Source of the DNA: an uncultured Lutibacter sp.
GTDB lineage: Bacteria > Bacteroidota > Bacteroidia > Flavobacteriales > Flavobacteriaceae
Assembly: GCF_947495725.1 (NCBI RefSeq)
Contig: NZ_CANLZZ010000001.1
Span: forward strand, 496,001 to 560,000
Reading direction: 5' to 3'
Length of the DNA stretch: 64,000 bases
Positions within the stretch are counted from its first letter, which is position 1; every line of letters starts with the position of its first letter. Under the pieces are notes generated by a model, which was not told the origin of the DNA, did not search any database, and worked only from the letters and a program-made list of their open reading frames with translations. The position numbers and the translations under genes are program-made. This document shows, one piece after another, positions 1-64,000 of the stretch.

Positions 1-435
1 TTCTGCGGTTGGACCGTCATCTACAGCATTTACAGTAATAGTTACAGTTGCACTATCTGTATCACCATCTTTGTCTGTAATTTTATAGGTAAAACTATCT
101 GTTCCATTAAAATCTGCATTAGGAATATACTCAAATACGCCATCACTTATTTCTGTAACATTTCCATTTACTGGTGAGGTTAATAAACTAAAGTCGTCTG
201 TATCACCTCCATCATCACCAATAGCATCATTTTGTGAAACATTAACTCTATTAGCTGTTCCTGAAGTGCTATCTTCATCAACAATTAATACATCATCTTT
301 TGCGGCTGGGCTATCATCTGTAGCTATTGGATCATTAACCGTTTCAGAATCATCTCCACCACAGCTTCCAAAACCAATGGCTAAAACTAAAAACAATACT
401 GTAACCAATTTTAAATTTATCACTTTTTTCAACAT
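1..435 (-). CDS. Cadherin/Ig-like repeat lipoprotein, C-terminus outside window
   Basis: This gene is cut by the window edge: 145 codons read without a stop from an ATG at 435. The product starts with a lipoprotein signal peptide (MLKKVIN, hydrophobic stretch to about residue 22) and a lipobox-like FGSC with Cys25. GGDDSE follows; acidic residues after the cysteine are typical of surface-exported flavobacterial lipoproteins. Residues about 42-140 form one Ig/cadherin-like unit of the type seen in repetitive adhesins (NDAIGDD, FEYIPNADFNGTDSFTYK, DKDGDTDSATVTITVN). The last residues look like the start of another unit, so the full protein is probably long and repetitive. It is likely a cell-surface structural or adhesive protein; the ligand is unknown. 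A TAnnTTTG box lies about 23 bases upstream. Confidence 0.8.
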   Translation of the reverse strand, partial: MLKKVINLKLVTVLFLVLAIGFGSCGGDDSETVNDPIATDDSPAAKDDVLIVDEDSTSGTANRVNVSQNDAIGDDGGDTDDFSLLTSPVNGNVTEISDGVFEYIPNADFNGTDSFTYKITDKDGDTDSATVTITVNAVDDGPTAE

Positions 436-457
436 TCTAATATTTTATTTTACCGTA

Positions 458-465
458 CAAATTTA
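458..465 (-). promoter_or_regulatory. -7 box (TAAATTTG) for the edge lipoprotein
   Basis: A perfect match to the Bacteroidota TAnnTTTG box on the minus strand, giving a leader of roughly 17 bases before the ATG at 435. No well-spaced TTG -33 element is visible. Confidence 0.45.
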
Positions 466-655
466 AAAATACAAGCTATTATTTTCTGTAACTATTATCC
501 TTTTTAATAGAACATAAATGTTATTATTTTAAAAATACTTTGAATGATGATGTATAGAGAAACCAAATAAAACAACTTTATTTATTCACAAAATTGGTTT
601 ATAAAAACCATTTTAATACTTTAACCCATTGAAATTCAACCAAAAAACAACAAAA

Positions 656-1003
656 ATGAATAAACTAGACAATCAAATCAATTATGTTGAGTTTAAAGCT
701 AAAAACCTAGAAGAGATAAAGAGATTCTATACAAAAATCTTCAATTGGACTTTTACTGATTATGGTCCCACATACACTGCATTTTCAGAAAGCGGACTGT
801 TAGGTGGTTTTGAAAAAAATGATGGTGATATTGTTAACGGTGCATTGATTGTTTTATACCATGAAGATCTTAATTTTATTAAAAACAAAATTTTACAATA
901 CGACGGAATAATTACTAAAGATATTTTTTCTTTCCCGGGAGGAAGAAGGTTTCATTTTAAAGATCCATCGGGAAATGAACTTGCAATTTGGTCTGATAAA
1001 TAA
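656..1003 (+). CDS. VOC-family (glyoxalase/bleomycin-resistance fold) protein
   Basis: A 115-residue single VOC module. It has the beta-alpha-beta-beta start (NYVEFKAKNLEEIKRFYTKIFNW) and the ending FHFKDPSGNELAIWS, where the glutamate before the last strand is the usual metal ligand. The family covers glyoxalases, dioxygenases and drug-binding proteins, so the substrate cannot be named. An in-frame TTG at 629 would add nine residues, but the ATG at 656 (MNKLDNQ) gives the normal N-terminus. The gene stands alone, converging on recJ with only 7 bases between the stops. Confidence 0.8.
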   Translation: MNKLDNQINYVEFKAKNLEEIKRFYTKIFNWTFTDYGPTYTAFSESGLLGGFEKNDGDIVNGALIVLYHEDLNFIKNKILQYDGIITKDIFSFPGGRRFHFKDPSGNELAIWSDK

Positions 1004-1010
1004 AAAGTAT

Positions 1011-2708
1011 TTATTCTTCTTGAATATCTTTTAATAATAATTGAATTGAAGTATTTCCATTCCAGGTATTTTCATCTAAACAAAAAGCTGCTTTAAATGA
1101 ATTCCCTTGTTTTGTAAGCTCTTGTTTATCACCCAAACCAAAACCTATTGCGTTGTAAGTTTGTTGATTTACACCATCAATAATATTCAATTTTAAATGT
1201 GTTTCATCGGCTCCAACTTTTTTGCCATAACCATTATCTCTTAATCCTAAAGCCGCAAAAACAGGTTTCATATTTTGAGGACCAAATGGAGCTAATTGAT
1301 TTAAAATTCTATAAAATTTAGGTGTAATTTCCGATAGATTTATCTCCGCATCAATGCCAATTTCGGGAGTTCGCAATTCTTCTGGTAAAGTTGCTTTCAC
1401 AACCTCTTCAAATTTCGCTTTAAATTTTGGATAATTTTCTTCTGTTAAGGTTAAACCAGCTGCGTATTTATGACCTCCAAATTGTTCAATAAATTCAGAA
1501 CACTGTTCCAAAGCATTGTACACATCAAAACCTTTTACAGAACGCGCAGATGCGGCTAATTTATCGCCACTTTTAGTAAACACCAATGTTGGTTTGTAAT
1601 AGGTTTCTATAAGTCGAGAAGCCACAATACCAATAACACCTTTATGCCAATTTTCGTTATACACAACAGTTGCATAATTTTGTTGTTCATTGTGCTCTTC
1701 AATTTGTTGTAACGCCTCAATAGTTATGGATTTATCTAAATCTTTTCGTTCGTTATTATTATTTTCAATTTCAGAAGCAAATTTTACCGCCGAATCAAAA
1801 TCGAGTTCCGTCAACAATTCAACGGCATAATTTCCATGCTTAATTCTTCCTGCAGCATTAATACGTGGAGCAATAATAAATACAACATCGGTAATAGTTA
1901 ATTCCTTTTTATTAACCTGATGAATCATTGCTTTTATTCCATTTCGTGGTTGTTGATTTATAACTTGCAATCCAAAATAGGCCAAAATTCTATTTTCGCC
2001 AGTAATTGGAACAATATCTGCCGCTATGGCGGTAGCTACCAAATCTAAATATTGAATTAAATCATCAATAGTTTGATTGCGTTTTTCTGCCAACGCCTGA
2101 ATTAATTTAAATCCAACTCCACAACCGCAAAGTTCCTTGTATGGATAGTTACAATCTTCACGTTTTGGGTCTAAAACAGCAACTGCTTTTGGAATTTCAC
2201 TTCCAGGTCTATGATGATCACAAATAATAAAATCGATGCCTTTTTTTGTTGCATATTCAACCTTATCAATGGCTTTAATTCCGCAGTCTAAGGCAATTAT
2301 TAGTGAAATGTCGTTGTCTTCGGCATAATCAATTCCGGCATATGAAACCCCATAACCTTCTGCATAACGATCGGGAATATAAGTTGCAATATTAGGTTGT
2401 AATGTTTTTAAATAGGACGAGAGTAACGAAACCGAAGTGGTTCCGTCCACATCATAATCTCCATATACTAAAATATGCTCCCCATTGCTAATTGCTTTTT
2501 CAATTCGATTAACAGCTTTATCCATATCCTTCATTAAATATGGATTGTGCAAATTGGTTAAACTAGGTCGAAAAAATGCTTTTGCTTGTTCAAAATTTTC
2601 AATTCCACGTTGCACTAATAACTTGGCCAATGTAAAATCGATTCCTAATTCTTTTGCGAGATTTGTAGTAATTTGAGGATCAGTTTCTGGTTTTAATTTC
2701 CAACGCAT
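1011..2708 (-). CDS. recJ: Single-stranded-DNA-specific exonuclease RecJ
   Basis: A 565-residue 5'-3' single-strand DNA exonuclease of the DHH phosphoesterase superfamily, cytoplasmic, used in recombinational and mismatch repair. Visible motifs are LVYGDYDVDGTTS, IIALDCGIK and the name-giving ICDHHRPG in the first domain. FGGHKYAAGLT belongs to the DHHA1 domain, and a C-terminal OB-like region follows. Length is normal for the family. The open frame extends upstream to 2750, but MRWKLKPE at 2708 is the expected family start and the extension is hydrophobic and unlikely. TAnnTTTG boxes occur at 2724-2731 and 2748-2755 on the minus strand. Identification is firm. Confidence 0.95.
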   Translation of the reverse strand: MRWKLKPETDPQITTNLAKELGIDFTLAKLLVQRGIENFEQAKAFFRPSLTNLHNPYLMKDMDKAVNRIEKAISNGEHILVYGDYDVDGTTSVSLLSSYLKTLQPNIATYIPDRYAEGYGVSYAGIDYAEDNDISLIIALDCGIKAIDKVEYATKKGIDFIICDHHRPGSEIPKAVAVLDPKREDCNYPYKELCGCGVGFKLIQALAEKRNQTIDDLIQYLDLVATAIAADIVPITGENRILAYFGLQVINQQPRNGIKAMIHQVNKKELTITDVVFIIAPRINAAGRIKHGNYAVELLTELDFDSAVKFASEIENNNNERKDLDKSITIEALQQIEEHNEQQNYATVVYNENWHKGVIGIVASRLIETYYKPTLVFTKSGDKLAASARSVKGFDVYNALEQCSEFIEQFGGHKYAAGLTLTEENYPKFKAKFEEVVKATLPEELRTPEIGIDAEINLSEITPKFYRILNQLAPFGPQNMKPVFAALGLRDNGYGKKVGADETHLKLNIIDGVNQQTYNAIGFGLGDKQELTKQGNSFKAAFCLDENTWNGNTSIQLLLKDIQEE

Positions 2709-2796
2709 TTCATAACTTTTTCTCAAAAATAGGTAAAATTTTAAACACAAAAATAATTTGTGTTGTATGATTTTAAATCAAATGATACACTTCTAG

Positions 2797-2834
2797 AAAC
2801 AGAAATCCAAACGAATATTTTTGGATTTCTGTTT
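2797..2834 (-). terminator. Strong hairpin between OsmC gene and recJ
   Basis: Perfect 15-bp inverted repeat (2797-2811 and 2820-2834) with an 8-base loop. It lies between two genes on the minus strand, 32 bases after the OsmC stop. There is no long T run on the minus side, so termination is likely but unproven. Confidence 0.5.
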
Positions 2835-2865
2835 TATAATGAATAAAAAAGTAAACAACTAGTAC

Positions 2866-3285
2866 CTATTGCTCTATGTAAATAATTTCTGTAGTAACAT
2901 CGGCAAACTTCCTAAACATTTCCATTACACCACAATAACGCTCAACAGAAAGGTTTATGGCTTTTTCAATTTTATCCTTTTTAAAATCAGTTCCATAAAA
3001 GCGATAAATTACTTGAACTTTATCGTAATACTTTGGGTGCTCTTCAGTTAAATTAGCAACAACTTCAATTTTAAAATCATCTACTTCAGCTCTCATTTTT
3101 TTTAATAAAGAAGCAACATCCATTGCCGAGCAACCTGCCAAAGATGTTAACATCATAGCTTTAGGACGTAATCCTTTGCCTTGACCTCCTACTTCTTCCG
3201 CAGCATCAATCATTACACTTCCTTCAGGAGCAACCGATTCAAAAAGCATTTGTCCTTTCCAACTTAACTCTATCTTATTTGTCAT
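2866..3285 (-). CDS. OsmC family peroxiredoxin-like protein
   Basis: A 139-residue OsmC/Ohr superfamily protein; family members reduce organic hydroperoxides through a reactive cysteine pair. The first cysteine is in SLAGCSAMDVASLL (about residue 52) and the second in VERYCGVMEMF (about residue 118), matching the two-helix arrangement. The N-terminal strand region (IELSWKGQMLFES, then GKGLRPKAMMLTSL) is typical. Start ATG at 3285. It is monocistronic, with a -7 box about 23 bases upstream and a hairpin after the stop. It cannot be assigned to the Ohr or the OsmC subgroup from the sequence alone. Confidence 0.88.
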   Translation of the reverse strand: MTNKIELSWKGQMLFESVAPEGSVMIDAAEEVGGQGKGLRPKAMMLTSLAGCSAMDVASLLKKMRAEVDDFKIEVVANLTEEHPKYYDKVQVIYRFYGTDFKKDKIEKAINLSVERYCGVMEMFRKFADVTTEIIYIEQ

Positions 3286-3307
3286 ATTTTTCTAGTTTTT
3301 ATGAAAA

Positions 3308-3315
3308 CAAATTTA
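3308..3315 (-). promoter_or_regulatory. -7 box (TAAATTTG) for OsmC gene
   Basis: Perfect TAnnTTTG on the minus strand, giving a leader of about 17 bases to the ATG at 3285. The nearest TTG is too far upstream for a good -33 element. Confidence 0.4.
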
Positions 3316-3436
3316 AAAGAAATTTTATCCATGAGCAGTAACAATTTTTACAAAATGAAATATTGCTAAATAGCGCCTTATAAAAGAATTAAAATATTAT
3401 AAATATTGAGTATCTTTAGTATAGATATTATTAATC

Positions 3437-4360
3437 ATGGAACAATTAAATCAATTCTTTCAAAGTTTCAAAGTTTCCGAACAAAATGCATTTCTTTTGG
3501 TTGTATTGCAATTTGCACTTTGGGCTTGCCTTATTTTATTTTTCTCTTGGATTATAAAAAAAAGCATCACTAAAAAAATTACCGATAATCCTACACGATA
3601 CCGAATAAAAAAAATAATTAGTTTGGTAAGTTATGCTCTTATTATTTTATTAGTTGTTATTTCTTTTACAGGAAAAGTTCAATATTTTACGGTTTCAATT
3701 GGGTTAATTAGTGCTGGAATTGCCTTTACCTTACAAGAAGTAATTTTAAGTACTGCAGGTTGGTTTGCCATTTTTAGCACAAATATTTACAAACCTGGAG
3801 ATCGTATTGAATTAAACGGAGTTAAAGGCGATGTTATTGATGTAGGAATTACCAAAACAACTCTAATGGAAATTGGTGAATGGGTAAATAGCGACAATTA
3901 CAGCGGACGAATTGTTCAAATAAGCAATTCATTTATTTTTAAAGGTAGCGTGCATAATTATTCAACCGATTTTCCTTTTGTTTGGGATGAAATAAACCTT
4001 CCAATAAAATATAATTCAGATATTGTTTTAACAAAACAACTAATTTTAGATGTTGCTGAAAATTCTTTAGCAACCTATGCCCAATTCGCAAAAAAACATT
4101 GGCAACATATGGTGCAAAAATATATGATTGAAGACGCTATTATTAAACCAACACTTACTTTAAAATTAACCGATAATTGGATTGAATTTAACTTACGCTA
4201 CATTGTAGATTACAAAAAAAGAAGACTCACAAAAAATGAGTTGTTTTCACAAATATATGAGAGAATAAATAACACCAATGGCAAGGTAGAATTAGCTTCA
4301 GCTACTTTTGAAGTGGTTGGCTTTCCAAATCTAAACATTAACAATAAAATTAATACCTAA
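3437..4360 (+). CDS. Small-conductance mechanosensitive channel (MscS family)
   Basis: A 307-residue inner-membrane channel that opens under membrane tension to release solutes on osmotic downshock. Hydrophobic segments lie at about residues 19-41 and 59-77. The pore-lining third helix is at about 83-112, rich in Gly/Ala (VSIGLISAGIAFTLQE). The cytoplasmic beta domain opens with the diagnostic YKPGDRIELNGVKGDVIDV, and an alpha/beta C-terminal domain follows. Start ATG at 3437. The gene lies 60 bases upstream of the NfeD-like/flotillin pair and on the same strand; co-transcription is possible. The family is clear, the exact subtype is not. Confidence 0.9.
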   Translation: MEQLNQFFQSFKVSEQNAFLLVVLQFALWACLILFFSWIIKKSITKKITDNPTRYRIKKIISLVSYALIILLVVISFTGKVQYFTVSIGLISAGIAFTLQEVILSTAGWFAIFSTNIYKPGDRIELNGVKGDVIDVGITKTTLMEIGEWVNSDNYSGRIVQISNSFIFKGSVHNYSTDFPFVWDEINLPIKYNSDIVLTKQLILDVAENSLATYAQFAKKHWQHMVQKYMIEDAIIKPTLTLKLTDNWIEFNLRYIVDYKKRRLTKNELFSQIYERINNTNGKVELASATFEVVGFPNLNINNKINT

Positions 4361-4420
4361 ACAATTTTATATCATTTCAATAATTAGTATATTCGATAAC
4401 TTCTTAAAAATTGTGAAATT

Positions 4421-4993
4421 ATGTTAGAATTTTTCGACAGAATGTCGACTCTTGAACAAACCTATTGGGTAATTGCTCTCATTGCATCTGCAATATTCTT
4501 AGTTATTTTTGTTTTAACTTTTATTGGAGGAGGCGACACCGACATGGAAGCCGATGCCAGTAATTTTGAAGCTGATGATGGAGGAGTTGGATTTCAATTT
4601 TTCACCTTCAAGGGTTTTATAGGTTTTTTTACAATTTTTGGATGGAGCGGAATAACTTGTATTGATAATGGTTTATCTACTTCGGCTACATTAATTATCT
4701 CCTTTGTTGCAGGTTTGGCTATGATGATCTTAACTTCATTACTATTCTATATGATGCATAAAATGGCCGAATCGGGAACTTTAAAAATGAAAAATGCTAT
4801 TGGAGTTATTTGTGAAGTTTACCTACCTATTGGAGCTAACCGCTCTAAAATGGGAAAAGTTCAAATAAAAGTGCAAGGAAGCTTACGCGAATTAGAAGCT
4901 ATTACCGATGAAGATGAGGATTTAAAAACAGGCGCTATGGTAAAAGTTACCGAAATTATTAGTGCCGAAATATTATTAGTTGAAAAAATTTAA
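4421..4993 (+). CDS. NfeD/YqiJ-like membrane protein with OB-fold, flotillin partner
   Basis: A 190-residue membrane protein. Helices lie at about residues 15-37, 60-80 and 85-110, separated by an acidic linker (DTDMEADASNFEADDGG). A soluble C-terminal beta-rich domain (about 118-190, IGVICEVYLPIG to SAEILLVEKI) reads as the OB-fold typical of NfeD-type proteins. It ends 12 bases before the flotillin gene. NfeD-like genes next to SPFH genes (yuaF-yuaG, yqiJ-yqiK) are a known conserved pairing in membrane microdomain assembly. Assignment rests on architecture and neighbourhood rather than a single signature motif. Confidence 0.7.
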   Translation: MLEFFDRMSTLEQTYWVIALIASAIFLVIFVLTFIGGGDTDMEADASNFEADDGGVGFQFFTFKGFIGFFTIFGWSGITCIDNGLSTSATLIISFVAGLAMMILTSLLFYMMHKMAESGTLKMKNAIGVICEVYLPIGANRSKMGKVQIKVQGSLRELEAITDEDEDLKTGAMVKVTEIISAEILLVEKI

Positions 4994-5005
4994 ATAAAAA
5001 AACCT

Positions 5006-6448
5006 ATGAATTTAGTAACATTATTACCCTTACAATCCGGAATTACGGGTGTTTATTTAACCGCAGCTGCCATTTTTATACCTGTGGTTTTCTTATTTGC
5101 TATGATAAGAAGATACAAACGTTGTCCTTCAGATAGAATTTTAGTTGTTTACGGAAAAACAGGCGGAGGAAAATCGGCCAAATGTATTCATGGTGGAGCC
5201 TCTTTTATTTTTCCTATTTTTCAAGATTATGAATTTTTGGATTTAACTCCAATGTCTATTGAAGTAAATTTAACTAATGCTTTAAGTAAACAAAATATTC
5301 GTGTAAATGTACCTTCTAGATTTACCATTGGTATTTCTACAGAACCAAGTGTTATGCAAAATGCTGCAGAGCGTTTATTAGGTTTAAGTCTAGATGCTGT
5401 TCAAGATTTAGCTCAAGAAATTATTTTTGGTCAATTACGTTTAGTAGTTGCCTCAATGGATATAGAAGAAATTAACTCGGATAGAGATCAATTTTTGTCG
5501 CACATTACGCATAGTGTTGAAGCCGAATTAAAAAAAGTTGGTTTAAAATTAATCAACGTAAATATTACAGATATCCATGATGAATCTGGATATATTGAAG
5601 CTTTAGGAAAAGAAGCTGCAGCAAAAGCAATTAACGAAGCAAAAGTAACTGTAGCTCAAAAGGATAGAGATGGTGCTATTGGAGCGGCAAATGCAGTTCA
5701 AGATCAACGTGTACAGGTAGCTGCTGCAAATGCAAAAGCTGTGGAAGGTGAAAATACTGCTAAAATTCAAATAGCAAACTCAGATGCCGACAGAAGATCG
5801 CGCGAAGCGGAAGCTGAAAGAATTGCAAATGCATCGGAAAAAGTACAAGCTGCAAAAGCCTTAGAAGAAGCCTATGCTGCTGAAAAAATTGCCGAAGATG
5901 CAAGAGCAAAACGAAAAGAAGCCGAGCAAGGGGCCGATATAATTGTACCTGCTCAAATTGATAAACGCAAAATTGAAATTGATGCAGAGGCAGAAGCTGA
6001 ACAAATTAGACGAATTGCAAAAGGTGAAGCCGATGCAATCTTCATGAAAAAAGAAGCTGAAGCAAAAGGTATTTTTGAAATTTTAACAAAACAAGCCAAA
6101 GGTTTAGATCAAATTGTAAAAGCAGCAGGAGACGATGCGCAAAATGCAGCATTGTTATTAATTGCAGACAAACTACCAGAATTGGTTAAAACACAAGCTG
6201 AAGCCATTAAAAATATTAAAATTGATAAAGTTACTGTTTGGGAAAATGGTGGAGGAAAAGATGGTAAAACATCAACTTCAAACTTTATTTCTGGAATGTA
6301 CAAAGCCGTTCCGCCATTACAAGAAATGTTTAATATGGCTGGTATGGAATTGCCAAATTATTTAAAAGGTAAAGACATTGAAGATGTAACTTCTGAGGAA
6401 GAGACGGCTTCAAAAAAGAACTCCAATTCTGAAGAAAAAGAATCATAA
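5006..6448 (+). CDS. Flotillin family (SPFH domain) scaffold protein
   Basis: A 480-residue flotillin/YqiK-type protein that oligomerises on the inner membrane and organises lipid microdomains. An N-terminal membrane segment (about residues 14-34) is followed by RRYKRCPSDRILVVYG. The SPFH domain runs to about residue 205 (LNALSKQNIRVNVPSRFTIGIS, VNITDIHDESGYIEALGKEAAAKA). Then comes a long Ala/Glu/Lys coiled coil (about 200-345, with repeated AEAE, EAEQ and AAKA patterns) and a C-terminal tail ending in a run of Glu/Lys/Ser. Length and order match the family. It is 12 bases downstream of the NfeD-like gene and is probably translated with it. Confidence 0.92.
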   Translation: MNLVTLLPLQSGITGVYLTAAAIFIPVVFLFAMIRRYKRCPSDRILVVYGKTGGGKSAKCIHGGASFIFPIFQDYEFLDLTPMSIEVNLTNALSKQNIRVNVPSRFTIGISTEPSVMQNAAERLLGLSLDAVQDLAQEIIFGQLRLVVASMDIEEINSDRDQFLSHITHSVEAELKKVGLKLINVNITDIHDESGYIEALGKEAAAKAINEAKVTVAQKDRDGAIGAANAVQDQRVQVAAANAKAVEGENTAKIQIANSDADRRSREAEAERIANASEKVQAAKALEEAYAAEKIAEDARAKRKEAEQGADIIVPAQIDKRKIEIDAEAEAEQIRRIAKGEADAIFMKKEAEAKGIFEILTKQAKGLDQIVKAAGDDAQNAALLLIADKLPELVKTQAEAIKNIKIDKVTVWENGGGKDGKTSTSNFISGMYKAVPPLQEMFNMAGMELPNYLKGKDIEDVTSEEETASKKNSNSEEKES

Positions 6449-6522
6449 ACTGTAATTTATTATAATTACAAAGTAAAGAATCTTTACTTCGTTCGTAATA
6501 TTTTCTAACTTCAATAAAAGAT

Positions 6523-6807
6523 ATGAGTTTTGGTGGACATGTAAATGATATGGTTAATAGAGTAAAGCAAAATGCAGCTCTAAAAAATGCCCGACGAAAA
6601 AAATTTAAAGGTGGTAATGATTATTCTAAAATTGAGTACGAAAAAACAAGCTATGATTTTCCTGAAATGACTTCAGAAGAATTTAAAAAATTTAAAAACA
6701 ATTTAATAGAAGAGGCTAAACAAGAGCAAAAAAAAAGAACGCTATTTATACTATTTGCAATTGTACTTCCAATAATTGTTGGATTTACCATATTTTTACT
6801 CTTTTAA
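6523..6807 (+). CDS. Small single-pass membrane protein, unknown function
   Basis: A 94-residue protein. The N-terminal 70 residues are charged (KNARRKKFKGG, MTSEEFKKFKNNLIEEAKQEQKKR), and one C-terminal transmembrane helix (about 72-92) leaves almost no tail. This tail-anchored layout places the charged part in the cytoplasm. It follows the flotillin gene by 74 bases and precedes a deaminase gene by 23. The N-terminal MSFGGHVNDMVNRVKQN resembles a family of short hypothetical proteins in Flavobacteriaceae as I remember them, but no function is known to me. Confidence 0.75.
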   Translation: MSFGGHVNDMVNRVKQNAALKNARRKKFKGGNDYSKIEYEKTSYDFPEMTSEEFKKFKNNLIEEAKQEQKKRTLFILFAIVLPIIVGFTIFLLF

Positions 6808-6830
6808 AATTATCACTCTTATCATTTATT

Positions 6831-7307
6831 ATGGAAACAAAACATAATTACTTTATGTCCAAAGCTATTGAATTGGCTAAAAAAGGTGTTGATTCTAATG
6901 CTGGAGGTCCATTTGGAGCTGTTGTTGTAAAAAACGGTGAAATAATTGCTGAAGGATATAACAAAGTTACTTCAAACAACGATCCAACTGCACACGCTGA
7001 AGTGGTAGCAATTAGAAATGCTTGTAAAAAACTTAATTCCTTTCAACTTGAAGATTGTATTATTTATACTTCTTGCGAACCATGTCCAATGTGCTTAGGT
7101 GCAATTTATTGGGCACGACCAAAAAAGGTTTATTATGCTTGTACAAGAGATGACGCTTCACATATAAATTTTGATGATCAATTTATTTACAATGAAATTT
7201 CGAAAGAAATAAATGGCCGACAAATTCCGTTTATAAATTTAATGCGTAAAGAAGCGTTGACAGTATTTAAAAATTGGACAGATAAAGAGGATAAAACAGT
7301 TTACTAA
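6831..7307 (+). CDS. Nucleoside/guanine deaminase (GuaD-like)
   Basis: A 158-residue zinc-dependent cytidine-deaminase-fold enzyme. The zinc site is complete: HAEVVAIRNA (His and proton-shuttling Glu) and PCPMCLGAIYWA (PCxxC cysteines). NDPTAHAE, YTSCEPCPMCLGAIYWARPK and the NFDDQFIYNEI tail closely match guanine deaminase GuaD of Bacillus, which converts guanine to xanthine. A role in purine salvage is therefore likely. The distinct TadA is encoded elsewhere in the window (minus strand at about 54 kb), which supports a non-tRNA role here. The gene is 11 bases upstream of the DUF2157 gene. Confidence 0.85.
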   Translation: METKHNYFMSKAIELAKKGVDSNAGGPFGAVVVKNGEIIAEGYNKVTSNNDPTAHAEVVAIRNACKKLNSFQLEDCIIYTSCEPCPMCLGAIYWARPKKVYYACTRDDASHINFDDQFIYNEISKEINGRQIPFINLMRKEALTVFKNWTDKEDKTVY

Positions 7308-7318
7308 ACAATAAAAAC

Positions 7319-8605
7319 ATGTCTATTGATAAGGATTTAGATGAATTAATTTCAAATGAAATAATTACCACCGAAACCGCCAATAAAATCAATAATTATT
7401 ACAAGGCTAAAAAAGGTAACAATGCTAATAAACTTTTTATAGTTTTTGGAATATTAGGCGCCATTTTAGTAGGTTTAGGTATTATTTTAATTCTTGCTCA
7501 TAACTGGGATAATTTACCTCGAATTGTTAAAACCATATTAGCATTTATTCCGTTGGTTATTGGACAAATTATTTGCGGTTTTGTACTTTTAAAAAAGAAT
7601 CGAAATACAACTTGGATTGAAAGTTCTTCTGTTTTTCTATTTTTTGCAGTAGGCGCAAGTATCTCATTAATAAGTCAAATTTATAATATACCCGGTAACA
7701 TAGCGTCGTTTGTTTTAACATGGATGCTACTTTGTCTTCCTATTGTTTATTTATTAAAATCGTCAATAACATCCTTATTATATATTATTGGAATTACCTT
7801 TTACGGTTGCAAAATTGGATATTGGGTTTACCCTAGAATTGAATCCTTTAATTTTTGGTTGCTGTTAGCTGCTATTCTCCCTTACTATTATTATTTATAT
7901 AAAAACAAACCAAAAAGTAACTTTATGTTATTTCACAATTGGCTTATTCCTATAGCTGTGTTAATTACCCTAGGAACCGTTGCCAATAACAATGAAGAAA
8001 TTATGTTTATTTCATATCTAAGTTTATTAGGTGTTTTTTATCAAATAGGAAATTCAAACTTTTTTCAACAACAAAAATTTCGAAATAACAGCTATTTAAT
8101 TCTGGGTGCATTGGTAACAATTGGGCTTTTATTATCACTTAGTTTTAGTTGGTATTGGAATGATTTACAAGTACATGAATTTCAATTTAATGAACTTAGA
8201 GATTATTCCGAACTAATATCGGCCATACTATTTTTTATAATTTCTTTCGTAATTTTAATACAGCAATTCAAAAAAGAATTATTAGTAAAAAGCACTTTTG
8301 TTGAATATGTTTTTATTGTGTTTACACTTGCTTTTTTTATTGGCTTAAAATTTCATTTTTCGAGTATAATTATTAACTGTATTATTTTTATAATCGGGAT
8401 ATTAACCATAAAAAGAGGAGAACGAAAAAATCATTTAGGAATTTTAAATTTTGGATTAATAATAATTACATCGCTTGTTATTTCTCGTTTTTTTGATACC
8501 GATTTAAGTTTTATAATTAGAGGTCTCCTTTTTGTTTCAGTTGGAACTGGATTCTTTATTACCAACTATTGGATGCTTAAAAAAAGAAAAGAAAATGAAA
8601 ACTAA
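7319..8605 (+). CDS. DUF2157 domain polytopic membrane protein
   Basis: A 428-residue protein. A short soluble N-terminus (DELISNEIITTETANKINNYY, about residues 7-28) is the recognisable DUF2157 start. About a dozen hydrophobic helices follow from about residue 42 to the end, finishing with a KKRKENEN tail. The biochemical function of the family is unknown. Its stop overlaps the start of the downstream GDYXXLXY gene by 11 bases, a pairing seen widely in bacteria, so the two products probably act together in the inner membrane. Confidence 0.82.
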   Translation: MSIDKDLDELISNEIITTETANKINNYYKAKKGNNANKLFIVFGILGAILVGLGIILILAHNWDNLPRIVKTILAFIPLVIGQIICGFVLLKKNRNTTWIESSSVFLFFAVGASISLISQIYNIPGNIASFVLTWMLLCLPIVYLLKSSITSLLYIIGITFYGCKIGYWVYPRIESFNFWLLLAAILPYYYYLYKNKPKSNFMLFHNWLIPIAVLITLGTVANNNEEIMFISYLSLLGVFYQIGNSNFFQQQKFRNNSYLILGALVTIGLLLSLSFSWYWNDLQVHEFQFNELRDYSELISAILFFIISFVILIQQFKKELLVKSTFVEYVFIVFTLAFFIGLKFHFSSIIINCIIFIIGILTIKRGERKNHLGILNFGLIIITSLVISRFFDTDLSFIIRGLLFVSVGTGFFITNYWMLKKRKENEN

Positions 8606-9182
8606 AAAAATAGTACTTATTCTATTTATTGCTGTGGTAATTGCACAATTATTTGTTCCTGCCAAAATGATTTTGAATAACGAAGACATTTTAAATACCG
8701 GCAAAATTTATAAATTTAAAACTGCACCTATTGATCCTTCAGATCCGTTTAGAGGAAAATATATAAACCTTAATTTTGAAGAAAATAGATTCAATTATAA
8801 GAAAGAAAATAATTGGGTTAGAAATGAAGATATTTTTGTTGTAATTAATACAAACAAAGATGGATTTGCAACTATTACAAACGTGGTAAAAGAAAAACCG
8901 CTAAATAATAATGTGGATTTTATTGAAGCCAAAGTTCAATACATCTATACAAATGAAAACGACACACATATAACAATTAAATACCCTTTTGATCGATTTT
9001 ATATGGAAGAATCCAAAGCTAAAAATGCCGAGGATGCTTACAGAGAATATTTAAAAGATAAAAATAATATTACGTACGCATTGGTTGCAATTAAAAATGG
9101 ACAAACCGTTTTAAAAGATGTTTTTATCAACGAAAAAAATATGAAAACAATTGTAGAAGAAATTATAAACGAAAATAATTAA
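8595..9182 (+). CDS. GDYXXLXY-domain membrane-anchored protein
   Basis: A 195-residue protein with one N-terminal helix (about residues 6-24) and an extracytoplasmic beta-rich domain. The motif that names the family is present in variant form as DPFRGKYINLNFE (about residue 51), a Lys replacing the usual Asp of RGDY. The ATG at 8595 (MKTKKIVLI) is chosen; an in-frame TTG at 8532 would add 21 residues that overlap the previous gene. Translational coupling to the DUF2157 gene is likely because the start lies inside the upstream gene's last codons. Function unknown. Confidence 0.8.
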   Translation: MKTKKIVLILFIAVVIAQLFVPAKMILNNEDILNTGKIYKFKTAPIDPSDPFRGKYINLNFEENRFNYKKENNWVRNEDIFVVINTNKDGFATITNVVKEKPLNNNVDFIEAKVQYIYTNENDTHITIKYPFDRFYMEESKAKNAEDAYREYLKDKNNITYALVAIKNGQTVLKDVFINEKNMKTIVEEIINENN

Positions 9183-9238
9183 TTACTTTTTAAGTTTAAT
9201 TACTTCAATTATATTTACAGAAATTTAAAACTACAACT

Positions 9239-9520
9239 ATGATTTCAGTAAATGAATATTTCAATGCAACAGTAAAATCTTTAGGTTATAATTCAAGTAA
9301 AGGAAAATCTACAATTGGTGTTATGGAAGAAGGCGAATACGAATTTGGCACATCAAGTCACGAAACAATGACCGTAATTGAAGGCGAACTCATTGCTCAA
9401 TTACCAAATACTACCGATTGGAAATCGTTTAAATCTGGGGCATCTTTTGAAGTTGAAGCTAATACTTCCTTTAAAGTAAAGTCTGTTGGGCAAACTTCAT
9501 ACCTATGTACTTATAAATAA
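9239..9520 (+). CDS. ppnP: Pyrimidine/purine nucleoside phosphorylase PpnP
   Basis: A 93-residue single-domain cupin (formerly DUF1255/YaiE) that phosphorolyses several nucleosides to base and ribose-1-phosphate. The sequence is colinear with the E. coli protein, about 94 residues, along its whole length: N-terminal MISVNEYFNATVKSL, central GEYEFGTSSHETMTVIEGEL, and C-terminal FEVEANTSFKVK with SYLCTYK. It would be a cytosolic enzyme of nucleotide salvage, thematically related to the guanine-deaminase-like gene 2 kb upstream. Start ATG at 9239. Confidence 0.92.
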   Translation: MISVNEYFNATVKSLGYNSSKGKSTIGVMEEGEYEFGTSSHETMTVIEGELIAQLPNTTDWKSFKSGASFEVEANTSFKVKSVGQTSYLCTYK

Positions 9521-9523
9521 AAA

Positions 9524-12500
9524 ATGACGTACTTAAATTGTATTCCTTTAATTAAAGATGTTAAAAATATTCAATTTTATTTTTTGTTAATTTTTGGGTT
9601 TATAATTTCAAATAATACATTAGCACAAACCGGAACGGCTCCTGAAGTAACCGCTCAAGGAGACCAAATATACTGTCCACAATCTCAAATTAATATTGTT
9701 ACAGACTTTAATATTACCAATGGCGCTGATGAAATTGAAGCTATTTATGTACAAATTTCTGAAGGTTTTATAAGGGGTGAGGATAAATTAATATTTAATA
9801 ATCCTAGTTTACATCCAAATATTTCGGCTTCAACATTTAACAGCTCTACTGGTAAATTAGTGTTAAAATGGATAGGTACTGGCGGCACAAATTATGCGGA
9901 TTTAATTGCAGCTACAAAAGATGTTGTTTTCGAAAATAGTAATGCTCAACCATCAGGTACTAGAACTTTCTCAATTACTATAGATGAAAAAAACTATTTA
10001 CCATCTACCGGCCATTATTATGAATATGTACCTTCACTTGGAATTACTTGGACGTCTGCTAGAGATGAAGCCGAGTTAAAAAATTATTATGGTCTTAAGG
10101 GGTATTTAGCTACAATTACATCAGCCGAAGAAGCACAATTAACCGGTGAACAAGCAGCAGGTGCTGGTTGGATTGGTGGTAGTGATGCCGAAACCGAAAA
10201 TATTTGGAAATGGGTAACAGGCCCAGAAGCTGGTAAAACGTTTTGGTTTGGATTAGGAAATGGAACAACCGTTGGAACCGATATTCCTTTTGCCTTTTGG
10301 AATTCATCAAATAACGAACCTAATCAATTTGGAAATGAAGATTATGCTCATATTACAGCTCCAAATATTGGACTTAGAGGTAGCTGGAATGACTTAACAA
10401 ATGTTGGAGGAAGTTCAGGAGATTATCAACCAAAAGGTTATATAGTTGAATATGGAGGTTTGCCAGGTGATCCAATATTAAAATTATCTGATTATACAAA
10501 ACTAACCATACCTTCCATTATTACTTCAGAAGGTAATGAACATTGCGGAGAAGGATCAGTTGAGCTAAAAGCCAGCGCAGATTTGGGTGATATTTTATGG
10601 TTTGATACCGAAACAAGTACAATTCCATTAGCAACAGGAACTAATTTTACAACACCAAAAATATCTACTACCAAAACTTATTATGCTTTGGCCTCTGCAA
10701 ATGGATGTGTAACCGGAAAAAGAACACCTGTAGTTGCAACTATAAAACAAATTCCAACAATAACTGCAATTTCAAATAAGTCTGTTTGTAATAGCGGATC
10801 GGCTGAATTAACAGCTATAGCTTCCTCAGGAGAAATAAATTGGTACAGTTCGTTAACTGGTGGTAGTTCTCTTAAAAAAGGACCTTCTTTTTCAACTCCA
10901 GTATTAAACACCACAACAACTTATTATGTTGATGCAACCAACAATGGTTGTACCACAACTTCAAGAACACCTATTACTTTAACAGTTATTCATATTAATG
11001 CACCAACAACAACTTTAACTACTCAATCTTTTTGTACTTCCGAAAATGCTATAATTAGCAATTTAACAATTACTGGAAACTCTATTAAATGGTATGATAG
11101 TTCAACTAGTACTTTTGCACTGAATAACAATGAACCTTTAAAAAACAACACCAGCTATTTTGCTTCTCAAACTGTTAATGGTTGTGAAAGTGTTAACCGA
11201 TTAGAAATAAAGGTAATTTTATACGAAACTCCTGAGCCTTCAAATTCCATTGAAAAAATAGGGCTTTGTGATTCGAATTTATTTGGAAATGATACCGATG
11301 GAATTGAGCTTTTTGATTTAACACAAAGAGTGCCTTCTATATTAAACGGTAAAAATGCGTCTAATTTTAATATTCAATATTTTTCCGATGCAGGTTTAAT
11401 TAATGAAATTACAAATCCTACAAGTTATAAAAACACAACAATTGGGAGTGCTCAAACAATTTATTTCAAAATTGAAAACAAAGGATTAATAAAATGTAAT
11501 GCTACAGGTTCATTTGAAATTGAAGTATATCCTCTACCCGTTTTAAAAGTTACAGAAGTTACTTTAGAACAATGTGATAATGATGATAATAATGATGGTT
11601 TCAGTGTTTTCAATTTAAATGAGGCCAATGAATTAATTTCAAAAAATTACCAAAACGAGATCTTTGAATTTTATAAAGATTCTGCATATTCAGATAAAAT
11701 TGAAGATCCCAAAGCATATGAAAATCCGAGTGTCATTAATAGTGTTGTTTATGTAAAAATTAAAACTTTAAATGATTGCGAGCGATTTGCTAAAATTAAT
11801 TTAAAAGTGGGTGCCACTCAAATTCCAAGCGACTTTCATTTAGAATATTATTTATGTGAAGATCAACCTTCGAACAATCAGGATGGTAGAACTATATTTA
11901 ATTTTAGCGATACTGAACAAAAACTAATTGATACCAAACCTGTTTTTTCTAATCAAAAAGTAAGAATCACATACTTTGAAAGTCTAGAGGATGCACTTTC
12001 AGAAATTAACCCAATTCCTGATATTTCAAACTATAAAAACACAACACCTTGGCAACAAAAAATTTATGCAAGAATTGATAGCGATGATGTAAATGCTTGT
12101 TTAGGTTTAAATCATGTAGCTACCTTATTTGTGGAGCCACTTCCAATAGCAACTCCTGTAACTATTGATAGACAATGTGATGATGATCAAGACGGGTTAT
12201 TCCCTTTTAATGTTTCAACTATTGAGGAAAGAATAAGAAACGGACAAACTAATATTACAATTAGCTACTTTAATGAAACTGGAAATCCGTTGCCAAGTCC
12301 GTTACCAAATCCTTTTTTAACAAAAAGTCAAACAATTACAATTAAAGTAGAGAACAATACTTCAACAATGATTCCTGCTTGTTATGATGAAACTACTTTG
12401 CAATTTATTGTAGACGATGCTCCTGAAATTTATCCAGTAACTATTGATGCTTTATGTGATGACGGAGAAGACACAACCGATGGATTTTCAAGTTTTGACA

Positions 12501-13441
12501 CCTCAACAATTGAAACTGATTTATTGGGAAGTCAAACAAATATGCATGTCCTTTATTTTGATGCTGAAAATAACCCACTACCAAGTCCGTTGCCAAATCC
12601 CTTTATTACAAAAACACAAGAAGTAACAGTTATTATTGAAAATCCATTAAATACGCAATGCTCAATTTCAACAACCTTAAATTTTGTTGTAAATCCATTA
12701 CCAAGTTTTGAAGTGTTATCCGAGCAAATATTGTGTTTAAACACACCGCCAACTATTTTAGAAGCTTTAAATCCAAAAGATATTTATACCTACGAATGGT
12801 TCAACAGCGGCGGAAATATTGTAGGTAACCAACCTACGTATGCAACTTTTGATGGTGGCTATTTTACAGTTATTGCAACTTCTAATTCGGGTTGCCAATC
12901 TTTACCTAAAACAATTTTTGTTGAAAAATCTGATGTGGCAAATATTGATTTAAATGATCTTACCATTGTAGACGATTCGAGGAACAATACTATTACAATT
13001 AACGACTCTAATTTAGGTGATGATGATTACGAATATTCTTTAAATAATGAATTTGGCCCATTCCAAAACACTCCATTCTTTGATAATATTCCTGCAGGAC
13101 TGCATACGTTGTATGTAAGAGATACAGATAATTGTGGAACTGTAGCTCTTGAAGTTTCTATAATTGGATATCCAAAATTTTTTACACCAAACAATGATGG
13201 TGTAAATGACACTTGGAACATAATTGGAATTAGTTCCTCATTTTACCCAAGTTCATTACTTAATATTTTTGATCGGTTTGGTAAACTTATTGCTCAAATT
13301 AACCCGAACAATCAGGGTTGGGACGGCTTATATAATGGCCAAAAATTACCTTCATCAGATTATTGGTTTACTGTAGAGTTAACCGATAAAACTGGAAAAA
13401 ACCGTAGTAAAAAAGGTCATTTTAGTTTAATAAGAAGGTAA
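9524..13441 (+). CDS. Large T9SS type B secreted protein with C-type lectin and Ig-like repeats
   Basis: A 1305-residue exported protein. A signal peptide runs to about residue 35 (LLIFGFIISNNTLAQ). A C-type-lectin-like domain covers about 160-310 (GHYYEYVPSLGITWTSARDEA, GYLATITSAEEA, GWIGGSD, NEPNQFGNEDYAHI). Two Ig-like units at about 340-490 share CVTGKRTP/GCTTTSRTP endings, and further acidic cysteine-containing units follow. The end (about 1215-1305: PKFFTPNNDGVNDTWNI, LNIFDRFGKLI, GWDGLYNGQKLPSSDYWF) is the gliding-motility-associated type B sorting domain recognised by the T9SS. It is likely an adhesin or polysaccharide-binding surface protein. It starts 3 bases after ppnP, but no functional link is evident. 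Two neighbouring units share NPLPSPLPNPF and are clear internal duplicates. Confidence 0.9.
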   Translation: MTYLNCIPLIKDVKNIQFYFLLIFGFIISNNTLAQTGTAPEVTAQGDQIYCPQSQINIVTDFNITNGADEIEAIYVQISEGFIRGEDKLIFNNPSLHPNISASTFNSSTGKLVLKWIGTGGTNYADLIAATKDVVFENSNAQPSGTRTFSITIDEKNYLPSTGHYYEYVPSLGITWTSARDEAELKNYYGLKGYLATITSAEEAQLTGEQAAGAGWIGGSDAETENIWKWVTGPEAGKTFWFGLGNGTTVGTDIPFAFWNSSNNEPNQFGNEDYAHITAPNIGLRGSWNDLTNVGGSSGDYQPKGYIVEYGGLPGDPILKLSDYTKLTIPSIITSEGNEHCGEGSVELKASADLGDILWFDTETSTIPLATGTNFTTPKISTTKTYYALASANGCVTGKRTPVVATIKQIPTITAISNKSVCNSGSAELTAIASSGEINWYSSLTGGSSLKKGPSFSTPVLNTTTTYYVDATNNGCTTTSRTPITLTVIHINAPTTTLTTQSFCTSENAIISNLTITGNSIKWYDSSTSTFALNNNEPLKNNTSYFASQTVNGCESVNRLEIKVILYETPEPSNSIEKIGLCDSNLFGNDTDGIELFDLTQRVPSILNGKNASNFNIQYFSDAGLINEITNPTSYKNTTIGSAQTIYFKIENKGLIKCNATGSFEIEVYPLPVLKVTEVTLEQCDNDDNNDGFSVFNLNEANELISKNYQNEIFEFYKDSAYSDKIEDPKAYENPSVINSVVYVKIKTLNDCERFAKINLKVGATQIPSDFHLEYYLCEDQPSNNQDGRTIFNFSDTEQKLIDTKPVFSNQKVRITYFESLEDALSEINPIPDISNYKNTTPWQQKIYARIDSDDVNACLGLNHVATLFVEPLPIATPVTIDRQCDDDQDGLFPFNVSTIEERIRNGQTNITISYFNETGNPLPSPLPNPFLTKSQTITIKVENNTSTMIPACYDETTLQFIVDDAPEIYPVTIDALCDDGEDTTDGFSSFDTSTIETDLLGSQTNMHVLYFDAENNPLPSPLPNPFITKTQEVTVIIENPLNTQCSISTTLNFVVNPLPSFEVLSEQILCLNTPPTILEALNPKDIYTYEWFNSGGNIVGNQPTYATFDGGYFTVIATSNSGCQSLPKTIFVEKSDVANIDLNDLTIVDDSRNNTITINDSNLGDDDYEYSLNNEFGPFQNTPFFDNIPAGLHTLYVRDTDNCGTVALEVSIIGYPKFFTPNNDGVNDTWNIIGISSSFYPSSLLNIFDRFGKLIAQINPNNQGWDGLYNGQKLPSSDYWFTVELTDKTGKNRSKKGHFSLIRR
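12158..12710 (+). repeat. Two tandem coding repeats in the T9SS protein
   Basis: Two adjacent units of roughly 93-99 codons. Each starts PVTID..CDD, continues with a DGF/DGL-F-STIE segment, and contains the identical NPLPSPLPNPF followed by a Thr-Lys pair. The DNA is also closely similar around ccaagtccgtt, implying recent duplication. Confidence 0.75.
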
Positions 13442-13496
13442 CTATTTTCTAAGTATCACAATTAACAAAAATGCACTCCATTCAATGAAATTTACC

Positions 13497-13504
13497 TAAT
13501 TTTG
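13497..13504 (+). promoter_or_regulatory. -7 box (TAATTTTG) directly before the COG2509-type gene
   Basis: Perfect TAnnTTTG ending only 5 bases before the ATG at 13510, so the transcript would have almost no leader. No TTG -33 element at standard spacing. Confidence 0.5.
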
Positions 13505-13509
13505 CCGAT

Positions 13510-15087
13510 ATGGTTAAGGAAATTCAAATTAGAGTTCAACTTCAAGAGGAAAAACAAGAAGGAATTCTTGAAAAAAAAGCTGCAAAATTTTTAAAAATTG
13601 ACAGCAATAAAATTACAGCAATAAAAATACTACGTAAATCAATAGACGCGCGTAAAAATCCTATATTTTTTAATTACAAATTAGCTGTTTATATTGGAGA
13701 ATCAATTCCTGAAACCTCAACTTATACTTTCAATTATAAAGATGTTTCTTCAGCAAAAGAAATTCATATTATTGGCTTTGGACCTGCAGGAATGTATGCT
13801 GCGCTGCGCTGTATTGAATTAGGCTTTAAACCAATTGTTTTAGAACGAGGGAAAAATGTACGAGATAGAAGACGCGATTTACGCGCCATTAATCAGTTTC
13901 ATATTGTAAATGAAGATTCTAATTATTGCTTTGGAGAAGGTGGAGCCGGAACATATTCCGACGGGAAATTATACACCCGAAGTTTAAAACGTGGAGATGT
14001 TAGAAGAATTTTTGAAAACCTAGTTTATCACGGAGCAACGGAGCAAATTTTAATAGATGCACATCCACATATTGGAACTAATAAGCTTCCAAAAGTTGTT
14101 AAAAATATACGAGAAACCATTTTAAAATATGGAGGTGAAATTCACTTCGAAAGCCGTGTTGTAGATTTTGTTATTAAAGACAATAAACTTAAAGCAATAC
14201 AATTAATAGATGGAACTGAAATGGCTGTTAATTCGGTTATTTTAGCGACTGGACATTCAGCCAGAGATATTTATTATTTACTAAAAAGAAAAGATATTTC
14301 TATTAAATCTAAGTCTTTTGCAATGGGAGTTCGTGTGGAACACCCGCAAGAAATTATAGATTCTATTCAATACCATTGCAAAGGAAAAAGAGATGAATTA
14401 TTACCTGCTGCTGCTTATAGTTTGGTACATCAGGTATCTGGTAGAGGGGTGTATTCATTTTGTATGTGCCCTGGAGGATTTATTGTTCCTGCTGCTACTG
14501 CAAACGGTGAAGTAGTTGTAAATGGAATGTCGCCTTCAAAAAGAAATAACTTCTTTGCAAATTCGGGAATGGTAGTTGAAATTAATGCCGATCAAGATCT
14601 TAAAAAGTACGAGAAATTTGGAGAGTTAAAAGGGTTGGAGTTTCAAAAAGATTTGGAAAAATTAGCTTGGGTTACAGGTGGTAAAACACAAACTGCTCCA
14701 GCTCAAAGATTAACCGATTTTGTTGAAGGAAAATTATCAAACACCTTAAACCCAACATCATATCAGCCCGGATTAAAATCTGCATCACTACATTCTATTT
14801 TACCTAAACAAATTGGAGGTAGATTACGTAAAGGTTTTGCCGAATTTGGAAGAAAAATGAATGGTTATTATACCTCTGAAGCTAATATTATTGGTGTAGA
14901 ATCCAGAACTTCTTCACCTGTAAATATTCCAAGAAATGAACAATTGGAGCATCCTGAAATTGAAGGACTATATCCTTGTGGAGAAGGTGGAGGTTATGCT
15001 GGAGGAATTGTATCTGCTGCTATGGATGGTGAACGCTGTGCTGAAGCTGCAATAAAATCACTTAATGGTTTCTCAATAAAAAATTAA
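13510..15087 (+). CDS. FAD-dependent oxidoreductase (COG2509 type)
   Basis: A 525-residue flavoprotein. An N-terminal alpha/beta region (about 1-80) precedes a Rossmann FAD-binding fold with IIGFGPAGMYAALR (GxGxxG at about 89-94) and a basic/acidic strand end, IVLERGKNVRDRRRD. GEGGAGTYSDGKLYTR, VILATGHSARDIYYLL, SFAMGVRVEHPQE and the C-terminal GLYPCGEGGGYAGGIVSAAMDG are hallmarks of the uncharacterised FAD-dependent dehydrogenase family COG2509. The substrate is unknown. It is cytosolic and monocistronic, with its own -7 box, and converges on the minus-strand redox cassette. Confidence 0.88.
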   Translation: MVKEIQIRVQLQEEKQEGILEKKAAKFLKIDSNKITAIKILRKSIDARKNPIFFNYKLAVYIGESIPETSTYTFNYKDVSSAKEIHIIGFGPAGMYAALRCIELGFKPIVLERGKNVRDRRRDLRAINQFHIVNEDSNYCFGEGGAGTYSDGKLYTRSLKRGDVRRIFENLVYHGATEQILIDAHPHIGTNKLPKVVKNIRETILKYGGEIHFESRVVDFVIKDNKLKAIQLIDGTEMAVNSVILATGHSARDIYYLLKRKDISIKSKSFAMGVRVEHPQEIIDSIQYHCKGKRDELLPAAAYSLVHQVSGRGVYSFCMCPGGFIVPAATANGEVVVNGMSPSKRNNFFANSGMVVEINADQDLKKYEKFGELKGLEFQKDLEKLAWVTGGKTQTAPAQRLTDFVEGKLSNTLNPTSYQPGLKSASLHSILPKQIGGRLRKGFAEFGRKMNGYYTSEANIIGVESRTSSPVNIPRNEQLEHPEIEGLYPCGEGGGYAGGIVSAAMDGERCAEAAIKSLNGFSIKN

Positions 15088-15102
15088 AGGTAAAATTTAT
15101 CA

Positions 15103-15137
15103 CGGTTATTTTTAATTTAATATTGTTTTAATAACCG
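15103..15137 (+). terminator. Putative terminator overlapping the convergent gene end
   Basis: Eight-bp inverted repeat (15103-15110 and 15130-15137, CGGTTATT/AATAACCG) followed on the plus strand by CTTTTT. It lies 15 bases after the flavoprotein stop and overlaps the 3' end of the convergent gene. The 19-base loop is long, so confidence is limited. Confidence 0.35.
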
Positions 15138-15741
15138 CTTTTTCTGGACAAACGGAAAAACAATTTCCACAGTGTAAACAGTTGTCTTGATTTATTTTAT
15201 AAGGCTCGCCAACAGAAATACAATTTTGCGGACATTTTTCAACACATAAACCACATCCAGTACAATCTTCTGTAATAAAATATCCATAATTTTGAATAGT
15301 TTTACCTCCCAATGAAAAACTACCGCGTGTAATTGGCTTTGTTGATAAATCGAAATACGCTCCTTGTCCCTTGTACAAGCAAAATACTTCTAAAGCAGTA
15401 CGGCTTTCATCCGAAGGATAAATAGTTGCCATATACGGATTCTTTTCAAAAATTTCTTCTAATTTTTCTGAACCAATATTTCTTATTGCGCCAGAAATTG
15501 AAATAGATTTTTTATCCATTGTTCCATTTCCAGTAGTTAAGCCACTCAAAGAAACATACGGTTTTTCCATTAACTGCTTATAAAAAGCTTTTCCTTTGGC
15601 AGTTAAAAAATAAACCGCATCATCATCGTGCATCATCATATCAATAACTCGTGTACAAGGCAATCCATTCTCGTCAGTTGTAGCAATTACGACTGAATGA
15701 ATTTCTTCAACTAAAACATCAAGAAAAGCTTTTACATCCAT
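15112..15741 (-). CDS. PNPOx-like flavin-binding domain fused to 2x[4Fe-4S] ferredoxin
   Basis: A 209-residue fusion. Residues about 1-140 form a split-barrel pyridoxamine-phosphate-oxidase-like domain that binds flavins (SVVIATTDENGLPCTRVID, VYFLTAKGKAFYKQL, VSLSG). Residues about 155-205 carry two complete cluster motifs, CTGCGLCVEKCP and CLHCGNCFSVCP. The pairing suggests electron transfer between a low-potential ferredoxin module and a bound flavin; the partner is unknown. It is the last gene of the four-gene minus-strand cassette, 6 bases after the MBL-like gene. Confidence 0.85.
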   Translation of the reverse strand: MDVKAFLDVLVEEIHSVVIATTDENGLPCTRVIDMMMHDDDAVYFLTAKGKAFYKQLMEKPYVSLSGLTTGNGTMDKKSISISGAIRNIGSEKLEEIFEKNPYMATIYPSDESRTALEVFCLYKGQGAYFDLSTKPITRGSFSLGGKTIQNYGYFITEDCTGCGLCVEKCPQNCISVGEPYKINQDNCLHCGNCFSVCPEKAVIKTILN

Positions 15742-15747
15742 CTCAAA

Positions 15748-16671
15748 TTAATTTTTAAATAAGAAACTTGAAGTTCCTTGTAAGTAAAATGACCATCCAA
15801 AGTTAGGATATGCTTCGTTCATCTTATCAATAAATTCTTTTTTTGTTGAAGAAGCTTTTGCTATTTCTTTTAAATCGTTTAAATAATGTATTTTTATTGT
15901 AACATCTCCTCTAGTTTCAAAACCTCCGTGCGATGTTAAATACATTTCGTAATTCACTTTTTGATATCTTTTTAACTGCGCTATATAAGCATCTAAAAAC
16001 TCATAGCTAAAAATCAAAGCGTGTCTATTGTGAGCCAACATATGAGGATGTACACTGTTCAATTCTGGAATGGCAACATCAAAGGCAAAATCTACATTAC
16101 TCATCTCAAATTTAAAACCTCCAACTTCATTTTCACCTTCTTTTAAATTGGTATACTCTGTAAAAATAGTTTCGTCAAACACTTCACCAAAACGATCTTT
16201 TAAACCAATTAATGAAGGAGCACCTAAACCAGTTGTATAATGATCTACAGCGTGTTTCATAGAAAACACATTGAATTTTATCTTATCTGTATTTATAAAC
16301 TGTGCTCCAATTGGGTGATAAGAAACTATTAAATCTACATTTTTATGTTCTAAACCTGCAATATAATCTACTAACTCTTTGTAATTATCTTTAATTGGAG
16401 GGCATTCTAACAATACAGCTTTTCCGTTTTTTTCTAATAAATAAACATATGAATCGAAAAAATCTTTAGTTTCATATGCATGTAATTTAACGTCTCCAAA
16501 ATTGTACACCCAAACCGTTCCTTTTTTTAGCTGAACTGTTGTGTTACCAACCTCATAGGTACGCATACTTTCTTCTCTAAACATTTCTTTCTTTTTTTCT
16601 TGTGCTTCAACCTTTGTACTACTACAAATCATTACTACCACACTTAATAGTGCAAAAACTATTTTTTTCAT
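15748..16671 (-). CDS. Exported MBL-fold-like protein lacking the histidine motif
   Basis: A 307-residue protein with a cleavable signal peptide (MKKIVFALLSVVVMICSS to VEAQ, about residue 24). The body reads like a metallo-beta-lactamase fold: DSYVYLLEKNGKAVLLECPPIKDNY resembles the strand pair that normally precedes the metal site, and LIVSYHPIGAQFI sits where HxHxDH is expected. Only one His remains there, so metal hydrolysis is doubtful. Later features such as HPHMLAHNRHALIF and YLTSHGG could supply other ligands. It follows the SMP-30-like lipoprotein gene by 16 bases, and both products are exported. The fold is inferred, not certain. Confidence 0.6.
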   Translation of the reverse strand: MKKIVFALLSVVVMICSSTKVEAQEKKKEMFREESMRTYEVGNTTVQLKKGTVWVYNFGDVKLHAYETKDFFDSYVYLLEKNGKAVLLECPPIKDNYKELVDYIAGLEHKNVDLIVSYHPIGAQFINTDKIKFNVFSMKHAVDHYTTGLGAPSLIGLKDRFGEVFDETIFTEYTNLKEGENEVGGFKFEMSNVDFAFDVAIPELNSVHPHMLAHNRHALIFSYEFLDAYIAQLKRYQKVNYEMYLTSHGGFETRGDVTIKIHYLNDLKEIAKASSTKKEFIDKMNEAYPNFGWSFYLQGTSSFLFKN

Positions 16672-16687
16672 TATTTATATTGTTTAA

Positions 16688-18475
16688 TTATTGTTGAGTA
16701 TAAACAACCGAAATTCCTGTTCCTTTTTGAAGTGTCAATCTCATTTTTGTTGGAGTAACTTCAATTACCAAATCATCGCGCCCTAAATCTATATCGCCAA
16801 TGGTACTTGTGCGCGAAAAGAAAGTACCATTCCAATCCCAAGTTCCTTTTAGCTCTTTTCCATCAAAGTTTCCTTTAATAATTCCGTTTTTTGTAGCAAC
16901 GGACTTTCCTCCTTTTTCGCCATAATACACATCGGCACATTTTTCTAAATATTCTTCTTTTGAAGTAATTCTGTGCCATTTTTCTTTTACAATTTTATAG
17001 GAAGCTATTTTATCTCCAAAAATATAAGGCAAGAACAAGTTGTCTCCATCTATATTAATGTCTGCAGGACCAAAAGGAAATGATCTTAACAACGTTCGTT
17101 CATTTTCAGTTAAATAATAAATTTCTTTTACCATTGGAGCACTTACTAAAAATCCATTTTTGTAAGCTACCACTCCGTCTAAAACACCTAATTGATGCCC
17201 TGAAGGAATTGCTTTTACTTCTTTAGTTGCAATATTTACTCTGTAAACTGAACCCAAAACATTGGTTGGAGATTGCGGATTCATTTCTTTCCCAAAATCA
17301 ACTACAATTAAATCTTCATCTTGCACTAAAACTCCATTTGGATGGTGAATTTTAGGAGATTCTAACCAAATTTGTAGCTTATTGTTATTAATTGTGTAAA
17401 TCTTTCCTCCTGGAACATCAGAAATAAATACTTTTCCTTCTGAAGTAATACTCACATCGTTTAATGAAACTGCTGTTTCTGACTTGATACTTTTAATGAT
17501 TTCACCTTTTTCAACGTCAATAATTCTAACGAATTTTTGGTCTGCTACATATAGTTTTCCTTGATACATATCAGATCCACAAGGTCCAGATAAATTATCA
17601 ATCCATTTTTCTTCAATTACTTTTCCTTCTTTACTTACTTTACTTATATAACCAATTTTTCCTTTCTGATTTACATTTGAAACATACAACCATTTGTGAG
17701 TTGGTGATGCAAAAATGGATTCTGGCATAGAACTTCCTGAGATTTCCCATCTTTCTACAGCAGAATAAGTTGTATTTAATGTGTTTTCATCATACTCAGT
17801 TACCAATTCAATATTGCTTTTAAAATCTCCTACAATAGCTTTATTCAACAATGCTAAGGTTTCTTTTGTATAAGATTGGTTATTATGAACATTGAAAACA
17901 GCATTTGAGTTTTTCCAATTCTCATAGATGTAAAATGTATTTTCTTGTCCTTCTACTTCATAAAAATCGAAGAAAATATTCGCCTCTTCTTTTCGAGAAT
18001 TGCTAACGTGTTTTTCGAGTTGTTTAATTACACGTTCTTTATATTCTTGTTCTACTGTAAACGGAATAAATATAGCTTGTTCGTTTCCTGTTGCAATTAA
18101 TTCTTTTGAATCTATATGACCCGGATTTGTATCGTTAAGCCTTATAATTTCAGGAACACTCTGTAATGCTTCTTTAAATAATGGAGCTAAAGCCTTACTA
18201 TGTGGTAAGTTTTTATGCAATTCATAAACTTCTTCGTTTTTCCATTTTGAAAACACATAAAACACATTTGGAATATTGTTATTGGCATATAATTTCATTT
18301 CCAAATTACCTTCTTCTTTTAAAGAATTATTAAGGCTATTCACTTGCGCCTTTTTAAATTTTTGAATGAATTCAGGTTTTACAGTGAATTTAACCATTTG
18401 CGTTATCGATGTACTTTTTGAAGTACAGCTAAACAATGCTACTACACTAAAAAGAGCTAAAACTAAATTTTTCAT
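16688..18475 (-). CDS. Lipoprotein with two ABM-like domains and an SMP-30-like beta-propeller
   Basis: A 595-residue predicted lipoprotein (MKNLVLALFSVVALFSC, lipobox LFSC with Cys17). Residues about 25-115 and 130-225 are two antibiotic-biosynthesis-monooxygenase-like ferredoxin folds (MVKFTVKPEFIQKFKKA with VFYVFSKWKNEE; FIPFTVEQEYKERVIK with TFYIYENWKNSN). Residues about 245-500 form a propeller of the SMP-30/gluconolactonase/NHL type (ASPTHKWLYVSNV, LNDVSITSEGKVFISDV, HHPNGVLVQDEDLIVVD). A C-terminal part of about 80 residues is beta-rich. ABM domains usually oxidise quinone-like aromatics; the propeller may be a lactonase or binding scaffold. I do not know a characterised protein with this order. 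The gene starts 12 bases after the oxidoreductase gene. Confidence 0.75.
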   Translation of the reverse strand: MKNLVLALFSVVALFSCTSKSTSITQMVKFTVKPEFIQKFKKAQVNSLNNSLKEEGNLEMKLYANNNIPNVFYVFSKWKNEEVYELHKNLPHSKALAPLFKEALQSVPEIIRLNDTNPGHIDSKELIATGNEQAIFIPFTVEQEYKERVIKQLEKHVSNSRKEEANIFFDFYEVEGQENTFYIYENWKNSNAVFNVHNNQSYTKETLALLNKAIVGDFKSNIELVTEYDENTLNTTYSAVERWEISGSSMPESIFASPTHKWLYVSNVNQKGKIGYISKVSKEGKVIEEKWIDNLSGPCGSDMYQGKLYVADQKFVRIIDVEKGEIIKSIKSETAVSLNDVSITSEGKVFISDVPGGKIYTINNNKLQIWLESPKIHHPNGVLVQDEDLIVVDFGKEMNPQSPTNVLGSVYRVNIATKEVKAIPSGHQLGVLDGVVAYKNGFLVSAPMVKEIYYLTENERTLLRSFPFGPADINIDGDNLFLPYIFGDKIASYKIVKEKWHRITSKEEYLEKCADVYYGEKGGKSVATKNGIIKGNFDGKELKGTWDWNGTFFSRTSTIGDIDLGRDDLVIEVTPTKMRLTLQKGTGISVVYTQQ

Positions 18476-18487
18476 TTCTTTATTATT

Positions 18488-19438
18488 TTATAGTGTTACA
18501 ACAACTTTACCAACGGTTCTCCCTGCTTCAATCTCGGTATGAGCTTCTCCCATTGCTTCAAAAGGGAACGTTTTATAAATAGTGGGTTTTATGGTTTCAT
18601 TTTCTAACATTTCTTTTAACGTGTTCATATCCTTACTGTTAGATTGAACTAACATTGAAAAAACATTCACTTTTAAGGTATCTGCTTTTGCTTGTAAATC
18701 TTCCTCTATTTGCATAGCTGCTGTTGTAATAATAGTACCATTTGGTTTTACAACCTTTAATGCTTTTTCTAATATTTCACCACCTTGAGTATCAAATACA
18801 AAATCTAAACCTGATAAAACTTCGTCGAATGCTTGTGCTCTATAATCTATATGCTCATTTGCACCAATAGACAATACATAATCTTTGTTTTTAGCCGAAC
18901 TTGTAGTAATTACAAAAGCTCCCATTTGTTTTGCAATTTGAATTGCAAAATGTCCAACTCCTCCTGAACCTGCTTGTAACAATACTTTATCATCTTTTTT
19001 TACTTTTCCTTGTAAAATTTGTAAAGCTGTAAGTGCAGCTAAAGTAGTTGCCGCAGCCTCTTCAAATGAAATATTAGTAGGCATTAAAGCTAAATGACTT
19101 TCTGGTGAAGCAACAAATTCTGCATAAGCATTTCCTACTCCAGGAAAGTTTACCATTCCAAATACATTGTCTCCAATTTTAAATTTTGAAACTTTTTCTC
19201 CAACCGAAACAACAGTTCCTGAAACATCCCAACCTAAAATAACATCAGTAGTTTTACCTAGTAACATTTTTAAACCTTCTTCAGCATATTTAACTTTTGC
19301 ATCAGCCGGATTAATACTAATTGCTTTTACTTCAATTAATACTTCTGTTTCCTTAATAGTTGGTTTTTCTATTTCTTGTATTTTTAAATTCTCAACTCCA
19401 CCTGCTTTTTCTAATACTATTGTTTTCATATTTTTCAT
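18488..19438 (-). CDS. Zinc-less MDR alcohol dehydrogenase / quinone oxidoreductase
   Basis: A 316-residue NADP-dependent medium-chain reductase. It has the GroES-like N-terminal domain (MKTIVLEKAGGVENLKIQEIEKP, GWDVSGTVVSVGEKVSKFKIGDNVFGM) and a Rossmann motif, VLLQAGSGGVGHFAIQIAK. It ends with the family's typical EAGRTVGKVVVTL. No structural zinc cysteines are seen, consistent with quinone reductase-like enzymes that detoxify quinones or enones. The open frame extends to 19543, but that extension crosses the promoter; ATG 19438 is chosen and ATG 19429 is an alternative. First gene of the cassette divergent from the HxlR regulator. Confidence 0.88.
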   Translation of the reverse strand: MKNMKTIVLEKAGGVENLKIQEIEKPTIKETEVLIEVKAISINPADAKVKYAEEGLKMLLGKTTDVILGWDVSGTVVSVGEKVSKFKIGDNVFGMVNFPGVGNAYAEFVASPESHLALMPTNISFEEAAATTLAALTALQILQGKVKKDDKVLLQAGSGGVGHFAIQIAKQMGAFVITTSSAKNKDYVLSIGANEHIDYRAQAFDEVLSGLDFVFDTQGGEILEKALKVVKPNGTIITTAAMQIEEDLQAKADTLKVNVFSMLVQSNSKDMNTLKEMLENETIKPTIYKTFPFEAMGEAHTEIEAGRTVGKVVVTL

Positions 19439-19458
19439 TTTAATTATACTATCATTTT

Positions 19459-19606
19459 TATAGTGACAAAAGTATGTATAGTTTAAGAATCTCACAATAA
19501 CGGTCAAACATGATAGTATAGTAATAATTTGCAACACTCTCATATACTGTGTTTTACATAATTTTATTTTTACTATATTTTTTATAGTTGTATAATAAAG
19601 TATAGT
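19459..19606. promoter_or_regulatory. Cluster of TATAGT sites, candidate HxlR operator region
   Basis: The hexamer TATAGT or its complement occurs six times: 19459, 19477, 19517, 19572 (inverted), 19583 and 19601. The sites at 19572 and 19583 form an inverted repeat with a 5-base spacer that abuts the -33 TTG of the regulator promoter. Those at 19459 and 19477 bracket the -7 box of the cassette promoter. Six copies in about 150 bases is well above chance even in AT-rich DNA. Confidence 0.5.
19467..19497 (-). promoter_or_regulatory. Promoter of the quinone-reductase cassette
   Basis: On the minus strand, TTG (19495-19497), a 20-base spacer and TACTTTTG (19467-19474) match the flavobacterial TTG-N(19-20)-TAnnTTTG consensus. 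Transcription would start near 19460, about 22 bases before the ATG at 19438. Confidence 0.65.
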
Positions 19607-19618
19607 TTTATAACTTTG
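19588..19618 (+). promoter_or_regulatory. Promoter of the HxlR regulator gene
   Basis: TTG (19588-19590), a 20-base spacer and TAACTTTG (19611-19618) match the consensus. The box overlaps the longest-frame TTG start at 19616, which excludes that start and supports the ATG at 19640. Confidence 0.65.
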
Positions 19619-19639
19619 TCATTATCAAATAGAAAGATT

Positions 19640-20032
19640 ATGGATAGAAAAGAGCTTTTTGAAAAAAAACCAATGATTAAATTACACAACAAGTTATTTC
19701 CTTGCCCTACAAGTGCTGCCATGGAATTAATTGGTGGAAAGTGGAAAAGTGTAATCTTAATGCATTTAATTGATAGGAAAAAAAGATATAACGAACTAAG
19801 AAAGGAATTACCTTCTGTTACTGAAAGAACATTAAGTCTTCAATTAAAACAATTAATAAAAGATGATTTGGTTTCTAGAAAAGTGTATACAAAAAAACCA
19901 CCTCTAAAAGTAGAATATTCTCTTACTGAATTTGGTAAAACAGTTATTCCTATTGTACAAGCTATTACGGAGTGGGGTATTTTAGCAGCTTATGAGAAAG
20001 GCGAATTTGTAGAAAAGAAACCATTAAAATAG
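19640..20032 (+). CDS. HxlR family winged-helix transcriptional regulator
   Basis: A 130-residue HxlR-type regulator. Family features are CPTSAAMELIGGKWKSVILMHL (about residues 22-43, with the N-terminal cysteine that acts as redox/electrophile sensor in several members), the recognition region YNELRKELPSVTERTLSLQLKQL, and the wing with VEYSLTEFGKTVIPIV. It is divergent from the four-gene redox cassette across a 201-base region filled with TATAGT sites, so it most likely represses that cassette and itself. HxlR proteins often respond to formaldehyde, quinones or diamide; which applies here is not visible. Confidence 0.9.
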   Translation: MDRKELFEKKPMIKLHNKLFPCPTSAAMELIGGKWKSVILMHLIDRKKRYNELRKELPSVTERTLSLQLKQLIKDDLVSRKVYTKKPPLKVEYSLTEFGKTVIPIVQAITEWGILAAYEKGEFVEKKPLK

Positions 20033-20071
20033 AAGGCAGTATTATAAATAATTATTGCTTTTTAGCATAAA

Positions 20072-20878
20072 TTATGAAATAAACTCTTTAATTGCTTTTG
20101 CAACACCATCATTCTTGTTAGTATCTGTAACTGCATCGGCAACTTGTAATACTTCATACTTAGCATTTCCAACTGCAACTCCTAAACCAACAGCTTTTAG
20201 CATTTCAATGTCATTATAATTATCTCCAAATGCCACAACGTTATCTATAGAAATTGTTGGGTAGCAGTTTTCTAAAACAACATCAATAGCTGTTTTTTTA
20301 GAAATATCTTTATGTGAAATTTCGATGTAAGTCTCTTTAGATCGGTATAACATTATTTCTTCAGAAAATTCCTTTTCCAAGTAATTGTACAAAACATCAA
20401 TCTCTAACTCATCGCCCATACACATAATTTTATGGGCTCCTTTTTTCTCTTTAATCCAAGTTGATAAAACTTCTTTATTCGATTTTACAACTGGAGAAAC
20501 TTTTGTATTGTTTTGTTCTCTTTTTGCCCAGTAATCCATTGAAGGCACATACCATTCATCGGCGTGAAAAAGACTTAAATGGACCGAAGTATTTGTACAT
20601 TTATTTATAATCTCAGTCAATACATTATTGCAAATAAAAGTAGAATGCAAAACTTCATTATTATTTAAAACCAATCCGCCATTATAAGCAATTAATGGAG
20701 TCGCTTCATTACTTAATTCGTTTTGTAAATGACGTAATGCACTTGGCATTCGAGAAGAAATTAACACAAATGGAATAGGTGAAACACGTTTTACCTGCTC
20801 AATAGTTGCTTTAGAAAGCTCTCTATCCTTGTTTAAAAGTGTTCCATCAATATCAGAACAAATTACTTTATAATTCAT
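20072..20878 (-). CDS. Cof-type HAD superfamily phosphatase
   Basis: A 268-residue Cof/YidA-type HAD hydrolase that dephosphorylates sugar phosphates or cofactor phosphates. Motif I is CSDIDGTLLNKD (nucleophile and acid/base Asp), motif II is FVLISSRM, and motif IV is VAFGDNYNDIEMLKAVGLGVAVGNA. The C2B cap is the intervening region (about 85-190). Length fits. The substrate cannot be predicted. It is convergent with the HxlR gene (39 bases apart) and monocistronic. Confidence 0.9.
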   Translation of the reverse strand: MNYKVICSDIDGTLLNKDRELSKATIEQVKRVSPIPFVLISSRMPSALRHLQNELSNEATPLIAYNGGLVLNNNEVLHSTFICNNVLTEIINKCTNTSVHLSLFHADEWYVPSMDYWAKREQNNTKVSPVVKSNKEVLSTWIKEKKGAHKIMCMGDELEIDVLYNYLEKEFSEEIMLYRSKETYIEISHKDISKKTAIDVVLENCYPTISIDNVVAFGDNYNDIEMLKAVGLGVAVGNAKYEVLQVADAVTDTNKNDGVAKAIKEFIS

Positions 20879-20901
20879 ATCTCAGTTTATAAATAATTTT
20901 G

Positions 20902-20909
20902 CAAAATTA
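20902..20909 (-). promoter_or_regulatory. -7 box (TAATTTTG) for HAD phosphatase gene
   Basis: Perfect TAnnTTTG on the minus strand, leader about 17 bases; no standard-spaced TTG. Confidence 0.45.
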
Positions 20910-21019
20910 CTAAATCATTTAAGCAATAACTTCTATTATTATTAGATTTAACGAAAACGTTACATATTGCGTTGAATTATAAATAATTAGAAATAAAAAC
21001 CACATTAAAACTAATAGTG

Positions 21020-21027
21020 TACCTTTG
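21020..21027 (+). promoter_or_regulatory. -7 box (TACCTTTG) for the first DEAD-box helicase
   Basis: Perfect TAnnTTTG, placing transcription start near 21033 and a leader of about 12 bases before the ATG at 21045. Confidence 0.5.
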
Positions 21028-21044
21028 CCGCCTTAATAAACAAT

Positions 21045-22334
21045 ATGGATTTCAAAGAATTAGGAATTATTGAGCCTATTTTAAAGGCTTTAAAACAACA
21101 AGGATACACACACCCAACACCAATACAGGAACAAGCAATTCCTATATTACTAAACAGAAAAGATTTACTAGGTTGTGCACAAACTGGAACAGGAAAAACA
21201 GCCGCTTTTACCATTCCAATTTTACAACATTTATATAATAGTAAAGAAGATTACAAAGGAAAACGCAAAATAAGATCACTAATAATTACCCCAACAAGAG
21301 AGCTTGCTATTCAAATAGATGAAAGCATTAAAACGTATGGAAAATATACAGGCATTAAAAATACTGTAATTTTTGGAGGTGTTAAACAAGGGGCACAAAC
21401 CGATGCATTGCGCAGAGGTGTTGACATTTTAGTGGCTACTCCAGGTCGTTTACTCGATTTAATTTCGCAAGGGTATATTAGCTTACAAGACATTAAATAT
21501 TTTGTTTTGGATGAAGCTGATCAAATGCTTGATATGGGTTTTATTCATGACATTAAAAAGGTTATTGCAAAATTGCCATTTAAAAGACAGTCTCTTTTCT
21601 TTTCAGCTACTATGCCTCCTTCAATTGTAGAATTGTCGAGCAAAATATTAGGTAATTATGAAAAAATTACCATTAAACCAGAACAAGCAACTGCCGAAAA
21701 AGTTGAACAAGCGTTATTTTTTGTAAGTAAAGCTAATAAGTCAAAATTACTAATTCATTTAATTGAAGAGAATGAAAATGCTTCGGTATTGGTTTTTTCA
21801 AGAACTAAACATGGGTCGGATAAAATTGTTCGCCAATTAGGAAAAGCCAGTATAAAGGCCGCTGCCATACATGGAAATAAATCGCAGAACGCACGGCAAA
21901 AAGCTTTAAGTAGTTTTAAAAAAGGTGAATTAAATGTTTTAATTGCAACTGATATTGCTGCAAGAGGAATTGATATTGACGATTTATCTGTTGTTATAAA
22001 TTATGATTTGCCTAATATTCCTGAAACTTATGTTCATAGGATTGGTAGAACTGGAAGAGCAAAAGCAAGTGGAGTTGCATTATCTTTTTGCAATCAAGAA
22101 GAGAAAGCGTATTTGAAAGATATTCAAAAACTAATTAAACAACAAATACCTGTTATTGAAGAGCATCCTTATGTATTAGATGAAAATGAAGAAATTCCTG
22201 TTCCTCCAAAGCAAAACAAAAATCAAAGGAAAAAACAACATAGACGTTCAGGAACTAAACCTAAAGAAGGTGAAAATTCGAAAAAACCTCAACGAAGAAA
22301 GTTTAATCCAAGAAATAAGAATAAATCCAATTAG
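21045..22334 (+). CDS. DEAD-box RNA helicase (RhlE-like)
   Basis: A 429-residue ATP-dependent RNA helicase with the full motif set: Q-motif [10 protein letters not shown], motif [12 protein letters not shown], Ia PTRELAIQ, motif II DEAD, motif III SAT, and motif [15 protein letters not shown]. The C-terminal tail (about 375-429) is Lys/Arg/Asn-rich and disordered, typical of RhlE-type proteins acting in ribosome assembly and RNA turnover. A second, clearly paralogous helicase lies at 38190, and both share [16 protein letters not shown] and EEHPY near the end. A strong bidirectional terminator follows. Confidence 0.93.
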
Positions 22335-22366
22335 GTTTAATTAAAATAATTTCAAAGAAGTAAATT

Positions 22367-22403
22367 AAAAAAGCCTGAAGAAGAATAATCTTCAGGCTTT
22401 TTT
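22367..22403 (+). terminator. Intrinsic bidirectional terminator
   Basis: Nine-bp GC-containing stem (22373-22381 and 22389-22397, GCCTGAAGA) with a 7-base loop, flanked by A6 and T7 that extend the stem. It serves the helicase and the convergent Gfo/Idh gene. Confidence 0.9.
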
Positions 22404-22429
22404 ATTTATATATGCTAAGTTATTGTTAA

Positions 22430-23764
22430 CTAAATTACAATAGTTTTACCCGGAGTTGGAACAGGATAGTTACCGTATTCATCTGGTAGAATAGGTGGTG
22501 TTGTACCCATATTTGTATCATCGGTGTAATCAAATAACGCTATTTTTGATTCTATTGCCTTATCCCATTTCATTTCTTTTCCAGACCATCCAGACATTCT
22601 ACCAAAAGCACCAGTCATAGATGACTGAGCCGCATAAAATCCATCATTAATATATTCCTTTCCATGATAAATGCTCTCCATTAATACTTTTTGAACCATA
22701 TCATGAGCGCCATGAAATTTTCCATGCTCTTCGCTACTTGCTCTAAATATTTCTTTTCCTTTATGATTATAAATGGTTGCACTTCCTGCAATTACACATT
22801 TACCTTTGGTTCCATAAAAGTACTCTCCATTTTTATTTTTACAATTTGGAATATTTCGACTGTAACTATGCACAGAAACTCCGTTGTTGTATTTAAAATT
22901 AGAAGTTAAACTATCAAAACCCCCTAAAGAACCAGAAAAATCCTTACCAGGAGATTTTCCTCCCATAGCTAATACAGATTGTGGATGAGCCTCTTGTAAT
23001 ACCCAATTGACAATATCAAGATTATGCACATGATATTCTTCTATATTACCACCACTTACCCATGAAAATGATCTCCAATGTCTGTTTTGGAACTCCATTT
23101 CTGTCCAGCTATCTTTTCTAGGTCTAGACAAATCACCAATTGGACCACCCATCCAATAACATTCTGCAGATAAAATATCACCAATTGCACCATTATGAAT
23201 TTCATTTACAACTGCCTGATAACCCGTTGAATACCTTCTTTGAAGTCCTGCAGCTAAATACAATTTCTTCTGTTTTGCTAAAGCAGCGGCAGCCATTACT
23301 TGCTTAAAACCAATAGAATCTACACAAACTGGTTTCTCCATAAAAACATGTTTATTTTGCTTTATAGATTCTTCTAAAATTTGAGGTTTAAATGCTGCTG
23401 GAGTTGTAATAAAAACAACATCTGCTAATGCAATTGCATCTTTATATCCTTGAAATCCGGTAAATTTAGTATCCTCGGTAACTTTTATTCTGCTCTTATC
23501 TTTAACGTTATTTAATAAAACCTTTTCTTTATCGTCTATTTTGTCTTTAAACAAATCGCACATTGCAACAAGTTCTGTTGGAATATCTAAATCTAAAGCT
23601 GCTTTTACGGCTCTGGCTCCTCTACCTCCACACCCAATATATGCTATTTTTAAAGCATCTGCAGAACCACTATTAAATCCTAATCCGCTTGCCATAACTC
23701 CAGTTGAAGTTAAAATTCCTGCTCCAGCTAAGGCTGAATTTCTAATAAAATCACGTCTTTCCAT
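22430..23764 (-). CDS. Tat-exported Gfo/Idh/MocA family oxidoreductase
   Basis: A 444-residue NAD(P)-dependent sugar/inositol-dehydrogenase-like protein. The N-terminus is a twin-arginine signal (MERRDFIRNSALAGAGIL), so the folded, cofactor-loaded enzyme is exported to the periplasm. The Rossmann domain has IAYIGCGGRGARAVKAALD, then the family's FMEKPVCVDSIGFK (EKP catalytic motif) and a C-terminal substrate domain with WVSGGNIEEYHVHNLDIVNWV. The substrate is not predictable. It is the last gene of an apbE-yceI-SUMF1-like-Gfo/Idh run on the minus strand, 34 bases after its neighbour. Confidence 0.88.
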   Translation of the reverse strand: MERRDFIRNSALAGAGILTSTGVMASGLGFNSGSADALKIAYIGCGGRGARAVKAALDLDIPTELVAMCDLFKDKIDDKEKVLLNNVKDKSRIKVTEDTKFTGFQGYKDAIALADVVFITTPAAFKPQILEESIKQNKHVFMEKPVCVDSIGFKQVMAAAALAKQKKLYLAAGLQRRYSTGYQAVVNEIHNGAIGDILSAECYWMGGPIGDLSRPRKDSWTEMEFQNRHWRSFSWVSGGNIEEYHVHNLDIVNWVLQEAHPQSVLAMGGKSPGKDFSGSLGGFDSLTSNFKYNNGVSVHSYSRNIPNCKNKNGEYFYGTKGKCVIAGSATIYNHKGKEIFRASSEEHGKFHGAHDMVQKVLMESIYHGKEYINDGFYAAQSSMTGAFGRMSGWSGKEMKWDKAIESKIALFDYTDDTNMGTTPPILPDEYGNYPVPTPGKTIVI

Positions 23765-23798
23765 TATACTATTATATATTTTGTTACTATTATTTGGT

Positions 23799-24758
23799 TT
23801 ATTCTAACATTGAAGAAAAAAACATTTCAATTTCTTCGGCACTTGGTTGTTCTAATGGCCTAACCAATCTAAATCCTACAAATTCTGAATCGGTGTTCCA
23901 CCAAAAACTTTTTGGTAATTGCGGATCTCTAGCTTTCCATTCATCGGTTGAAGTTATTCTATTTGTACTTCTACAACCTGTTTCATCATCCATAAAAGAA
24001 CCTCCACGAACTGATCTTGGATATAGTGCATCTGGCATTCCTCTAGGGTCTTTTTCTCCGTCTTTTATTTTTGTATAAAAATCTGCATAATATTGATCCA
24101 AGCACCACTCTGCAACATTTCCATAAATATCATACAGTCCGTTTGCATTTGGTTTCTTTTGTCCAACTTTATGTAGTTGTCCTTGTGCATTATCAGAAAA
24201 CCAAGCATATTCACCTAATTTCTTTTTCTTTTTTCCGAAAAAGTAAGGTGTCTCTGTACCTGCCTTTGCCGCTAATTCCCATTCTGCTTCCGTAGGTATT
24301 CTATAAAATATACCTGTTCTTTTATACAACCAACGGCAATATGATAAAGCTCCATATTGTGTTAAACCAACTGTTGGTTTCATATCCTCATCTTCTAAAC
24401 CTTTTGAAGGATCTTCATAAGGGCTAGATGGTCTTGAAATAACTTCAGGGTTTGGTTTTCCATTTGCTAATAAATCCCTAGTTGCATCGGTAAACAACAA
24501 AAATTCTTTGTGAGTTACTTCAAAAGCTCCCATCCAAAATGAGCTAATTTCAACTTTCTTTTGAGGTAATTCGTCTGCTTCTTTTTTCTTATCCTTTTTT
24601 GAAGCTCCCAAAGTAAAAGCACCACCTTTAATTGGCACCATTTTAAAAGAAACATCTGTTCCTTCAATTTTTTGGGTATATGCGTTAAAATCTGCTTGAG
24701 CAATTCCTTCAATTGAGAAAAGAATTGTTGCTAACATTAGAACTTTTAAAAATTTCAT
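23799..24758 (-). CDS. SUMF1/formylglycine-generating-enzyme-fold exported protein
   Basis: A 319-residue protein with a signal peptide (to about residue 20, IEGIAQ) and a single FGE-sulfatase domain: FKMVPIKGGAFTLGA, FWMGAFEVTHKEFLLF, YRIPTEAEWELAAKAG, NGLYDIYGNVAEWCLD, and SVRGGSFMDDETGCRSTNR near the C-terminus. In true formylglycine-generating enzymes two cysteines act in the last region; here the first appears replaced and only the Cys of GCRSTNR remains. A non-FGE role, for example structural as in GldJ/GldK, is more likely. No sulfatase gene is nearby. It lies between yceI-like and Gfo/Idh genes with 25- and 34-base gaps. Confidence 0.85.
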   Translation of the reverse strand: MKFLKVLMLATILFSIEGIAQADFNAYTQKIEGTDVSFKMVPIKGGAFTLGASKKDKKKEADELPQKKVEISSFWMGAFEVTHKEFLLFTDATRDLLANGKPNPEVISRPSSPYEDPSKGLEDEDMKPTVGLTQYGALSYCRWLYKRTGIFYRIPTEAEWELAAKAGTETPYFFGKKKKKLGEYAWFSDNAQGQLHKVGQKKPNANGLYDIYGNVAEWCLDQYYADFYTKIKDGEKDPRGMPDALYPRSVRGGSFMDDETGCRSTNRITSTDEWKARDPQLPKSFWWNTDSEFVGFRLVRPLEQPSAEEIEMFFSSMLE

Positions 24759-24783
24759 AAAATATTATTATTTGTTTTTTGTA

Positions 24784-25374
24784 CTATTTGGTAAAACTCA
24801 CATTAAACTTCACATTTAACTCGTCTTTTGTTTGCAATTTACCAAAAAATGCTGTTGGCTTAACAATATTAAACATGGACATTGTAACATCTTTGTTTCC
24901 TTCAAACGAAATGGCATTCATTTCGGCATCAAATGAACCATTAAGAATTACTTCAAAAGGTTTTTCAACACCTGCAACTGCAATTGTTCCTTTTGATTCT
25001 AATACAAATGTATTATCCTTTGTAGAGATAATTTTGTTTTCGGAGGACTTATATATAACTGAAGGGTTTTCTGTACTTTTTAATGCTTTTTTAATTTTTG
25101 AATTCATTATTGGTCCACGACCACTTTCCATTTTTTCAACTAGAAAACTAAACTCTAAATTACTATAAATGCCTGCTCCAACTTCCATCTTTACATCATT
25201 AATTAATGTAAAAAATCCGACTGCTTCTTTAACTTCAACCGACCAATCACTCACTGTTGAGGTACCATCAACTTTCATTGTAGCATTCTCTGCTAATAAA
25301 TACTTTGTTTGCGCTGCAACACTAATATTTACTAAAAGTAAAACTATAAAAAGGGAGAATATTTTAAATTTCAT
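24784..25374 (-). CDS. YceI family periplasmic protein
   Basis: A 196-residue exported lipocalin-like protein; YceI proteins bind long polyisoprenoid or other lipid-like molecules. A signal peptide runs to about residue 22 (VNISVAAQ). Family features include MKVDGTSTVSDWSVEV (the T-S-V-S-D-W core), NLEFSFLVEKME, SVIYKSSENKII and ILNGSFDAEMN. Start ATG at 25374, 13 bases after the ApbE gene. Its presence among ApbE and an exported oxidoreductase suggests a shared periplasmic redox role, which is inference. Confidence 0.88.
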   Translation of the reverse strand: MKFKIFSLFIVLLLVNISVAAQTKYLLAENATMKVDGTSTVSDWSVEVKEAVGFFTLINDVKMEVGAGIYSNLEFSFLVEKMESGRGPIMNSKIKKALKSTENPSVIYKSSENKIISTKDNTFVLESKGTIAVAGVEKPFEVILNGSFDAEMNAISFEGNKDVTMSMFNIVKPTAFFGKLQTKDELNVKFNVSFTK

Positions 25375-25387
25375 TTTATTCTATTTA

Positions 25388-26410
25388 TTAATTAAAAAAA
25401 TTATCTGTTTCAAAAATTATTCCGTTACTGCTAAATTGCAACAATTCTACATTATTATGCTTTTTTAGTATCGTTTTTATTTCATTTAAATCTGTTACAA
25501 TATTAAAAGTTGAAGCTAAATAATCGGCAGTTACAGCATTATTTGCTATTACCGAAGTTGTAAAATTATGAGTAATTGGTTTTAAACTTTTAGGATTTAC
25601 AATGTGCGAATATTTTTTACCTTCAATTATTCTAAATCTGTATGTTTTCCCTGAAGTTGCTATTGCTTTTCCCGATTCTAAATTTACTAAATAATTGTTT
25701 CTATTATTTGCTGAAACGCCAATACTCCAATAATCTTGATTTTCGGGCGTGCCACAAACCCTAATATCTCCAGCTGCTTCTATTAAAAAAGATGTTATGT
25801 TTTTACTTTTTAAAAACTCAAAAACTTCATCAATAATATACCCTTTTGCAATTCCACCAAGTTCTAGTTTACTTTTTCTTTTTAATTTCAACATATTGGA
25901 TTCATCAATTTTAAAAACGGAATTTAAACCTATATATTTGCCTTGTTTTTCTAAACATTTATTAGATGGATATTTTCCTTTTGTACCTGCTTTATCCCAA
26001 AATTTAATTAAAGTTTGAATTGAAATATCAAAATATCCGTTGGTTTTGTTAAAGGCCATTTGAGAATATTTTAAAACTTCTAATAATTCAATAGAAGGGT
26101 TCTCTAATATTCTCTTTTTATTTAAAACACTAATTTCACTGTTTAATAAATAGTTGCTTAAAATATTATTTAAAGAATCTACTAGCGAATATGTTTCAGT
26201 TGCAATTACATCTGCATCTATTTTATTTGAAGCGTAAAATACCAGTTTAAAATTTCCTCCAAGTTTTTGCTCGTTGTAAGAAAATTTCTTTGCATACATA
26301 TTCACTGCTAAAAATAAAGCACTAACTACTAATAAATTTCTAAACAAATTTCGATTGGCTTTCACCTTAAATTTTTTACAACTTTTCAAAGTTATTTTAT
26401 TAAACAACAT
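25388..26410 (-). CDS. FAD:protein FMN transferase (ApbE family)
   Basis: A 340-residue periplasmic, Mg-dependent flavin transferase that covalently attaches FMN to Thr/Ser of exported redox proteins. An N-terminal membrane or signal segment (about 21-40) is followed by the ApbE fold: TNGYFDISIQTLIKFWD, KLELGGIAKGYIIDEV, FLIEAAGDIRVCG, AIATSGKTYRF and YSHIVNPKSLKPI. Core motifs are intact. It heads a four-gene minus-strand run, yet no protein in that run shows an obvious FMN-binding domain, so its target must be elsewhere or unrecognised. Divergent from a PAS-AraC regulator. Confidence 0.9.
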   Translation of the reverse strand: MLFNKITLKSCKKFKVKANRNLFRNLLVVSALFLAVNMYAKKFSYNEQKLGGNFKLVFYASNKIDADVIATETYSLVDSLNNILSNYLLNSEISVLNKKRILENPSIELLEVLKYSQMAFNKTNGYFDISIQTLIKFWDKAGTKGKYPSNKCLEKQGKYIGLNSVFKIDESNMLKLKRKSKLELGGIAKGYIIDEVFEFLKSKNITSFLIEAAGDIRVCGTPENQDYWSIGVSANNRNNYLVNLESGKAIATSGKTYRFRIIEGKKYSHIVNPKSLKPITHNFTTSVIANNAVTADYLASTFNIVTDLNEIKTILKKHNNVELLQFSSNGIIFETDNFFN

Positions 26411-26490
26411 GTTTATATGAATAAATTATCTTTTTTTTGTAAAATATAACCAAATTGAATTACTTTTTCTTTATAAATTAATACTTTAGA

Positions 26491-26498
26491 CAAAGTTA
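26491..26498 (-). promoter_or_regulatory. -7 box (TAACTTTG) for the ApbE-led run
   Basis: Perfect TAnnTTTG on the minus strand in the 109-base region divergent from the AraC-type gene, giving a leader of about 75 bases. No TTG at the proper distance, which fits an activator-dependent promoter. Confidence 0.4.
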
Positions 26499-26519
26499 AA
26501 ACGAGTAAAATACCCATAT

Positions 26520-27278
26520 ATGGATTTAGATAATTTATTAAATACAAAAATTAATTCTATTAATTTCACTCAAAATTTATTTGAAAGAACCAATATTGGA
26601 TTTTTTGCTAAGAATGTAAAAGGAAAAATAATTAGCCTAAACACTTTTATGTTATCCATTTATGGAGTTGACAAAAAATCGGCTGTTTTAGGAAAAAGCG
26701 ATTTTGATTTTTTACCATCACATTTTGCAAAATCAATTACCAAAGACGATTTTTTTGTACTAAAAAATGGTAAGCCAATTATTGATAAAATTGAAATGGT
26801 TCCATTTATAGATTTTAAAACATATTGGCTTAAAACATCGAAATATCCAATTTTTGACAATGATAATAATGTTATAGGCTTAATTGGTGTTACTTCAAAA
26901 TTAAATGAATCGGGTGAATATAGTTTTAAAAACAAAAACTTAATTAAGGTTTTAAACTATATGGAAGAAAATATTGACAAAAAAATTTCATTAGATGAAT
27001 TGTGTAAAATTGCTTTAATGTCTAAAACCACTCTTTTAAGGCATTTTAAAGAAGATTTTCAAATATCACCAATGGCATATTTAAAAAAAGTAAGGCTACA
27101 TTTGGCGTGTAATATGCTTCGTAATTCTAATAAAGATTTATTATCTATTGCATATGCTTGTGGATATTACGATCAAAGTCACTTTAACAAAGATTTTAAA
27201 TCAATTTTAAATGAAACTCCAAAAAAATACAAGTTGAGGTTTGACGAATTAATGCAATCGGACGATTTGACTTTTTAA
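26520..27278 (+). CDS. PAS domain-containing AraC family regulator
   Basis: A 252-residue sensor-regulator. Residues about 15-130 form a PAS domain (ERTNIGFFAKNVKGKIISLN, GKSDFDFLPSHFAKSI, IGLIGVTSKLNESGEY) that may bind a small molecule or flavin/heme. Residues about 140-245 form the double helix-turn-helix AraC domain (YMEENIDKKISLDELCKIALMSKTTLLRHFKEDF, LSIAYACGYYDQSHFNKDFKSILNETPKKY). It is divergent from the apbE-yceI-SUMF1-Gfo/Idh run and is its probable activator. A soluble one-component PAS-AraC protein is unusual but known among Bacteroidota. Confidence 0.9.
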   Translation: MDLDNLLNTKINSINFTQNLFERTNIGFFAKNVKGKIISLNTFMLSIYGVDKKSAVLGKSDFDFLPSHFAKSITKDDFFVLKNGKPIIDKIEMVPFIDFKTYWLKTSKYPIFDNDNNVIGLIGVTSKLNESGEYSFKNKNLIKVLNYMEENIDKKISLDELCKIALMSKTTLLRHFKEDFQISPMAYLKKVRLHLACNMLRNSNKDLLSIAYACGYYDQSHFNKDFKSILNETPKKYKLRFDELMQSDDLTF

Positions 27279-27299
27279 TTTTGATATAAAAATTAACGG

Positions 27300-27334
27300 A
27301 AAAACCACTCTTAAAATGAAGAAGAGTGGTTTTT
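27300..27334 (+). terminator. Intrinsic terminator of the PAS-AraC gene
   Basis: Perfect 13-bp stem (27300-27312 and 27322-27334) with a 9-base loop, ending in a T5 run, 21 bases after the stop. Confidence 0.85.
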
Positions 27335-27598
27335 CACCTATTCAAACAATTATATTCAGGGATCCAAGTGAATATAATGACTCCTTAAAAATATAGATAG
27401 ATTTGAATTTTCTTTATGATAAAAATCACTTTCTTAAAATAAATTTAAAAATATTTAATTCTTTATGCATTTATAACATATTTTCACTCAAAACTTTACC
27501 TTTTTAACTAAGCTAAAAAATATATTTAACAAATCCATACAAAACATTTTAACATCGTAAATTACGATAACTTATATTCTGTTCATTTAGCAATAAAA

Positions 27599-27637
27599 AA
27601 AAGGTTTATGATACTTTCTATGTATCATAAACCTTTT
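27599..27637 (-). terminator. Intrinsic terminator of the vWA lipoprotein gene
   Basis: Perfect 16-bp stem (27599-27614 and 27622-27637) with a 7-base loop. On the minus strand it is followed by a T run, 28 bases after the stop at 27666. Confidence 0.88.
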
Positions 27638-27665
27638 AAAAATATAATTTTTAAAGAATTTATTT

Positions 27666-29420
27666 TTATTGCCCAATACTAGATCCACTAGCACAGCTCA
27701 TTATTAATCCTTTTTCATTAGGTGAAATCAAACCTTCTTTTTTCCAATTTGATATTAATTTAGCCATAGCACTCACAAATTGTCCATGATTTTTATAAGT
27801 TCCATTTTCCAATTCGTCAATCAAATCTGACATTGTCACTCCACAACCATTTGTAATAATATTTGCAACTCCAGTGTCACATCCATCAATAATAATAGTT
27901 GCTTCTGTGTTAGAAAATTGATTTGGATCATCATCATCTAAACAACCATCATTGTCATCATCATCATCACAAGCATCACCAAGACCATCACCGTCATAAT
28001 CTGCTTGATCAGCATTTGCTGTTAACGGACAGTTATCAACTTCGTCAAATATTCCATCATTATCATCATCTGGATCACAAACATCTCCCATTCCGTCTCC
28101 ATCATTATCTTCTTGACCTGGATTTGCTGTGTCAGGGCAATTATCATCATTATTAAGCACTCCATCTCCATCATTATCAGACAAAACAGTTATTGCTACA
28201 GTCTGGGTTCCATAAACAGCTCCATCACCCACTAAATCTACATTAAACTCATAAAGACCATCAGCAGTTCCTGGTGGTACAGTAACAGTTAGTTCAAAAT
28301 CTAATTCTTGAGCAAATTCAAGGCTAACATCTAAATGAGAACTTGGTGCAACTGAAGTAATCCAAGAACCATAAGAAGCTGGATTTGCCTCCAATGTTAA
28401 GGATGCAACTGAAGAAACACTTTCTTCAATAAGACTAGTTACTAAGTCTTCAAGTAAAACTCCTCCAGGAACTGTTCCATTAGAATTAATTTGTATTGCA
28501 GTTCCTCCTGTTTGGCTAGCATAATTTTGCCATAAATCTGTATTGGCTGTCGTTCCTGAATTTAAAACTATTAATTTAATGTTTTGATTTGCCATTTCTG
28601 CAATAACATCATCCATATCAATATCATCCTCATTACCCATAATACCATCTCTTCCTGGGTCTGACCCTGTATTAAGGTCACAATCATGAGGTTGAGCATC
28701 TAACCAAGCTATTACTATTCTTGCCGCCCCATCTCTCCATCCAATGGTTGGGTCGCTATAAGTTTCGAACAATACTCGCTCATAACTCTCTGGAAAATCA
28801 GAACCCCAACCAAGGCTTAAGGCATCTATTGCAGAACTTACGGCCGTTGTGTTTGCAGTAATTCCTTGATCCATATTATATGGATAATCACCTTCTAGCG
28901 CACCTCCATATCTTGAATAATAATTATTTTCACAACTTGTATAAATTTCTGTATAATCCATGTGTGAGATAACACCAAATTCGGTACTTGGAATACTTGC
29001 TTTTATAGCATTCATAATATTTTCAGAATTAATCTTTAGATTATTTAGTTCCCCCGACATACTTCCAGTTAGATCCATGCTAAACAATACATCTCCTGTT
29101 GGTGGTACGCCGCTTAAGCAAGCAGTTTTATTTTCTATAACAGATTCCCCCGCCTGCAAAGTTGCTGCCAACGACGCTGGCAACAATGGATCACTGCAAC
29201 CATCCACAACTTTATCATTAAATTCTTTAGTTTTTGGATATGTTTTTAAACTAACTGTTGCTTCAGGAATATTACTTAAATCAATTTGTTGATTAAATTG
29301 ACCCTGCTCATCTTCCAAAGTTTTAGTTAAAATAATTTCAGTTGGAATTTGTTCTTTTTCACAACTTGTAATTAAAATGAATGTTAAAAATAGACAGCAA
29401 ATAATTGTTAAATTTTTCAT
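27666..29420 (-). CDS. vWA-domain lipoprotein with thrombospondin type-3 calcium repeats
   Basis: A 584-residue surface-type lipoprotein (lipobox LITSC, Cys20, followed by EKEQ). Residues about 110-325 form a von Willebrand A domain whose metal-ion site is SMDLTGSMS (Asp116, Ser120, Ser122). After a beta-rich region, residues about 420-515 hold Asp-rich type-3 repeats ([58 protein letters not shown]) that bind calcium. The C-terminus (about 545-584) is a small helical region. It is probably a calcium-stabilised adhesive or matrix protein. Four copies of a 7-base repeat lie 14 bases upstream of the ATG. Confidence 0.9.
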
Positions 29421-29433
29421 GATTTTTGATTTT

Positions 29434-29461
29434 TAGTAGTTAGTAGTTAGTAGTTAGTAGT
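29434..29461 (-). repeat. Heptanucleotide tandem repeat before the vWA lipoprotein gene
   Basis: Four perfect copies of TAGTAGT (plus-strand reading), followed by a degenerate TAATAAG. It occupies positions -14 to -41 relative to the ATG at 29420, a place where copy-number change by slippage could alter promoter spacing or the 5' leader. Confidence 0.85.
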
Positions 29462-29998
29462 TAATAAGAAACTAGAAATAGTTCCCTTTCAATTTTTTAA
29501 ATTTCGTTAATAATGTTAAAGTTTAAGCTCGTATCTCACCTAATTTTTAAACAAACTTTTGAAAAAAATATATTAACTCAATAACAATTTATATTAAGTT
29601 AAAAATGAAGAATACTTATATGGGTTAATCTTTTTTTGAGGGGGAAAAATTTTCACAGTTAAAATAAGTAGTGGCTTATTTTAATTATCATAGCATTAAT
29701 TTATTCCATTATGATTTTAATAATAAAACAGAATAACTCAAATATAGTCTATTTAAATGAAACATCCAATACTCATATTGAGTATTATACCAATGTCTTT
29801 TTCAATATCTATTTAATTATAAAAGGTTATTTAGGAACTTGAAGCACACAATTTTACATGAAGGAAAATATTTATGATTCCCTGAATTAAGTGATTGTTA
29901 ATCCAGAAAGTAAGAATAAAGAGCTTAATAGAAATAAAGTATATGTTTAACCTAAACAAAAAAGACTCTCAACATCTTGAAAGTCTTATTATTTCTAG
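29462..29998. other. Gene-poor region upstream of the vWA lipoprotein gene
   Basis: AT-rich DNA with no convincing gene. It holds a 10-bp hairpin with a 6-base loop at 29659-29684, an 8-bp hairpin at 29768-29786, and the tRNA terminator at its right end. A 43-codon frame at 29711-29842 lacks any support. Confidence 0.6.
29962..29987 (-). terminator. Terminator of the tRNA-Ala gene
   Basis: Stem of 6 + 4 pairs around one mismatch (29962-29972 and 29977-29987). On the minus strand a T6 run follows. It lies 12 bases beyond the 3' end of the tRNA. Confidence 0.75.
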
Positions 29999-30072
29999 TG
30001 GAGAAGATGGGAGTCGAACCCACTACCTCTTGACTGCCAGTCAAGCGCTCTAGCCAGATGAGCTACATCCCC
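29999..30072 (-). tRNA. tRNA-Ala (anticodon GGC)
   Basis: A 74-base cloverleaf on the minus strand. The acceptor starts GGGGATG, the D-arm is GCTC/GAGC, and the anticodon arm is CTTGA/TCAAG with loop CTGGCAG (anticodon GGC, reading GCC/GCU). The T-arm is GTGGG/CCCAT with TTCGACT. The alanine identity pair G3-U70 is present. Position 6 with 67 reads U-U, a mismatch in the acceptor stem. CCA is not encoded. A terminator follows directly. Confidence 0.9.
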
Positions 30073-30547
30073 GTAGGATGTAAATATATAAATTTTAGTA
30101 TAAAAATATACCAATTAAAAAACATCTTTTAAGGTTAAAAATTTTTGGGCATTTACTTAACGAATTAAAAAGCACCTCAACTTTTAATATTAGAGAAGGG
30201 TTTAAAATGTACAAGGTAAATGATGATATATTCATTTAAAACAAATGTAATATATCATTTAAAATTATACACAAAAATTGCAATTACAAACTAACTTTAC
30301 AATAAAGTTCTAGTGTAACTTAAAATAGTATCTTATGAAAACTCTACTATTTAAATCGTTTATTTTACTTCCAACTCTTTTAGTTATAACATATCTCGTA
30401 ATAATTTCAATTATTGAATATTTTACAATGATTTTCAGAATATATTATAACCTTTTTTAGAGTTTAGAAAATAAGCGCTTCATTACAATTTCTATTAAAG
30501 AATAACAAATTTATTTGTTTGATTTCAAGTATTTTGAACGTGTTATA
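30073..30547. other. Intergenic region between tRNA-Ala and NYN gene
   Basis: 475 AT-rich bases. The only candidate gene is a 41-codon hydrophobic frame at 30335-30460; otherwise I see nothing. Confidence 0.5.
30335..30460 (+). CDS. Possible small membrane peptide (41 residues)
   Basis: An ATG-initiated frame with a basic N-terminus (MKTLLFKSF) and a hydrophobic helix at about residues 9-34, ending IFRIYYNLF. The layout is like small single-pass peptides, but in DNA this AT-rich such frames arise by chance. No convincing promoter or terminator flanks it. Confidence 0.25.
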   Translation: MKTLLFKSFILLPTLLVITYLVIISIIEYFTMIFRIYYNLF

Positions 30548-31282
30548 TTACTTTTTTTTGTTTCTAACGTAAATAAGTTTAAATCTTTTGCTGCTATCTC
30601 TTTGATCAATTTCGAACTGAGATAATGATTTAAACAAAGGTGTTAATTTTTCAAATCCAAAATTACGTGAATCAAAATTTGGTTGCTTTTTTAAAATTAA
30701 CGAACCAACATCACCCATAAAAGCCCATCCATCATCATCGGCAGCATCGCTAACCGAGTTTCTAAGTAATCTAATTACTTTAGGTGTTATTTTATCAATG
30801 CTCACCTTTTTAACTTTAGGCTTCCCGTTATCTGCCTCATCATCCATTTTATCTAAAATCTCTAAATAAATAAATTTATCACAAGCCACAATAAAAGGAT
30901 CTGGCGTTTTCTTTTCTCCAATTCCATAAACAACTAAGCCGGCTTCTCTTAAGCGGGTAGCCAATTTTGTAAAATCACTATCAGAAGAAACCAAACAAAA
31001 TCCATTCACTTTTTCAGAATATAAAATATCCATCGCATCAATTATCATTGCCGAATCTGTAGCATTTTTACCTGTTGTATAACCATATTGTTGAATAGGA
31101 GTTATGGCATTTTCAAGTAAAATACCTTTCCATTTAGACAAGTGTGGTTTGGTCCAATCTCCATAAATTCTTTTTATTGTTGGGGTACCATACTTGGTAA
31201 TTTCTTCCATCATTTCTTTAATATAACGCGAAGGAATGTTATCGCCGTCAATAAGTACCGCTAGTTTTATATCTTTTATCAT
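30548..31282 (-). CDS. NYN domain protein with C-terminal OST-HTH-like region
   Basis: A 244-residue protein of the LabA/DUF88 type. The NYN (PIN-like) nuclease domain covers about 1-150 with its acidic residues in place: AVLIDGDNIPS, NATDSAMIIDAMDILY and CLVSSDSDFTKLATRLRE. A C-terminal region (about 165-240, ITPKVIRLLRNSV to FEIDQRDSSKRFKLIYV) resembles the OST-HTH/LOTUS RNA-binding fold. The combination suggests an RNA-processing enzyme in the cytoplasm; targets are unknown. Monocistronic, divergent from glutaminase. Confidence 0.85.
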   Translation of the reverse strand: MIKDIKLAVLIDGDNIPSRYIKEMMEEITKYGTPTIKRIYGDWTKPHLSKWKGILLENAITPIQQYGYTTGKNATDSAMIIDAMDILYSEKVNGFCLVSSDSDFTKLATRLREAGLVVYGIGEKKTPDPFIVACDKFIYLEILDKMDDEADNGKPKVKKVSIDKITPKVIRLLRNSVSDAADDDGWAFMGDVGSLILKKQPNFDSRNFGFEKLTPLFKSLSQFEIDQRDSSKRFKLIYVRNKKK

Positions 31283-31464
31283 AATAGTTAAAGGTAAGGA
31301 TTTTCCTATTAATTTAAATTGCTAATTAACAACTTAAATTATTTTTCAAAAATAACTAACTAAACAACAACTAAGCTAACTTTTAAAACATAATATTTAA
31401 TACATTTATACCACTTATAAAGTAGGAATATTTGTGAATATTATACTTTAAACTTGACTTAAAT

Positions 31465-32379
31465 ATGGACTATAACAAACTTTTTTCAGAAATAAACAAT
31501 TCAATTGCCAAGAACAAAACAAAAGGAAAAGTGGCATCTTACATACCAGAATTAAGTAAAATTAATCCTGCAAAGTTTGGGGTTCATCTAACTACAATCA
31601 ACAATAAAAATTTTAGTTTTGGAGATTCAAATGAAAAATTTTCTATTCAAAGTATTTCTAAGGTACTTTCGTTAACATTAGCGTATAGCATTGAAGGCGA
31701 AAAATTATGGAATCGCGTTGGAGTAGAACCATCAGGAACTCCTTTTAATTCTCTTGTTCTGTTAGAACATAATAAGGGAATTCCTAGAAATCCGTTAATT
31801 AATTCGGGAGCAATTGTTATTTGCGATATTCTTGTAAGTAAACTCAAAAATCCTAAACAAGATTTTTTAAAATTTATAAGAGAACTCTCCGGAAATTATA
31901 AGTTAAATTATTGTTTAAAAATGGTAGAATCTGAGAAAAACTATGGATTTAGAAATGTAGCTTTGGTTAATTTAATGAAGTCTTTTAATAATATTGAAAA
32001 CGATATTGACGTAGTAATGGATTTTTACTATAATTTATGCTCTATTGAAATGACTTGCCAGGAACTTTCTCGAACCTTTTTATTTCTTACAACAGATGGA
32101 ACAGACCCTATCTCCAACAAAATAATCTTTTCAGAAAGTAAATCAAAACGAATAAATGCCATTATGCAGTTATGTGGTTTTTATGATGAAGCTGGAGAAT
32201 TTGCTTTTAAAGTTGGGTTACCAGGCAAAAGTGGTGTTGGCGGAGGAATTGTTGCAATACACCCAAATAAATACAGTATTGTAGTTTGGAGTCCTCTTTT
32301 AAATAAAAAAGGAAATTCTTATAAAGGAATGAAATTTCTTGAAAAGTTTACTTCAAAAACTCAATCTTCAATTTTCTAA
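31465..32379 (+). CDS. glsA: Glutaminase A
   Basis: A 304-residue serine-dependent glutaminase (beta-lactamase-like fold) converting glutamine to glutamate and ammonia. The catalytic Ser-x-x-Lys is SISK (Ser63, Lys66) in FSIQSISKVLSL. Other family marks are RVGVEPSGTPFNSL, GIPRNPLINSGAI and GLPGKSGVGGGIVAI. Length is standard. The stop codon TAA overlaps the stop of the convergent CLC gene (4 shared bases), leaving no room for a separate terminator. Confidence 0.95.
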   Translation: MDYNKLFSEINNSIAKNKTKGKVASYIPELSKINPAKFGVHLTTINNKNFSFGDSNEKFSIQSISKVLSLTLAYSIEGEKLWNRVGVEPSGTPFNSLVLLEHNKGIPRNPLINSGAIVICDILVSKLKNPKQDFLKFIRELSGNYKLNYCLKMVESEKNYGFRNVALVNLMKSFNNIENDIDVVMDFYYNLCSIEMTCQELSRTFLFLTTDGTDPISNKIIFSESKSKRINAIMQLCGFYDEAGEFAFKVGLPGKSGVGGGIVAIHPNKYSIVVWSPLLNKKGNSYKGMKFLEKFTSKTQSSIF

Positions 32380-33680
32380 CCCTTATGTCGTTTGTTTTTA
32401 ACATCTGAAAGCGACATTCCCTTCTCACGTAAATATTTACTATTTTTTGGGCTACCAATAATTTGTGAAGAATAAACACCAGAATGACCGGAAAATAAAT
32501 ATGCGGTACTACAAGCAATTGCAATAAAAACTCCGGCTTCAATACCAAATAATTCAATTCCCATAATTGTGCAAGCAATAGGTGTATTTGTTGCTCCTGC
32601 AAAAACTGCTACAAATCCCATTCCAGCTAACATACTCATTGGCAAAGGAATAAACCATACCAACACGTTTCCTAAAGTAGCACCAATAAAAAACAAAGGT
32701 GTTACTTCTCCTCCTTTAAAACCAGCTCCCAACGTAAACGAAGTAAACAACACTTTTAATAGAAAATCATACGAATTTAGGTTTTCACTAAACGCATCAA
32801 CAATTGTTGGAATACCCAAACCGATATATTTGGTTGTTCCCATAAAATAAATAACAATTGCCAATACAACTCCACCAATTACTGGACGCAATGGTGGATA
32901 ATTAATATTTTTTTTGAATAAATTCCCCCAAAAATGAGTTGATTTTGAAAAAAGCATTGCAACCAATCCAAAAATAATTCCAGCCAATAATGACCATAAC
33001 AAATTAACTGGGTTCATTTCTGCAACTGAAGTAATATGATAATGTGTATGCGAAACGTTCCAAAATTCACAAAAATAATTTGCCAATACTGCAGATAAAA
33101 AACTAGGAATTATGGCATCTAATCGTATGCGTCCTAAAACCAACACTTCCAAAGCAAAAATTCCACCTGCTAATGGGGTGCCAAAAACAGATGCAAAACC
33201 AGCACTTATACCGGCTATTAACATTATTTGTCGATCTCGTTTCGAAAGATTAAAAACTTTTGTAAACCTATCAGCTATTGCTCCTCCAATTTGAACTGCA
33301 GTTCCCTCACGACCCGCAGAACCACCAAATAAATGAGTTAAAATAGTACCAAATAACACCAAAGGTGCCATTCTAAAAGGAATAATTTTCTTAGGTGAGT
33401 GAAATTCTTCAAGTAATAAATTATTACCTTTTACTACACTATCTCCATATAAATGATAAGACAAACCAATAATAAAACCACCAATAGGAAGTAAAGCTAT
33501 TATCCATAAATGAGATTCTCTCCAATTTGTTGCCCAATCTAAACTTACTAAGAAAAAAGCTGAAACACTTCCAACAATAGCACCTAGAATAGCACAAATA
33601 AAAATCCACTTTAACAGATAAAACAAAGTTGGGACCTGCTCAAACGACAATAAGAAATTTTTTATTTTTGATATATTCAT
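32376..33680 (-). CDS. CLC family anion transporter, CLC-F-like motifs
   Basis: A 434-residue CLC protein with about 10-12 hydrophobic segments and no CBS domains. The usual filter sequence GSGIPE is replaced by GNNLLLEE (about 85-92), and the gating-glutamate loop reads GSAGREGTAVQIGG (Glu at about 125) instead of GREGP. LGAGFKGGEVTPLFFIGATLG matches the GxFxP region. I associate these substitutions with the CLC-F branch of fluoride/proton antiporters, but this is an inference from memory of the family. No fluoride riboswitch is seen upstream. The window's other CLC (at 51746) is a conventional type with CBS domains. Confidence 0.85.
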   Translation of the reverse strand: MNISKIKNFLLSFEQVPTLFYLLKWIFICAILGAIVGSVSAFFLVSLDWATNWRESHLWIIALLPIGGFIIGLSYHLYGDSVVKGNNLLLEEFHSPKKIIPFRMAPLVLFGTILTHLFGGSAGREGTAVQIGGAIADRFTKVFNLSKRDRQIMLIAGISAGFASVFGTPLAGGIFALEVLVLGRIRLDAIIPSFLSAVLANYFCEFWNVSHTHYHITSVAEMNPVNLLWSLLAGIIFGLVAMLFSKSTHFWGNLFKKNINYPPLRPVIGGVVLAIVIYFMGTTKYIGLGIPTIVDAFSENLNSYDFLLKVLFTSFTLGAGFKGGEVTPLFFIGATLGNVLVWFIPLPMSMLAGMGFVAVFAGATNTPIACTIMGIELFGIEAGVFIAIACSTAYLFSGHSGVYSSQIIGSPKNSKYLREKGMSLSDVKNKRHKG

Positions 33681-33693
33681 AATGTCTTTAATA

Positions 33694-33713
33694 AATGATT
33701 CTAGCCAATCATT
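33694..33713 (-). promoter_or_regulatory. Small hairpin before the CLC start codon
   Basis: Seven-bp inverted repeat AATGATT/AATCATT with a 6-base loop, 14 bases upstream of the ATG at 33680. It could affect translation or be an operator; nothing decides between these. Confidence 0.3.
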
Positions 33714-33837
33714 AACCTTAATAATAGTTTTATAAATTATAGCGGAAATAATTTAAATACTATAAAACCTGTTCATTAAAGTGATGCAAATTTAAATTAA
33801 AAACTTGGATCTACTTATTAATTTGTTAAAAACCATT

Positions 33838-33873
33838 TTGCAAACCCACTTATTAATCGTAATATTGCAATAT
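33838..33873 (+). promoter_or_regulatory. Promoter with overlapping ArsR operator palindrome
   Basis: TTG (33838-33840), a 19-base spacer and TAATATTG (33860-33867, one mismatch to TAnnTTTG) form the promoter. A perfect 12-bp palindrome, ATATTGCAATAT (33862-33873), overlaps the box and the expected start site, as expected for ArsR autorepression. Confidence 0.6.
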
Positions 33874-33886
33874 ATAGATTGTAAAA

Positions 33887-34216
33887 ATGGGAATAACCAA
33901 ATCGGAAATGTTTTCGGAAGAACAAAACAAATTAGCAAAAATAGCTAAGGTTTTAGGACATCCTGCACGTATTGCTATTTTGCAATATATTATCAAGTCC
34001 CAATCTTGTATTTGTGGAGATTTAGTCGCCGAAATAGGATTGGCTCAACCTACTATTTCACAGCATTTAAAAGAATTAAAAAATTTAGAAATTATTAAAG
34101 GTACAATTTCGGGCACCAGTGTTTGTTATTGCATAAACCAAGACAATTGGAAAAAAATTAATGCTATTTTTAGCGAATTTTTAAACATAAACAACAACAA
34201 CCTTAACTGTTGTTAA
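33887..34216 (+). CDS. ArsR/SmtB family metal-sensing repressor
   Basis: A 109-residue winged-helix repressor. The DNA-binding region is ICGDLVAEIGLAQPTISQHLKELKNLEIIKG. The CIC pair (Cys41, Cys43) before the recognition helix is the usual alpha-3 thiolate site for As(III)/Sb(III)-type sensors, and further cysteines (80, 82, 108, 109) are present. It is first gene of an operon with DUF6428 and GNAT genes (12- and 10-base gaps), preceded by a palindromic operator. No arsenate reductase or arsenite pump is in the operon, so the inducer is uncertain. Confidence 0.9.
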   Translation: MGITKSEMFSEEQNKLAKIAKVLGHPARIAILQYIIKSQSCICGDLVAEIGLAQPTISQHLKELKNLEIIKGTISGTSVCYCINQDNWKKINAIFSEFLNINNNNLNCC

Positions 34217-34228
34217 AAACTACTAATT

Positions 34229-34702
34229 ATGAAACTATCAGAAATTAAAAAACATTTAAATAATATAAAAACCATTGCATTTCAACTACCAAATGGAAAA
34301 TTAGTTCCTAGTCATTTTCATGTAACTGAAGTTGGTAAAATAAGTAAACACTTTATTGATTGCGGAGGAACTGAAAGAAAGGAAGATGTTGCAAACTTTC
34401 AGTTATGGCAAGCCGATGACTATGATCATAGATTACATCCTGAAAAATTAGTTCATATTATAGAGCTTTCAGAAAAAGTTTTAGGTATTGAAGATCTAGA
34501 AATTGAAGTAGAATATCAAGGGAACACTATTGAAAAATATGGTTTAGATTTTAATGGTTCAATTTTTCAATTAACATCAAAACATACTGATTGTTTGGCA
34601 AAAGACAACTGTGGAATTCCTGTAAACAAAACAAAAATACGACTGTCCGATTTAAATATAGAAAGTGGATCTTCTTGTAATCCAAATTCGGGTTGTTGCT
34701 AA
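34229..34702 (+). CDS. DUF6428 family cysteine-containing protein
   Basis: A 157-residue cytosolic protein of no known function. It has a conserved-looking core (LVPSHFHVTEVGKISKHFIDCGG, LWQADDYDHRLHPEKL) and a cysteine-rich C-terminus (HTDCLAKDNCG, SSCNPNSGCC) suited to binding soft metals or metalloids. It lies between the ArsR and GNAT genes; I recall the same neighbourhood from other Flavobacteriaceae. A metal-handling role is inferred from context and cysteines. Confidence 0.75.
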   Translation: MKLSEIKKHLNNIKTIAFQLPNGKLVPSHFHVTEVGKISKHFIDCGGTERKEDVANFQLWQADDYDHRLHPEKLVHIIELSEKVLGIEDLEIEVEYQGNTIEKYGLDFNGSIFQLTSKHTDCLAKDNCGIPVNKTKIRLSDLNIESGSSCNPNSGCC

Positions 34703-34712
34703 TAATTGTTGA

Positions 34713-35162
34713 ATGATAACTTTTAAAAGAACCAATTCTAAAAATAGAGATTTTATAAATCTTGTAAAATTACTCGATGCTGATTTAAAAATTCGTGATG
34801 GTGTTGAACACGGATTTTACGACCAATTTAATAAAATTGAAGGCTTAAAAAATGTAGTTATTGCATACAAAAATAACCTTCCTTTAGGATGTGGCGCTTT
34901 TAAAATTCATAATGAAAACTTTGTTGAAATAAAAAGAATGTATGTATCGGTTAATGGTCGAAGACGAGGTATTGGCTCCAAAGTTTTAGCCGAATTAGAG
35001 CGGTGGGCAAAGGAATTAAACTACAAAAAATGCATTCTCGAAACGGGCAAACAACAACCTGAAGCAATAGCACTCTACAAAAAAAGTAACTATTCTATTA
35101 CCACAAATTTTGGTTTATATAAAAACATAGAAAACAGCGTTTGTTTCCAAAAATTCTTATAA
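34713..35162 (+). CDS. GNAT family N-acetyltransferase
   Basis: A 149-residue acetyl-CoA-dependent acyltransferase. The acetyl-CoA pyrophosphate loop is VNGRRRGIGSKVLAELE (RRxGxG pattern), preceded by the core strand FVEIKRMYV. Then come KKCILETGKQQPEAIALYKKSNY, a typical ending. Substrate unknown. It is third in the ArsR operon, 10 bases after DUF6428; acetyltransferases of the ArsN type sometimes accompany arsenical resistance, which is one possible role. Confidence 0.85.
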   Translation: MITFKRTNSKNRDFINLVKLLDADLKIRDGVEHGFYDQFNKIEGLKNVVIAYKNNLPLGCGAFKIHNENFVEIKRMYVSVNGRRRGIGSKVLAELERWAKELNYKKCILETGKQQPEAIALYKKSNYSITTNFGLYKNIENSVCFQKFL

Positions 35163-35219
35163 TTTTTATTTTTCGAAAAAAAAATTAACTTTATTCTATT
35201 AACTATAAAACTACAAAAC

Positions 35220-35591
35220 ATGAAATTGGGAGCATTTTCAGTAAGCTTAAGCGTAAAAGATATAACAACTTCAAAATTATTTTATGAAAAATTAGGTTTT
35301 TCAGTATTTGCTGGCAATATCGAAAACAAATATCTAATAATGAAAAACGGAAATTCCTTAATTGGGCTTTTTCAAGGAATGTTTGAAAAAAATATATTAA
35401 CCTTTAACCCTGGTTGGGATGAAAATGCAACAACATTAAACTCTTTTAAAGATGTTAGAGAAATTCAACAACAACTAAAAAATGAAGGGATTACATTAGA
35501 AAGCGAAGCCGATGAAAATACTTCAGGACCAGCAAATCTTGTAGTTTTAGATCCTGATGGAAATCCAATTCTTATTGACCAACATGTTTAA
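35220..35591 (+). CDS. VOC-family (glyoxalase fold) protein
   Basis: A 123-residue single VOC protein (SVSLSVKDITTSKLFYEKLGF, ending NLVVLDPDGNPILIDQHV). The ligand positions of active glyoxalases are not all evident, so catalytic activity is uncertain. It follows the GNAT gene by 57 bases and could be read from the same operon, or from its own near-consensus TAACTTTA box about 30 bases upstream. Confidence 0.8.
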   Translation: MKLGAFSVSLSVKDITTSKLFYEKLGFSVFAGNIENKYLIMKNGNSLIGLFQGMFEKNILTFNPGWDENATTLNSFKDVREIQQQLKNEGITLESEADENTSGPANLVVLDPDGNPILIDQHV

Positions 35592-35606
35592 TCTTTAATT
35601 TTAGAG

Positions 35607-35614
35607 TATCTTTG
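35607..35614 (+). promoter_or_regulatory. -7 box (TATCTTTG) for VF530 and radical SAM genes
   Basis: Perfect TAnnTTTG giving an unusually long leader of about 87 bases before the VF530 ATG at 35708. Confidence 0.5.
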
Positions 35615-35707
35615 TAATTCTTAAATTTTATTAAAAACTATCAATTATTCTTTTTGCCAAGAAAAGTGAATTTTGATAAAAAATTAGGGCGAAAATTAAT
35701 AATATAA

Positions 35708-35929
35708 ATGAGCGAACAACAACCAAACAATCCATTACATGGTGTAAAACTTGCCGAAATTGTTCAATATTTGGTATCCGAATATGGATGGGAAGAGCTA
35801 GGAAGCCGCATAAAAATAAATTGTTTTAATAGCAACCCAACCATAAAATCGAGCTTAAAATTTTTACGAAAAACACCTTGGGCAAGAACAAAAGTTGAAA
35901 ACCTTTATTTAAGAACAATTAAAGAATAA
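35708..35929 (+). CDS. VF530 family DNA-binding protein
   Basis: A 73-residue protein of the VF530 (DUF2132) family, small all-alpha proteins reported to bind DNA. Diagnostic features run the whole length: [52 protein letters not shown] and KVENLYL. Cytoplasmic. It precedes the radical SAM gene by 12 bases and is probably cotranscribed with it. Confidence 0.88.
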
Positions 35930-35941
35930 TTGTAACATATT

Positions 35942-38134
35942 TTGAAAAATATACTTCTAATTACACCACCTTTTACGCAGCTGAACACTCCGTATCCGGC
36001 ATCCGCATATTTAAAAGGTTTCTTAAATACAAAAGGAATTAGTTCATTTCAAATGGATTTAGGAATTGAGGTTATTTCAACACTTTTTACAAAAGTAGAA
36101 CTGAACAATATATTTGAATTTTCGATTGAAAATAATACAATAACTTCTGAAAATTCACAACGTATTTACGCTTTAAAAAACAGTTATATTTCAACAATTG
36201 AACCTGTTCTTTCATTTCTTCAAGGAAAAAACAACACTCTTGCTCGCCAAATATGCACAAATAGTTACTTACCAAAGGCTTCACGATTTACACAATTAGA
36301 TGACTTGGATTGGGCATTTGGCTCTATGGGAATTCAAGATAAAGCAAAACACCTAGCTACGCTCTATTTAGAAGATTTATCCGATTTTATTAAAGAATGT
36401 GTTGATAAAAATTTTGGTTTTAGCCGTTATGCCGAAAGCTTAGGGAAAAGCGCCAATAGCTTTGACGAATTACATAACAACCTTCAACAAGATATTACCT
36501 ATATCGATTGTATTGCTTTACATATTCTTGAGGAAAAGCTTAAAATAACACAACCTAAATTAGTGTGTTTTTCGGTACCTTTTCCAGGGAATTTATACAG
36601 TGCTTTTCGATGTGCTGAGTTTATAAAAAATAAGTATCCACAAATTATAGTTTCAATGGGTGGTGGCTTTCCAAATACTGAACTGCGTTCTATTTCGGAT
36701 ATTAGAGTTTTTAATTATTTCGATTATATTACGCTAGATGATGGAGAATTACCAGTTGAATTATTATTTAATTACGCTTCAAATTTAACCTCTAAAAATC
36801 CTGAATTTAAGCGAACTTTTTTTACTGAAAACAACAAAGTAGTATTTAAAAATAATTCAACCAAAAAAGATTACAAACAAAGCGAACTAGGAACTCCAGA
36901 TTATACCGATTTATTACTAGACAGTTACATTTCAGTTATTGAAATTGCAAACCCAATGCACAGTTTATGGAGCGATGGACGCTGGAATAAACTTACAATG
37001 GCGCACGGATGCTACTGGGGAAAATGTACCTTTTGCGATATTTCTTTAGATTATATTAAAATATACGAGCCAATTACGGCAAAAATGTTGGTTGATAGAA
37101 TGGAGGAAATTATCTCTGCTACTGGAGAAAGCGGATTTCATTTTGTTGATGAAGCTGCACCTCCCGCTTTAATGAGAGCTTTAGCGCTTGAAATATTAAA
37201 AAGGGATTTAACAGTTACTTGGTGGGCGAACATTCGTTTTGAAAAAAGTTTTACCAAAGACTTGTGTACACTTTTAAAAGCATCGGGGTTAATAGCTGTT
37301 TCTGGTGGGTTGGAAGTTGCTTCAGATCGCTTATTAAAATTAATAGATAAAGGTGTTACAGTTGAACAAGTTGCACAAGTAAACCTCAATTTTACTGAAG
37401 CCGATATTTTGGTGCACGCTTATTTAATGTATGGTTTCCCAACGCAAACAATACAAGAAACTATTGACAGTTTAGAAATGGTACGTCAATTTTTTCAATT
37501 AGGGCTAATCAACTCCGGTTTTTGGCACCAATTTGCATTAACTGCACACAGTCCAATTGGTTTAAACCCTTCGGAATATGGAGTAATTCCAGATTATAAA
37601 GATATTACATTTGCCAACAATGATGTTGATTTTATAGATGAAACTGGTATAAATCACAATCAATTTAGCTACGGATTAAAAAAATCGATTTTTAATTTTA
37701 TGCATGGCATTGGTTTTGAAAACAACCTGCAAGATTGGTTTGATTTTGAAATTCCATCAACCGATATTCAATCTTATTATATTGAAGATTGTTTGGATAA
37801 AACTGATAATTTATCAACTAAACCATCTTCAAAAATAATTTGGCTAGGTGGTAAACCGTTGGTTTCTTATACCACAAAAACAAAAAGAGGACAAAAATTA
37901 GAACTTATTAATTTAGCATTTCATTCAAAAAATGATTTGTTAGAAATTTCTTTACAAAAAGATAAGGGAACTTGGTTATTAAAAGTACTAGATAAAATAA
38001 CCGTTCAAAAAGGAAAATCATTCACTTTTATAAACCTAAAAGAAGATTTTGAGTTCTCATTTGAAAATTTCGAATTATTTTGGTACTCCAAACCAATTAA
38101 AAAATTAAGAAATTTTGGTTTGTTAGTTTTATAA
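35942..38134 (+). CDS. B12-binding domain radical SAM protein
   Basis: A 730-residue enzyme. The N-terminus (ILLITPPFTQLNTPYPASAYLKGF) and the region to about 280 resemble the cobalamin-binding fold of B12-dependent radical SAM enzymes (VSMGGGFPNTELRS). The radical SAM core has its cluster cysteines in HGCYWGKCTFC (Cys357, 362, 365), spaced CX4CX2C rather than the common CX3CX2C. FHFVDEAAPPALMRAL and VSGGLEVASDRLLKLIDKGV follow. Substrate unknown. Start is a TTG: no ATG occurs until about residue 38, which would remove the conserved N-terminus. Confidence 0.85.
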   Translation: MKNILLITPPFTQLNTPYPASAYLKGFLNTKGISSFQMDLGIEVISTLFTKVELNNIFEFSIENNTITSENSQRIYALKNSYISTIEPVLSFLQGKNNTLARQICTNSYLPKASRFTQLDDLDWAFGSMGIQDKAKHLATLYLEDLSDFIKECVDKNFGFSRYAESLGKSANSFDELHNNLQQDITYIDCIALHILEEKLKITQPKLVCFSVPFPGNLYSAFRCAEFIKNKYPQIIVSMGGGFPNTELRSISDIRVFNYFDYITLDDGELPVELLFNYASNLTSKNPEFKRTFFTENNKVVFKNNSTKKDYKQSELGTPDYTDLLLDSYISVIEIANPMHSLWSDGRWNKLTMAHGCYWGKCTFCDISLDYIKIYEPITAKMLVDRMEEIISATGESGFHFVDEAAPPALMRALALEILKRDLTVTWWANIRFEKSFTKDLCTLLKASGLIAVSGGLEVASDRLLKLIDKGVTVEQVAQVNLNFTEADILVHAYLMYGFPTQTIQETIDSLEMVRQFFQLGLINSGFWHQFALTAHSPIGLNPSEYGVIPDYKDITFANNDVDFIDETGINHNQFSYGLKKSIFNFMHGIGFENNLQDWFDFEIPSTDIQSYYIEDCLDKTDNLSTKPSSKIIWLGGKPLVSYTTKTKRGQKLELINLAFHSKNDLLEISLQKDKGTWLLKVLDKITVQKGKSFTFINLKEDFEFSFENFELFWYSKPIKKLRNFGLLVL

Positions 38135-38155
38135 TACAGCTTATTCAATTTAGCG

Positions 38156-38163
38156 TATCTTTG
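38156..38163 (+). promoter_or_regulatory. -7 box (TATCTTTG) for the second DEAD-box helicase
   Basis: Perfect TAnnTTTG, leader about 20 bases to the ATG at 38190. Confidence 0.5.
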
Positions 38164-38189
38164 CAAAAATCTTGTTATAAACAATACAT

Positions 38190-39428
38190 ATGCAATTTAA
38201 AGACCTACAATTAATAAAACCTCTTTTAAAAGCTATTGCAGCAAAAAATTATGATGCTGCAACACCTGTACAAGCACAAACAATTCCATTAGTTTTGGAT
38301 AAAAAAGATGTGATTGCTTCAGCTCAAACCGGAACAGGAAAAACTGCGGCTTTTGCATTACCAATTTTACAATTATTATTTGACAAACAAGATTCTGGTA
38401 AAAAAGGTAAAAAAGTAAGAGCTTTGGTTATAAGTCCTACAAGAGAATTGGCATTACAAATTGAAGAAAGCTTTAAATCTTACGGGAAATACACAAATTT
38501 AAGAGCCACAGTTGTTTATGGAGGAACTTCCATTGAACCACAGAAAGATGTTCTTAAAAAAGGAGTTGATATTTTAGTAGCAACACCCGGAAGGTTATTG
38601 GATTTGCATAAACAAGATTGTTTAAATTTAGATTATATAGAAACCTTGGTTTTAGATGAAGCTGATTTAATGCTTGATATGGGTTTTATTGACGATGTTC
38701 GAAAAATTGAGCGTTTATGTCCTAAGGAAAAACAAGTGTTACTTTTTTCTGCAACAATGCCCGAAAAGGTAGCTCAACTGGCAACTACTATTTTAAAAGA
38801 TCCTGAAACTGTAAATGCTACTCCGTCTTCATCAACCGCTAAAAATGTACAACAACTATTATATTATGTTGGAAAACAGCATAAAATGGAACTTTGTTTG
38901 CATTTATTAAGAAACACCATAAAAGGAAACATTTTAATATTTAGACGTACTAAAATGGGTATTTCTAAACTTGAAAAAATGCTAAAAGGAAATGGTTACA
39001 GTGCTGATAGTATTCACGGTGATAAAACTCAAAATGATCGCGAAAAAGCATTAGAAAAATTTAAAAATGGAGATATCAATATTTTAATTGCAACTGACGT
39101 TGCCGCGCGTGGGATTGACATTAATAATTTAGATGCTGTAATTAATTTTGACATTCCAAACATTTCTGAAACGTATATTCATAGAATTGGAAGAACCGGA
39201 AGAGCTGGAAATTCTGGAATTGCCTATTCATTCTGTTCAGCTGACGAAAAACCTTATATTGCTGACATTCAAAAATTGATAAACACTACGATTCCTATTA
39301 TGGAGGAGCATCCATACTTATTAGATCCAAAAGCAAAAAAGGAAGTTCATAGAACACCTGGGAAAAGTAAACACAGACCGGGAAGAAAATCGGCCGCTTC
39401 AAAAAAGAATAAAAAACGTTGGTATTAG
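38190..39428 (+). CDS. DEAD-box RNA helicase (RhlE-like paralogue)
   Basis: A 412-residue ATP-dependent RNA helicase with all core motifs: TPVQAQTIP (Q-motif), [39 protein letters not shown] and [14 protein letters not shown] short basic tail (GKSKHRPGRKSAASKKNKKRW) would contact RNA. It is closely similar to the helicase at 21045 and likely arose by duplication; these proteins act in ribosome assembly, cold adaptation and RNA decay. Monocistronic with its own -7 box. Confidence 0.93.
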   Translation: MQFKDLQLIKPLLKAIAAKNYDAATPVQAQTIPLVLDKKDVIASAQTGTGKTAAFALPILQLLFDKQDSGKKGKKVRALVISPTRELALQIEESFKSYGKYTNLRATVVYGGTSIEPQKDVLKKGVDILVATPGRLLDLHKQDCLNLDYIETLVLDEADLMLDMGFIDDVRKIERLCPKEKQVLLFSATMPEKVAQLATTILKDPETVNATPSSSTAKNVQQLLYYVGKQHKMELCLHLLRNTIKGNILIFRRTKMGISKLEKMLKGNGYSADSIHGDKTQNDREKALEKFKNGDINILIATDVAARGIDINNLDAVINFDIPNISETYIHRIGRTGRAGNSGIAYSFCSADEKPYIADIQKLINTTIPIMEEHPYLLDPKAKKEVHRTPGKSKHRPGRKSAASKKNKKRWY

Positions 39429-39431
39429 TAA

Positions 39432-39504
39432 TCGCTATTACAAATAGAAGTAAAAATACATCATAAATTAAGTTATAAAACTTAAAATCTACTTGTAATA
39501 GCGA
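39432..39504. repeat. Long inverted repeat between helicase and OsmC genes
   Basis: Arms of 17 bases with one mismatch (39432-39448 and 39488-39504; outer 12 bases, TCGCTATTACAA, perfect). A second hairpin (TTAAGT/ACTTAA) lies inside the loop. It starts 4 bases after the helicase stop and lacks a T run, so it is not a standard terminator. Confidence 0.75.
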
Positions 39505-39522
39505 CTATAAACAAATAAAAAG

Positions 39523-39990
39523 TTACATTACTGTTTGTTCTATAGAATGAAATTTACCTTTTAACAGTAAATTTATTGGTGTTTTGTTGGTTAAATTATC
39601 GGAAACTGGACATCTGTCCTCAATTTTAGCTAACCACTCTTCTAATACTTCCAACGGAACATTACAATCTGGTTCAATGGAAACATCAATTCCTTTATAA
39701 CCTGCACGTTCCTTAAAAGAACTACCAAACAATCGTTGTGGATTTAAATTACCACACATTTTAATTTTCATGCCACGCAATTCAAATTTCATTTCTTTTG
39801 CAATTACATGTCCCATTACATTTATACAACCACAAAAAGCGGCTAACACAAATTCTACAGGATTTGCACCTTCATTAGTACCACCAAGACTTTCAGGTTC
39901 ATCAATTACAATCTCAAAATTCCTAGCTTTTACAACCGTTTTGGTTGGATTTTCACTATGAGCTTGAACTCTAAATTTTAAATCTTCCAT
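39523..39990 (-). CDS. OsmC family protein
   Basis: A 155-residue OsmC-like protein. The first cysteine region is FVLAAFCGCINVMGHVIAKEM and the second is KIEDRCPVSDNLTNKTP, the arrangement of the YhfA/OsmC-related subgroup. The N-terminus (VKARNFEIVIDEPESLGGTNEGANPVEF) is typical. It probably reduces organic peroxides or acts as a thiol-dependent enzyme. A distinct OsmC protein is encoded at 2866-3285. Start ATG at 39990; monocistronic. Confidence 0.87.
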   Translation of the reverse strand: MEDLKFRVQAHSENPTKTVVKARNFEIVIDEPESLGGTNEGANPVEFVLAAFCGCINVMGHVIAKEMKFELRGMKIKMCGNLNPQRLFGSSFKERAGYKGIDVSIEPDCNVPLEVLEEWLAKIEDRCPVSDNLTNKTPINLLLKGKFHSIEQTVM

Positions 39991-40243
39991 TTTTTTACAA
40001 TTATATTACTTGATTATTACATATTAAATTTACGAATAATCAAAGTGATAATCCCAATATTTTGACTGAATTACACCTACATTATTTAATGTAATTTCAC
40101 ATTCAAAACACGTATTAAAATGACTAAATTTATTAGGAATTTTCAATGAAATTTTATAATTTATTTCCGTTGAAAATACTATATAATACTGCTTTTATTA
40201 AATTCTCATATAAAAAGAATCAATATTGGGTATGAATTGTTTT

Positions 40244-41299
40244 TTATTTCAGACCTAATATTTTTTTAAGCATTTCTTTATCAACTTCTCCACCAGCAAA
40301 ATCATCAAAAGCAGATTCTGTGGCTTCAATAATATGTTTTTGAATAAAAGGCGCCCCTTCTCTTGCACCTTGTTCTGAACTTTTTATACAACATTCCCAC
40401 TCCATAACAGCCCAAACATCACAACCATATTGCGTTAATTTAGAAAATATACGTGCAAAATCAACTTGTCCATCTCCTAAAGAACGGAATCGTCCAGCAC
40501 GGTCAATCCAATCAGCATAACCTCCATAAACCCCTTTTTTCCCAGTTGGATTAAATTCAGCATCCTTTACGTGAAATGCTTTTATAAACTGATGATAATC
40601 GTCAATATGCGCTAAATAATCCATTTGTTGCAAAACATAATGACTTGGATCATATAACATATTTACACGTTTGTGATTTCCAGTTGCGTCCAAGAAACGT
40701 TCAAAAGAAATACCATCATGTAAATCTTCACCCGGATGAATTTCATAACAAACATCTACTCCGTTTTCATCAAAATGATTTAAAATTGGAGTCCATCTTT
40801 TTGCTAACTCTTCAAACCCCATTTCAACTAATCCGGCTGGTCGTTGAGGCCAAGGATAAACTGTATGCCATAACAATGCTCCAGAAAAAGTAGCGTGTGC
40901 ATTTAAGCCCAATCTTCGACTAGCTGTACCCGCATTTTTTAATGTTTGCACAGCCCATTCGGTTCTAGCTTTTGAATTATTTCTTAATTCTGGTGGCGCA
41001 AAACCATCAAACATAGTATCGTAAGCTGGATTTACAGCAACCAATTGCCCTTGTAAATGCGTTGAAAGCTCCGTTATTTCCAGTCCATATGAATTAATTT
41101 TTCCTTTTAAGTCATCACAATATTGTTGGCTCTCTGCTGCTTTATTAACATCTATTAAAAAAGATTCCCAAGTTGGAATTTGAATACCTTTATAACCTAA
41201 ATCGGCTGCCCATTTACACATTCCATCTAAAGAATTATATGGGGCTTCACTTCCTACAAATTGAGCTAAAAATACTGCTGGTCCTTTTATTGTCTTCAT
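40244..41299 (-). CDS. Sugar phosphate isomerase/epimerase-like TIM-barrel protein
   Basis: A 351-residue AP-endonuclease-2-like TIM barrel (xylose-isomerase-like fold). Metal-site stretches typical of the family are VCYEIHPGEDLHD, VNMLYDPSHYVLQ, AFHVKDAEF and WAVMEWECC. It probably isomerises or epimerises a sugar, inositol or related metabolite. It is 14 bases downstream of a Gfo/Idh/MocA oxidoreductase on the same strand, a frequent pair in inositol and unusual-sugar catabolism. The substrate cannot be read from sequence. Confidence 0.88.
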   Translation of the reverse strand: MKTIKGPAVFLAQFVGSEAPYNSLDGMCKWAADLGYKGIQIPTWESFLIDVNKAAESQQYCDDLKGKINSYGLEITELSTHLQGQLVAVNPAYDTMFDGFAPPELRNNSKARTEWAVQTLKNAGTASRRLGLNAHATFSGALLWHTVYPWPQRPAGLVEMGFEELAKRWTPILNHFDENGVDVCYEIHPGEDLHDGISFERFLDATGNHKRVNMLYDPSHYVLQQMDYLAHIDDYHQFIKAFHVKDAEFNPTGKKGVYGGYADWIDRAGRFRSLGDGQVDFARIFSKLTQYGCDVWAVMEWECCIKSSEQGAREGAPFIQKHIIEATESAFDDFAGGEVDKEMLKKILGLK

Positions 41300-41313
41300 C
41301 TAATTTAATTTTT

Positions 41314-42456
41314 TTATAGTTTAACCCAAGTTGAGTTGTTTGTATTACTCTCTACTGCTCCATAAATAAATTTCATCCCACGAACTCCATCATAAACAGA
41401 TGGATATTGTTTTTTAAGCTCGGTTTCACCATTTAACAAGGCAACCAAATCAGTCGCAAAACCTTTATAAATAGTTGCAAACGCTTCTAAATACCCTTCA
41501 GGATGTCCAGCTGGAATTCTTGAAGTTTCTAATGCAACTGGATAAAGATTATTCCCATTTGGAGTATAAACTTTAATTGGTCCGTCCAACCAATGTGTAA
41601 GCAATTTATTAGGCTCTTCTTGATGCCATTCAATACTTCCTTTTTCACCGTAAACTTTAATCGCAAGATTGTTTTCTTCACCAACAGCTATTTGAGAAAT
41701 AGACATTGTTCCTTTTGCTCCATTTTCTAATCGCAATAAAATATTACCATCATCATCTAAGGTTCTTCCTTCTCCAAATACTCCTAAATCTGCAGCTAGT
41801 TCATCAATTTTTAAACTAGTAATATATTCCACTAAATTTTCAGCATGTGTTCCAATATCTCCTAAAGCACCTCCAATACCAGACTTTGTTGGATCTACAC
41901 GCCAAGAAGCTTGTTTTTGACCAGTTTTTTCAACTGAAGTTGCCAACCAACCTTGCAAATATTGAACTTGTACTTTTCTTATTTTACCTAAATCTCCATT
42001 TGAAACCAAAGCTTTGGCTTGTTTCACCATTGGATGGCCGGTATAATTATGGGTTAAAGCGAAAACCAAACCAGACTCTTCTACAATCGATTGTAAGTTT
42101 TCAGCCTCGTTAAGAGTTAAAGTCATAGGTTTATCACAAATTACGTGAAACCCATTTTCTAACGCCATTTTTGCTGGTTCAAAATGCATATGATTAGGAG
42201 TTACAATAGCAACAAAATCCATTCGTTCGTTTTCTGGAAGCTCCTTTTCCTTAGTTATCATTTCTTCAAAGGTTCCATAACACCTATTAACAGGTAAGCC
42301 AAGCTCTTTTCCAGATTGAATTGACTTCTCTACAGAACTACTAAAAGCTCCACAAACTAAATCTATCATTCCATCAATACTTGCTGCTTTTCTATGAACA
42401 TCTCCAATAAACGACCCTATTCCGCCACCTATCATACCCATTCTTAATTTCCTCAT
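41314..42456 (-). CDS. Gfo/Idh/MocA family oxidoreductase
   Basis: A 380-residue cytosolic NAD(P)-dependent dehydrogenase. The Rossmann motif is MGMIGGGIGSFIGDVHRKAA, the catalytic EKP-type motif appears as HVICDKPMTLTLNEAE, and the substrate domain holds GGALGDIGTHAENLVEYI. Unlike the Gfo/Idh protein encoded at 22430-23764 it has no signal peptide. It is first of a two-gene unit with the TIM-barrel gene; together they would oxidise and isomerise a sugar or cyclitol. Confidence 0.9.
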   Translation of the reverse strand: MRKLRMGMIGGGIGSFIGDVHRKAASIDGMIDLVCGAFSSSVEKSIQSGKELGLPVNRCYGTFEEMITKEKELPENERMDFVAIVTPNHMHFEPAKMALENGFHVICDKPMTLTLNEAENLQSIVEESGLVFALTHNYTGHPMVKQAKALVSNGDLGKIRKVQVQYLQGWLATSVEKTGQKQASWRVDPTKSGIGGALGDIGTHAENLVEYITSLKIDELAADLGVFGEGRTLDDDGNILLRLENGAKGTMSISQIAVGEENNLAIKVYGEKGSIEWHQEEPNKLLTHWLDGPIKVYTPNGNNLYPVALETSRIPAGHPEGYLEAFATIYKGFATDLVALLNGETELKKQYPSVYDGVRGMKFIYGAVESNTNNSTWVKL

Positions 42457-42643
42457 ACTATATTTTTATTTGGTTTAAAAAAAATCAATGCTAAAGATAT
42501 TATTTTTTAAGCAGAAAACATACTTGGAAAAGAAGAGTAATTTTCAAGTTTTACTTATTCTAAAAATACATAAAAGTGCTATCTCAATTTAAAAAGCATT
42601 TAAAAGATTGCATTTATTTAGCAAATAGGAAATACTTGATTTA

Positions 42644-43573
42644 CTAAATATTAGTTTTAGTCCAATCTTTTTGCTCCTCTTTAGTTAAAAATGTCCAAGC
42701 AACCACTCTTGTTACTTTGTTCCCTTGGTACATTGGAATGGTTTTTATTTCTGTTGCACCCATTTTTTTTAACGAAGGCAATAAGCTTTCTGCATTTTGT
42801 TTTTTCGACACCAGAGTTGTGTACCAAAAACATTGTGTTTTGAATTGTGCACTTTCATAAGCATATGTATGAATAAATGCTTTTTCACCTCCTTTATACC
42901 AAAGTTCTTGCTGTTTTCCACTAAAATTTCTAGACTGAGCATTACTTGCATTTCCCAATCCTTCCAATTTACGAGCATTTGCTTCCATTGCCTCTTGCTG
43001 AGATCTATAAAAGGGTGGATTACACAAAGTTGCAGTATACTTTGATTCTTCGTTTAAAATACCTTTAAATATTTGTGAAGCATCTTTTTGTTGAACTAAT
43101 GAAATTTTATCTGTTAGATTATTCTTCTTTAATATTTTACCTGCTCTATCCAACGATTTTTTATCAATATCCGTTCCTAAGAATTTCCATCCATAAACAG
43201 AATTCCCTAATAGCGGATAAATACAATTTGCTCCTACTCCCACATCTATTATCGAAGCATTTTCTAAAATCCCAGAATCTTTCAGTAAATCAGCTAAATA
43301 ATGAATATAATCAACTCTTCCAGGAATTGGTGGACATAAATTATCGTCAGGGAAATCCCAAAAGTCAATCCCATAATCTTTAGCTAATAACGATCTATTC
43401 AATTCTTTTACGGCCACGGGATTTGCAAAATCAATGGTCTCAGTTCCAAATTTATTTGTGAATACAAATTCTTTTAGATTTGGATATACTTCTATTAAAT
43501 CAGAAAAATTGTATCCAGCATTATGAATGTTTCTTGGATGAAGACTTTTGTTGTTACTTTTTTTTGTTCCCAT
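42644..43573 (-). CDS. rlmF: 23S rRNA (adenine(1618)-N(6))-methyltransferase RlmF
   Basis: A 309-residue SAM-dependent methyltransferase modifying A1618 of 23S rRNA. Evidence includes LHPRNIHNAGYNFSDLI at the N-terminus, IIDVGVGANCIYPLLG (SAM motif), LGTDIDKKSL and the N6-adenine catalytic motif CNPPFYRSQQEA. ELWYKGGEKAFI is also characteristic of RlmF (YbiN). Length matches. Monocistronic, with a -7 box just upstream. Confidence 0.93.
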   Translation of the reverse strand: MGTKKSNNKSLHPRNIHNAGYNFSDLIEVYPNLKEFVFTNKFGTETIDFANPVAVKELNRSLLAKDYGIDFWDFPDDNLCPPIPGRVDYIHYLADLLKDSGILENASIIDVGVGANCIYPLLGNSVYGWKFLGTDIDKKSLDRAGKILKKNNLTDKISLVQQKDASQIFKGILNEESKYTATLCNPPFYRSQQEAMEANARKLEGLGNASNAQSRNFSGKQQELWYKGGEKAFIHTYAYESAQFKTQCFWYTTLVSKKQNAESLLPSLKKMGATEIKTIPMYQGNKVTRVVAWTFLTKEEQKDWTKTNI

Positions 43574-43589
43574 AATTTATATACTTCCG

Positions 43590-43597
43590 CAAAAGTA
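43590..43597 (-). promoter_or_regulatory. -7 box (TACTTTTG) for rlmF
   Basis: Perfect TAnnTTTG on the minus strand, leaving a leader of about 10 bases before the ATG at 43573. Confidence 0.5.
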
Positions 43598-43631
43598 GTC
43601 ATTTAAAGTTTTAACATAGTTTTATAATTTA

Positions 43632-43655
43632 CAAAATGAATGAATGTTCGTTTTG
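43632..43655. promoter_or_regulatory. Candidate TetR operator
   Basis: A 24-bp inverted repeat: CAAAATGAA, a 6-base centre, and TTCGTTTTG, with one mismatched pair. It lies 45 bases before the TetR ATG and just upstream of a -7 box, a usual place for TetR autorepression. Confidence 0.6.
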
Positions 43656-43669
43656 TGGATATTTTTATA

Positions 43670-43677
43670 TAAATTTG
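43670..43677 (+). promoter_or_regulatory. -7 box (TAAATTTG) for the TetR operon
   Basis: Perfect TAnnTTTG, leader about 17 bases to the ATG at 43700. The palindrome lies immediately upstream, over the expected -33 region. Confidence 0.5.
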
Positions 43678-43699
43678 CCCTATAATAAAAATTTTAAAA

Positions 43700-44278
43700 A
43701 TGGCTATTAGACAAAAATCCGACAAAAAACGTGCTTCATTATTAAATGCAACAATGAAATTGGTTAACAATCAAGGTTTTCATGCAGCACCAATGTCTAA
43801 AATTGCAAAAATGGCCGAAATGTCTCCAGCAACAATTTACATTTACTTTGAAAACAAACAAGATTTAATTAATCAATTGTATTTAGAAGTTAAAGCATCT
43901 TTTAGTGCTTTTGCATTTAAAAATTACAACGAAGAAACTTGTGTAAAAGAAAGTTTTAAACAAATTTGGTTTAATATAGCTAACTTTAAAATTAATCAGG
44001 TTGAAGAAGCTAACTTTTTATCGCAATGTGATAATGCACCAATAATTGACGAAGAAATAAAACGAGAAGGATTAAAACATTTACAACCTTTAGTTGATTT
44101 ATGGGAACGAGGAAAAAATGAACAAATTTTAAAACCTATTTCACCTTATTTAATGTACGCATTTAGTATTTATCCACTTGCATTTTTAACCAATAGTCAT
44201 TACAAAAAAGGCTGTGAAATAAATGATGAAAGAATACATGTTGCTTTTAATGTTGCTTGGGATAGTATAAAATTATAA
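43700..44278 (+). CDS. TetR/AcrR family transcriptional repressor
   Basis: A 192-residue TetR-type regulator. The N-terminal helix-turn-helix is GFHAAPMSKIAKMAEMSPATIYIYFENKQDLINQLY, and the rest is the helical ligand-binding domain. It heads an operon with an NAD(P)-binding protein, a nitroreductase and a YqhD-like alcohol dehydrogenase (gaps 2, 18 and 13 bases). A candidate operator lies upstream. Likely it represses this operon and is released by reactive aldehydes or similar electrophiles; the ligand is inference. Confidence 0.9.
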   Translation: MAIRQKSDKKRASLLNATMKLVNNQGFHAAPMSKIAKMAEMSPATIYIYFENKQDLINQLYLEVKASFSAFAFKNYNEETCVKESFKQIWFNIANFKINQVEEANFLSQCDNAPIIDEEIKREGLKHLQPLVDLWERGKNEQILKPISPYLMYAFSIYPLAFLTNSHYKKGCEINDERIHVAFNVAWDSIKL

Positions 44279-44280
44279 AA

Positions 44281-44946
44281 ATGAAAAAAACTGCCATTAT
44301 TTTAGGAGCAACTGGTTTAACGGGAACTTTACTACTAGATACACTTATAAAAGATTACCGATACGATACCATTAAGTTGTTTTCACGTAAAAAAATAGAC
44401 GGATTACCTTCAAAAGTTATTCAGTTTATTGGAAATGTAATTGAATTGGAAAATTTTAAAAAGGATTTTACAGGAGATGAAGTATTTTGTTGTATAGGTA
44501 CAACAGCTAAAAAAACACCCAATAAAACCATATATAAACAAATTGATTATGGGATTCCTGTAACAGCGGCAAAGCTTTCAAAAGAAAACAATATAAAAAC
44601 ATTTATCGTAGTTTCTGCAATAGGTGCAAACTCAAAAAGTGGCATTTTTTATAATAAAATAAAAGGAGAAATGCAACGCGATGTTTTATTGCAAAACATA
44701 AAAAACACATACATTTTACAACCTTCATTTATTAAAGGAAATAGAAACGAAACTCGAACTGGAGAAAAAATTGGATTGGTAGTTTTCAAATTAATACAAC
44801 CTTTATTTAGAGGTAAATTAAAAAAATATCGAATAATTGAAGCTACATCTATTGCAAAAGCAATGGTGAATTTGGCCAACTTAAAACCTTTGTCTCAAAA
44901 AACGCTAAAATCGGATTATATTAAACAAATATCAAAAATAAAATAA
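44281..44946 (+). CDS. NAD(P)H-binding atypical SDR protein
   Basis: A 221-residue Rossmann-fold protein related to HTATIP2/CC3-type oxidoreductases: AIILGATGLTGTLLLDTLI (glycine motif), CCIGTTAKKTPNKTIYKQIDYGIPV, FIVVSAIGANSKSGIFYNKIKGEMQ (YxxxK) and YILQPSFIKGNRNETRTGEKIG. Probably cytosolic and NADPH-binding, substrate unknown. It begins 2 bases after the TetR stop, so translation is probably coupled. Confidence 0.87.
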   Translation: MKKTAIILGATGLTGTLLLDTLIKDYRYDTIKLFSRKKIDGLPSKVIQFIGNVIELENFKKDFTGDEVFCCIGTTAKKTPNKTIYKQIDYGIPVTAAKLSKENNIKTFIVVSAIGANSKSGIFYNKIKGEMQRDVLLQNIKNTYILQPSFIKGNRNETRTGEKIGLVVFKLIQPLFRGKLKKYRIIEATSIAKAMVNLANLKPLSQKTLKSDYIKQISKIK

Positions 44947-44964
44947 CTAAAGAATATAAAAAAT

Positions 44965-45597
44965 ATGGAATTATTAGATAAATTAAATTGGAGATACGCA
45001 GCGAAAGCAATGAATGGTAAAAAAGTATCGGAAGAAAAAATTGCCAACATTATTGAAGCGGCGCGTTTAGCTCCAACTTCAAGTGGTTTACAACCTTTTG
45101 AAATAATTGTAGTCAAAAATCAAGAAATTAAAGAGCAAATTAGACCCGTAGCTTGGAATCAATCTATGATTACCGATTGCTCCCACTTATTAGTTTTCGC
45201 TGCTTGGGATACCTATACTGAAGACAGGATTAACAAAGCTTTTGATTTGGTAAATGAAGTACGCGGATTTAAAAATGAAGGTTGGGAAGCATACCGTCAA
45301 AAATTATTAAGTTTCTATCCAAAACAAGATCCAGAAGAAAACTTTAATCACGCTGCAAAACAAGCTTACATAGCATTTTCTGCTGCAATTATTGCTGCTG
45401 CTTATGAAGGTGTAGACACAACGCCTATTGAAGGTTTTGAACCTGAAGCAGTAGATAAAATTTTAGGTTTACGCGAAAAAGGTTTACGCAGTTGTGTACT
45501 ATTACCTATTGGCTATAGAGATACAGAAAACGACTGGTTGGTGAACTTAAAAAAAGTAAGAAAATCTACAGAAGATTTAATAACTATTGTTGAATAA
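44965..45597 (+). CDS. NAD(P)H-dependent nitroreductase (NfsB/YfkO-like)
   Basis: A 210-residue FMN-dependent nitroreductase-fold enzyme, usually homodimeric, reducing nitroaromatics, quinones or enones. Key stretches are RYAAKAMNG (phosphate contact), IEAARLAPTSSGLQPFEIIVV, AAKQAYIAFSAAIIAAAYEGVDTTPIEGF and the ending RKSTEDLITIV. Length is normal. Its place between a Rossmann protein and a YqhD-like alcohol dehydrogenase fits an electrophile-detoxification operon. Confidence 0.9.
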   Translation: MELLDKLNWRYAAKAMNGKKVSEEKIANIIEAARLAPTSSGLQPFEIIVVKNQEIKEQIRPVAWNQSMITDCSHLLVFAAWDTYTEDRINKAFDLVNEVRGFKNEGWEAYRQKLLSFYPKQDPEENFNHAAKQAYIAFSAAIIAAAYEGVDTTPIEGFEPEAVDKILGLREKGLRSCVLLPIGYRDTENDWLVNLKKVRKSTEDLITIVE

Positions 45598-45610
45598 TAA
45601 AACAAAAACT

Positions 45611-46771
45611 ATGAATAATTTTCAGTTTAAAAACCCAACTAAGATTATATTTGGTAAAAATCAAATTGAAAATCTAGCATTAGAAATTCCAAAAAATGCA
45701 AAAATATTAATGCTTTATGGTGGCGGAAGTATTAGAAAAAATGGAATTTATGATAAAGTTACACAGGCTCTTTCAGCTTTTCAAGTAATTGAATTTGGTG
45801 GAATTCCAGCAAATCCTGAATACGAAGTTTTAATGAAGGCATTAGACATTATTAAGGCTGAAGATATTACATTTTTATTAGCAGTTGGTGGAGGATCGGT
45901 TATTGATGGAACTAAATTTTTAGCTTCTGCGGCTTTATTTGAAGGTGAGGATCCTTGGGATATTCCTTCAAAAGGAAAAAGAACTACAAAAGGAATGCCT
46001 TTTGGAACCGTTTTAACTTTGCCAGCAACAGGCTCGGAAATGAATTCTGGAGCTGTAATTTCTAGAAAAGAAACTAAAGAAAAATATGCCATGGGAGGTC
46101 CAGGTTTATTCCCTCAATTTTCCATTTTAGATCCTGAAGTAGTTAAATCAATACCGCAACGTCAAATTGCTAATGGTTTAGCCGATGCATTTACACACGT
46201 TTTGGAACAGTATATGACATATTCGGTTGATGCTAAATTACAAGATCGTTTTGCTGAAAGTATTTTACAAACTATAGTCGAAGTTGCTCCAGAAATTTTA
46301 AAAGACACTTCTAATTACAACGCTGCAGCAAACTTTATGTGGAGCTGCACAATGGCTTTAAATGGATTAATTCAGCAAGGTGTTCCATCGGATTGGGCAA
46401 TTCATATGATTGGTCACGAATTAACAGCTTTATATGGAATTGACCATGCTAGAACGTTAGCAATTATTACTGAAAGTCATTATACCTACAATTTAGAAAG
46501 CAAGAAGGAAAAACTAGCTCAATATGCCGAACGTGTTTGGAATATTTCTGAAGGAACTTTAGAGGAAAAGGCTCAAAAAGGTATTCAAAAAACCTCTGAA
46601 TTTTTTCAATCTTTAGGAATTGACACTAAATTATCCAAATACACAGAAAACTATAAAGAAACCGCTAAAATTATTTCAAAACGGTTTGAAGATAGAGGTT
46701 GGATTGGATTAGGAGAGCATAAAAAAATAACTCCTAGTGATGTTGAAAAAATAGTTGAAATGAGCTATTAA
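45611..46771 (+). CDS. Iron-type (YqhD-like) NADPH-dependent alcohol dehydrogenase
   Basis: A 386-residue group III iron-containing alcohol dehydrogenase. The coenzyme motif is LLAVGGGSVIDGTKFLA, and metal-binding residues are in NGLADAFTHVLEQ (Asp, His), MIGHELTALYGIDHART (two His). It closely follows YqhD/BdhA, which reduces toxic short-chain aldehydes with NADPH. ATG 45611 (MNNFQFKNPTKIIFG) is chosen over the in-frame TTG at 45587, which overlaps the previous gene. Last gene of the TetR operon; a strong terminator follows. Confidence 0.9.
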   Translation: MNNFQFKNPTKIIFGKNQIENLALEIPKNAKILMLYGGGSIRKNGIYDKVTQALSAFQVIEFGGIPANPEYEVLMKALDIIKAEDITFLLAVGGGSVIDGTKFLASAALFEGEDPWDIPSKGKRTTKGMPFGTVLTLPATGSEMNSGAVISRKETKEKYAMGGPGLFPQFSILDPEVVKSIPQRQIANGLADAFTHVLEQYMTYSVDAKLQDRFAESILQTIVEVAPEILKDTSNYNAAANFMWSCTMALNGLIQQGVPSDWAIHMIGHELTALYGIDHARTLAIITESHYTYNLESKKEKLAQYAERVWNISEGTLEEKAQKGIQKTSEFFQSLGIDTKLSKYTENYKETAKIISKRFEDRGWIGLGEHKKITPSDVEKIVEMSY

Positions 46772-46786
46772 ATAATAAAAAACTTT

Positions 46787-46829
46787 AAAAAAGGGACAAA
46801 ATTAGATATGCTAATTTTGTCCCTTTTTT
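46787..46829 (+). terminator. Intrinsic bidirectional terminator
   Basis: Nineteen-bp perfect stem (46787-46805 and 46811-46829) including A6 and T6 flanks, with a 5-base loop, between the YqhD-like gene and the convergent rsmI. Confidence 0.92.
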
Positions 46830-46855
46830 GTATAAAATTTTAATAATAATTCAGC

Positions 46856-47530
46856 TTATTTCTTTCCGCCAACAACAATAACAAATTCACCTTTTGGTGC
46901 TTTTTTAGTAAAGTATTCTATAGCTTCTAAAATAGTTCCTCTAACTGTTTCTTCATAAAGCTTAGTCAATTCTCTAGAAACTGAAATTGGACGATTTTCA
47001 CCAAAATATTCAGCAAAATGTGTTAAGGTTTTTAGGAGTTTATGAGGAGATTCGTAAAAAATCATTGTTCTAGTTTCTTCAGCTAAAAAAATTAACCTTG
47101 TTTGTCTTCCTTTTTTAACGGGTAAAAACCCTTCAAAAACAAATTTATCGTTTGGCAATCCACTATTTACAAGGGCAGGAACAAAAGCTGTTGCTCCTGG
47201 TAAACATTCTATTTCAATATCATTTTCTATACAAGCACGTGTTAATAAAAAACCCGGATCGGAAATTGCCGGAGTTCCTGCGTCGGAAATTAATGCTACA
47301 GCTTCTCCACTTTGAATTCTTTTAACTATGTTATCTACAGTTTTATGCTCGTTATGCATATGGTGACTGTGCATGTGCGTAGAAATTTCAAAATGCTTTA
47401 ATAGTTTTCCACTAGTTCGGGTGTCTTCAGCCAAAATTAAATCTACTTCTTTTAAAACTTTAACAGCTCTAAAAGTAATATCTTCTAAATTCCCAATGGG
47501 AGTTGGCACTAAATATAATTTTGCTTCCAA
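46856..47530 (-). CDS. rsmI: 16S rRNA (cytidine(1402)-2'-O)-methyltransferase RsmI
   Basis: A 224-residue SAM-dependent methyltransferase of the tetrapyrrole-methylase fold: LYLVPTPIGNLEDITFRA, LILAEDTRTSGKLL, ALISDAGTPAISDPGF, ECLPGATAFVPALVNSGLP and FVFEGFLPVKKGR are unmistakable. It methylates C1402 in the decoding centre. No ATG occurs before the conserved N-terminus; a TTG at 47530 gives (M)EAKLYLVPTP and leaves 10 bases after the fadD stop. An earlier TTG at 47563 would overlap fadD. Confidence 0.93.
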   Translation of the reverse strand: MEAKLYLVPTPIGNLEDITFRAVKVLKEVDLILAEDTRTSGKLLKHFEISTHMHSHHMHNEHKTVDNIVKRIQSGEAVALISDAGTPAISDPGFLLTRACIENDIEIECLPGATAFVPALVNSGLPNDKFVFEGFLPVKKGRQTRLIFLAEETRTMIFYESPHKLLKTLTHFAEYFGENRPISVSRELTKLYEETVRGTILEAIEYFTKKAPKGEFVIVVGGKK

Positions 47531-47540
47531 TGTATTTAAA

Positions 47541-49337
47541 TTAATCTTTATACATTTTATCAATTAACTCTTGATATTTTTTTTGTATTACCTTTCTTTT
47601 CAGCTTAAGAGTTGCTGTAATTTCACCTGCTTCAATACTAAATTCTTTAGGTAACAAGGTGAATTTCTTAATTTTCTCAAACTTAGAAAACTCTTTTTGT
47701 AACTCTTCAAAACGTTTTTCAAATAAATCTTTAATTTGATTATGATCAATTAAATCTTCAATATCCTTAAAACTTATTTTATGCTCAATTGCATACTTTT
47801 TTATGTTTTCAAAACTGGGAACTGCTAATGCTGTCACATATTTTTGCTGATCGCCAATTACGGCTATTTGTTCAATAAATGAATCGTTAATTAAAGCAGT
47901 TTCTAGTTTTTGAGGAGCAATATATTTTCCTCCCGAAGTTTTCATTAAATCTTTAATTCTATCGGTAATTACCAAGTTTCCAAATTCATCAATTTTACCA
48001 GCATCACCTGTTTTAAACCAGCCATTTTCAAAAACCTCAGCAGTTTCTATTGGTTTTTTATAATAACCTTTCATAACGCCAGGCCCTTTTACCAAAATTT
48101 CGTTATTGTCACCTATTTTAATTTCGGTACCTAAAATAGCTTTCCCTGCAGAGTTAAATTCGAAATGTTGATTCCCAAATAATGAAACGGTTGCTGTGGT
48201 TTCCGTTAAACCATAACCGCACTTAATATTTAGTCCAAATGAATGAAAGAATGATACCATATCGGCTGCCAAAGGCGCGCCACCACAAGGCATAAATTTA
48301 ATGTTCCCTCCAAATACATCACGTAATTTACTCAGCACCAATTTATCCGCAATTTTAAATTTTAATTTTAATGCTAATGGTACTTTTTTATCAATTCGTT
48401 TATGTTTGTTAAAATAGGCATTACCAATACCTAAAGCCCAACTAGCCAATTTCATTTTAGTTGGTGAAGCCTCTTTTCTTTTCTCTTGAATTGCAGAAAA
48501 TATTTTTTCAAAAATACGCGGAACTGTACACATTAGAGTAGGTTTCACTTCTTTTAAAACATCTGCTATTTCTTTTGGATTTAAATTAAAATATACTTGA
48601 ATTCCGGATTGAATACAGAAAAACACCCAACTACGTTCGTAAATATGGCTTAACGGTAAAAAGCTTAGCGAAACATCACTTGTGTTAACATCCAATTCTG
48701 TTTCGTGGGCCCTTAACGAAGCTGCAAAATTGTTATGATCTAACATTACACCTTTTGGTACTCCAGTTGTTCCAGATGTGTAAATAATACTTGCCAAATC
48801 ATCTAATTCGTGCTCAAAATAACGTTTTTCTAATTCGGTTTCAATACTTTTTGGAAATTCAGCATCTATTAAATGGGTAAAATAAACCGCATTTTTATGG
48901 TTCCTTAAATCTACTGTTGATGTTAAAGCAACAATTAATTTTAAGTATTTGTTATCTTCTGAGATTTTTTCGGCCTTATCAAATTCTTCCTGATCGCCAA
49001 CAAACAATACGCTAATCTCAGCATCGTTTATAATATATTCCGTTTCTTTAGTTGAATTGGTAGCGTAAATTGGAACTGTTACAGCTCTTGCGCCCATTAT
49101 TCCAATATCTGCAATAATCCATTCGGTCATATTTTGAGCAAAAATTCCAATATTATCTTGCTCTTTTATTCCAAAATTAATTAGTGCTTTTGAAACTTGC
49201 TCAATTTTCTGGTAAAATATATTCCAAGAAACTCCAACCCAAATTTTTGTTGTTGGATCCTTATAAAAAACAGCTTCCTTGGTGGTAAACCTTTGGGCAT
49301 TATTTTTTATAACCTCTATTAGATGTTTATAATTCAT
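47541..49337 (-). CDS. Long-chain fatty acid-CoA ligase (AMP-forming)
   Basis: A 598-residue ANL-superfamily enzyme activating long-chain fatty acids to acyl-CoA for oxidation or lipid synthesis. The AMP-binding P-loop is SIIYTSGTTGVPKGVMLDH; LSFLPLSHIYERSW, GYGLTETTATVSL, WFKTGDAGKIDE and the hinge/catalytic region ITDRIKDLMKTSGGKYIAP follow in order. Family length is normal. It precedes rsmI by 10 bases and has its own promoter box. Confidence 0.93.
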   Translation of the reverse strand: MNYKHLIEVIKNNAQRFTTKEAVFYKDPTTKIWVGVSWNIFYQKIEQVSKALINFGIKEQDNIGIFAQNMTEWIIADIGIMGARAVTVPIYATNSTKETEYIINDAEISVLFVGDQEEFDKAEKISEDNKYLKLIVALTSTVDLRNHKNAVYFTHLIDAEFPKSIETELEKRYFEHELDDLASIIYTSGTTGVPKGVMLDHNNFAASLRAHETELDVNTSDVSLSFLPLSHIYERSWVFFCIQSGIQVYFNLNPKEIADVLKEVKPTLMCTVPRIFEKIFSAIQEKRKEASPTKMKLASWALGIGNAYFNKHKRIDKKVPLALKLKFKIADKLVLSKLRDVFGGNIKFMPCGGAPLAADMVSFFHSFGLNIKCGYGLTETTATVSLFGNQHFEFNSAGKAILGTEIKIGDNNEILVKGPGVMKGYYKKPIETAEVFENGWFKTGDAGKIDEFGNLVITDRIKDLMKTSGGKYIAPQKLETALINDSFIEQIAVIGDQQKYVTALAVPSFENIKKYAIEHKISFKDIEDLIDHNQIKDLFEKRFEELQKEFSKFEKIKKFTLLPKEFSIEAGEITATLKLKRKVIQKKYQELIDKMYKD

Positions 49338-49379
49338 AAATGCATTTCAAATTTTTGTAAAAAGCTTATACAAAGCCCG

Positions 49380-49387
49380 CAAAGTTA
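49380..49387 (-). promoter_or_regulatory. -7 box (TAACTTTG) for fadD-like gene
   Basis: Perfect TAnnTTTG on the minus strand; TTG at 49404-49406 is 16 bases upstream, slightly short of consensus spacing. Leader about 37 bases. Confidence 0.45.
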
Positions 49388-49451
49388 CAAATAATTAATC
49401 TGCCAAAATTAGCATCACTGTTTTGAATGTTTCATTAGATTTTAAAAAGTT

Positions 49452-49490
49452 ATTTTTAGATTGAATTTTTATAAAATTTAATCTAAAAAT
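49452..49490. repeat. 39-base near-perfect palindrome
   Basis: Arms of 18 bases (49452-49469 and 49473-49490) with one G-T pair and a 3-base loop (TAT). It lies between the two divergent promoters, upstream of both, and not in either leader. Confidence 0.75.
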
Positions 49491-49642
49491 AGGCACTTCA
49501 ACCTTAATTTGTACAAAAGCAATCGTTTGCTCGTTAATAGCTTTTCAATTAAAAAAACTAGTGCTAAAAGCCATTCATTTGATTTTACAAATGGATCTCC
49601 CAAAAAAATGGACTTATCATATAAAACTATTTTTTAATTAAC

Positions 49643-49650
49643 TAAATTTG
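49643..49650 (+). promoter_or_regulatory. -7 box (TAAATTTG) for aspS
   Basis: Perfect TAnnTTTG, leader about 17 bases to the ATG at 49673. Confidence 0.5.
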
Positions 49651-49672
49651 CACTTTCTTAAAAATTTAGAAA

Positions 49673-51421
49673 ATGTATAGAACACATTCAAACGGAGAAT
49701 TACGATTAGCAAATGTAGGCCAAGAAGTTACTTTGGCTGGTTGGGTGCAAAAGTCGCGCGACAAAGGATTTATGATTTGGGTTGATTTACGTGATCGTTA
49801 TGGTATTACGCAACTTATTTTTGATGAAGAGCGCACTCCAAAAGAAATGGTAGATAAGGCAAAAACACTAGGTAGAGAGTTTGTTATACAAATTACCGGT
49901 GAAGTTATTGAACGTGTTTCAAAAAACAGCAATATTCCTACTGGTGAAGTTGAAATTCTTGTTAAAAAACTAACTATTTTAAACGAATCTAAAACACCAC
50001 CTTTTACTATTGAAGACGAAACAGATGGTGGTGATGAATTACGTATGAAATATCGTTATTTAGATATTAGAAGAAATCCAGTAAAGGAAAGTTTAATTTT
50101 CCGACATAAAGTAGCTATTGAAGTTCGTAAGTATTTATCTGACAAAGATTTTATTGAAGTTGAAACTCCGGTTTTAATTAAATCTACACCCGAAGGCGCT
50201 CGTGATTTTGTAGTGCCAAGTAGAATGAATGAAGGTCAGTTTTACGCATTACCACAATCGCCTCAAACATTTAAGCAATTGTTAATGGTTGGTGGAATGG
50301 ATAAATATTTTCAAATTGTAAAATGCTTTAGAGATGAAGATTTACGTGCCGACAGACAACCAGAATTTACACAAATTGATTGCGAAATGGCTTTTGTTGA
50401 ACAAGAGGATATATTAAACACTTTTGAAGGTTTAACTCGTCACTTACTAAAAGAAGTAAATGGTGTTGAGATTGCTAATTTCCCTAGAATGACATATGAT
50501 GAAGCAATGAAACGCTTCGGAAATGACAAACCAGATATTAGATTTGGAATGGAGTTTGGCGAACTAAACGAAGTTGCAAAACACAAAGATTTTGGTGTAT
50601 TTAACAATGCAGATTTAGTTGTTGGTATTGCGGTTCCTGGTGGAGCATGTTATACAAGAAAAGAAATTGACAAATTAATTGAATGGGTAAAGCGCCCACA
50701 AGTTGGGGCTTTAGGAATGGTATATGTAAAATGTAATGACGATGGAACATTCAAATCATCGGTTGATAAATTTTACGATCAAGAAGATTTAGCTAAATGG
50801 GCTGAAACTACTGGTGCAAAACCTGGAGATTTAATTTGCGTATTAAGTGGTGTTACAGATAAAGTTAGGGCTCAATTAAGTGCTTTACGTATGGAATTAG
50901 CTACACGTTTAGGTTTACGTGATCCAAAAGTATTTGCTCCATTATGGGTTGTAGATTTTCCATTATTGGAATGGGATGAAGATACTAAACGATACCACGC
51001 AATGCACCATCCGTTTACATCTCCAAAACCAGAAGATATGGCTATGTTAGATACAGAGCCAGGAAAAGTAAGAGCAAATGCTTACGATTTAGTACTTAAC
51101 GGAAACGAAATTGGTGGTGGTTCAATTAGAATTCACGATAAAGAAACTCAAGCATTAATGTTGAGCCATTTAGGATTTACGCCCGAACAAGCAAAAGAAC
51201 AATTTGGTTTTTTAATGAATGCTTTTGAGTATGGTGCACCTCCACATGGTGGTTTAGCATTTGGATTAGATAGATTGGTTGCAATTTTAGGAGGACAAGA
51301 AACTATTAGAGATTTTATTGCATTCCCAAAAAATAATAATGGACGAGACGTTATGATTGACGCTCCTTCTAATATTGATGATGAACAACTTAAAGAACTA
51401 AATCTAAAATTAGATTTATAA
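49673..51421 (+). CDS. aspS: Aspartate-tRNA ligase
   Basis: A 582-residue class II synthetase charging tRNA-Asp. It has an N-terminal OB-fold anticodon domain ([26 protein letters not shown]), motif 2 [21 protein letters not shown], a bacterial-type GAD insertion (about 285-420) and motif 3 [16 protein letters not shown] near the end. [15 protein letters not shown] is also characteristic. Start ATG at 49673. A clear terminator follows 5 bases after the stop. Confidence 0.96.
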
Positions 51422-51426
51422 TATTT

Positions 51427-51458
51427 AAAACCTCGATAAATCAATCGAGGTTTTTTTT
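51427..51458 (+). terminator. Intrinsic terminator of aspS
   Basis: Stem CCTCGAT/ATCGAGG (51431-51437, 51444-51450) with a 6-base loop, preceded by A4 and followed by T8. Confidence 0.92.
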
Positions 51459-51542
51459 ACATAAAATTTAAATAAGAAATATTTTTTTATGTTAATTTTT
51501 AAAGTAATTGTATCTTCCTAAAAAATAAAAGGTACTAAATAG

Positions 51543-51698
51543 GTGAGCAATTCAAAAATTTTAAAGATTTTAAAATACGATTTTGACTGGGAGCTTTTAA
51601 ACAAAAAAGGAGAAAAGAAATCCAAAGACGAATGCTGTAAAAAATATAAAAAGAAAGGTGAAAAGAAATGTAAAAAATGCCCTAAAAGGATTATTTAA
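51543..51698 (+). CDS. Small Cys/Lys-rich protein (51 residues)
   Basis: A GTG-initiated frame not overlapped by any other gene. Product: an N-terminal ILKILKYDFDWELLNKKG, then a strongly basic half with a Cys-Cys pair (ECCKKYKKKG) and CKKCP near the end, five residues before the stop. Four cysteines in a CC...CxxC pattern suggest a small zinc-binding or nucleic-acid-binding protein. I have an uncertain recollection of similar short proteins in Flavobacteriaceae. It lies between the aspS terminator and the CLC promoter. Confidence 0.6.
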   Translation: MSNSKILKILKYDFDWELLNKKGEKKSKDECCKKYKKKGEKKCKKCPKRII

Positions 51699-51712
51699 TC
51701 TTTTTATTTAGG

Positions 51713-51720
51713 TAATTTTG
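51713..51720 (+). promoter_or_regulatory. -7 box (TAATTTTG) for CLC-CBS gene
   Basis: Perfect TAnnTTTG, leader about 20 bases before the ATG at 51746. Confidence 0.5.
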
Positions 51721-51745
51721 CACATTCTTATTTGTTCAAAAAACA

Positions 51746-53536
51746 ATGTCGCACAAATTAAAATATATACTTAAAAGATTTCTAATTTGGAAGTATCAAC
51801 ACATTTCCGATAAACAATTTGTACGTATTGCAAGTGCAATAATTGGTCTGTTAGCAGGTTTAGGAGCTGTGCTTTTAAAAAACTTTACACATTTCATCCA
51901 ACATTTATTGGAGAGCGAGTTTATTAAAGATCTTCATATTGCCTTTTACTTTATTTTCCCTCTTATTGGATTGTTCTTGGTTCGTATGGTTAAAAGATAC
52001 GGTATTAAGAAAAAGGTGGGACATGGAATTCCATCAACATTATTTGCAATTTCAAAGTTAAAAGGAATTCTCCCACGGCACCAAATGTGGTCATCTCTTT
52101 TAACTGCGCCATTAACTGTTGGTTTTGGTGGTTCTGTTGGTTTAGAAGGCCCAACCGTTGCAACTGGAGCCGCATTGGGATCTAACTTTGCGCGTTTAAT
52201 GCATTTAAATCAAACAACAAGAACATTACTTATTGGGGCTGCAGCTGCAGGTGCTATGTCATCTATATTTAAAGCTCCAATCGCAGCAATTATCTTTGCC
52301 GTAGAAATATTTAGTTTAGAATTAACAATGGTTTCAATGATTCCTTTATTATTGGCATCCATTACTGCTGTTTTAACTTCCTATTTCTTTTTTGGAGATG
52401 ATGTATTACTTCATTTTAATATTGAAGATAAATTTCAATTAAACGATGTTATTTTTTACATTTTATTAGGTGTGTCTTCTGCGGCGGTATCTATTTATTT
52501 TAGTAAAGTTTATTTTAGAATAGGAGCTTTTTTTAGAGACTTTAAAGGAGCTCACAAAAGATTGCTTTTTGGTGGAATTTTGTTGGGAGTCATGGTTTTT
52601 TTAATTCCACCTTTATTTGGTGAAGGTTATTCAACAATAAATAATGTCTTAAAAGGAAATATAGCTCCAATAGTTGCCAATAATATTTTTCATATTGAAG
52701 CTGATAATTTTTTAGTTATTATCACTTTTTTAATAGGTTTGGTTATTTTTAAAGTAGTAGCTACATCACTAACCTTTGGTGCTGGTGGCGTTGGAGGTGT
52801 TTTTGCACCAACACTTTTTACAGGTAGTATTGCAGGTTATGTTGTTGCACTAATTATCAATCAAAGCGCATTGTTTAGTCACCAAGTATCTCAAACAAAC
52901 TTTGCAATGGTAGGTATGGCGGGGTTGATGGCAGGTATTTTACAAGCTCCATTAACTGCAATCTTCTTAATTGCAGAACTTACCGGAGGTTATGAATTAT
53001 TTGTGCCGTTAATGATTGTTTCATCCATTTCATATTTAATAACAAAACATTATATCCCACATAATATTTACGCATCTGAATTAGCTAAAAAGAAGCAATT
53101 ACTTACACATGACAAGGATAAAAATGTGTTAATGCTAATGGATATTGATAAAGTTATTGAAACTAATTTTATTATCTTAAAACCAGAAATGACCTTAGGA
53201 GACATTGTAAATAATGCGGTTGCAAAATCATCGAGGAATCACTTTCCTGTTGTAAATAAAAACAATGAATTTTTGGGTATTATTACCTTAGATGATATTA
53301 GAAGTATCATGTTTAACACAAAATTATACGATAAAGAACGCGTATTGGATTTAATGCACAGTGTGCCTGATATAATTAATTACAACAAAGATTCTATGGA
53401 AGAAATTATGGATAAATTTAAAGTAACCGCTGCTTGGAATTTACCTGTAATAAAAGATGGAAAATATGCTGGCTTTATATCAAAATCGCGTTTACTTACT
53501 GCTTATAGAAGAAAATTAATCCACGTAACGGCTTAA
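51746..53536 (+). CDS. CLC family chloride channel/transporter with CBS domains
   Basis: A 596-residue inner-membrane anion transporter. The transmembrane part (about 28-430) shows GHGIPSTLFA (filter region), GGSVGLEGPTVATGAALG (gating-glutamate loop with Glu) and SLTFGAGGVGGVFAPTLFTG (GxFxP). The cytoplasmic C-terminus (about 460-590) contains a CBS pair (FPVVNKNNEFLGIITLDDIR, NLPVIKDGKYAGFISKSRLL), which typically senses adenine nucleotides. It is a conventional chloride/proton CLC, unlike the one on the minus strand at 32376. The 81-residue membrane protein gene follows by 11 bases. Confidence 0.92.
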   Translation: MSHKLKYILKRFLIWKYQHISDKQFVRIASAIIGLLAGLGAVLLKNFTHFIQHLLESEFIKDLHIAFYFIFPLIGLFLVRMVKRYGIKKKVGHGIPSTLFAISKLKGILPRHQMWSSLLTAPLTVGFGGSVGLEGPTVATGAALGSNFARLMHLNQTTRTLLIGAAAAGAMSSIFKAPIAAIIFAVEIFSLELTMVSMIPLLLASITAVLTSYFFFGDDVLLHFNIEDKFQLNDVIFYILLGVSSAAVSIYFSKVYFRIGAFFRDFKGAHKRLLFGGILLGVMVFLIPPLFGEGYSTINNVLKGNIAPIVANNIFHIEADNFLVIITFLIGLVIFKVVATSLTFGAGGVGGVFAPTLFTGSIAGYVVALIINQSALFSHQVSQTNFAMVGMAGLMAGILQAPLTAIFLIAELTGGYELFVPLMIVSSISYLITKHYIPHNIYASELAKKKQLLTHDKDKNVLMLMDIDKVIETNFIILKPEMTLGDIVNNAVAKSSRNHFPVVNKNNEFLGIITLDDIRSIMFNTKLYDKERVLDLMHSVPDIINYNKDSMEEIMDKFKVTAAWNLPVIKDGKYAGFISKSRLLTAYRRKLIHVTA

Positions 53537-53547
53537 ATTCAACATTT

Positions 53548-53793
53548 ATGAAATACCTATTAACTACTCTATTAATTATTATTCTTTCTGTACTAGCTTA
53601 TGGTTATTATGCAAAAAGTTCAGGATCCGCTAATGGTGAAATAATAATTGGAATTGGTGTTTTAGCAATTGCTTTTATTTTTATGCCTTTATTTATTTAT
53701 CATCGCTATAAAAATAAAAATATTAAAGATTTTACGTTTGATAAATACCGAAAAGATTTAGAAGATCACATAAAAAAAGAAGAAGAAAATTAA
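53548..53793 (+). CDS. Small two-helix membrane protein
   Basis: An 81-residue protein with two hydrophobic helices (about residues 3-20 and 33-53) and a charged C-terminal tail (HRYKNKNIKDFTFDKYRKDLEDHIKKEEEN) likely in the cytoplasm. Function unknown. It begins 11 bases after the CLC-CBS gene and is probably co-transcribed. Its stop overlaps the stop of convergent tadA by 4 bases. Confidence 0.72.
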   Translation: MKYLLTTLLIIILSVLAYGYYAKSSGSANGEIIIGIGVLAIAFIFMPLFIYHRYKNKNIKDFTFDKYRKDLEDHIKKEEEN

Positions 53794-54239
53794 TTTAGAT
53801 TTCTTTTTTCAATAAAAAACTTAGTTAAGAGTGTTGCACATTCTTTTTCTAAAATGCCTCCAATAACTTCTGTTTTTGGATGCAAAGTTGTATTTAAATT
53901 CCTAAAACCTCTTTTTTCTTCTGAAGCTCCATATACTATTTTTCCTATTTGAGCCCAATAACTTGCTCCGGCACACATTTGACAAGGCTCTAAAGTAACA
54001 TACATAGTACATTCTTTTAAATATTTACCTCCCAAAAAATCGGCAGCAGCTGTAAATGCCTGCATTTCGGCATGTGCAGTAACATCATTTAACGTTTCAG
54101 TTAAATTATGTGCACGTGCAATAATTTGGTTTTTCATAACAATAACAGCTCCAACAGGAACTTCGTTTTTATCAAAAGCCAATTGAGCTTCTTGCAAAGC
54201 TCTTTTCATAAAATAAATATCATCAAATGGATTTATCAT
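53790..54239 (-). CDS. tadA: tRNA-specific adenosine deaminase TadA
   Basis: A 149-residue zinc deaminase converting A34 to inosine in tRNA-Arg(ACG). The zinc and catalytic residues are in TAHAEMQAF and LEPCQMCAGASYWAQIGKIVYGA. The N-terminal MKRALQEAQLAFDKNEVPVGAVIV and the HNLTETLNDVTAHAE segment are typical of TadA, distinguishing it from the GuaD-like enzyme at 6831. The -7 box ends only 4 bases upstream of the ATG, suggesting a leaderless or nearly leaderless transcript. Confidence 0.92.
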   Translation of the reverse strand: MINPFDDIYFMKRALQEAQLAFDKNEVPVGAVIVMKNQIIARAHNLTETLNDVTAHAEMQAFTAAADFLGGKYLKECTMYVTLEPCQMCAGASYWAQIGKIVYGASEEKRGFRNLNTTLHPKTEVIGGILEKECATLLTKFFIEKRNLN

Positions 54240-54243
54240 TTTT

Positions 54244-54251
54244 CAAAAGTA
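54244..54251 (-). promoter_or_regulatory. -7 box (TACTTTTG) adjacent to tadA start
   Basis: Perfect TAnnTTTG on the minus strand, 4 bases from the ATG at 54239; transcription would start at or near the A of the start codon. Confidence 0.55.
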
Positions 54252-54284
54252 ATTATTTTAATATAACGAACAATTTAAATAGTG

Positions 54285-54292
54285 TAGTTTTG
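54285..54292 (+). promoter_or_regulatory. -7 box (TAGTTTTG) adjacent to dxs start
   Basis: Perfect TAnnTTTG ending 4 bases before the GTG at 54297, predicting a leaderless dxs mRNA. No TTG at standard -33 distance. Confidence 0.5.
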
Positions 54293-54296
54293 TATT

Positions 54297-56066
54297 GTGA
54301 ACAAAAATTTATTGGAAAATATTACAAACCCTATTGATTTGCGTAAGCTTTCAAAAAACCAGCTCACTCAAGTTGCAAAAGAGCTGCGTAATTTTATTAT
54401 TGATATAGTTGCTGTTAAAGAAGGCCATTTGGGTGCCAGTTTAGGTGTAATTGAGTTAACAATTGCATTACATTATGTTTTTGACACTCCTAATGATTTA
54501 CTTATTTGGGATGTAGGTCACCAGGCTTATGGCCATAAAATTTTAACTGAAAGACGGGATAAATTTCACACAAATAGACAATTTAATGGTATTTCTGGAT
54601 TTCCAAAAAGAAGTGAAAGTATTTATGATGCATTTGGAACAGGACACTCTTCTACATCAATATCAGCAGCTTTAGGAATGGCAATTGCCTCAAACATAAA
54701 AGGTGATTTTGAAAAGCATCATATTGCAGTAATTGGAGATGCCTCCATTGCAAGCGGAATGGCTTTTGAAGGTTTAAATCATGCCGGAGTTTCTAATGCT
54801 AATTTGTTAATTATTTTAAACGATAACGCCATGGGGATTGACCCAAGTGTTGGCGCATTAAAAAACTATTTTACTAATGTAAAGTTGGGAAAAAAAGTTA
54901 GAAAAAATAATATTATTGAAGCTTTAAATTTTAATTATTCTGGACCAATTGATGGACACAATATTTTGGCTGTAATTTCCGAGTTAGAAAGACTTAAAAC
55001 CATAAAAGGCCCAAAGTTTTTACACATAATTACAACAAAAGGAAAAGGGTTAAAAAAAGCTGAACAAGATCAGGTAAAATATCATGCCCCAGGAAAATTT
55101 GATAAAACAACGGGGGAAATTATTTCTACAAATAATGATTTATTACCACCAAAGTATCAGGATGTATTTGGAGAAACAATTGTTGAGTTAGCTTATAAAA
55201 ATGAAAAAATTGTTGGAATTACCCCAGCAATGCCAACTGGTTCTTCTTTAAAATTAATGATTGATAAAATTCCTACTAGAGCCTTTGATGTGGGAATTGC
55301 AGAACAACATGCAGTTACCTTATCAGCTGGAATGGCTTCTCAAGGATTAATTCCATTTTGCAACATATACTCTACTTTTTTACAACGTGCATACGATCAA
55401 ATTATTCACGATGTTGCTATACAAAATCTTCCAGTAATTTTCTGTATTGATAGAGCGGGTATTGTAGGTGAAGACGGAGCTACACATCATGGTATTTTCG
55501 ATATTTCATTCTTAAGGTGTATTCCTAATTTGGTGATTTTTGCACCTCTAAACGAAATTGAGTTAAGAAATATAATGTATACCGCTCAGTTGGGAATTAA
55601 TTTTCCTTTGGCAATTAGATATCCAAGAGGAAGAGGCACTATTACTAATTGGAAACAACCTTTTTCTCCTATTGAGATAGGACAAGGCTCCTGTATTTCT
55701 AAAGGTGAAGAAGTTGCAATATTAAGTATTGGAACAATAGGAAATAAAATAATTAAAATTCAGCCTAACTTACCTAAAAACAAATTTGCTCATTACAACA
55801 TGAGATTTGTAAAACCTCTTGATGAAAAACTACTAAATGTCATCTTTAAAAAGTACAAAACTATAATTACAATTGAGAATGGCACAATTATTGGAGGATT
55901 TGGAACTGCTATTTTAGAATTTGCAGCTAAAAATGAATATAAAAATGTAACAATAAAAACATTAGGTTTTCCCGATGATTTTATTCCTCAAGGTAGTGTA
56001 GATGAACTTTTTAACAACTTCAATTTATCTGAAGAACAACTAAAAAAAGTTTTACTGAATTTGTAA
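54297..56066 (+). CDS. dxs: 1-deoxy-D-xylulose-5-phosphate synthase
   Basis: A 589-residue thiamine-diphosphate enzyme condensing pyruvate and glyceraldehyde-3-phosphate, first step of the MEP isoprenoid pathway. Evidence: VKEGHLGASLGVIELTIALH, IWDVGHQAYGHKILTERR, the TPP-binding AVIGDASIASGMAFEGLNHA with ILNDNAMGIDPSVG, DVGIAEQHAVTLSAGMA (catalytic Glu) and FCIDRAGIVGEDGATHHG. The start is GTG; there is no in-frame ATG before the conserved region. A DUF3078 gene follows by 37 bases. Confidence 0.96.
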   Translation: MNKNLLENITNPIDLRKLSKNQLTQVAKELRNFIIDIVAVKEGHLGASLGVIELTIALHYVFDTPNDLLIWDVGHQAYGHKILTERRDKFHTNRQFNGISGFPKRSESIYDAFGTGHSSTSISAALGMAIASNIKGDFEKHHIAVIGDASIASGMAFEGLNHAGVSNANLLIILNDNAMGIDPSVGALKNYFTNVKLGKKVRKNNIIEALNFNYSGPIDGHNILAVISELERLKTIKGPKFLHIITTKGKGLKKAEQDQVKYHAPGKFDKTTGEIISTNNDLLPPKYQDVFGETIVELAYKNEKIVGITPAMPTGSSLKLMIDKIPTRAFDVGIAEQHAVTLSAGMASQGLIPFCNIYSTFLQRAYDQIIHDVAIQNLPVIFCIDRAGIVGEDGATHHGIFDISFLRCIPNLVIFAPLNEIELRNIMYTAQLGINFPLAIRYPRGRGTITNWKQPFSPIEIGQGSCISKGEEVAILSIGTIGNKIIKIQPNLPKNKFAHYNMRFVKPLDEKLLNVIFKKYKTIITIENGTIIGGFGTAILEFAAKNEYKNVTIKTLGFPDDFIPQGSVDELFNNFNLSEEQLKKVLLNL

Positions 56067-56103
56067 GCTCCCTGAGTACATATTTTACCTTTAAATTAAA
56101 ATT

Positions 56104-57060
56104 ATGAGATTAAAACTCTTTCTAGTTTTCACACTTATTTACTCAATTAATTCAAATGCATCTACTAAAGATGATCCTATTGAAGCCACACCCGACTCTA
56201 TTAGCAAGTGGAAAGAAACTAATAATTTAAAACTAATTTTTACTCAAAACTCATTTGTAAACTGGAGTTCTGGAGGAAATAATTCAATATCTGGTATAAT
56301 TAAAATCCATTCCACAAGAAATTATAAATACAAACATTTAGTATGGTCTAACGAACTTAAAAGTAGTTTTGGATTAAACAAAGAAGCTAAACGAGAATTA
56401 AGAAAAACAGAAGATCTTCTTGAATTAAACTCCTCTTTTGGATATAGAAAAAACACTAATTCAAATTGGTACAACTCAGCTAAATTTGATTTTAAAACTC
56501 AATTTGCAAACGGTTACAAATACCCTAATACTGATAAACCTATTTCAAAATTGTTTGCTCCAGCCTATATGTTTATTGGTATTGGTTCTGAATATTTTTC
56601 CAAAAAACAAAACTTAAAACTATACTTATCGCCCATAACAAATAAAACCACTTTTGTTTTTAGTCAAACATTAGCAAATGAAGGTGCATTTGGTGTTCAA
56701 CGCGCTATTTATAATGACGAAGGAGCACTAGTTAAAGAAGGTGAAAATACTAGAATGGAATTTGGAAATTTGGTTACCTGCGAATGGAAAAAAGATGTTA
56801 TGGATAATATAAAAATGGCCAATAAACTCATTTTATATTCAGATTACTTAAATAATTATGGTAATATTGATGTTAACTGGGAACTTAATTTTGATTTAAC
56901 CATTAACAAATATGTTACCGCAAATGTGGGCTCACACTTAAGGTACGATCACGACATTAAAAACAAAGAAGATATAAATAATGACGGAACTCTTGAGATT
57001 GTTGGTCCAAAAGTTCAGTTAAAACAACTACTAGGAGTTGGTTTTTCTTATAATTTTTAA
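56104..57060 (+). CDS. DUF3078 outer-membrane beta-barrel-type protein
   Basis: A 318-residue exported protein. A signal peptide (about residues 1-19, FTLIYSINSNAS) is followed by the DUF3078 pattern (SFVNWSSGGNNSISGI, LVWSNELKSSFGLNK, SAKFDFKTQFANGYKYP). Alternating strands follow and the protein ends QLLGVGFSYNF, with a terminal Phe as in outer-membrane barrels. Function unknown. It is 37 bases after dxs and on the same strand; I recall dxs-DUF3078 neighbours from other Flavobacteriaceae. Confidence 0.88.
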   Translation: MRLKLFLVFTLIYSINSNASTKDDPIEATPDSISKWKETNNLKLIFTQNSFVNWSSGGNNSISGIIKIHSTRNYKYKHLVWSNELKSSFGLNKEAKRELRKTEDLLELNSSFGYRKNTNSNWYNSAKFDFKTQFANGYKYPNTDKPISKLFAPAYMFIGIGSEYFSKKQNLKLYLSPITNKTTFVFSQTLANEGAFGVQRAIYNDEGALVKEGENTRMEFGNLVTCEWKKDVMDNIKMANKLILYSDYLNNYGNIDVNWELNFDLTINKYVTANVGSHLRYDHDIKNKEDINNDGTLEIVGPKVQLKQLLGVGFSYNF

Positions 57061-57070
57061 TTTAATTCAT

Positions 57071-58627
57071 CTATTCTAAATCAAATTTTATGCCTTGTGC
57101 TAAAGGTAAATTTGTTGTATAGTTGATTGTATTTGTTTGTCTACGCATATAAATTTTCCAAGCATCGGAACCTGACTCTCTGCCTCCACCAGTTTCTTTT
57201 TCACCACCAAAAGCACCACCAATTTCAGCTCCAGAAGTTCCTATATTTACATTTGCAATTCCACAATCGGAACCTGCATGAGATAAAAATTGTTCGGCTT
57301 CACGTAAATTATTTGTCATAATTGCCGAAGAAAGACCTTGATTAACACCATTTTGAATTTCAATCGCATTTTCAACACTTCCAGAATACTTTAATAAATA
57401 CAAAATAGGAGCAAAAGTTTCGTGCTGCACAATTTCATAATAGTTCTCAGCTTCAACAATTGCGGGCATCACATAACAACCACTTTCATAACCTTTACCA
57501 CTTAAAACGCCTCCCGAAACAATTTGGTTTCCTCCTTCTTTAACTGCTTTTTGCAATGCATTCTCATACATTTTTACAGCATCTTTATCAATTAATGGGC
57601 CTACGTGATTATTTTCATCTAAAGGATTTCCTATTCTTAATTGTTTATAAGCCTTAACTAATGCCTCTTTAACCTTATTGTACATAGATTCGTGAATAAT
57701 TAATCTCCGAGTGGATGTACATCTTTGACCCGCTGTACCAACTGCGCCAAAAACAGCTCCAATAATTGTCATTTTTAAATCTGCATCTGGTGTAACTATA
57801 ATTGCGTTGTTTCCGCCTAATTCTAATAAAGATTTCCCCAAACGCTCGCCAACGGTTTTTCCAACAATTTTACCCATTCTAGTTGATCCAGTTGCAGAGA
57901 TTAATGGAATTCTTTTATCAGTGGTCATAAATTCACCCACTTTATAATCACCATTAATTATATTTGAAATTCCTTCAGGTAAGTCATTTTCTTTTAAAAC
58001 TTGCGTAATAATATTTTGACAAGCAATACTGCATAGCGGCGCCTTTTCTGAAGCTTTCCAAATACAAACATCACCACAAACCCAAGCTAAAGCAGTGTTC
58101 CAAGCCCAAACAGCAACTGGAAAATTAAATGCTGAAATAATTCCAACTATTCCAAGAGGATGGTATTGTTCATACATTCTATGTCCTGGTCTTTCAGAAT
58201 GCATTGTTAACCCGTGTAATTGACGTGATAATCCTACTGCAAAATCACAGATATCAATCATTTCCTGAACTTCTCCCAAACCTTCTTGAAGTGATTTTCC
58301 CATTTCATATGAAACCAACTCACCTAAAGGTTGTTTTAATTCTCTTAATTTATCTCCAAACTGTCTAACTATTTCTCCTCTTTGAGGAGCAGGCTTTAAT
58401 CTCCAACTTTTAAACGCTATTTGAGCAGCATCTAACACTTTTTCATAATCATCTTTAGTAGTGCTAGAAACAGCACCTATTAACTCTCCATCAACCGGTG
58501 AAAATGATTTAATTATTTCTCCATTCCCAAATGCTATGGAACCTGTTGAAGTTCCAAAATTTATAGGTTTTACTCCTAATTGATTCAATGCCTTCTGAAT
58601 AGTACTTTTTATATTTAAGGATTTCAT
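57071..58627 (-). CDS. ALDH7-type aldehyde dehydrogenase (aminoadipate semialdehyde type)
   Basis: A 518-residue NAD-dependent aldehyde dehydrogenase closely following the ALDH7A1/antiquitin group, which oxidises alpha-aminoadipic semialdehyde in lysine degradation. Landmarks: SFNFPVAVWAWNTALAWVCGDVCIWKASEKAPL, ISATGSTRMGKIVG, LLELGGNNAIIV (catalytic-region Glu), GTAGQRCTSTRRLII (catalytic Cys) and FGGEKETGGGRESGSDAWK. Length and motif order are normal. Monocistronic with a -7 box; convergent with DUF3078 (10 bases). Confidence 0.93.
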   Translation of the reverse strand: MKSLNIKSTIQKALNQLGVKPINFGTSTGSIAFGNGEIIKSFSPVDGELIGAVSSTTKDDYEKVLDAAQIAFKSWRLKPAPQRGEIVRQFGDKLRELKQPLGELVSYEMGKSLQEGLGEVQEMIDICDFAVGLSRQLHGLTMHSERPGHRMYEQYHPLGIVGIISAFNFPVAVWAWNTALAWVCGDVCIWKASEKAPLCSIACQNIITQVLKENDLPEGISNIINGDYKVGEFMTTDKRIPLISATGSTRMGKIVGKTVGERLGKSLLELGGNNAIIVTPDADLKMTIIGAVFGAVGTAGQRCTSTRRLIIHESMYNKVKEALVKAYKQLRIGNPLDENNHVGPLIDKDAVKMYENALQKAVKEGGNQIVSGGVLSGKGYESGCYVMPAIVEAENYYEIVQHETFAPILYLLKYSGSVENAIEIQNGVNQGLSSAIMTNNLREAEQFLSHAGSDCGIANVNIGTSGAEIGGAFGGEKETGGGRESGSDAWKIYMRRQTNTINYTTNLPLAQGIKFDLE

Positions 58628-58656
58628 TTTAATTAGAATTTAAAGTGTTATACTAA

Positions 58657-58664
58657 CAAAGCTA
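58657..58664 (-). promoter_or_regulatory. -7 box (TAGCTTTG) for the aldehyde dehydrogenase gene
   Basis: Perfect TAnnTTTG on the minus strand, leader about 23 bases to the ATG at 58627. Confidence 0.5.
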
Positions 58665-58756
58665 CGAATATTAAATGGTATAAAAAGTAAAGCCATTTCA
58701 AAAAATGAAATGGCTAACTTCTTCAATATTTGGTAACCAACCAAATAATAAACCAA

Positions 58757-59971
58757 CTAAAACTTATAATTTAACCCTGTATATACACCTAAATAGTAAG
58801 GTTGTAAGCTACCAGAATTTTTTGAAAAGGTATTTGTTTGCATTTTAAACATTGGTGAAATGTTAATAAATAGATTTTTACGTATAGAATAATCTACATC
58901 AACTCCAATATTTCCACTAAAATTTATAGATCTTAAATTGTTAGATGATCCTAAACTTTGAGTAAATGAGTTTGTTTCTACAAAAACTTCATCTTTATTT
59001 AATAAAAGTGTACTAAAACCTCCAACTAAATTAACTCCAAGTTTACCATTGGTAACATTATATTTTAATTCCACTGGAATCTCTACATAGCCAAATGCCT
59101 GATTAACACTACCTCTATTTGGGTCAATTGCATTAATATCGCTTTGCTTTAAAGTAGTTAAACTTTGTGCTTTTGTTCTAATAGGATCAGTTGATAAATT
59201 TGAAAATCCCAATACTGAAACACCTGGGGTTACATATATATCATTTGTTTTATAACCTAAATTAATAAGATTTACACCTGATTGTACACTAAATTTATCA
59301 TTAAGTTTATAGGCTAGTTTTATTCCATAAGAATAGGATGAACTTCCTGAAGCTCTATTATCTTTAAATTGCTCATCAATCCCCGATCCATCGCCAAGCG
59401 AATTAATGTATATAGGCGCATATATGGTTGCTACTGTAATTCTTCCGGCACTAACTTCTTTATTTACACTTTTCCTTGCTTTTTTATCTGAAGCCGGTAA
59501 ACTTAAAGCATCTACTAAAATAGAATTGTTTTGATTATTTTTATTTGCTGAAGTCTCTTCAATCTCATTATTCTCTTTATTCTCAACATCAGAAAAGGTT
59601 AATTTAGCATTTTTTACAGATGTTTTAAACTCATTTGATTGTTGTTGAAGATTTATAACTTTCCTTTTATATGGATCTTCTTCAATAGTTACAATAGAAT
59701 CTTTATCTAAAAGAGATTTTGAAGTATTCTTTTGTTTAATAAGATTTTTTGATAATTTATTTTTTGGAATAAAATAGATGGTGCCAATACTAAAAAACAA
59801 AATAAACAAAGCAGCAATACTTGCAAATTTCACCCAAATTGGTATTCGTTTTTTTCTAGAAACTGGTTTTAAATTCTTGTCAATTGCATTCCAACATTTA
59901 TTAGGAGGAAGAATGTCTAAGTCTTTTAAATTTTCTTGAAATATTCTATCAATATTTTTGTAATCTCTCAC
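58757..59971 (-). CDS. Putative dual-membrane-spanning anti-sigma factor with OMP-like barrel
   Basis: A 404-residue protein. A short cytoplasmic N-terminus (about 1-42, with DILPPNKCWNAIDKNL, like the sigma-binding segments of Bacteroidota anti-sigma factors) is followed by one inner-membrane helix (about 43-67). A low-complexity linker (about 70-175, Asn/Lys/Ser/Glu-rich) would cross the periplasm. A C-terminal region (about 178-404) of alternating amphipathic strands ends in YYLGVYTGLNYKF, the terminal Phe usual for outer-membrane barrels. Start is GTG at 59971, 14 bases after the ECF sigma gene. The layout resembles the dual-membrane-spanning anti-sigma (Dma) proteins of Bacteroides thetaiotaomicron. 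Confidence 0.75.
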   Translation of the reverse strand: MRDYKNIDRIFQENLKDLDILPPNKCWNAIDKNLKPVSRKKRIPIWVKFASIAALFILFFSIGTIYFIPKNKLSKNLIKQKNTSKSLLDKDSIVTIEEDPYKRKVINLQQQSNEFKTSVKNAKLTFSDVENKENNEIEETSANKNNQNNSILVDALSLPASDKKARKSVNKEVSAGRITVATIYAPIYINSLGDGSGIDEQFKDNRASGSSSYSYGIKLAYKLNDKFSVQSGVNLINLGYKTNDIYVTPGVSVLGFSNLSTDPIRTKAQSLTTLKQSDINAIDPNRGSVNQAFGYVEIPVELKYNVTNGKLGVNLVGGFSTLLLNKDEVFVETNSFTQSLGSSNNLRSINFSGNIGVDVDYSIRKNLFINISPMFKMQTNTFSKNSGSLQPYYLGVYTGLNYKF

Positions 59972-59985
59972 TTTAACCTTTTATC

Positions 59986-60522
59986 TTATACAGACTGTTG
60001 ACTCTCTTGATACACCTCAATTTTTTGTTTTAAAATGCCTCTTGCTCTGGCCAAATTTGATTTTGATGTGCCTTCTGCAATTTTTAACATTTTTCCAATC
60101 TCTTTATGAGAATGACCATCTAATACATAGAGGTTAAAAACCATTCTGTACCTATCTGGTAACTCTCTAATAAGATTTAACAAAAACTCCAAAGAAATTT
60201 CATCATCGTCGATGTCAACAACTACCTCTTCAGGAATCTCTTCAGTAACAATATTTAACACAGATTTTTTTCTATATTTTAGTAAAATCGTGTTCACCAT
60301 AACGCGCTTCATCCAACCTTCAAATGAACCCTCAAACTTAAACTGTCCAATTTTATCGAAAATGGTTATAAAACCATCTTGAAAATTATCTTGAGCCTCT
60401 TGTTTATTTTTAGAGTATTTTAGACATATAGAGAATAATTTACCAGCAAAAAGCTGATAAATTTCTTTTTGTGCCTTTCGGTCATTTTTTGCACATTTTT
60501 TTATGAGCTTTTCTAAACCCAA
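59986..60522 (-). CDS. ECF-type RNA polymerase sigma factor
   Basis: A 178-residue group 4 sigma factor. Region 2 is QEAQDNFQDGFITIFDKIGQFKFEGSFEGWMKRVMVNTIL, and region 4 is LPDRYRMVFNLYVLDGHSHKEIGKMLKIAEGTSKSNLARARGIL. No region 3 or extra C-terminal sensor domain. The only usable start is a TTG at 60522, giving GLEKLIKKCAKNDRKAQ. It directly precedes the barrel-containing anti-sigma gene, which presumably sequesters it at the membrane. Promoter targets are unknown. Confidence 0.92.
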   Translation of the reverse strand: MGLEKLIKKCAKNDRKAQKEIYQLFAGKLFSICLKYSKNKQEAQDNFQDGFITIFDKIGQFKFEGSFEGWMKRVMVNTILLKYRKKSVLNIVTEEIPEEVVVDIDDDEISLEFLLNLIRELPDRYRMVFNLYVLDGHSHKEIGKMLKIAEGTSKSNLARARGILKQKIEVYQESQQSV

Positions 60523-60584
60523 ATATTAGTGTTTTAATTGTTAATAAGATACCTTAAAAGATAATAGGTTGCGTAAATTTACAT

Positions 60585-60592
60585 TACTTTTG
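60585..60592 (+). promoter_or_regulatory. -7 box (TACTTTTG) for the LuxE-like gene
   Basis: Perfect TAnnTTTG ending at 60592. It places transcription start near 60598 and so rules out GTG 60592 and makes ATG 60595 unlikely, favouring ATG 60610. Confidence 0.5.
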
Positions 60593-60609
60593 TGATGTTT
60601 CCCAATTTT

Positions 60610-61590
60610 ATGAAAAGAATTAAGCCATTTAAAATTCTAACTAAACAAGAATTTGAAAAAACTGCTCTTGAAATTTTTAAGTTTCAAGCAACTAATAATT
60701 TGGTCTATAAAAAATTTATTGAACTATTAAATATTTCTGTTTGTTCTGTAAATTCTATAAAGGAAATTCCCTTTTTACCAATTCAATTTTTTAAATCTCA
60801 TAAAGTTGTATCCACAAACAATCCTATTGAGCAACTTTTTTTAAGCAGCGGAACTACTGGAACCATACAAAGTAAACATTATGTTACTGATGTGTCTATT
60901 TATGAAAAAAGCTACAGAAACGCTTTTGAATATTTTTATGGAGATATTAAAGATTATACTGTTTTAGCGTTGTTGCCTTCCTATTTAGAGCGTGATGGTT
61001 CTTCCTTAATTTATATGGTTGACGATTTAATTAAAAAATCTAACAAACCAAAAAGCGGCTTTTACCTTAATAATTTTGATGAATTATCTAAAAATTTAAA
61101 AGAATTAGAAAAAAAAGGAGAAAAAACACTTTTAATTGGTGTTTCCTTTGCACTACTCGATTTGGTTGAAAACCATAAATTTAACCTAAAAAACACTATT
61201 ATTATGGAAACGGGCGGAATGAAAGGTAGACGAAAGGAATTAATAAGAGAAGAATTGCACCAAATTTTATGTAATGGTTTTGGAGTTAAAAATATTCATT
61301 CAGAATTTGGAATGACAGAATTACTAAGTCAAGCTTATTCTAATGGAAATGGCCTATTTAAATGCCCTCCTTGGATGAAAATTATAACACGAGATACAGA
61401 AGATCCATTAACCATTTTACCTGAAGAAAAATCAGGAGGAATTAACATTATTGACTTAGCCAACATAAATTCTTGCTCATTTATTGCAACACAAGATTTA
61501 GGAAAAATACATAAAAACGGTACATTTGAAGTTTTAGGTCGCTTTGACAATTCTGACATTAGAGGATGTAACTTACTGATTTTAAGATAA
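60610..61590 (+). CDS. LuxE/acyl-protein synthetase-like adenylating enzyme
   Basis: A 326-residue protein of the LuxE-PaaK-related group that activates carboxylic acids as acyl-adenylates. LFLSSGTTGTIQSKHYV (phosphate-binding loop), LALLPSYLERDGSSLIYM, IIMETGGMKGRRKEL, IHSEFGMTELLSQAY and FIATQDLGKIHKNGTFEVLGRFDNSDIRGC follow the family order. No luxAB or luxCD genes are near, so a bioluminescence role is not suggested; it may feed acyl groups to cell-surface or secondary metabolite synthesis. Start chosen from the promoter position. Convergent with tyrS. Confidence 0.83.
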   Translation: MKRIKPFKILTKQEFEKTALEIFKFQATNNLVYKKFIELLNISVCSVNSIKEIPFLPIQFFKSHKVVSTNNPIEQLFLSSGTTGTIQSKHYVTDVSIYEKSYRNAFEYFYGDIKDYTVLALLPSYLERDGSSLIYMVDDLIKKSNKPKSGFYLNNFDELSKNLKELEKKGEKTLLIGVSFALLDLVENHKFNLKNTIIMETGGMKGRRKELIREELHQILCNGFGVKNIHSEFGMTELLSQAYSNGNGLFKCPPWMKIITRDTEDPLTILPEEKSGGINIIDLANINSCSFIATQDLGKIHKNGTFEVLGRFDNSDIRGCNLLILR

Positions 61591-61593
61591 AAA

Positions 61594-61615
61594 AAAGACT
61601 GCTTTCGCAGTCTTT
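61594..61615 (+). terminator. Intrinsic bidirectional terminator
   Basis: Nine-bp stem AAAGACTGC/GCAGTCTTT with a TTTC loop, flanked by an A run and weaker T run, between the LuxE-like gene and tyrS. Confidence 0.85.
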
Positions 61616-61645
61616 AATTTTTAATTTAATTGTAAGTTTAATTAT

Positions 61646-62932
61646 CTAAATAACTTTTAAAAAAAAGTAACTTTTTTTACCTCGTTGTAATAATACAAAT
61701 TTATTTGCAATTAAGTCCGATAATGTAACAATAAAATCATCTTTTACCTTTTCTTTATTAACAGAAATTGAATTTTCCTTTAATGCTCTTCTTACTTCAC
61801 CATTCGATTTTAAAAAGCCATTTTCTGCAAATGCGGCAACAATATCCAATCCACTTTCTAATACAGATTTGCTAATTTCAGCCTGAGGAACACCATCAAA
61901 AACATCTAAAAAAGTTTGTTCGTCTAAGCTTTTTAAATCATTGGCTGTAGATTTCCCAAACAGTATATTTGAAGCTTTAATTGCATTTTCATAAGCATCT
62001 CGTCCGTGTGTCATTACAGTCACTTCTTCGCCTATTTTTTTCTGAAGAATTCTCATATGAGGAGCTTCCTTGTGCTCTTTAATTAATGCTTCAATAGTCT
62101 CTTTATCTAAAAATGTGAAAATTTTAATATACTTTTCGGCATCTTCATCTGAAGAATTTAACCAATATTGATAAAATTTATAAGGTGAAGTCCTATTAGC
62201 GTCTAACCAAACATTACCTCCCGCTGTTTTTCCAAATTTAGAGCCATCGGCCTTGGTAATTAACTTACATGTTAATGCATAAGCCTTTCCTTGTGCTTTT
62301 CTTCTCACCAATTCGGTTCCAGTGGTTATATTTCCCCATTGGTCAGAACCTCCCATTTGAAGCATGCAATTTTTTTCTTTATACAAATGATAAAAATCGT
62401 ATCCTTGAAATAATTGGTAAGTAAATTCAGTAAAACTCATTCCTGTTTGTGAATCTGAACCTAAACGCTTTTTTACAGAATCTTTTGCCATCATATAATT
62501 AACGGTAATATGTTTACCTACATCGCGTACAAAATCAATTAACGAAATATCTTTCATCCAATCGTAATTGTTCACTAATTCTGCGGCATTTTCTGAAGTA
62601 TTATCAAAATCTAAAAAACGAGCTAATTGTGCTTTTACACCTGCAACATTTTTATTTAAAGTTTCTTCATCTAACAAGTTACGTTCGTCTGATTTTCCTG
62701 AAGGATCACCAACCATTCCTGTGGCGCCTCCAACTAAAGCTATTGGATTATGACCAGCTTTTTGAAAATGCATTAAAATTATAATTGGCACTAAACTTCC
62801 AATATGCAAAGAATCAGCAGTTGGATCAAACCCAATATAACCAGTTGTTTTATTCTTCAATAAATACTCTTCAGTTTCAGGCATTATATCATGTAACATG
62901 CCTCTCCATTTCAATTCTTCAACAAAATTCAT
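61646..62932 (-). CDS. tyrS: Tyrosine-tRNA ligase
   Basis: A 428-residue class I synthetase charging tRNA-Tyr. The HIGH-type motif is [26 protein letters not shown] and [20 protein letters not shown] are characteristic, and the KMSKS equivalent is [13 protein letters not shown]-terminal S4 RNA-binding domain (about 360-428, [17 protein letters not shown]) is present. ATG 62932 ([15 protein letters not shown]) is chosen; the upstream frame start at 62956 lies inside the promoter box. Confidence 0.96.
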
Positions 62933-62953
62933 TTTGAAATTTTTAAATTTCAG

Positions 62954-62961
62954 CAAAGATA
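62954..62961 (-). promoter_or_regulatory. -7 box (TATCTTTG) for tyrS
   Basis: Perfect TAnnTTTG on the minus strand. Transcription would start near 62948, so the longer open frame from 62956 cannot be translated, which fixes the start at 62932. Confidence 0.55.
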
Positions 62962-63014
62962 AAATTTTACTTTTTAGAATTACTTTAAATAAACATTTTT
63001 GTTACATTCGTTTT

Positions 63015-64000
63015 ATGATATTAGTTACAGGAGGAACAGGTTTAGTTGGGTCGCATTTATTATATCAACTCTCTTTAGAAAATGATGTTGTTAAAGCTAT
63101 TTACAGAAAAAATAGCAATTTAAAAGCCGTTAAGCATGTGTTTAGTTATTTTTCAAATGATTTTGAAAATTTATTTAAAAAAATAATTTGGATTGAAGCT
63201 GATATTACCGATGTTGTTACTTTAGATTTAGCTTTTGAAAACGTAACAGAAGTTTATCATGCCGCCGCTCTAATTTCCTTTAATCCAAAAGATTATAGGG
63301 AAATGCGAAAAATAAATATTGAAGGAACTGCAAATATTACTAATTTTTGCATTGAAAAAAAAGTGCGTAAGCTATGTTTTGTAAGTTCAATAGCAGCAGT
63401 TGGTAAAGCTGTTAATAATCAAAAAATAAATGAAGAAAATGAATGGGATATTGAGAAGAGCAATTACGGATACGCAATTTCAAAGTATGGAGCAGAAATG
63501 GAAATTTGGAGAGCCTCACAAGAGGGAGTGCCCGTTATAATTGTAAATCCAGGAGTAATAATAGGTGCTGGTTATTGGAAAAATGGCTCTGGAAGTATTT
63601 TCGATAAAATTTTTAACGGGTTTAAGTTTTATTCTGAAGGTGTTACTGCTTATGTTTCAGTATCTGATGTTGTTAAAGCCATGATATTACTTACAAAAAG
63701 TGATGTAAAAAATGAACGCTTTATTCTTGTTTCTGAAAATTTAAGTTTTAAGGAAGTGTTTTCCCAAATTGCAAAAGTTTTTAAAAAAAATGCACCTACT
63801 ATTAAAACTTCACCATTAATGAGTTCAATTGGCTGGAGGATAGAATGGTTTAGATCTTTATTAACAAGGAAACCTCCATTACTTACTAAACATTCATCAA
63901 AAACAATACACGAAAAAAGGTATTATAGCTCGGCTAAGTTAAAAAAGGCTATTAACTTTAAATTTGAACCAATTTCAAAATCAATAGTCCAAATTTGCGG
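63015..64000 (+). CDS. NAD-dependent epimerase/dehydratase, C-terminus outside window
   Basis: This gene runs off the right edge; 328 codons are visible from an ATG at 63015. It is an extended SDR protein: MILVTGGTGLVGSHLLYQLS (glycine motif), EVYHAAALISFNP, INIEGTANITNFC, LCFVSSIAAVGKAVNN and the catalytic YxxxK in NYGYAISKYGAEMEIWRAS, then IIVNPGVIIGAGYW. The last visible region (KHSSKTIHEKRYYSSAKLKKA) is typical of dihydroflavonol-4-reductase-like members. Substrate unknown. Divergent from tyrS with 82 bases between. Confidence 0.9.
   Translation, partial: MILVTGGTGLVGSHLLYQLSLENDVVKAIYRKNSNLKAVKHVFSYFSNDFENLFKKIIWIEADITDVVTLDLAFENVTEVYHAAALISFNPKDYREMRKINIEGTANITNFCIEKKVRKLCFVSSIAAVGKAVNNQKINEENEWDIEKSNYGYAISKYGAEMEIWRASQEGVPVIIVNPGVIIGAGYWKNGSGSIFDKIFNGFKFYSEGVTAYVSVSDVVKAMILLTKSDVKNERFILVSENLSFKEVFSQIAKVFKKNAPTIKTSPLMSSIGWRIEWFRSLLTRKPPLLTKHSSKTIHEKRYYSSAKLKKAINFKFEPISKSIVQIC

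Follow-up and report, generated by a model that had tools for sequence, protein, structure and literature searches.

A probable ECF sigma factor and dual-membrane anti-sigma factor pair of Lutibacter with a proposed outer-membrane-sensing mechanism and a predicted core regulon

Could a single protein chain report the state of the outer membrane directly to a sigma factor? The question is raised by a locus in a 64,000-nucleotide stretch of Lutibacter DNA (the window, meaning the whole stretch that was analyzed), where an ECF sigma factor gene is followed by a gene for a 404-aa protein. A first-pass annotation had described this protein as one chain made of a short N-terminal segment, one membrane helix, a linker and a barrel-like domain ending in Phe, a description with which AlphaFold2 agrees and, as to the barrel, Pfam as well. 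We consider it highly probable that the two genes encode a cognate pair of an ECF sigma factor and a dual-membrane-spanning (Dma/Reo-type) anti-sigma factor, for which an outer-membrane-sensing mechanism and a core regulon can be proposed.

The sigma factor gene (59986..60522, minus strand) encodes 178 aa from a TTG start codon, and the protein matches sigma regions 2 and 4 in Pfam (Sigma70_r2 and r4_2). The anti-sigma gene, identified from the ORF list, Pfam, the genus loci and the alignment (58757..59971, minus strand, full ORF including the stop codon), starts with GTG and lies 3' of the sigma gene in the window after 14 nt; the coordinates and lengths first assigned to the two ORFs held. 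The arrangement was compared across 30 Lutibacter loci, a set that includes the window's own copy. The sigma gene lies directly 5' of the anti-sigma gene in all 30, the order is constant and the intergenic gap is 9-17 nt. The TTG start proposed for the sigma gene is kept in 29 of these loci, with ATG in the remaining one, and the GTG proposed for the anti-sigma gene recurs in every one (30/30). Mis-called starts are ruled out by this genus-wide conservation.

Of 60 genomes searched, 37 gave a match to the anti-sigma factor: the source genome, 34 of its 36 congeners and 2 of the 23 remaining genomes from the order. Its closest counterparts in named isolates are from Lutibacter (Flavobacteriaceae) at 53-72% identity, and in metagenome assemblies titled Lutibacter identity goes down to 39%. 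Phylum-wide, a profile search for the anti-sigma factor gave matches at E 0.001 in at least 103 of 395 genomes, the counts being lower bounds with at most four candidates scored per genome. A sigma gene matching the profile lay directly 5' in all 20 regions fetched from other genomes, which had been chosen from matches to the anti-sigma profile. A dual-membrane anti-sigma sensor of this kind appears to be widespread in the phylum. Another assignment considered for the pair, that of a PUL-type SusR sigma (TIGR02985) with a FecR-type anti-sigma factor, was rejected: the sigma factor scored 73.9 bits against a cut-off of 126.4, and the FecR family was absent among the anti-sigma factor's Pfam matches at E values up to 1.

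The surroundings of the pair yielded further observations. An aldehyde dehydrogenase-like gene, judged by eye, lies 3' of the pair in the window (57071-58627, minus strand) and is probably outside the operon; this neighborhood is kept in L074, L075, L076 and L078. On the plus strand, the divergent gene has its ORF listed from GTG 60592, but ATG 60610, conserved in most genus loci, is the probable start. The sequence TACTTTTG at 60585-60592 (plus strand) overlaps that GTG and fits the TAnnTTTG -7 box given in the available text of PMC9723704. In one metagenome-assembled Lutibacter (L026, also L076; G023:C181), an in-frame stop follows anti-sigma residue 214, within the barrel, and reflects either natural loss or an assembly error.

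To place the sigma factor, a tree of 61 sigma rows is available. In it, 47 sigmas, including those of the window, of a second pair in the same genome and of 12 probable Bacteroidales loci, are separated from 14 other ECFs with support of 100/96, a split that is partly built in because the outgroup sigmas are mostly weaker matches of the same profile. Placement is uncertain for L130, L138 and L167, whose branches are long or open, and L077, which gave no sigma match, was left out. The 12 sigmas come from five class-level genomes that are probably Bacteroidales, three taken for their NigD_N matches and two from the same family in which the anti-sigma factor matched weakly. With the profile built on Lutibacter these sigmas score 109-183 bits, compared with 71 bits for the next ECF. 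For nine of the 12, the next gene encodes a protein of 351-439 aa whose hydrophobic helix begins near residues 45-63, and eight of these partners match PF13568 or PF13505 over the cut-off, while that of L158 stays below it (25.7 vs 28.7 bits). L160 is a 547-aa fusion of sigma and barrel with both parts over cut-off, in L163 the sigma carries a hydrophobic segment at its C-terminus and precedes an ORF of 269 aa, and L167 is followed by a 182-aa partner that is too short for such a barrel and adjoins a NigD gene. NigD_N gave four matches in 119 genomes of the class; three of the four lie within 0.6 kb of a group sigma, two at barrel pairs (L154, L155) and one at L167.

The source genome itself holds five group-like sigmas at 328, 240, 163, 143 and 104 bits (next 67), two of which have a barrel partner behind them. 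Since sigmas of the group also occur without small-barrel partners, the sigma alone is no proof of mechanism. Six of ten scanned partners behind group sigmas are fusions of the head with Plug or CarboxypepD and von Willebrand A domains; the ten were chosen for size or divergence, so that this make-up is no frequency, and L121 lies outside the Pfam-scanned set. In the loci concerned (L120 and L122-L126) the anti-sigma head is fused to a TonB-receptor Plug and/or a CarboxypepD-regulatory domain and a von Willebrand A domain, and the proteins end in a YfbK C-terminal domain or, in L120 and L122, in a sorting tail for type IX secretion. It is odd to find a cytoplasmic head combined with a secretion tail, and such a protein could represent a further sensor type.

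Which genes would such a sigma factor transcribe? A predicted autoregulatory ECF promoter, CGCAACC-N15-TATCT (60547..60573, minus strand), lies 24 nt ahead of the TTG of the sigma gene; the 64-kb window holds no other match to the pattern on either strand. The element CGCAACC-N15-YATCT occurs exactly 5' of the sigma gene in 29 of the 30 Lutibacter loci, the thirtieth differing by one base, and ends 24-26 nt before the start codon. In 14 loci of other genera (seven Christiangramia, three Polaribacter, one Tenacibaculum and three Aquimarina), CGCAACC-N13-17-YATCT was found 5' of the operon, on the operon strand, in 12 cases, compared with 0 of 14 in the backward control. In those 12 loci it lies 0.6 to 1.8 kb 5' of the anti-sigma gene, either before the sigma gene or before genes preceding it. 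The ECF motif with a CGT box in the available text of a Flavobacterium psychrophilum transcriptome paper is different from the CGCAACC element.

Four exact matches to the element are present in the source genome. Two have the N15 spacing, one being the pair's own promoter and the other preceding a gene for a 138-aa protein at G000:C7:60062-60478 (also given as 59999-60478; L212:1500-1979). The other two are at C6:13452 (N13) and at C7:107329 (N14), the latter inside an ORF on the other strand. An independent protein search found the 138-aa gene in 37 of 38 genus genomes. The element lies 27-50 nt 5' of this gene of about 138 aa, exactly in 28 of 30 genus loci and one base off in the other two. 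Across the 38 genus genomes the pattern gave 141 matches against 86 in the backward control, so that an individual match carries little weight. The surplus of 55 roughly equals what two conserved site families would contribute, one at the promoter of the pair and one at the 138-aa gene. The core regulon predicted from these sequences would thus consist of the sigma/anti-sigma pair and the 138-aa helical protein. Among 21 homologues from a family-wide search, the element precedes two, both from Lutibacter, and is absent from the 19 of other genera, which limits the regulon link to the genus level.

The 138-aa protein is predicted to be helical (pLDDT 83.5) and matched no family over cut-off. 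In structural comparison with the PDB it had no significant match, the best Foldseek hit having E 1.3 and the best Z being 4.9, which is not proof of a new fold. A PDB sequence search with the family returned three weak matches (best E 0.0054). Relatives in other Flavobacteriaceae keep an FxHEAHLRLAW-like motif; judged by eye, the Lutibacter form keeps the first His of this motif and mostly goes without the second. Three of 20 fetched element sites precede SusC-type receptor genes and not the 138-aa gene. They belong to three Lutibacter genomes (L220, L223 and L226), where the element lies 84-116 nt 5' of SusC/RagA-like TonB receptor genes, and these genes may be extra targets or chance occurrences.

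The promoter element might instead belong to another ECF of the group, which would leave the 138-aa gene outside the control of the pair. We regard this as unlikely, although related ECFs can share promoters and the genome contains the five group-like sigmas described above. A relaxed form of the element, CAACC-N14-17-YATC[CT], indeed occurs 45-48 nt before 5 of 18 sigmas of other pairs, mostly of the Plug-vWA type (control 0/18). However, the N15 form is confined in the genome to the pair and the 138-aa gene, both genus-conserved sites, and when the initial 1600 bases of the loci of the three other group-like sigmas were scanned for the relaxed form, a single site appeared, about 1.1 kb before a sigma gene and inside another ORF. 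The CGCAACC element was not seen in the examined stretches of the second pair. None of the 12 Bacteroidales-type sigmas has the relaxed element within 150 nt 5', and one of them, L157, has a looser match.

Turning to the anti-sigma factor, an alignment of 20 proteins shows that the head (residues 1-34), the membrane helix and the C-terminal domain are conserved while the middle is hypervariable. With this alignment as input, AlphaFold2 predicted helices at residues 7-15, 24-34 and 45-66, with a mean pLDDT of 60.0 for the model and of 51-61 for the blocks of the head. Residues 1-34 (59870..59971, minus strand), which contain the first two of these helices, form a putative sigma-binding segment, as suggested by the model, the sequence identity and the residues M1, I7, D8, F11, L15, P22, W27 and I30, which are invariant in the 20 alignment rows. 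The head segment also matches the N-termini of further partner proteins encoded behind group sigmas. Residues 45-66 (59774..59839, minus strand), modeled as a helix, hydrophobic and conserved, are predicted to be the single membrane helix; Lys/Arg residues were seen by eye on both of its flanks, so that charge does not settle the topology. No peptidoglycan-binding domain was found in the anti-sigma factor with Pfam, and a PDB sequence search with it gave no matches at E values up to 1.

The linker that had been put at roughly 100 residues comprises 111 by the borders 67-177 (59441..59773, minus strand). It is predicted to be a disordered tether, with pLDDT values of 26-38 in blocks between residues 81 and 170 and below 50 throughout residues 79-173. 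Across 28 other genus members (L026, with its stop inside the anti-sigma gene, and L003, the window's own copy, were excluded), identity to the window averages 67% in the head, 72% in the membrane helix and 77% in the barrel. In the tether it averages 24%, yet the tether length is kept at 105-115 aa. This length ranges from 107 to 177 aa in 17 additional sequences, which apart from one divergent Lutibacter belong to other genera of the order, and from 115 to 274 aa in 14 sequences from other orders, other classes or the genome's second pair, where the values are rough since the barrels align at about 20% identity. An extended chain covers about 0.35 nm per residue, and 105 residues would accordingly reach about 35 nm, enough for the periplasm. 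Judged by sequence, the tether has the length that a bridge would need, which is no proof of one.

The same region is the basis of a second alternative, in which the barrel is inserted and the tether is routinely cleaved, so that barrel and anti-sigma factor end up as separate proteins of the outer and the inner membrane, and signals would pass by regulated proteolysis and not through a continuous bridge. Proteolytic release of anti-sigma factors is a common route in other bacteria, and a tether that is disordered and poorly conserved would be accessible to proteases. However, none of the 59 relatives measured has a tether shorter than 105 aa, and a cut chain needs no such constraint on a segment that retains its length in the genus at so low an identity. 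We therefore judge a routinely cut chain to be improbable and retain the dual-membrane-spanning anti-sigma factor as the preferred reading.

For the C-terminal domain (residues 178-404, ending in Phe; 58760..59440, minus strand), an eight-strand barrel was one option named in the first-pass annotation, and it is the outcome of the AlphaFold2 prediction, which gave no soluble domain in its place. Eight main strands lie between residues 178 and 403, with two short extra strands at 207-209 and 337-341. From residue 171 on, 16 of 24 blocks have pLDDT values of 71-87 and eight of 44-67, including part of the last strands. Pfam matches residues 210-372 to PF13568 (OMP_b-brl_2) with 39.3 bits against a cut-off of 27. 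A Foldseek search with the model returned 172 PDB matches at E values up to 0.001 with outer-membrane barrels on top, and VIA-align of residues 172-404 gave OprF (4rlc) with Z 17.7 and an rmsd of 2.0 over 131 aligned residues, NspA with Z 17.3, OmpA with Z 16.0-17.4 for the better entries, and OmpW (2f1t) with Z 16.6 and an rmsd of 2.7 over 171 aligned residues. A soluble periplasmic barrel of the lipocalin/YceI type on an ordinary inner-membrane anti-sigma factor is very improbable. It has in its favor that some soluble barrels appear lower in the structural list, such as a photosystem II subunit (Z 10.1) and YceI (Z 8.8); against it, the top 24 rows are outer-membrane or designed transmembrane barrels (Z 12.2-17.9), PF13568 is an outer-membrane barrel family, and 45 of 60 anti-sigma sequences carry a C-terminal Phe, the residue in which the beta-signals of outer-membrane proteins end.

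For membrane location, sigma binding, signal and release we infer the following course. The barrel would be inserted in the outer membrane via BAM and the tether would cross the periplasm, so that the N-terminus could keep the sigma factor inactive at the inner membrane. If the barrel were misinserted or the outer membrane disturbed, the anti-sigma factor would be inactivated, by conformational change, pulling or proteolysis, and the sigma factor would be released. The freed sigma factor would then transcribe its own operon, amounting to positive autoregulation, as well as the gene of the 138-aa helical, probably cytosolic protein. With its sharp promoter signature and predicted two-unit regulon, the locus offers a small, testable version of such a system, in which one reporter could read how the state of the outer membrane is passed on to transcription.

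More tentatively, and with slightly less than even confidence, we suggest that Dma/Reo systems are a single branch of a modular sensor that is old and extends across the phylum. This would comprise one sigma group, a shared anti-sigma head and, outside Bacteroidales, a shared promoter type, while the envelope sensor is exchanged between an eight-strand barrel, a TonB-plug with von Willebrand A domain and a sigma-barrel fusion. The Lutibacter barrel version would then lead to a minimal two-unit regulon, the other output of which is a helical, probably cytosolic protein matching no family searched. Two features, the constrained tether length and the swapping of sensor domains on a common head, provide handles on how the bridge would sense and transmit the state of the outer membrane.

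How does the pair compare with known systems? According to the available text of PMC13088901, Dma proteins consist of an anti-sigma domain, a membrane helix, a disordered tether and a barrel, adjoin ECF21 sigmas, occur only in Bacteroidota and are involved in control of outer-membrane vesicles (OMV) and in colonization fitness. As far as they are described there, Dma1/Das1, Dma2/Das2 and Dma3 of Bacteroides thetaiotaomicron resemble the Lutibacter pair in the order of parts and in the adjacent ECF sigma; the Dma3 arrangement is matched by the 547-aa sigma-barrel fusion in a relative (L160). The likeness to Dma systems noted at first pass is supported by the eight-strand barrel of outer-membrane type, the length-constrained disordered tether, the sigma gene directly 5' and a sigma group in common with barrel pairs of other orders. 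By this grouping the sigma factor appears to belong with those of barrel pairs in probable Bacteroidales, some of which adjoin NigD genes. With OmpA, OprF and OmpW the barrel has the eight-strand fold in common, which implies no shared function; unlike in these proteins, it is the C-terminus of an anti-sigma chain.

The EcfO-Reo class is described, in the available text of PMC9308784, as inducible by an envelope-targeting toxin and as lengthening the O-antigen, and the strong induction of the EcfO gene by the toxin is consistent with the autoregulatory promoter predicted for the Lutibacter pair. In Phocaeicola vulgatus and Bacteroides fragilis the regulon includes three NigD lipoproteins, and Reo is described as spanning the inner membrane and the periplasm up to an outer-membrane barrel (PMC9308784 and PMC13114119, available text). 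The NigD component of this regulon of lipoproteins and longer O-antigen was not found in the Lutibacter genome studied: unlike in the Dma systems, the genome of this member of the Flavobacteriaceae gave no match to NigD_N (PF12667), and the predicted regulon holds the pair and the 138-aa protein. A NigD regulon is no defining feature of the dual-membrane anti-sigma class.

A lipoprotein family of 132-154 aa (A3), without a Pfam domain name of its own, adjoins the pair 5' or 3' in Polaribacter, Tenacibaculum and Christiangramia (L037:2509-2922, L075:4291-4689, L078:4349-4753, L083:1978-2415 and others) and is a possible functional counterpart of NigD. It was rejected as NigD itself, as no NigD family appeared among the Pfam matches of 11 members; one of two members scanned with NCBIfam touches NigD1/2 at E 0.019, below the cut-off. 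It was also rejected as part of the Lutibacter locus, having no match in the source genome at E 0.01, a weak criterion applied without a positive control.

The second pair of the genome (L033:1502-3410) likewise consists of a group sigma followed by a 449-aa protein with a membrane helix, a tether and a barrel over the PF13568 cut-off. It differs in lying between a lipoprotein that is weakly NigD-like (NF051862, E 0.0012, 18.6 bits, cut-off 60) and a von Willebrand A lipoprotein. In this region (L033:465-4762; G000:C5:213464-217761) the NigD1/2-like gene is 5' and the von Willebrand A gene 3', and by eye the latter resembles the domain fused to the head in L120 and L122.

The first-pass annotation knew of no described example with a flavobacterial barrel and linker. 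No flavobacterial Dma/Reo-type example was found in the literature either, the founding PNAS 2024 paper lying outside that comparison; in the available text of a flavobacterial TamL paper the PNAS 2024 work is only cited. The sigma factor linked to oxidative stress in Riemerella anatipestifer (PMC6557517, available text) could be related to that of Lutibacter. The class itself has already been published as confined to Bacteroidota and found across them (PMC13088901, available text), so that the flavobacterial case extends rather than founds it. Dma/Reo systems in the literature examined are from gut Bacteroidales, and Lutibacter is a free-living marine relative with the same architecture. New in the present analysis are the grouping of its sigma factor with those of probable Bacteroidales barrel pairs and a Dma3-like sigma-barrel fusion, the constraint on tether length, the promoter element and the prediction of a regulon.
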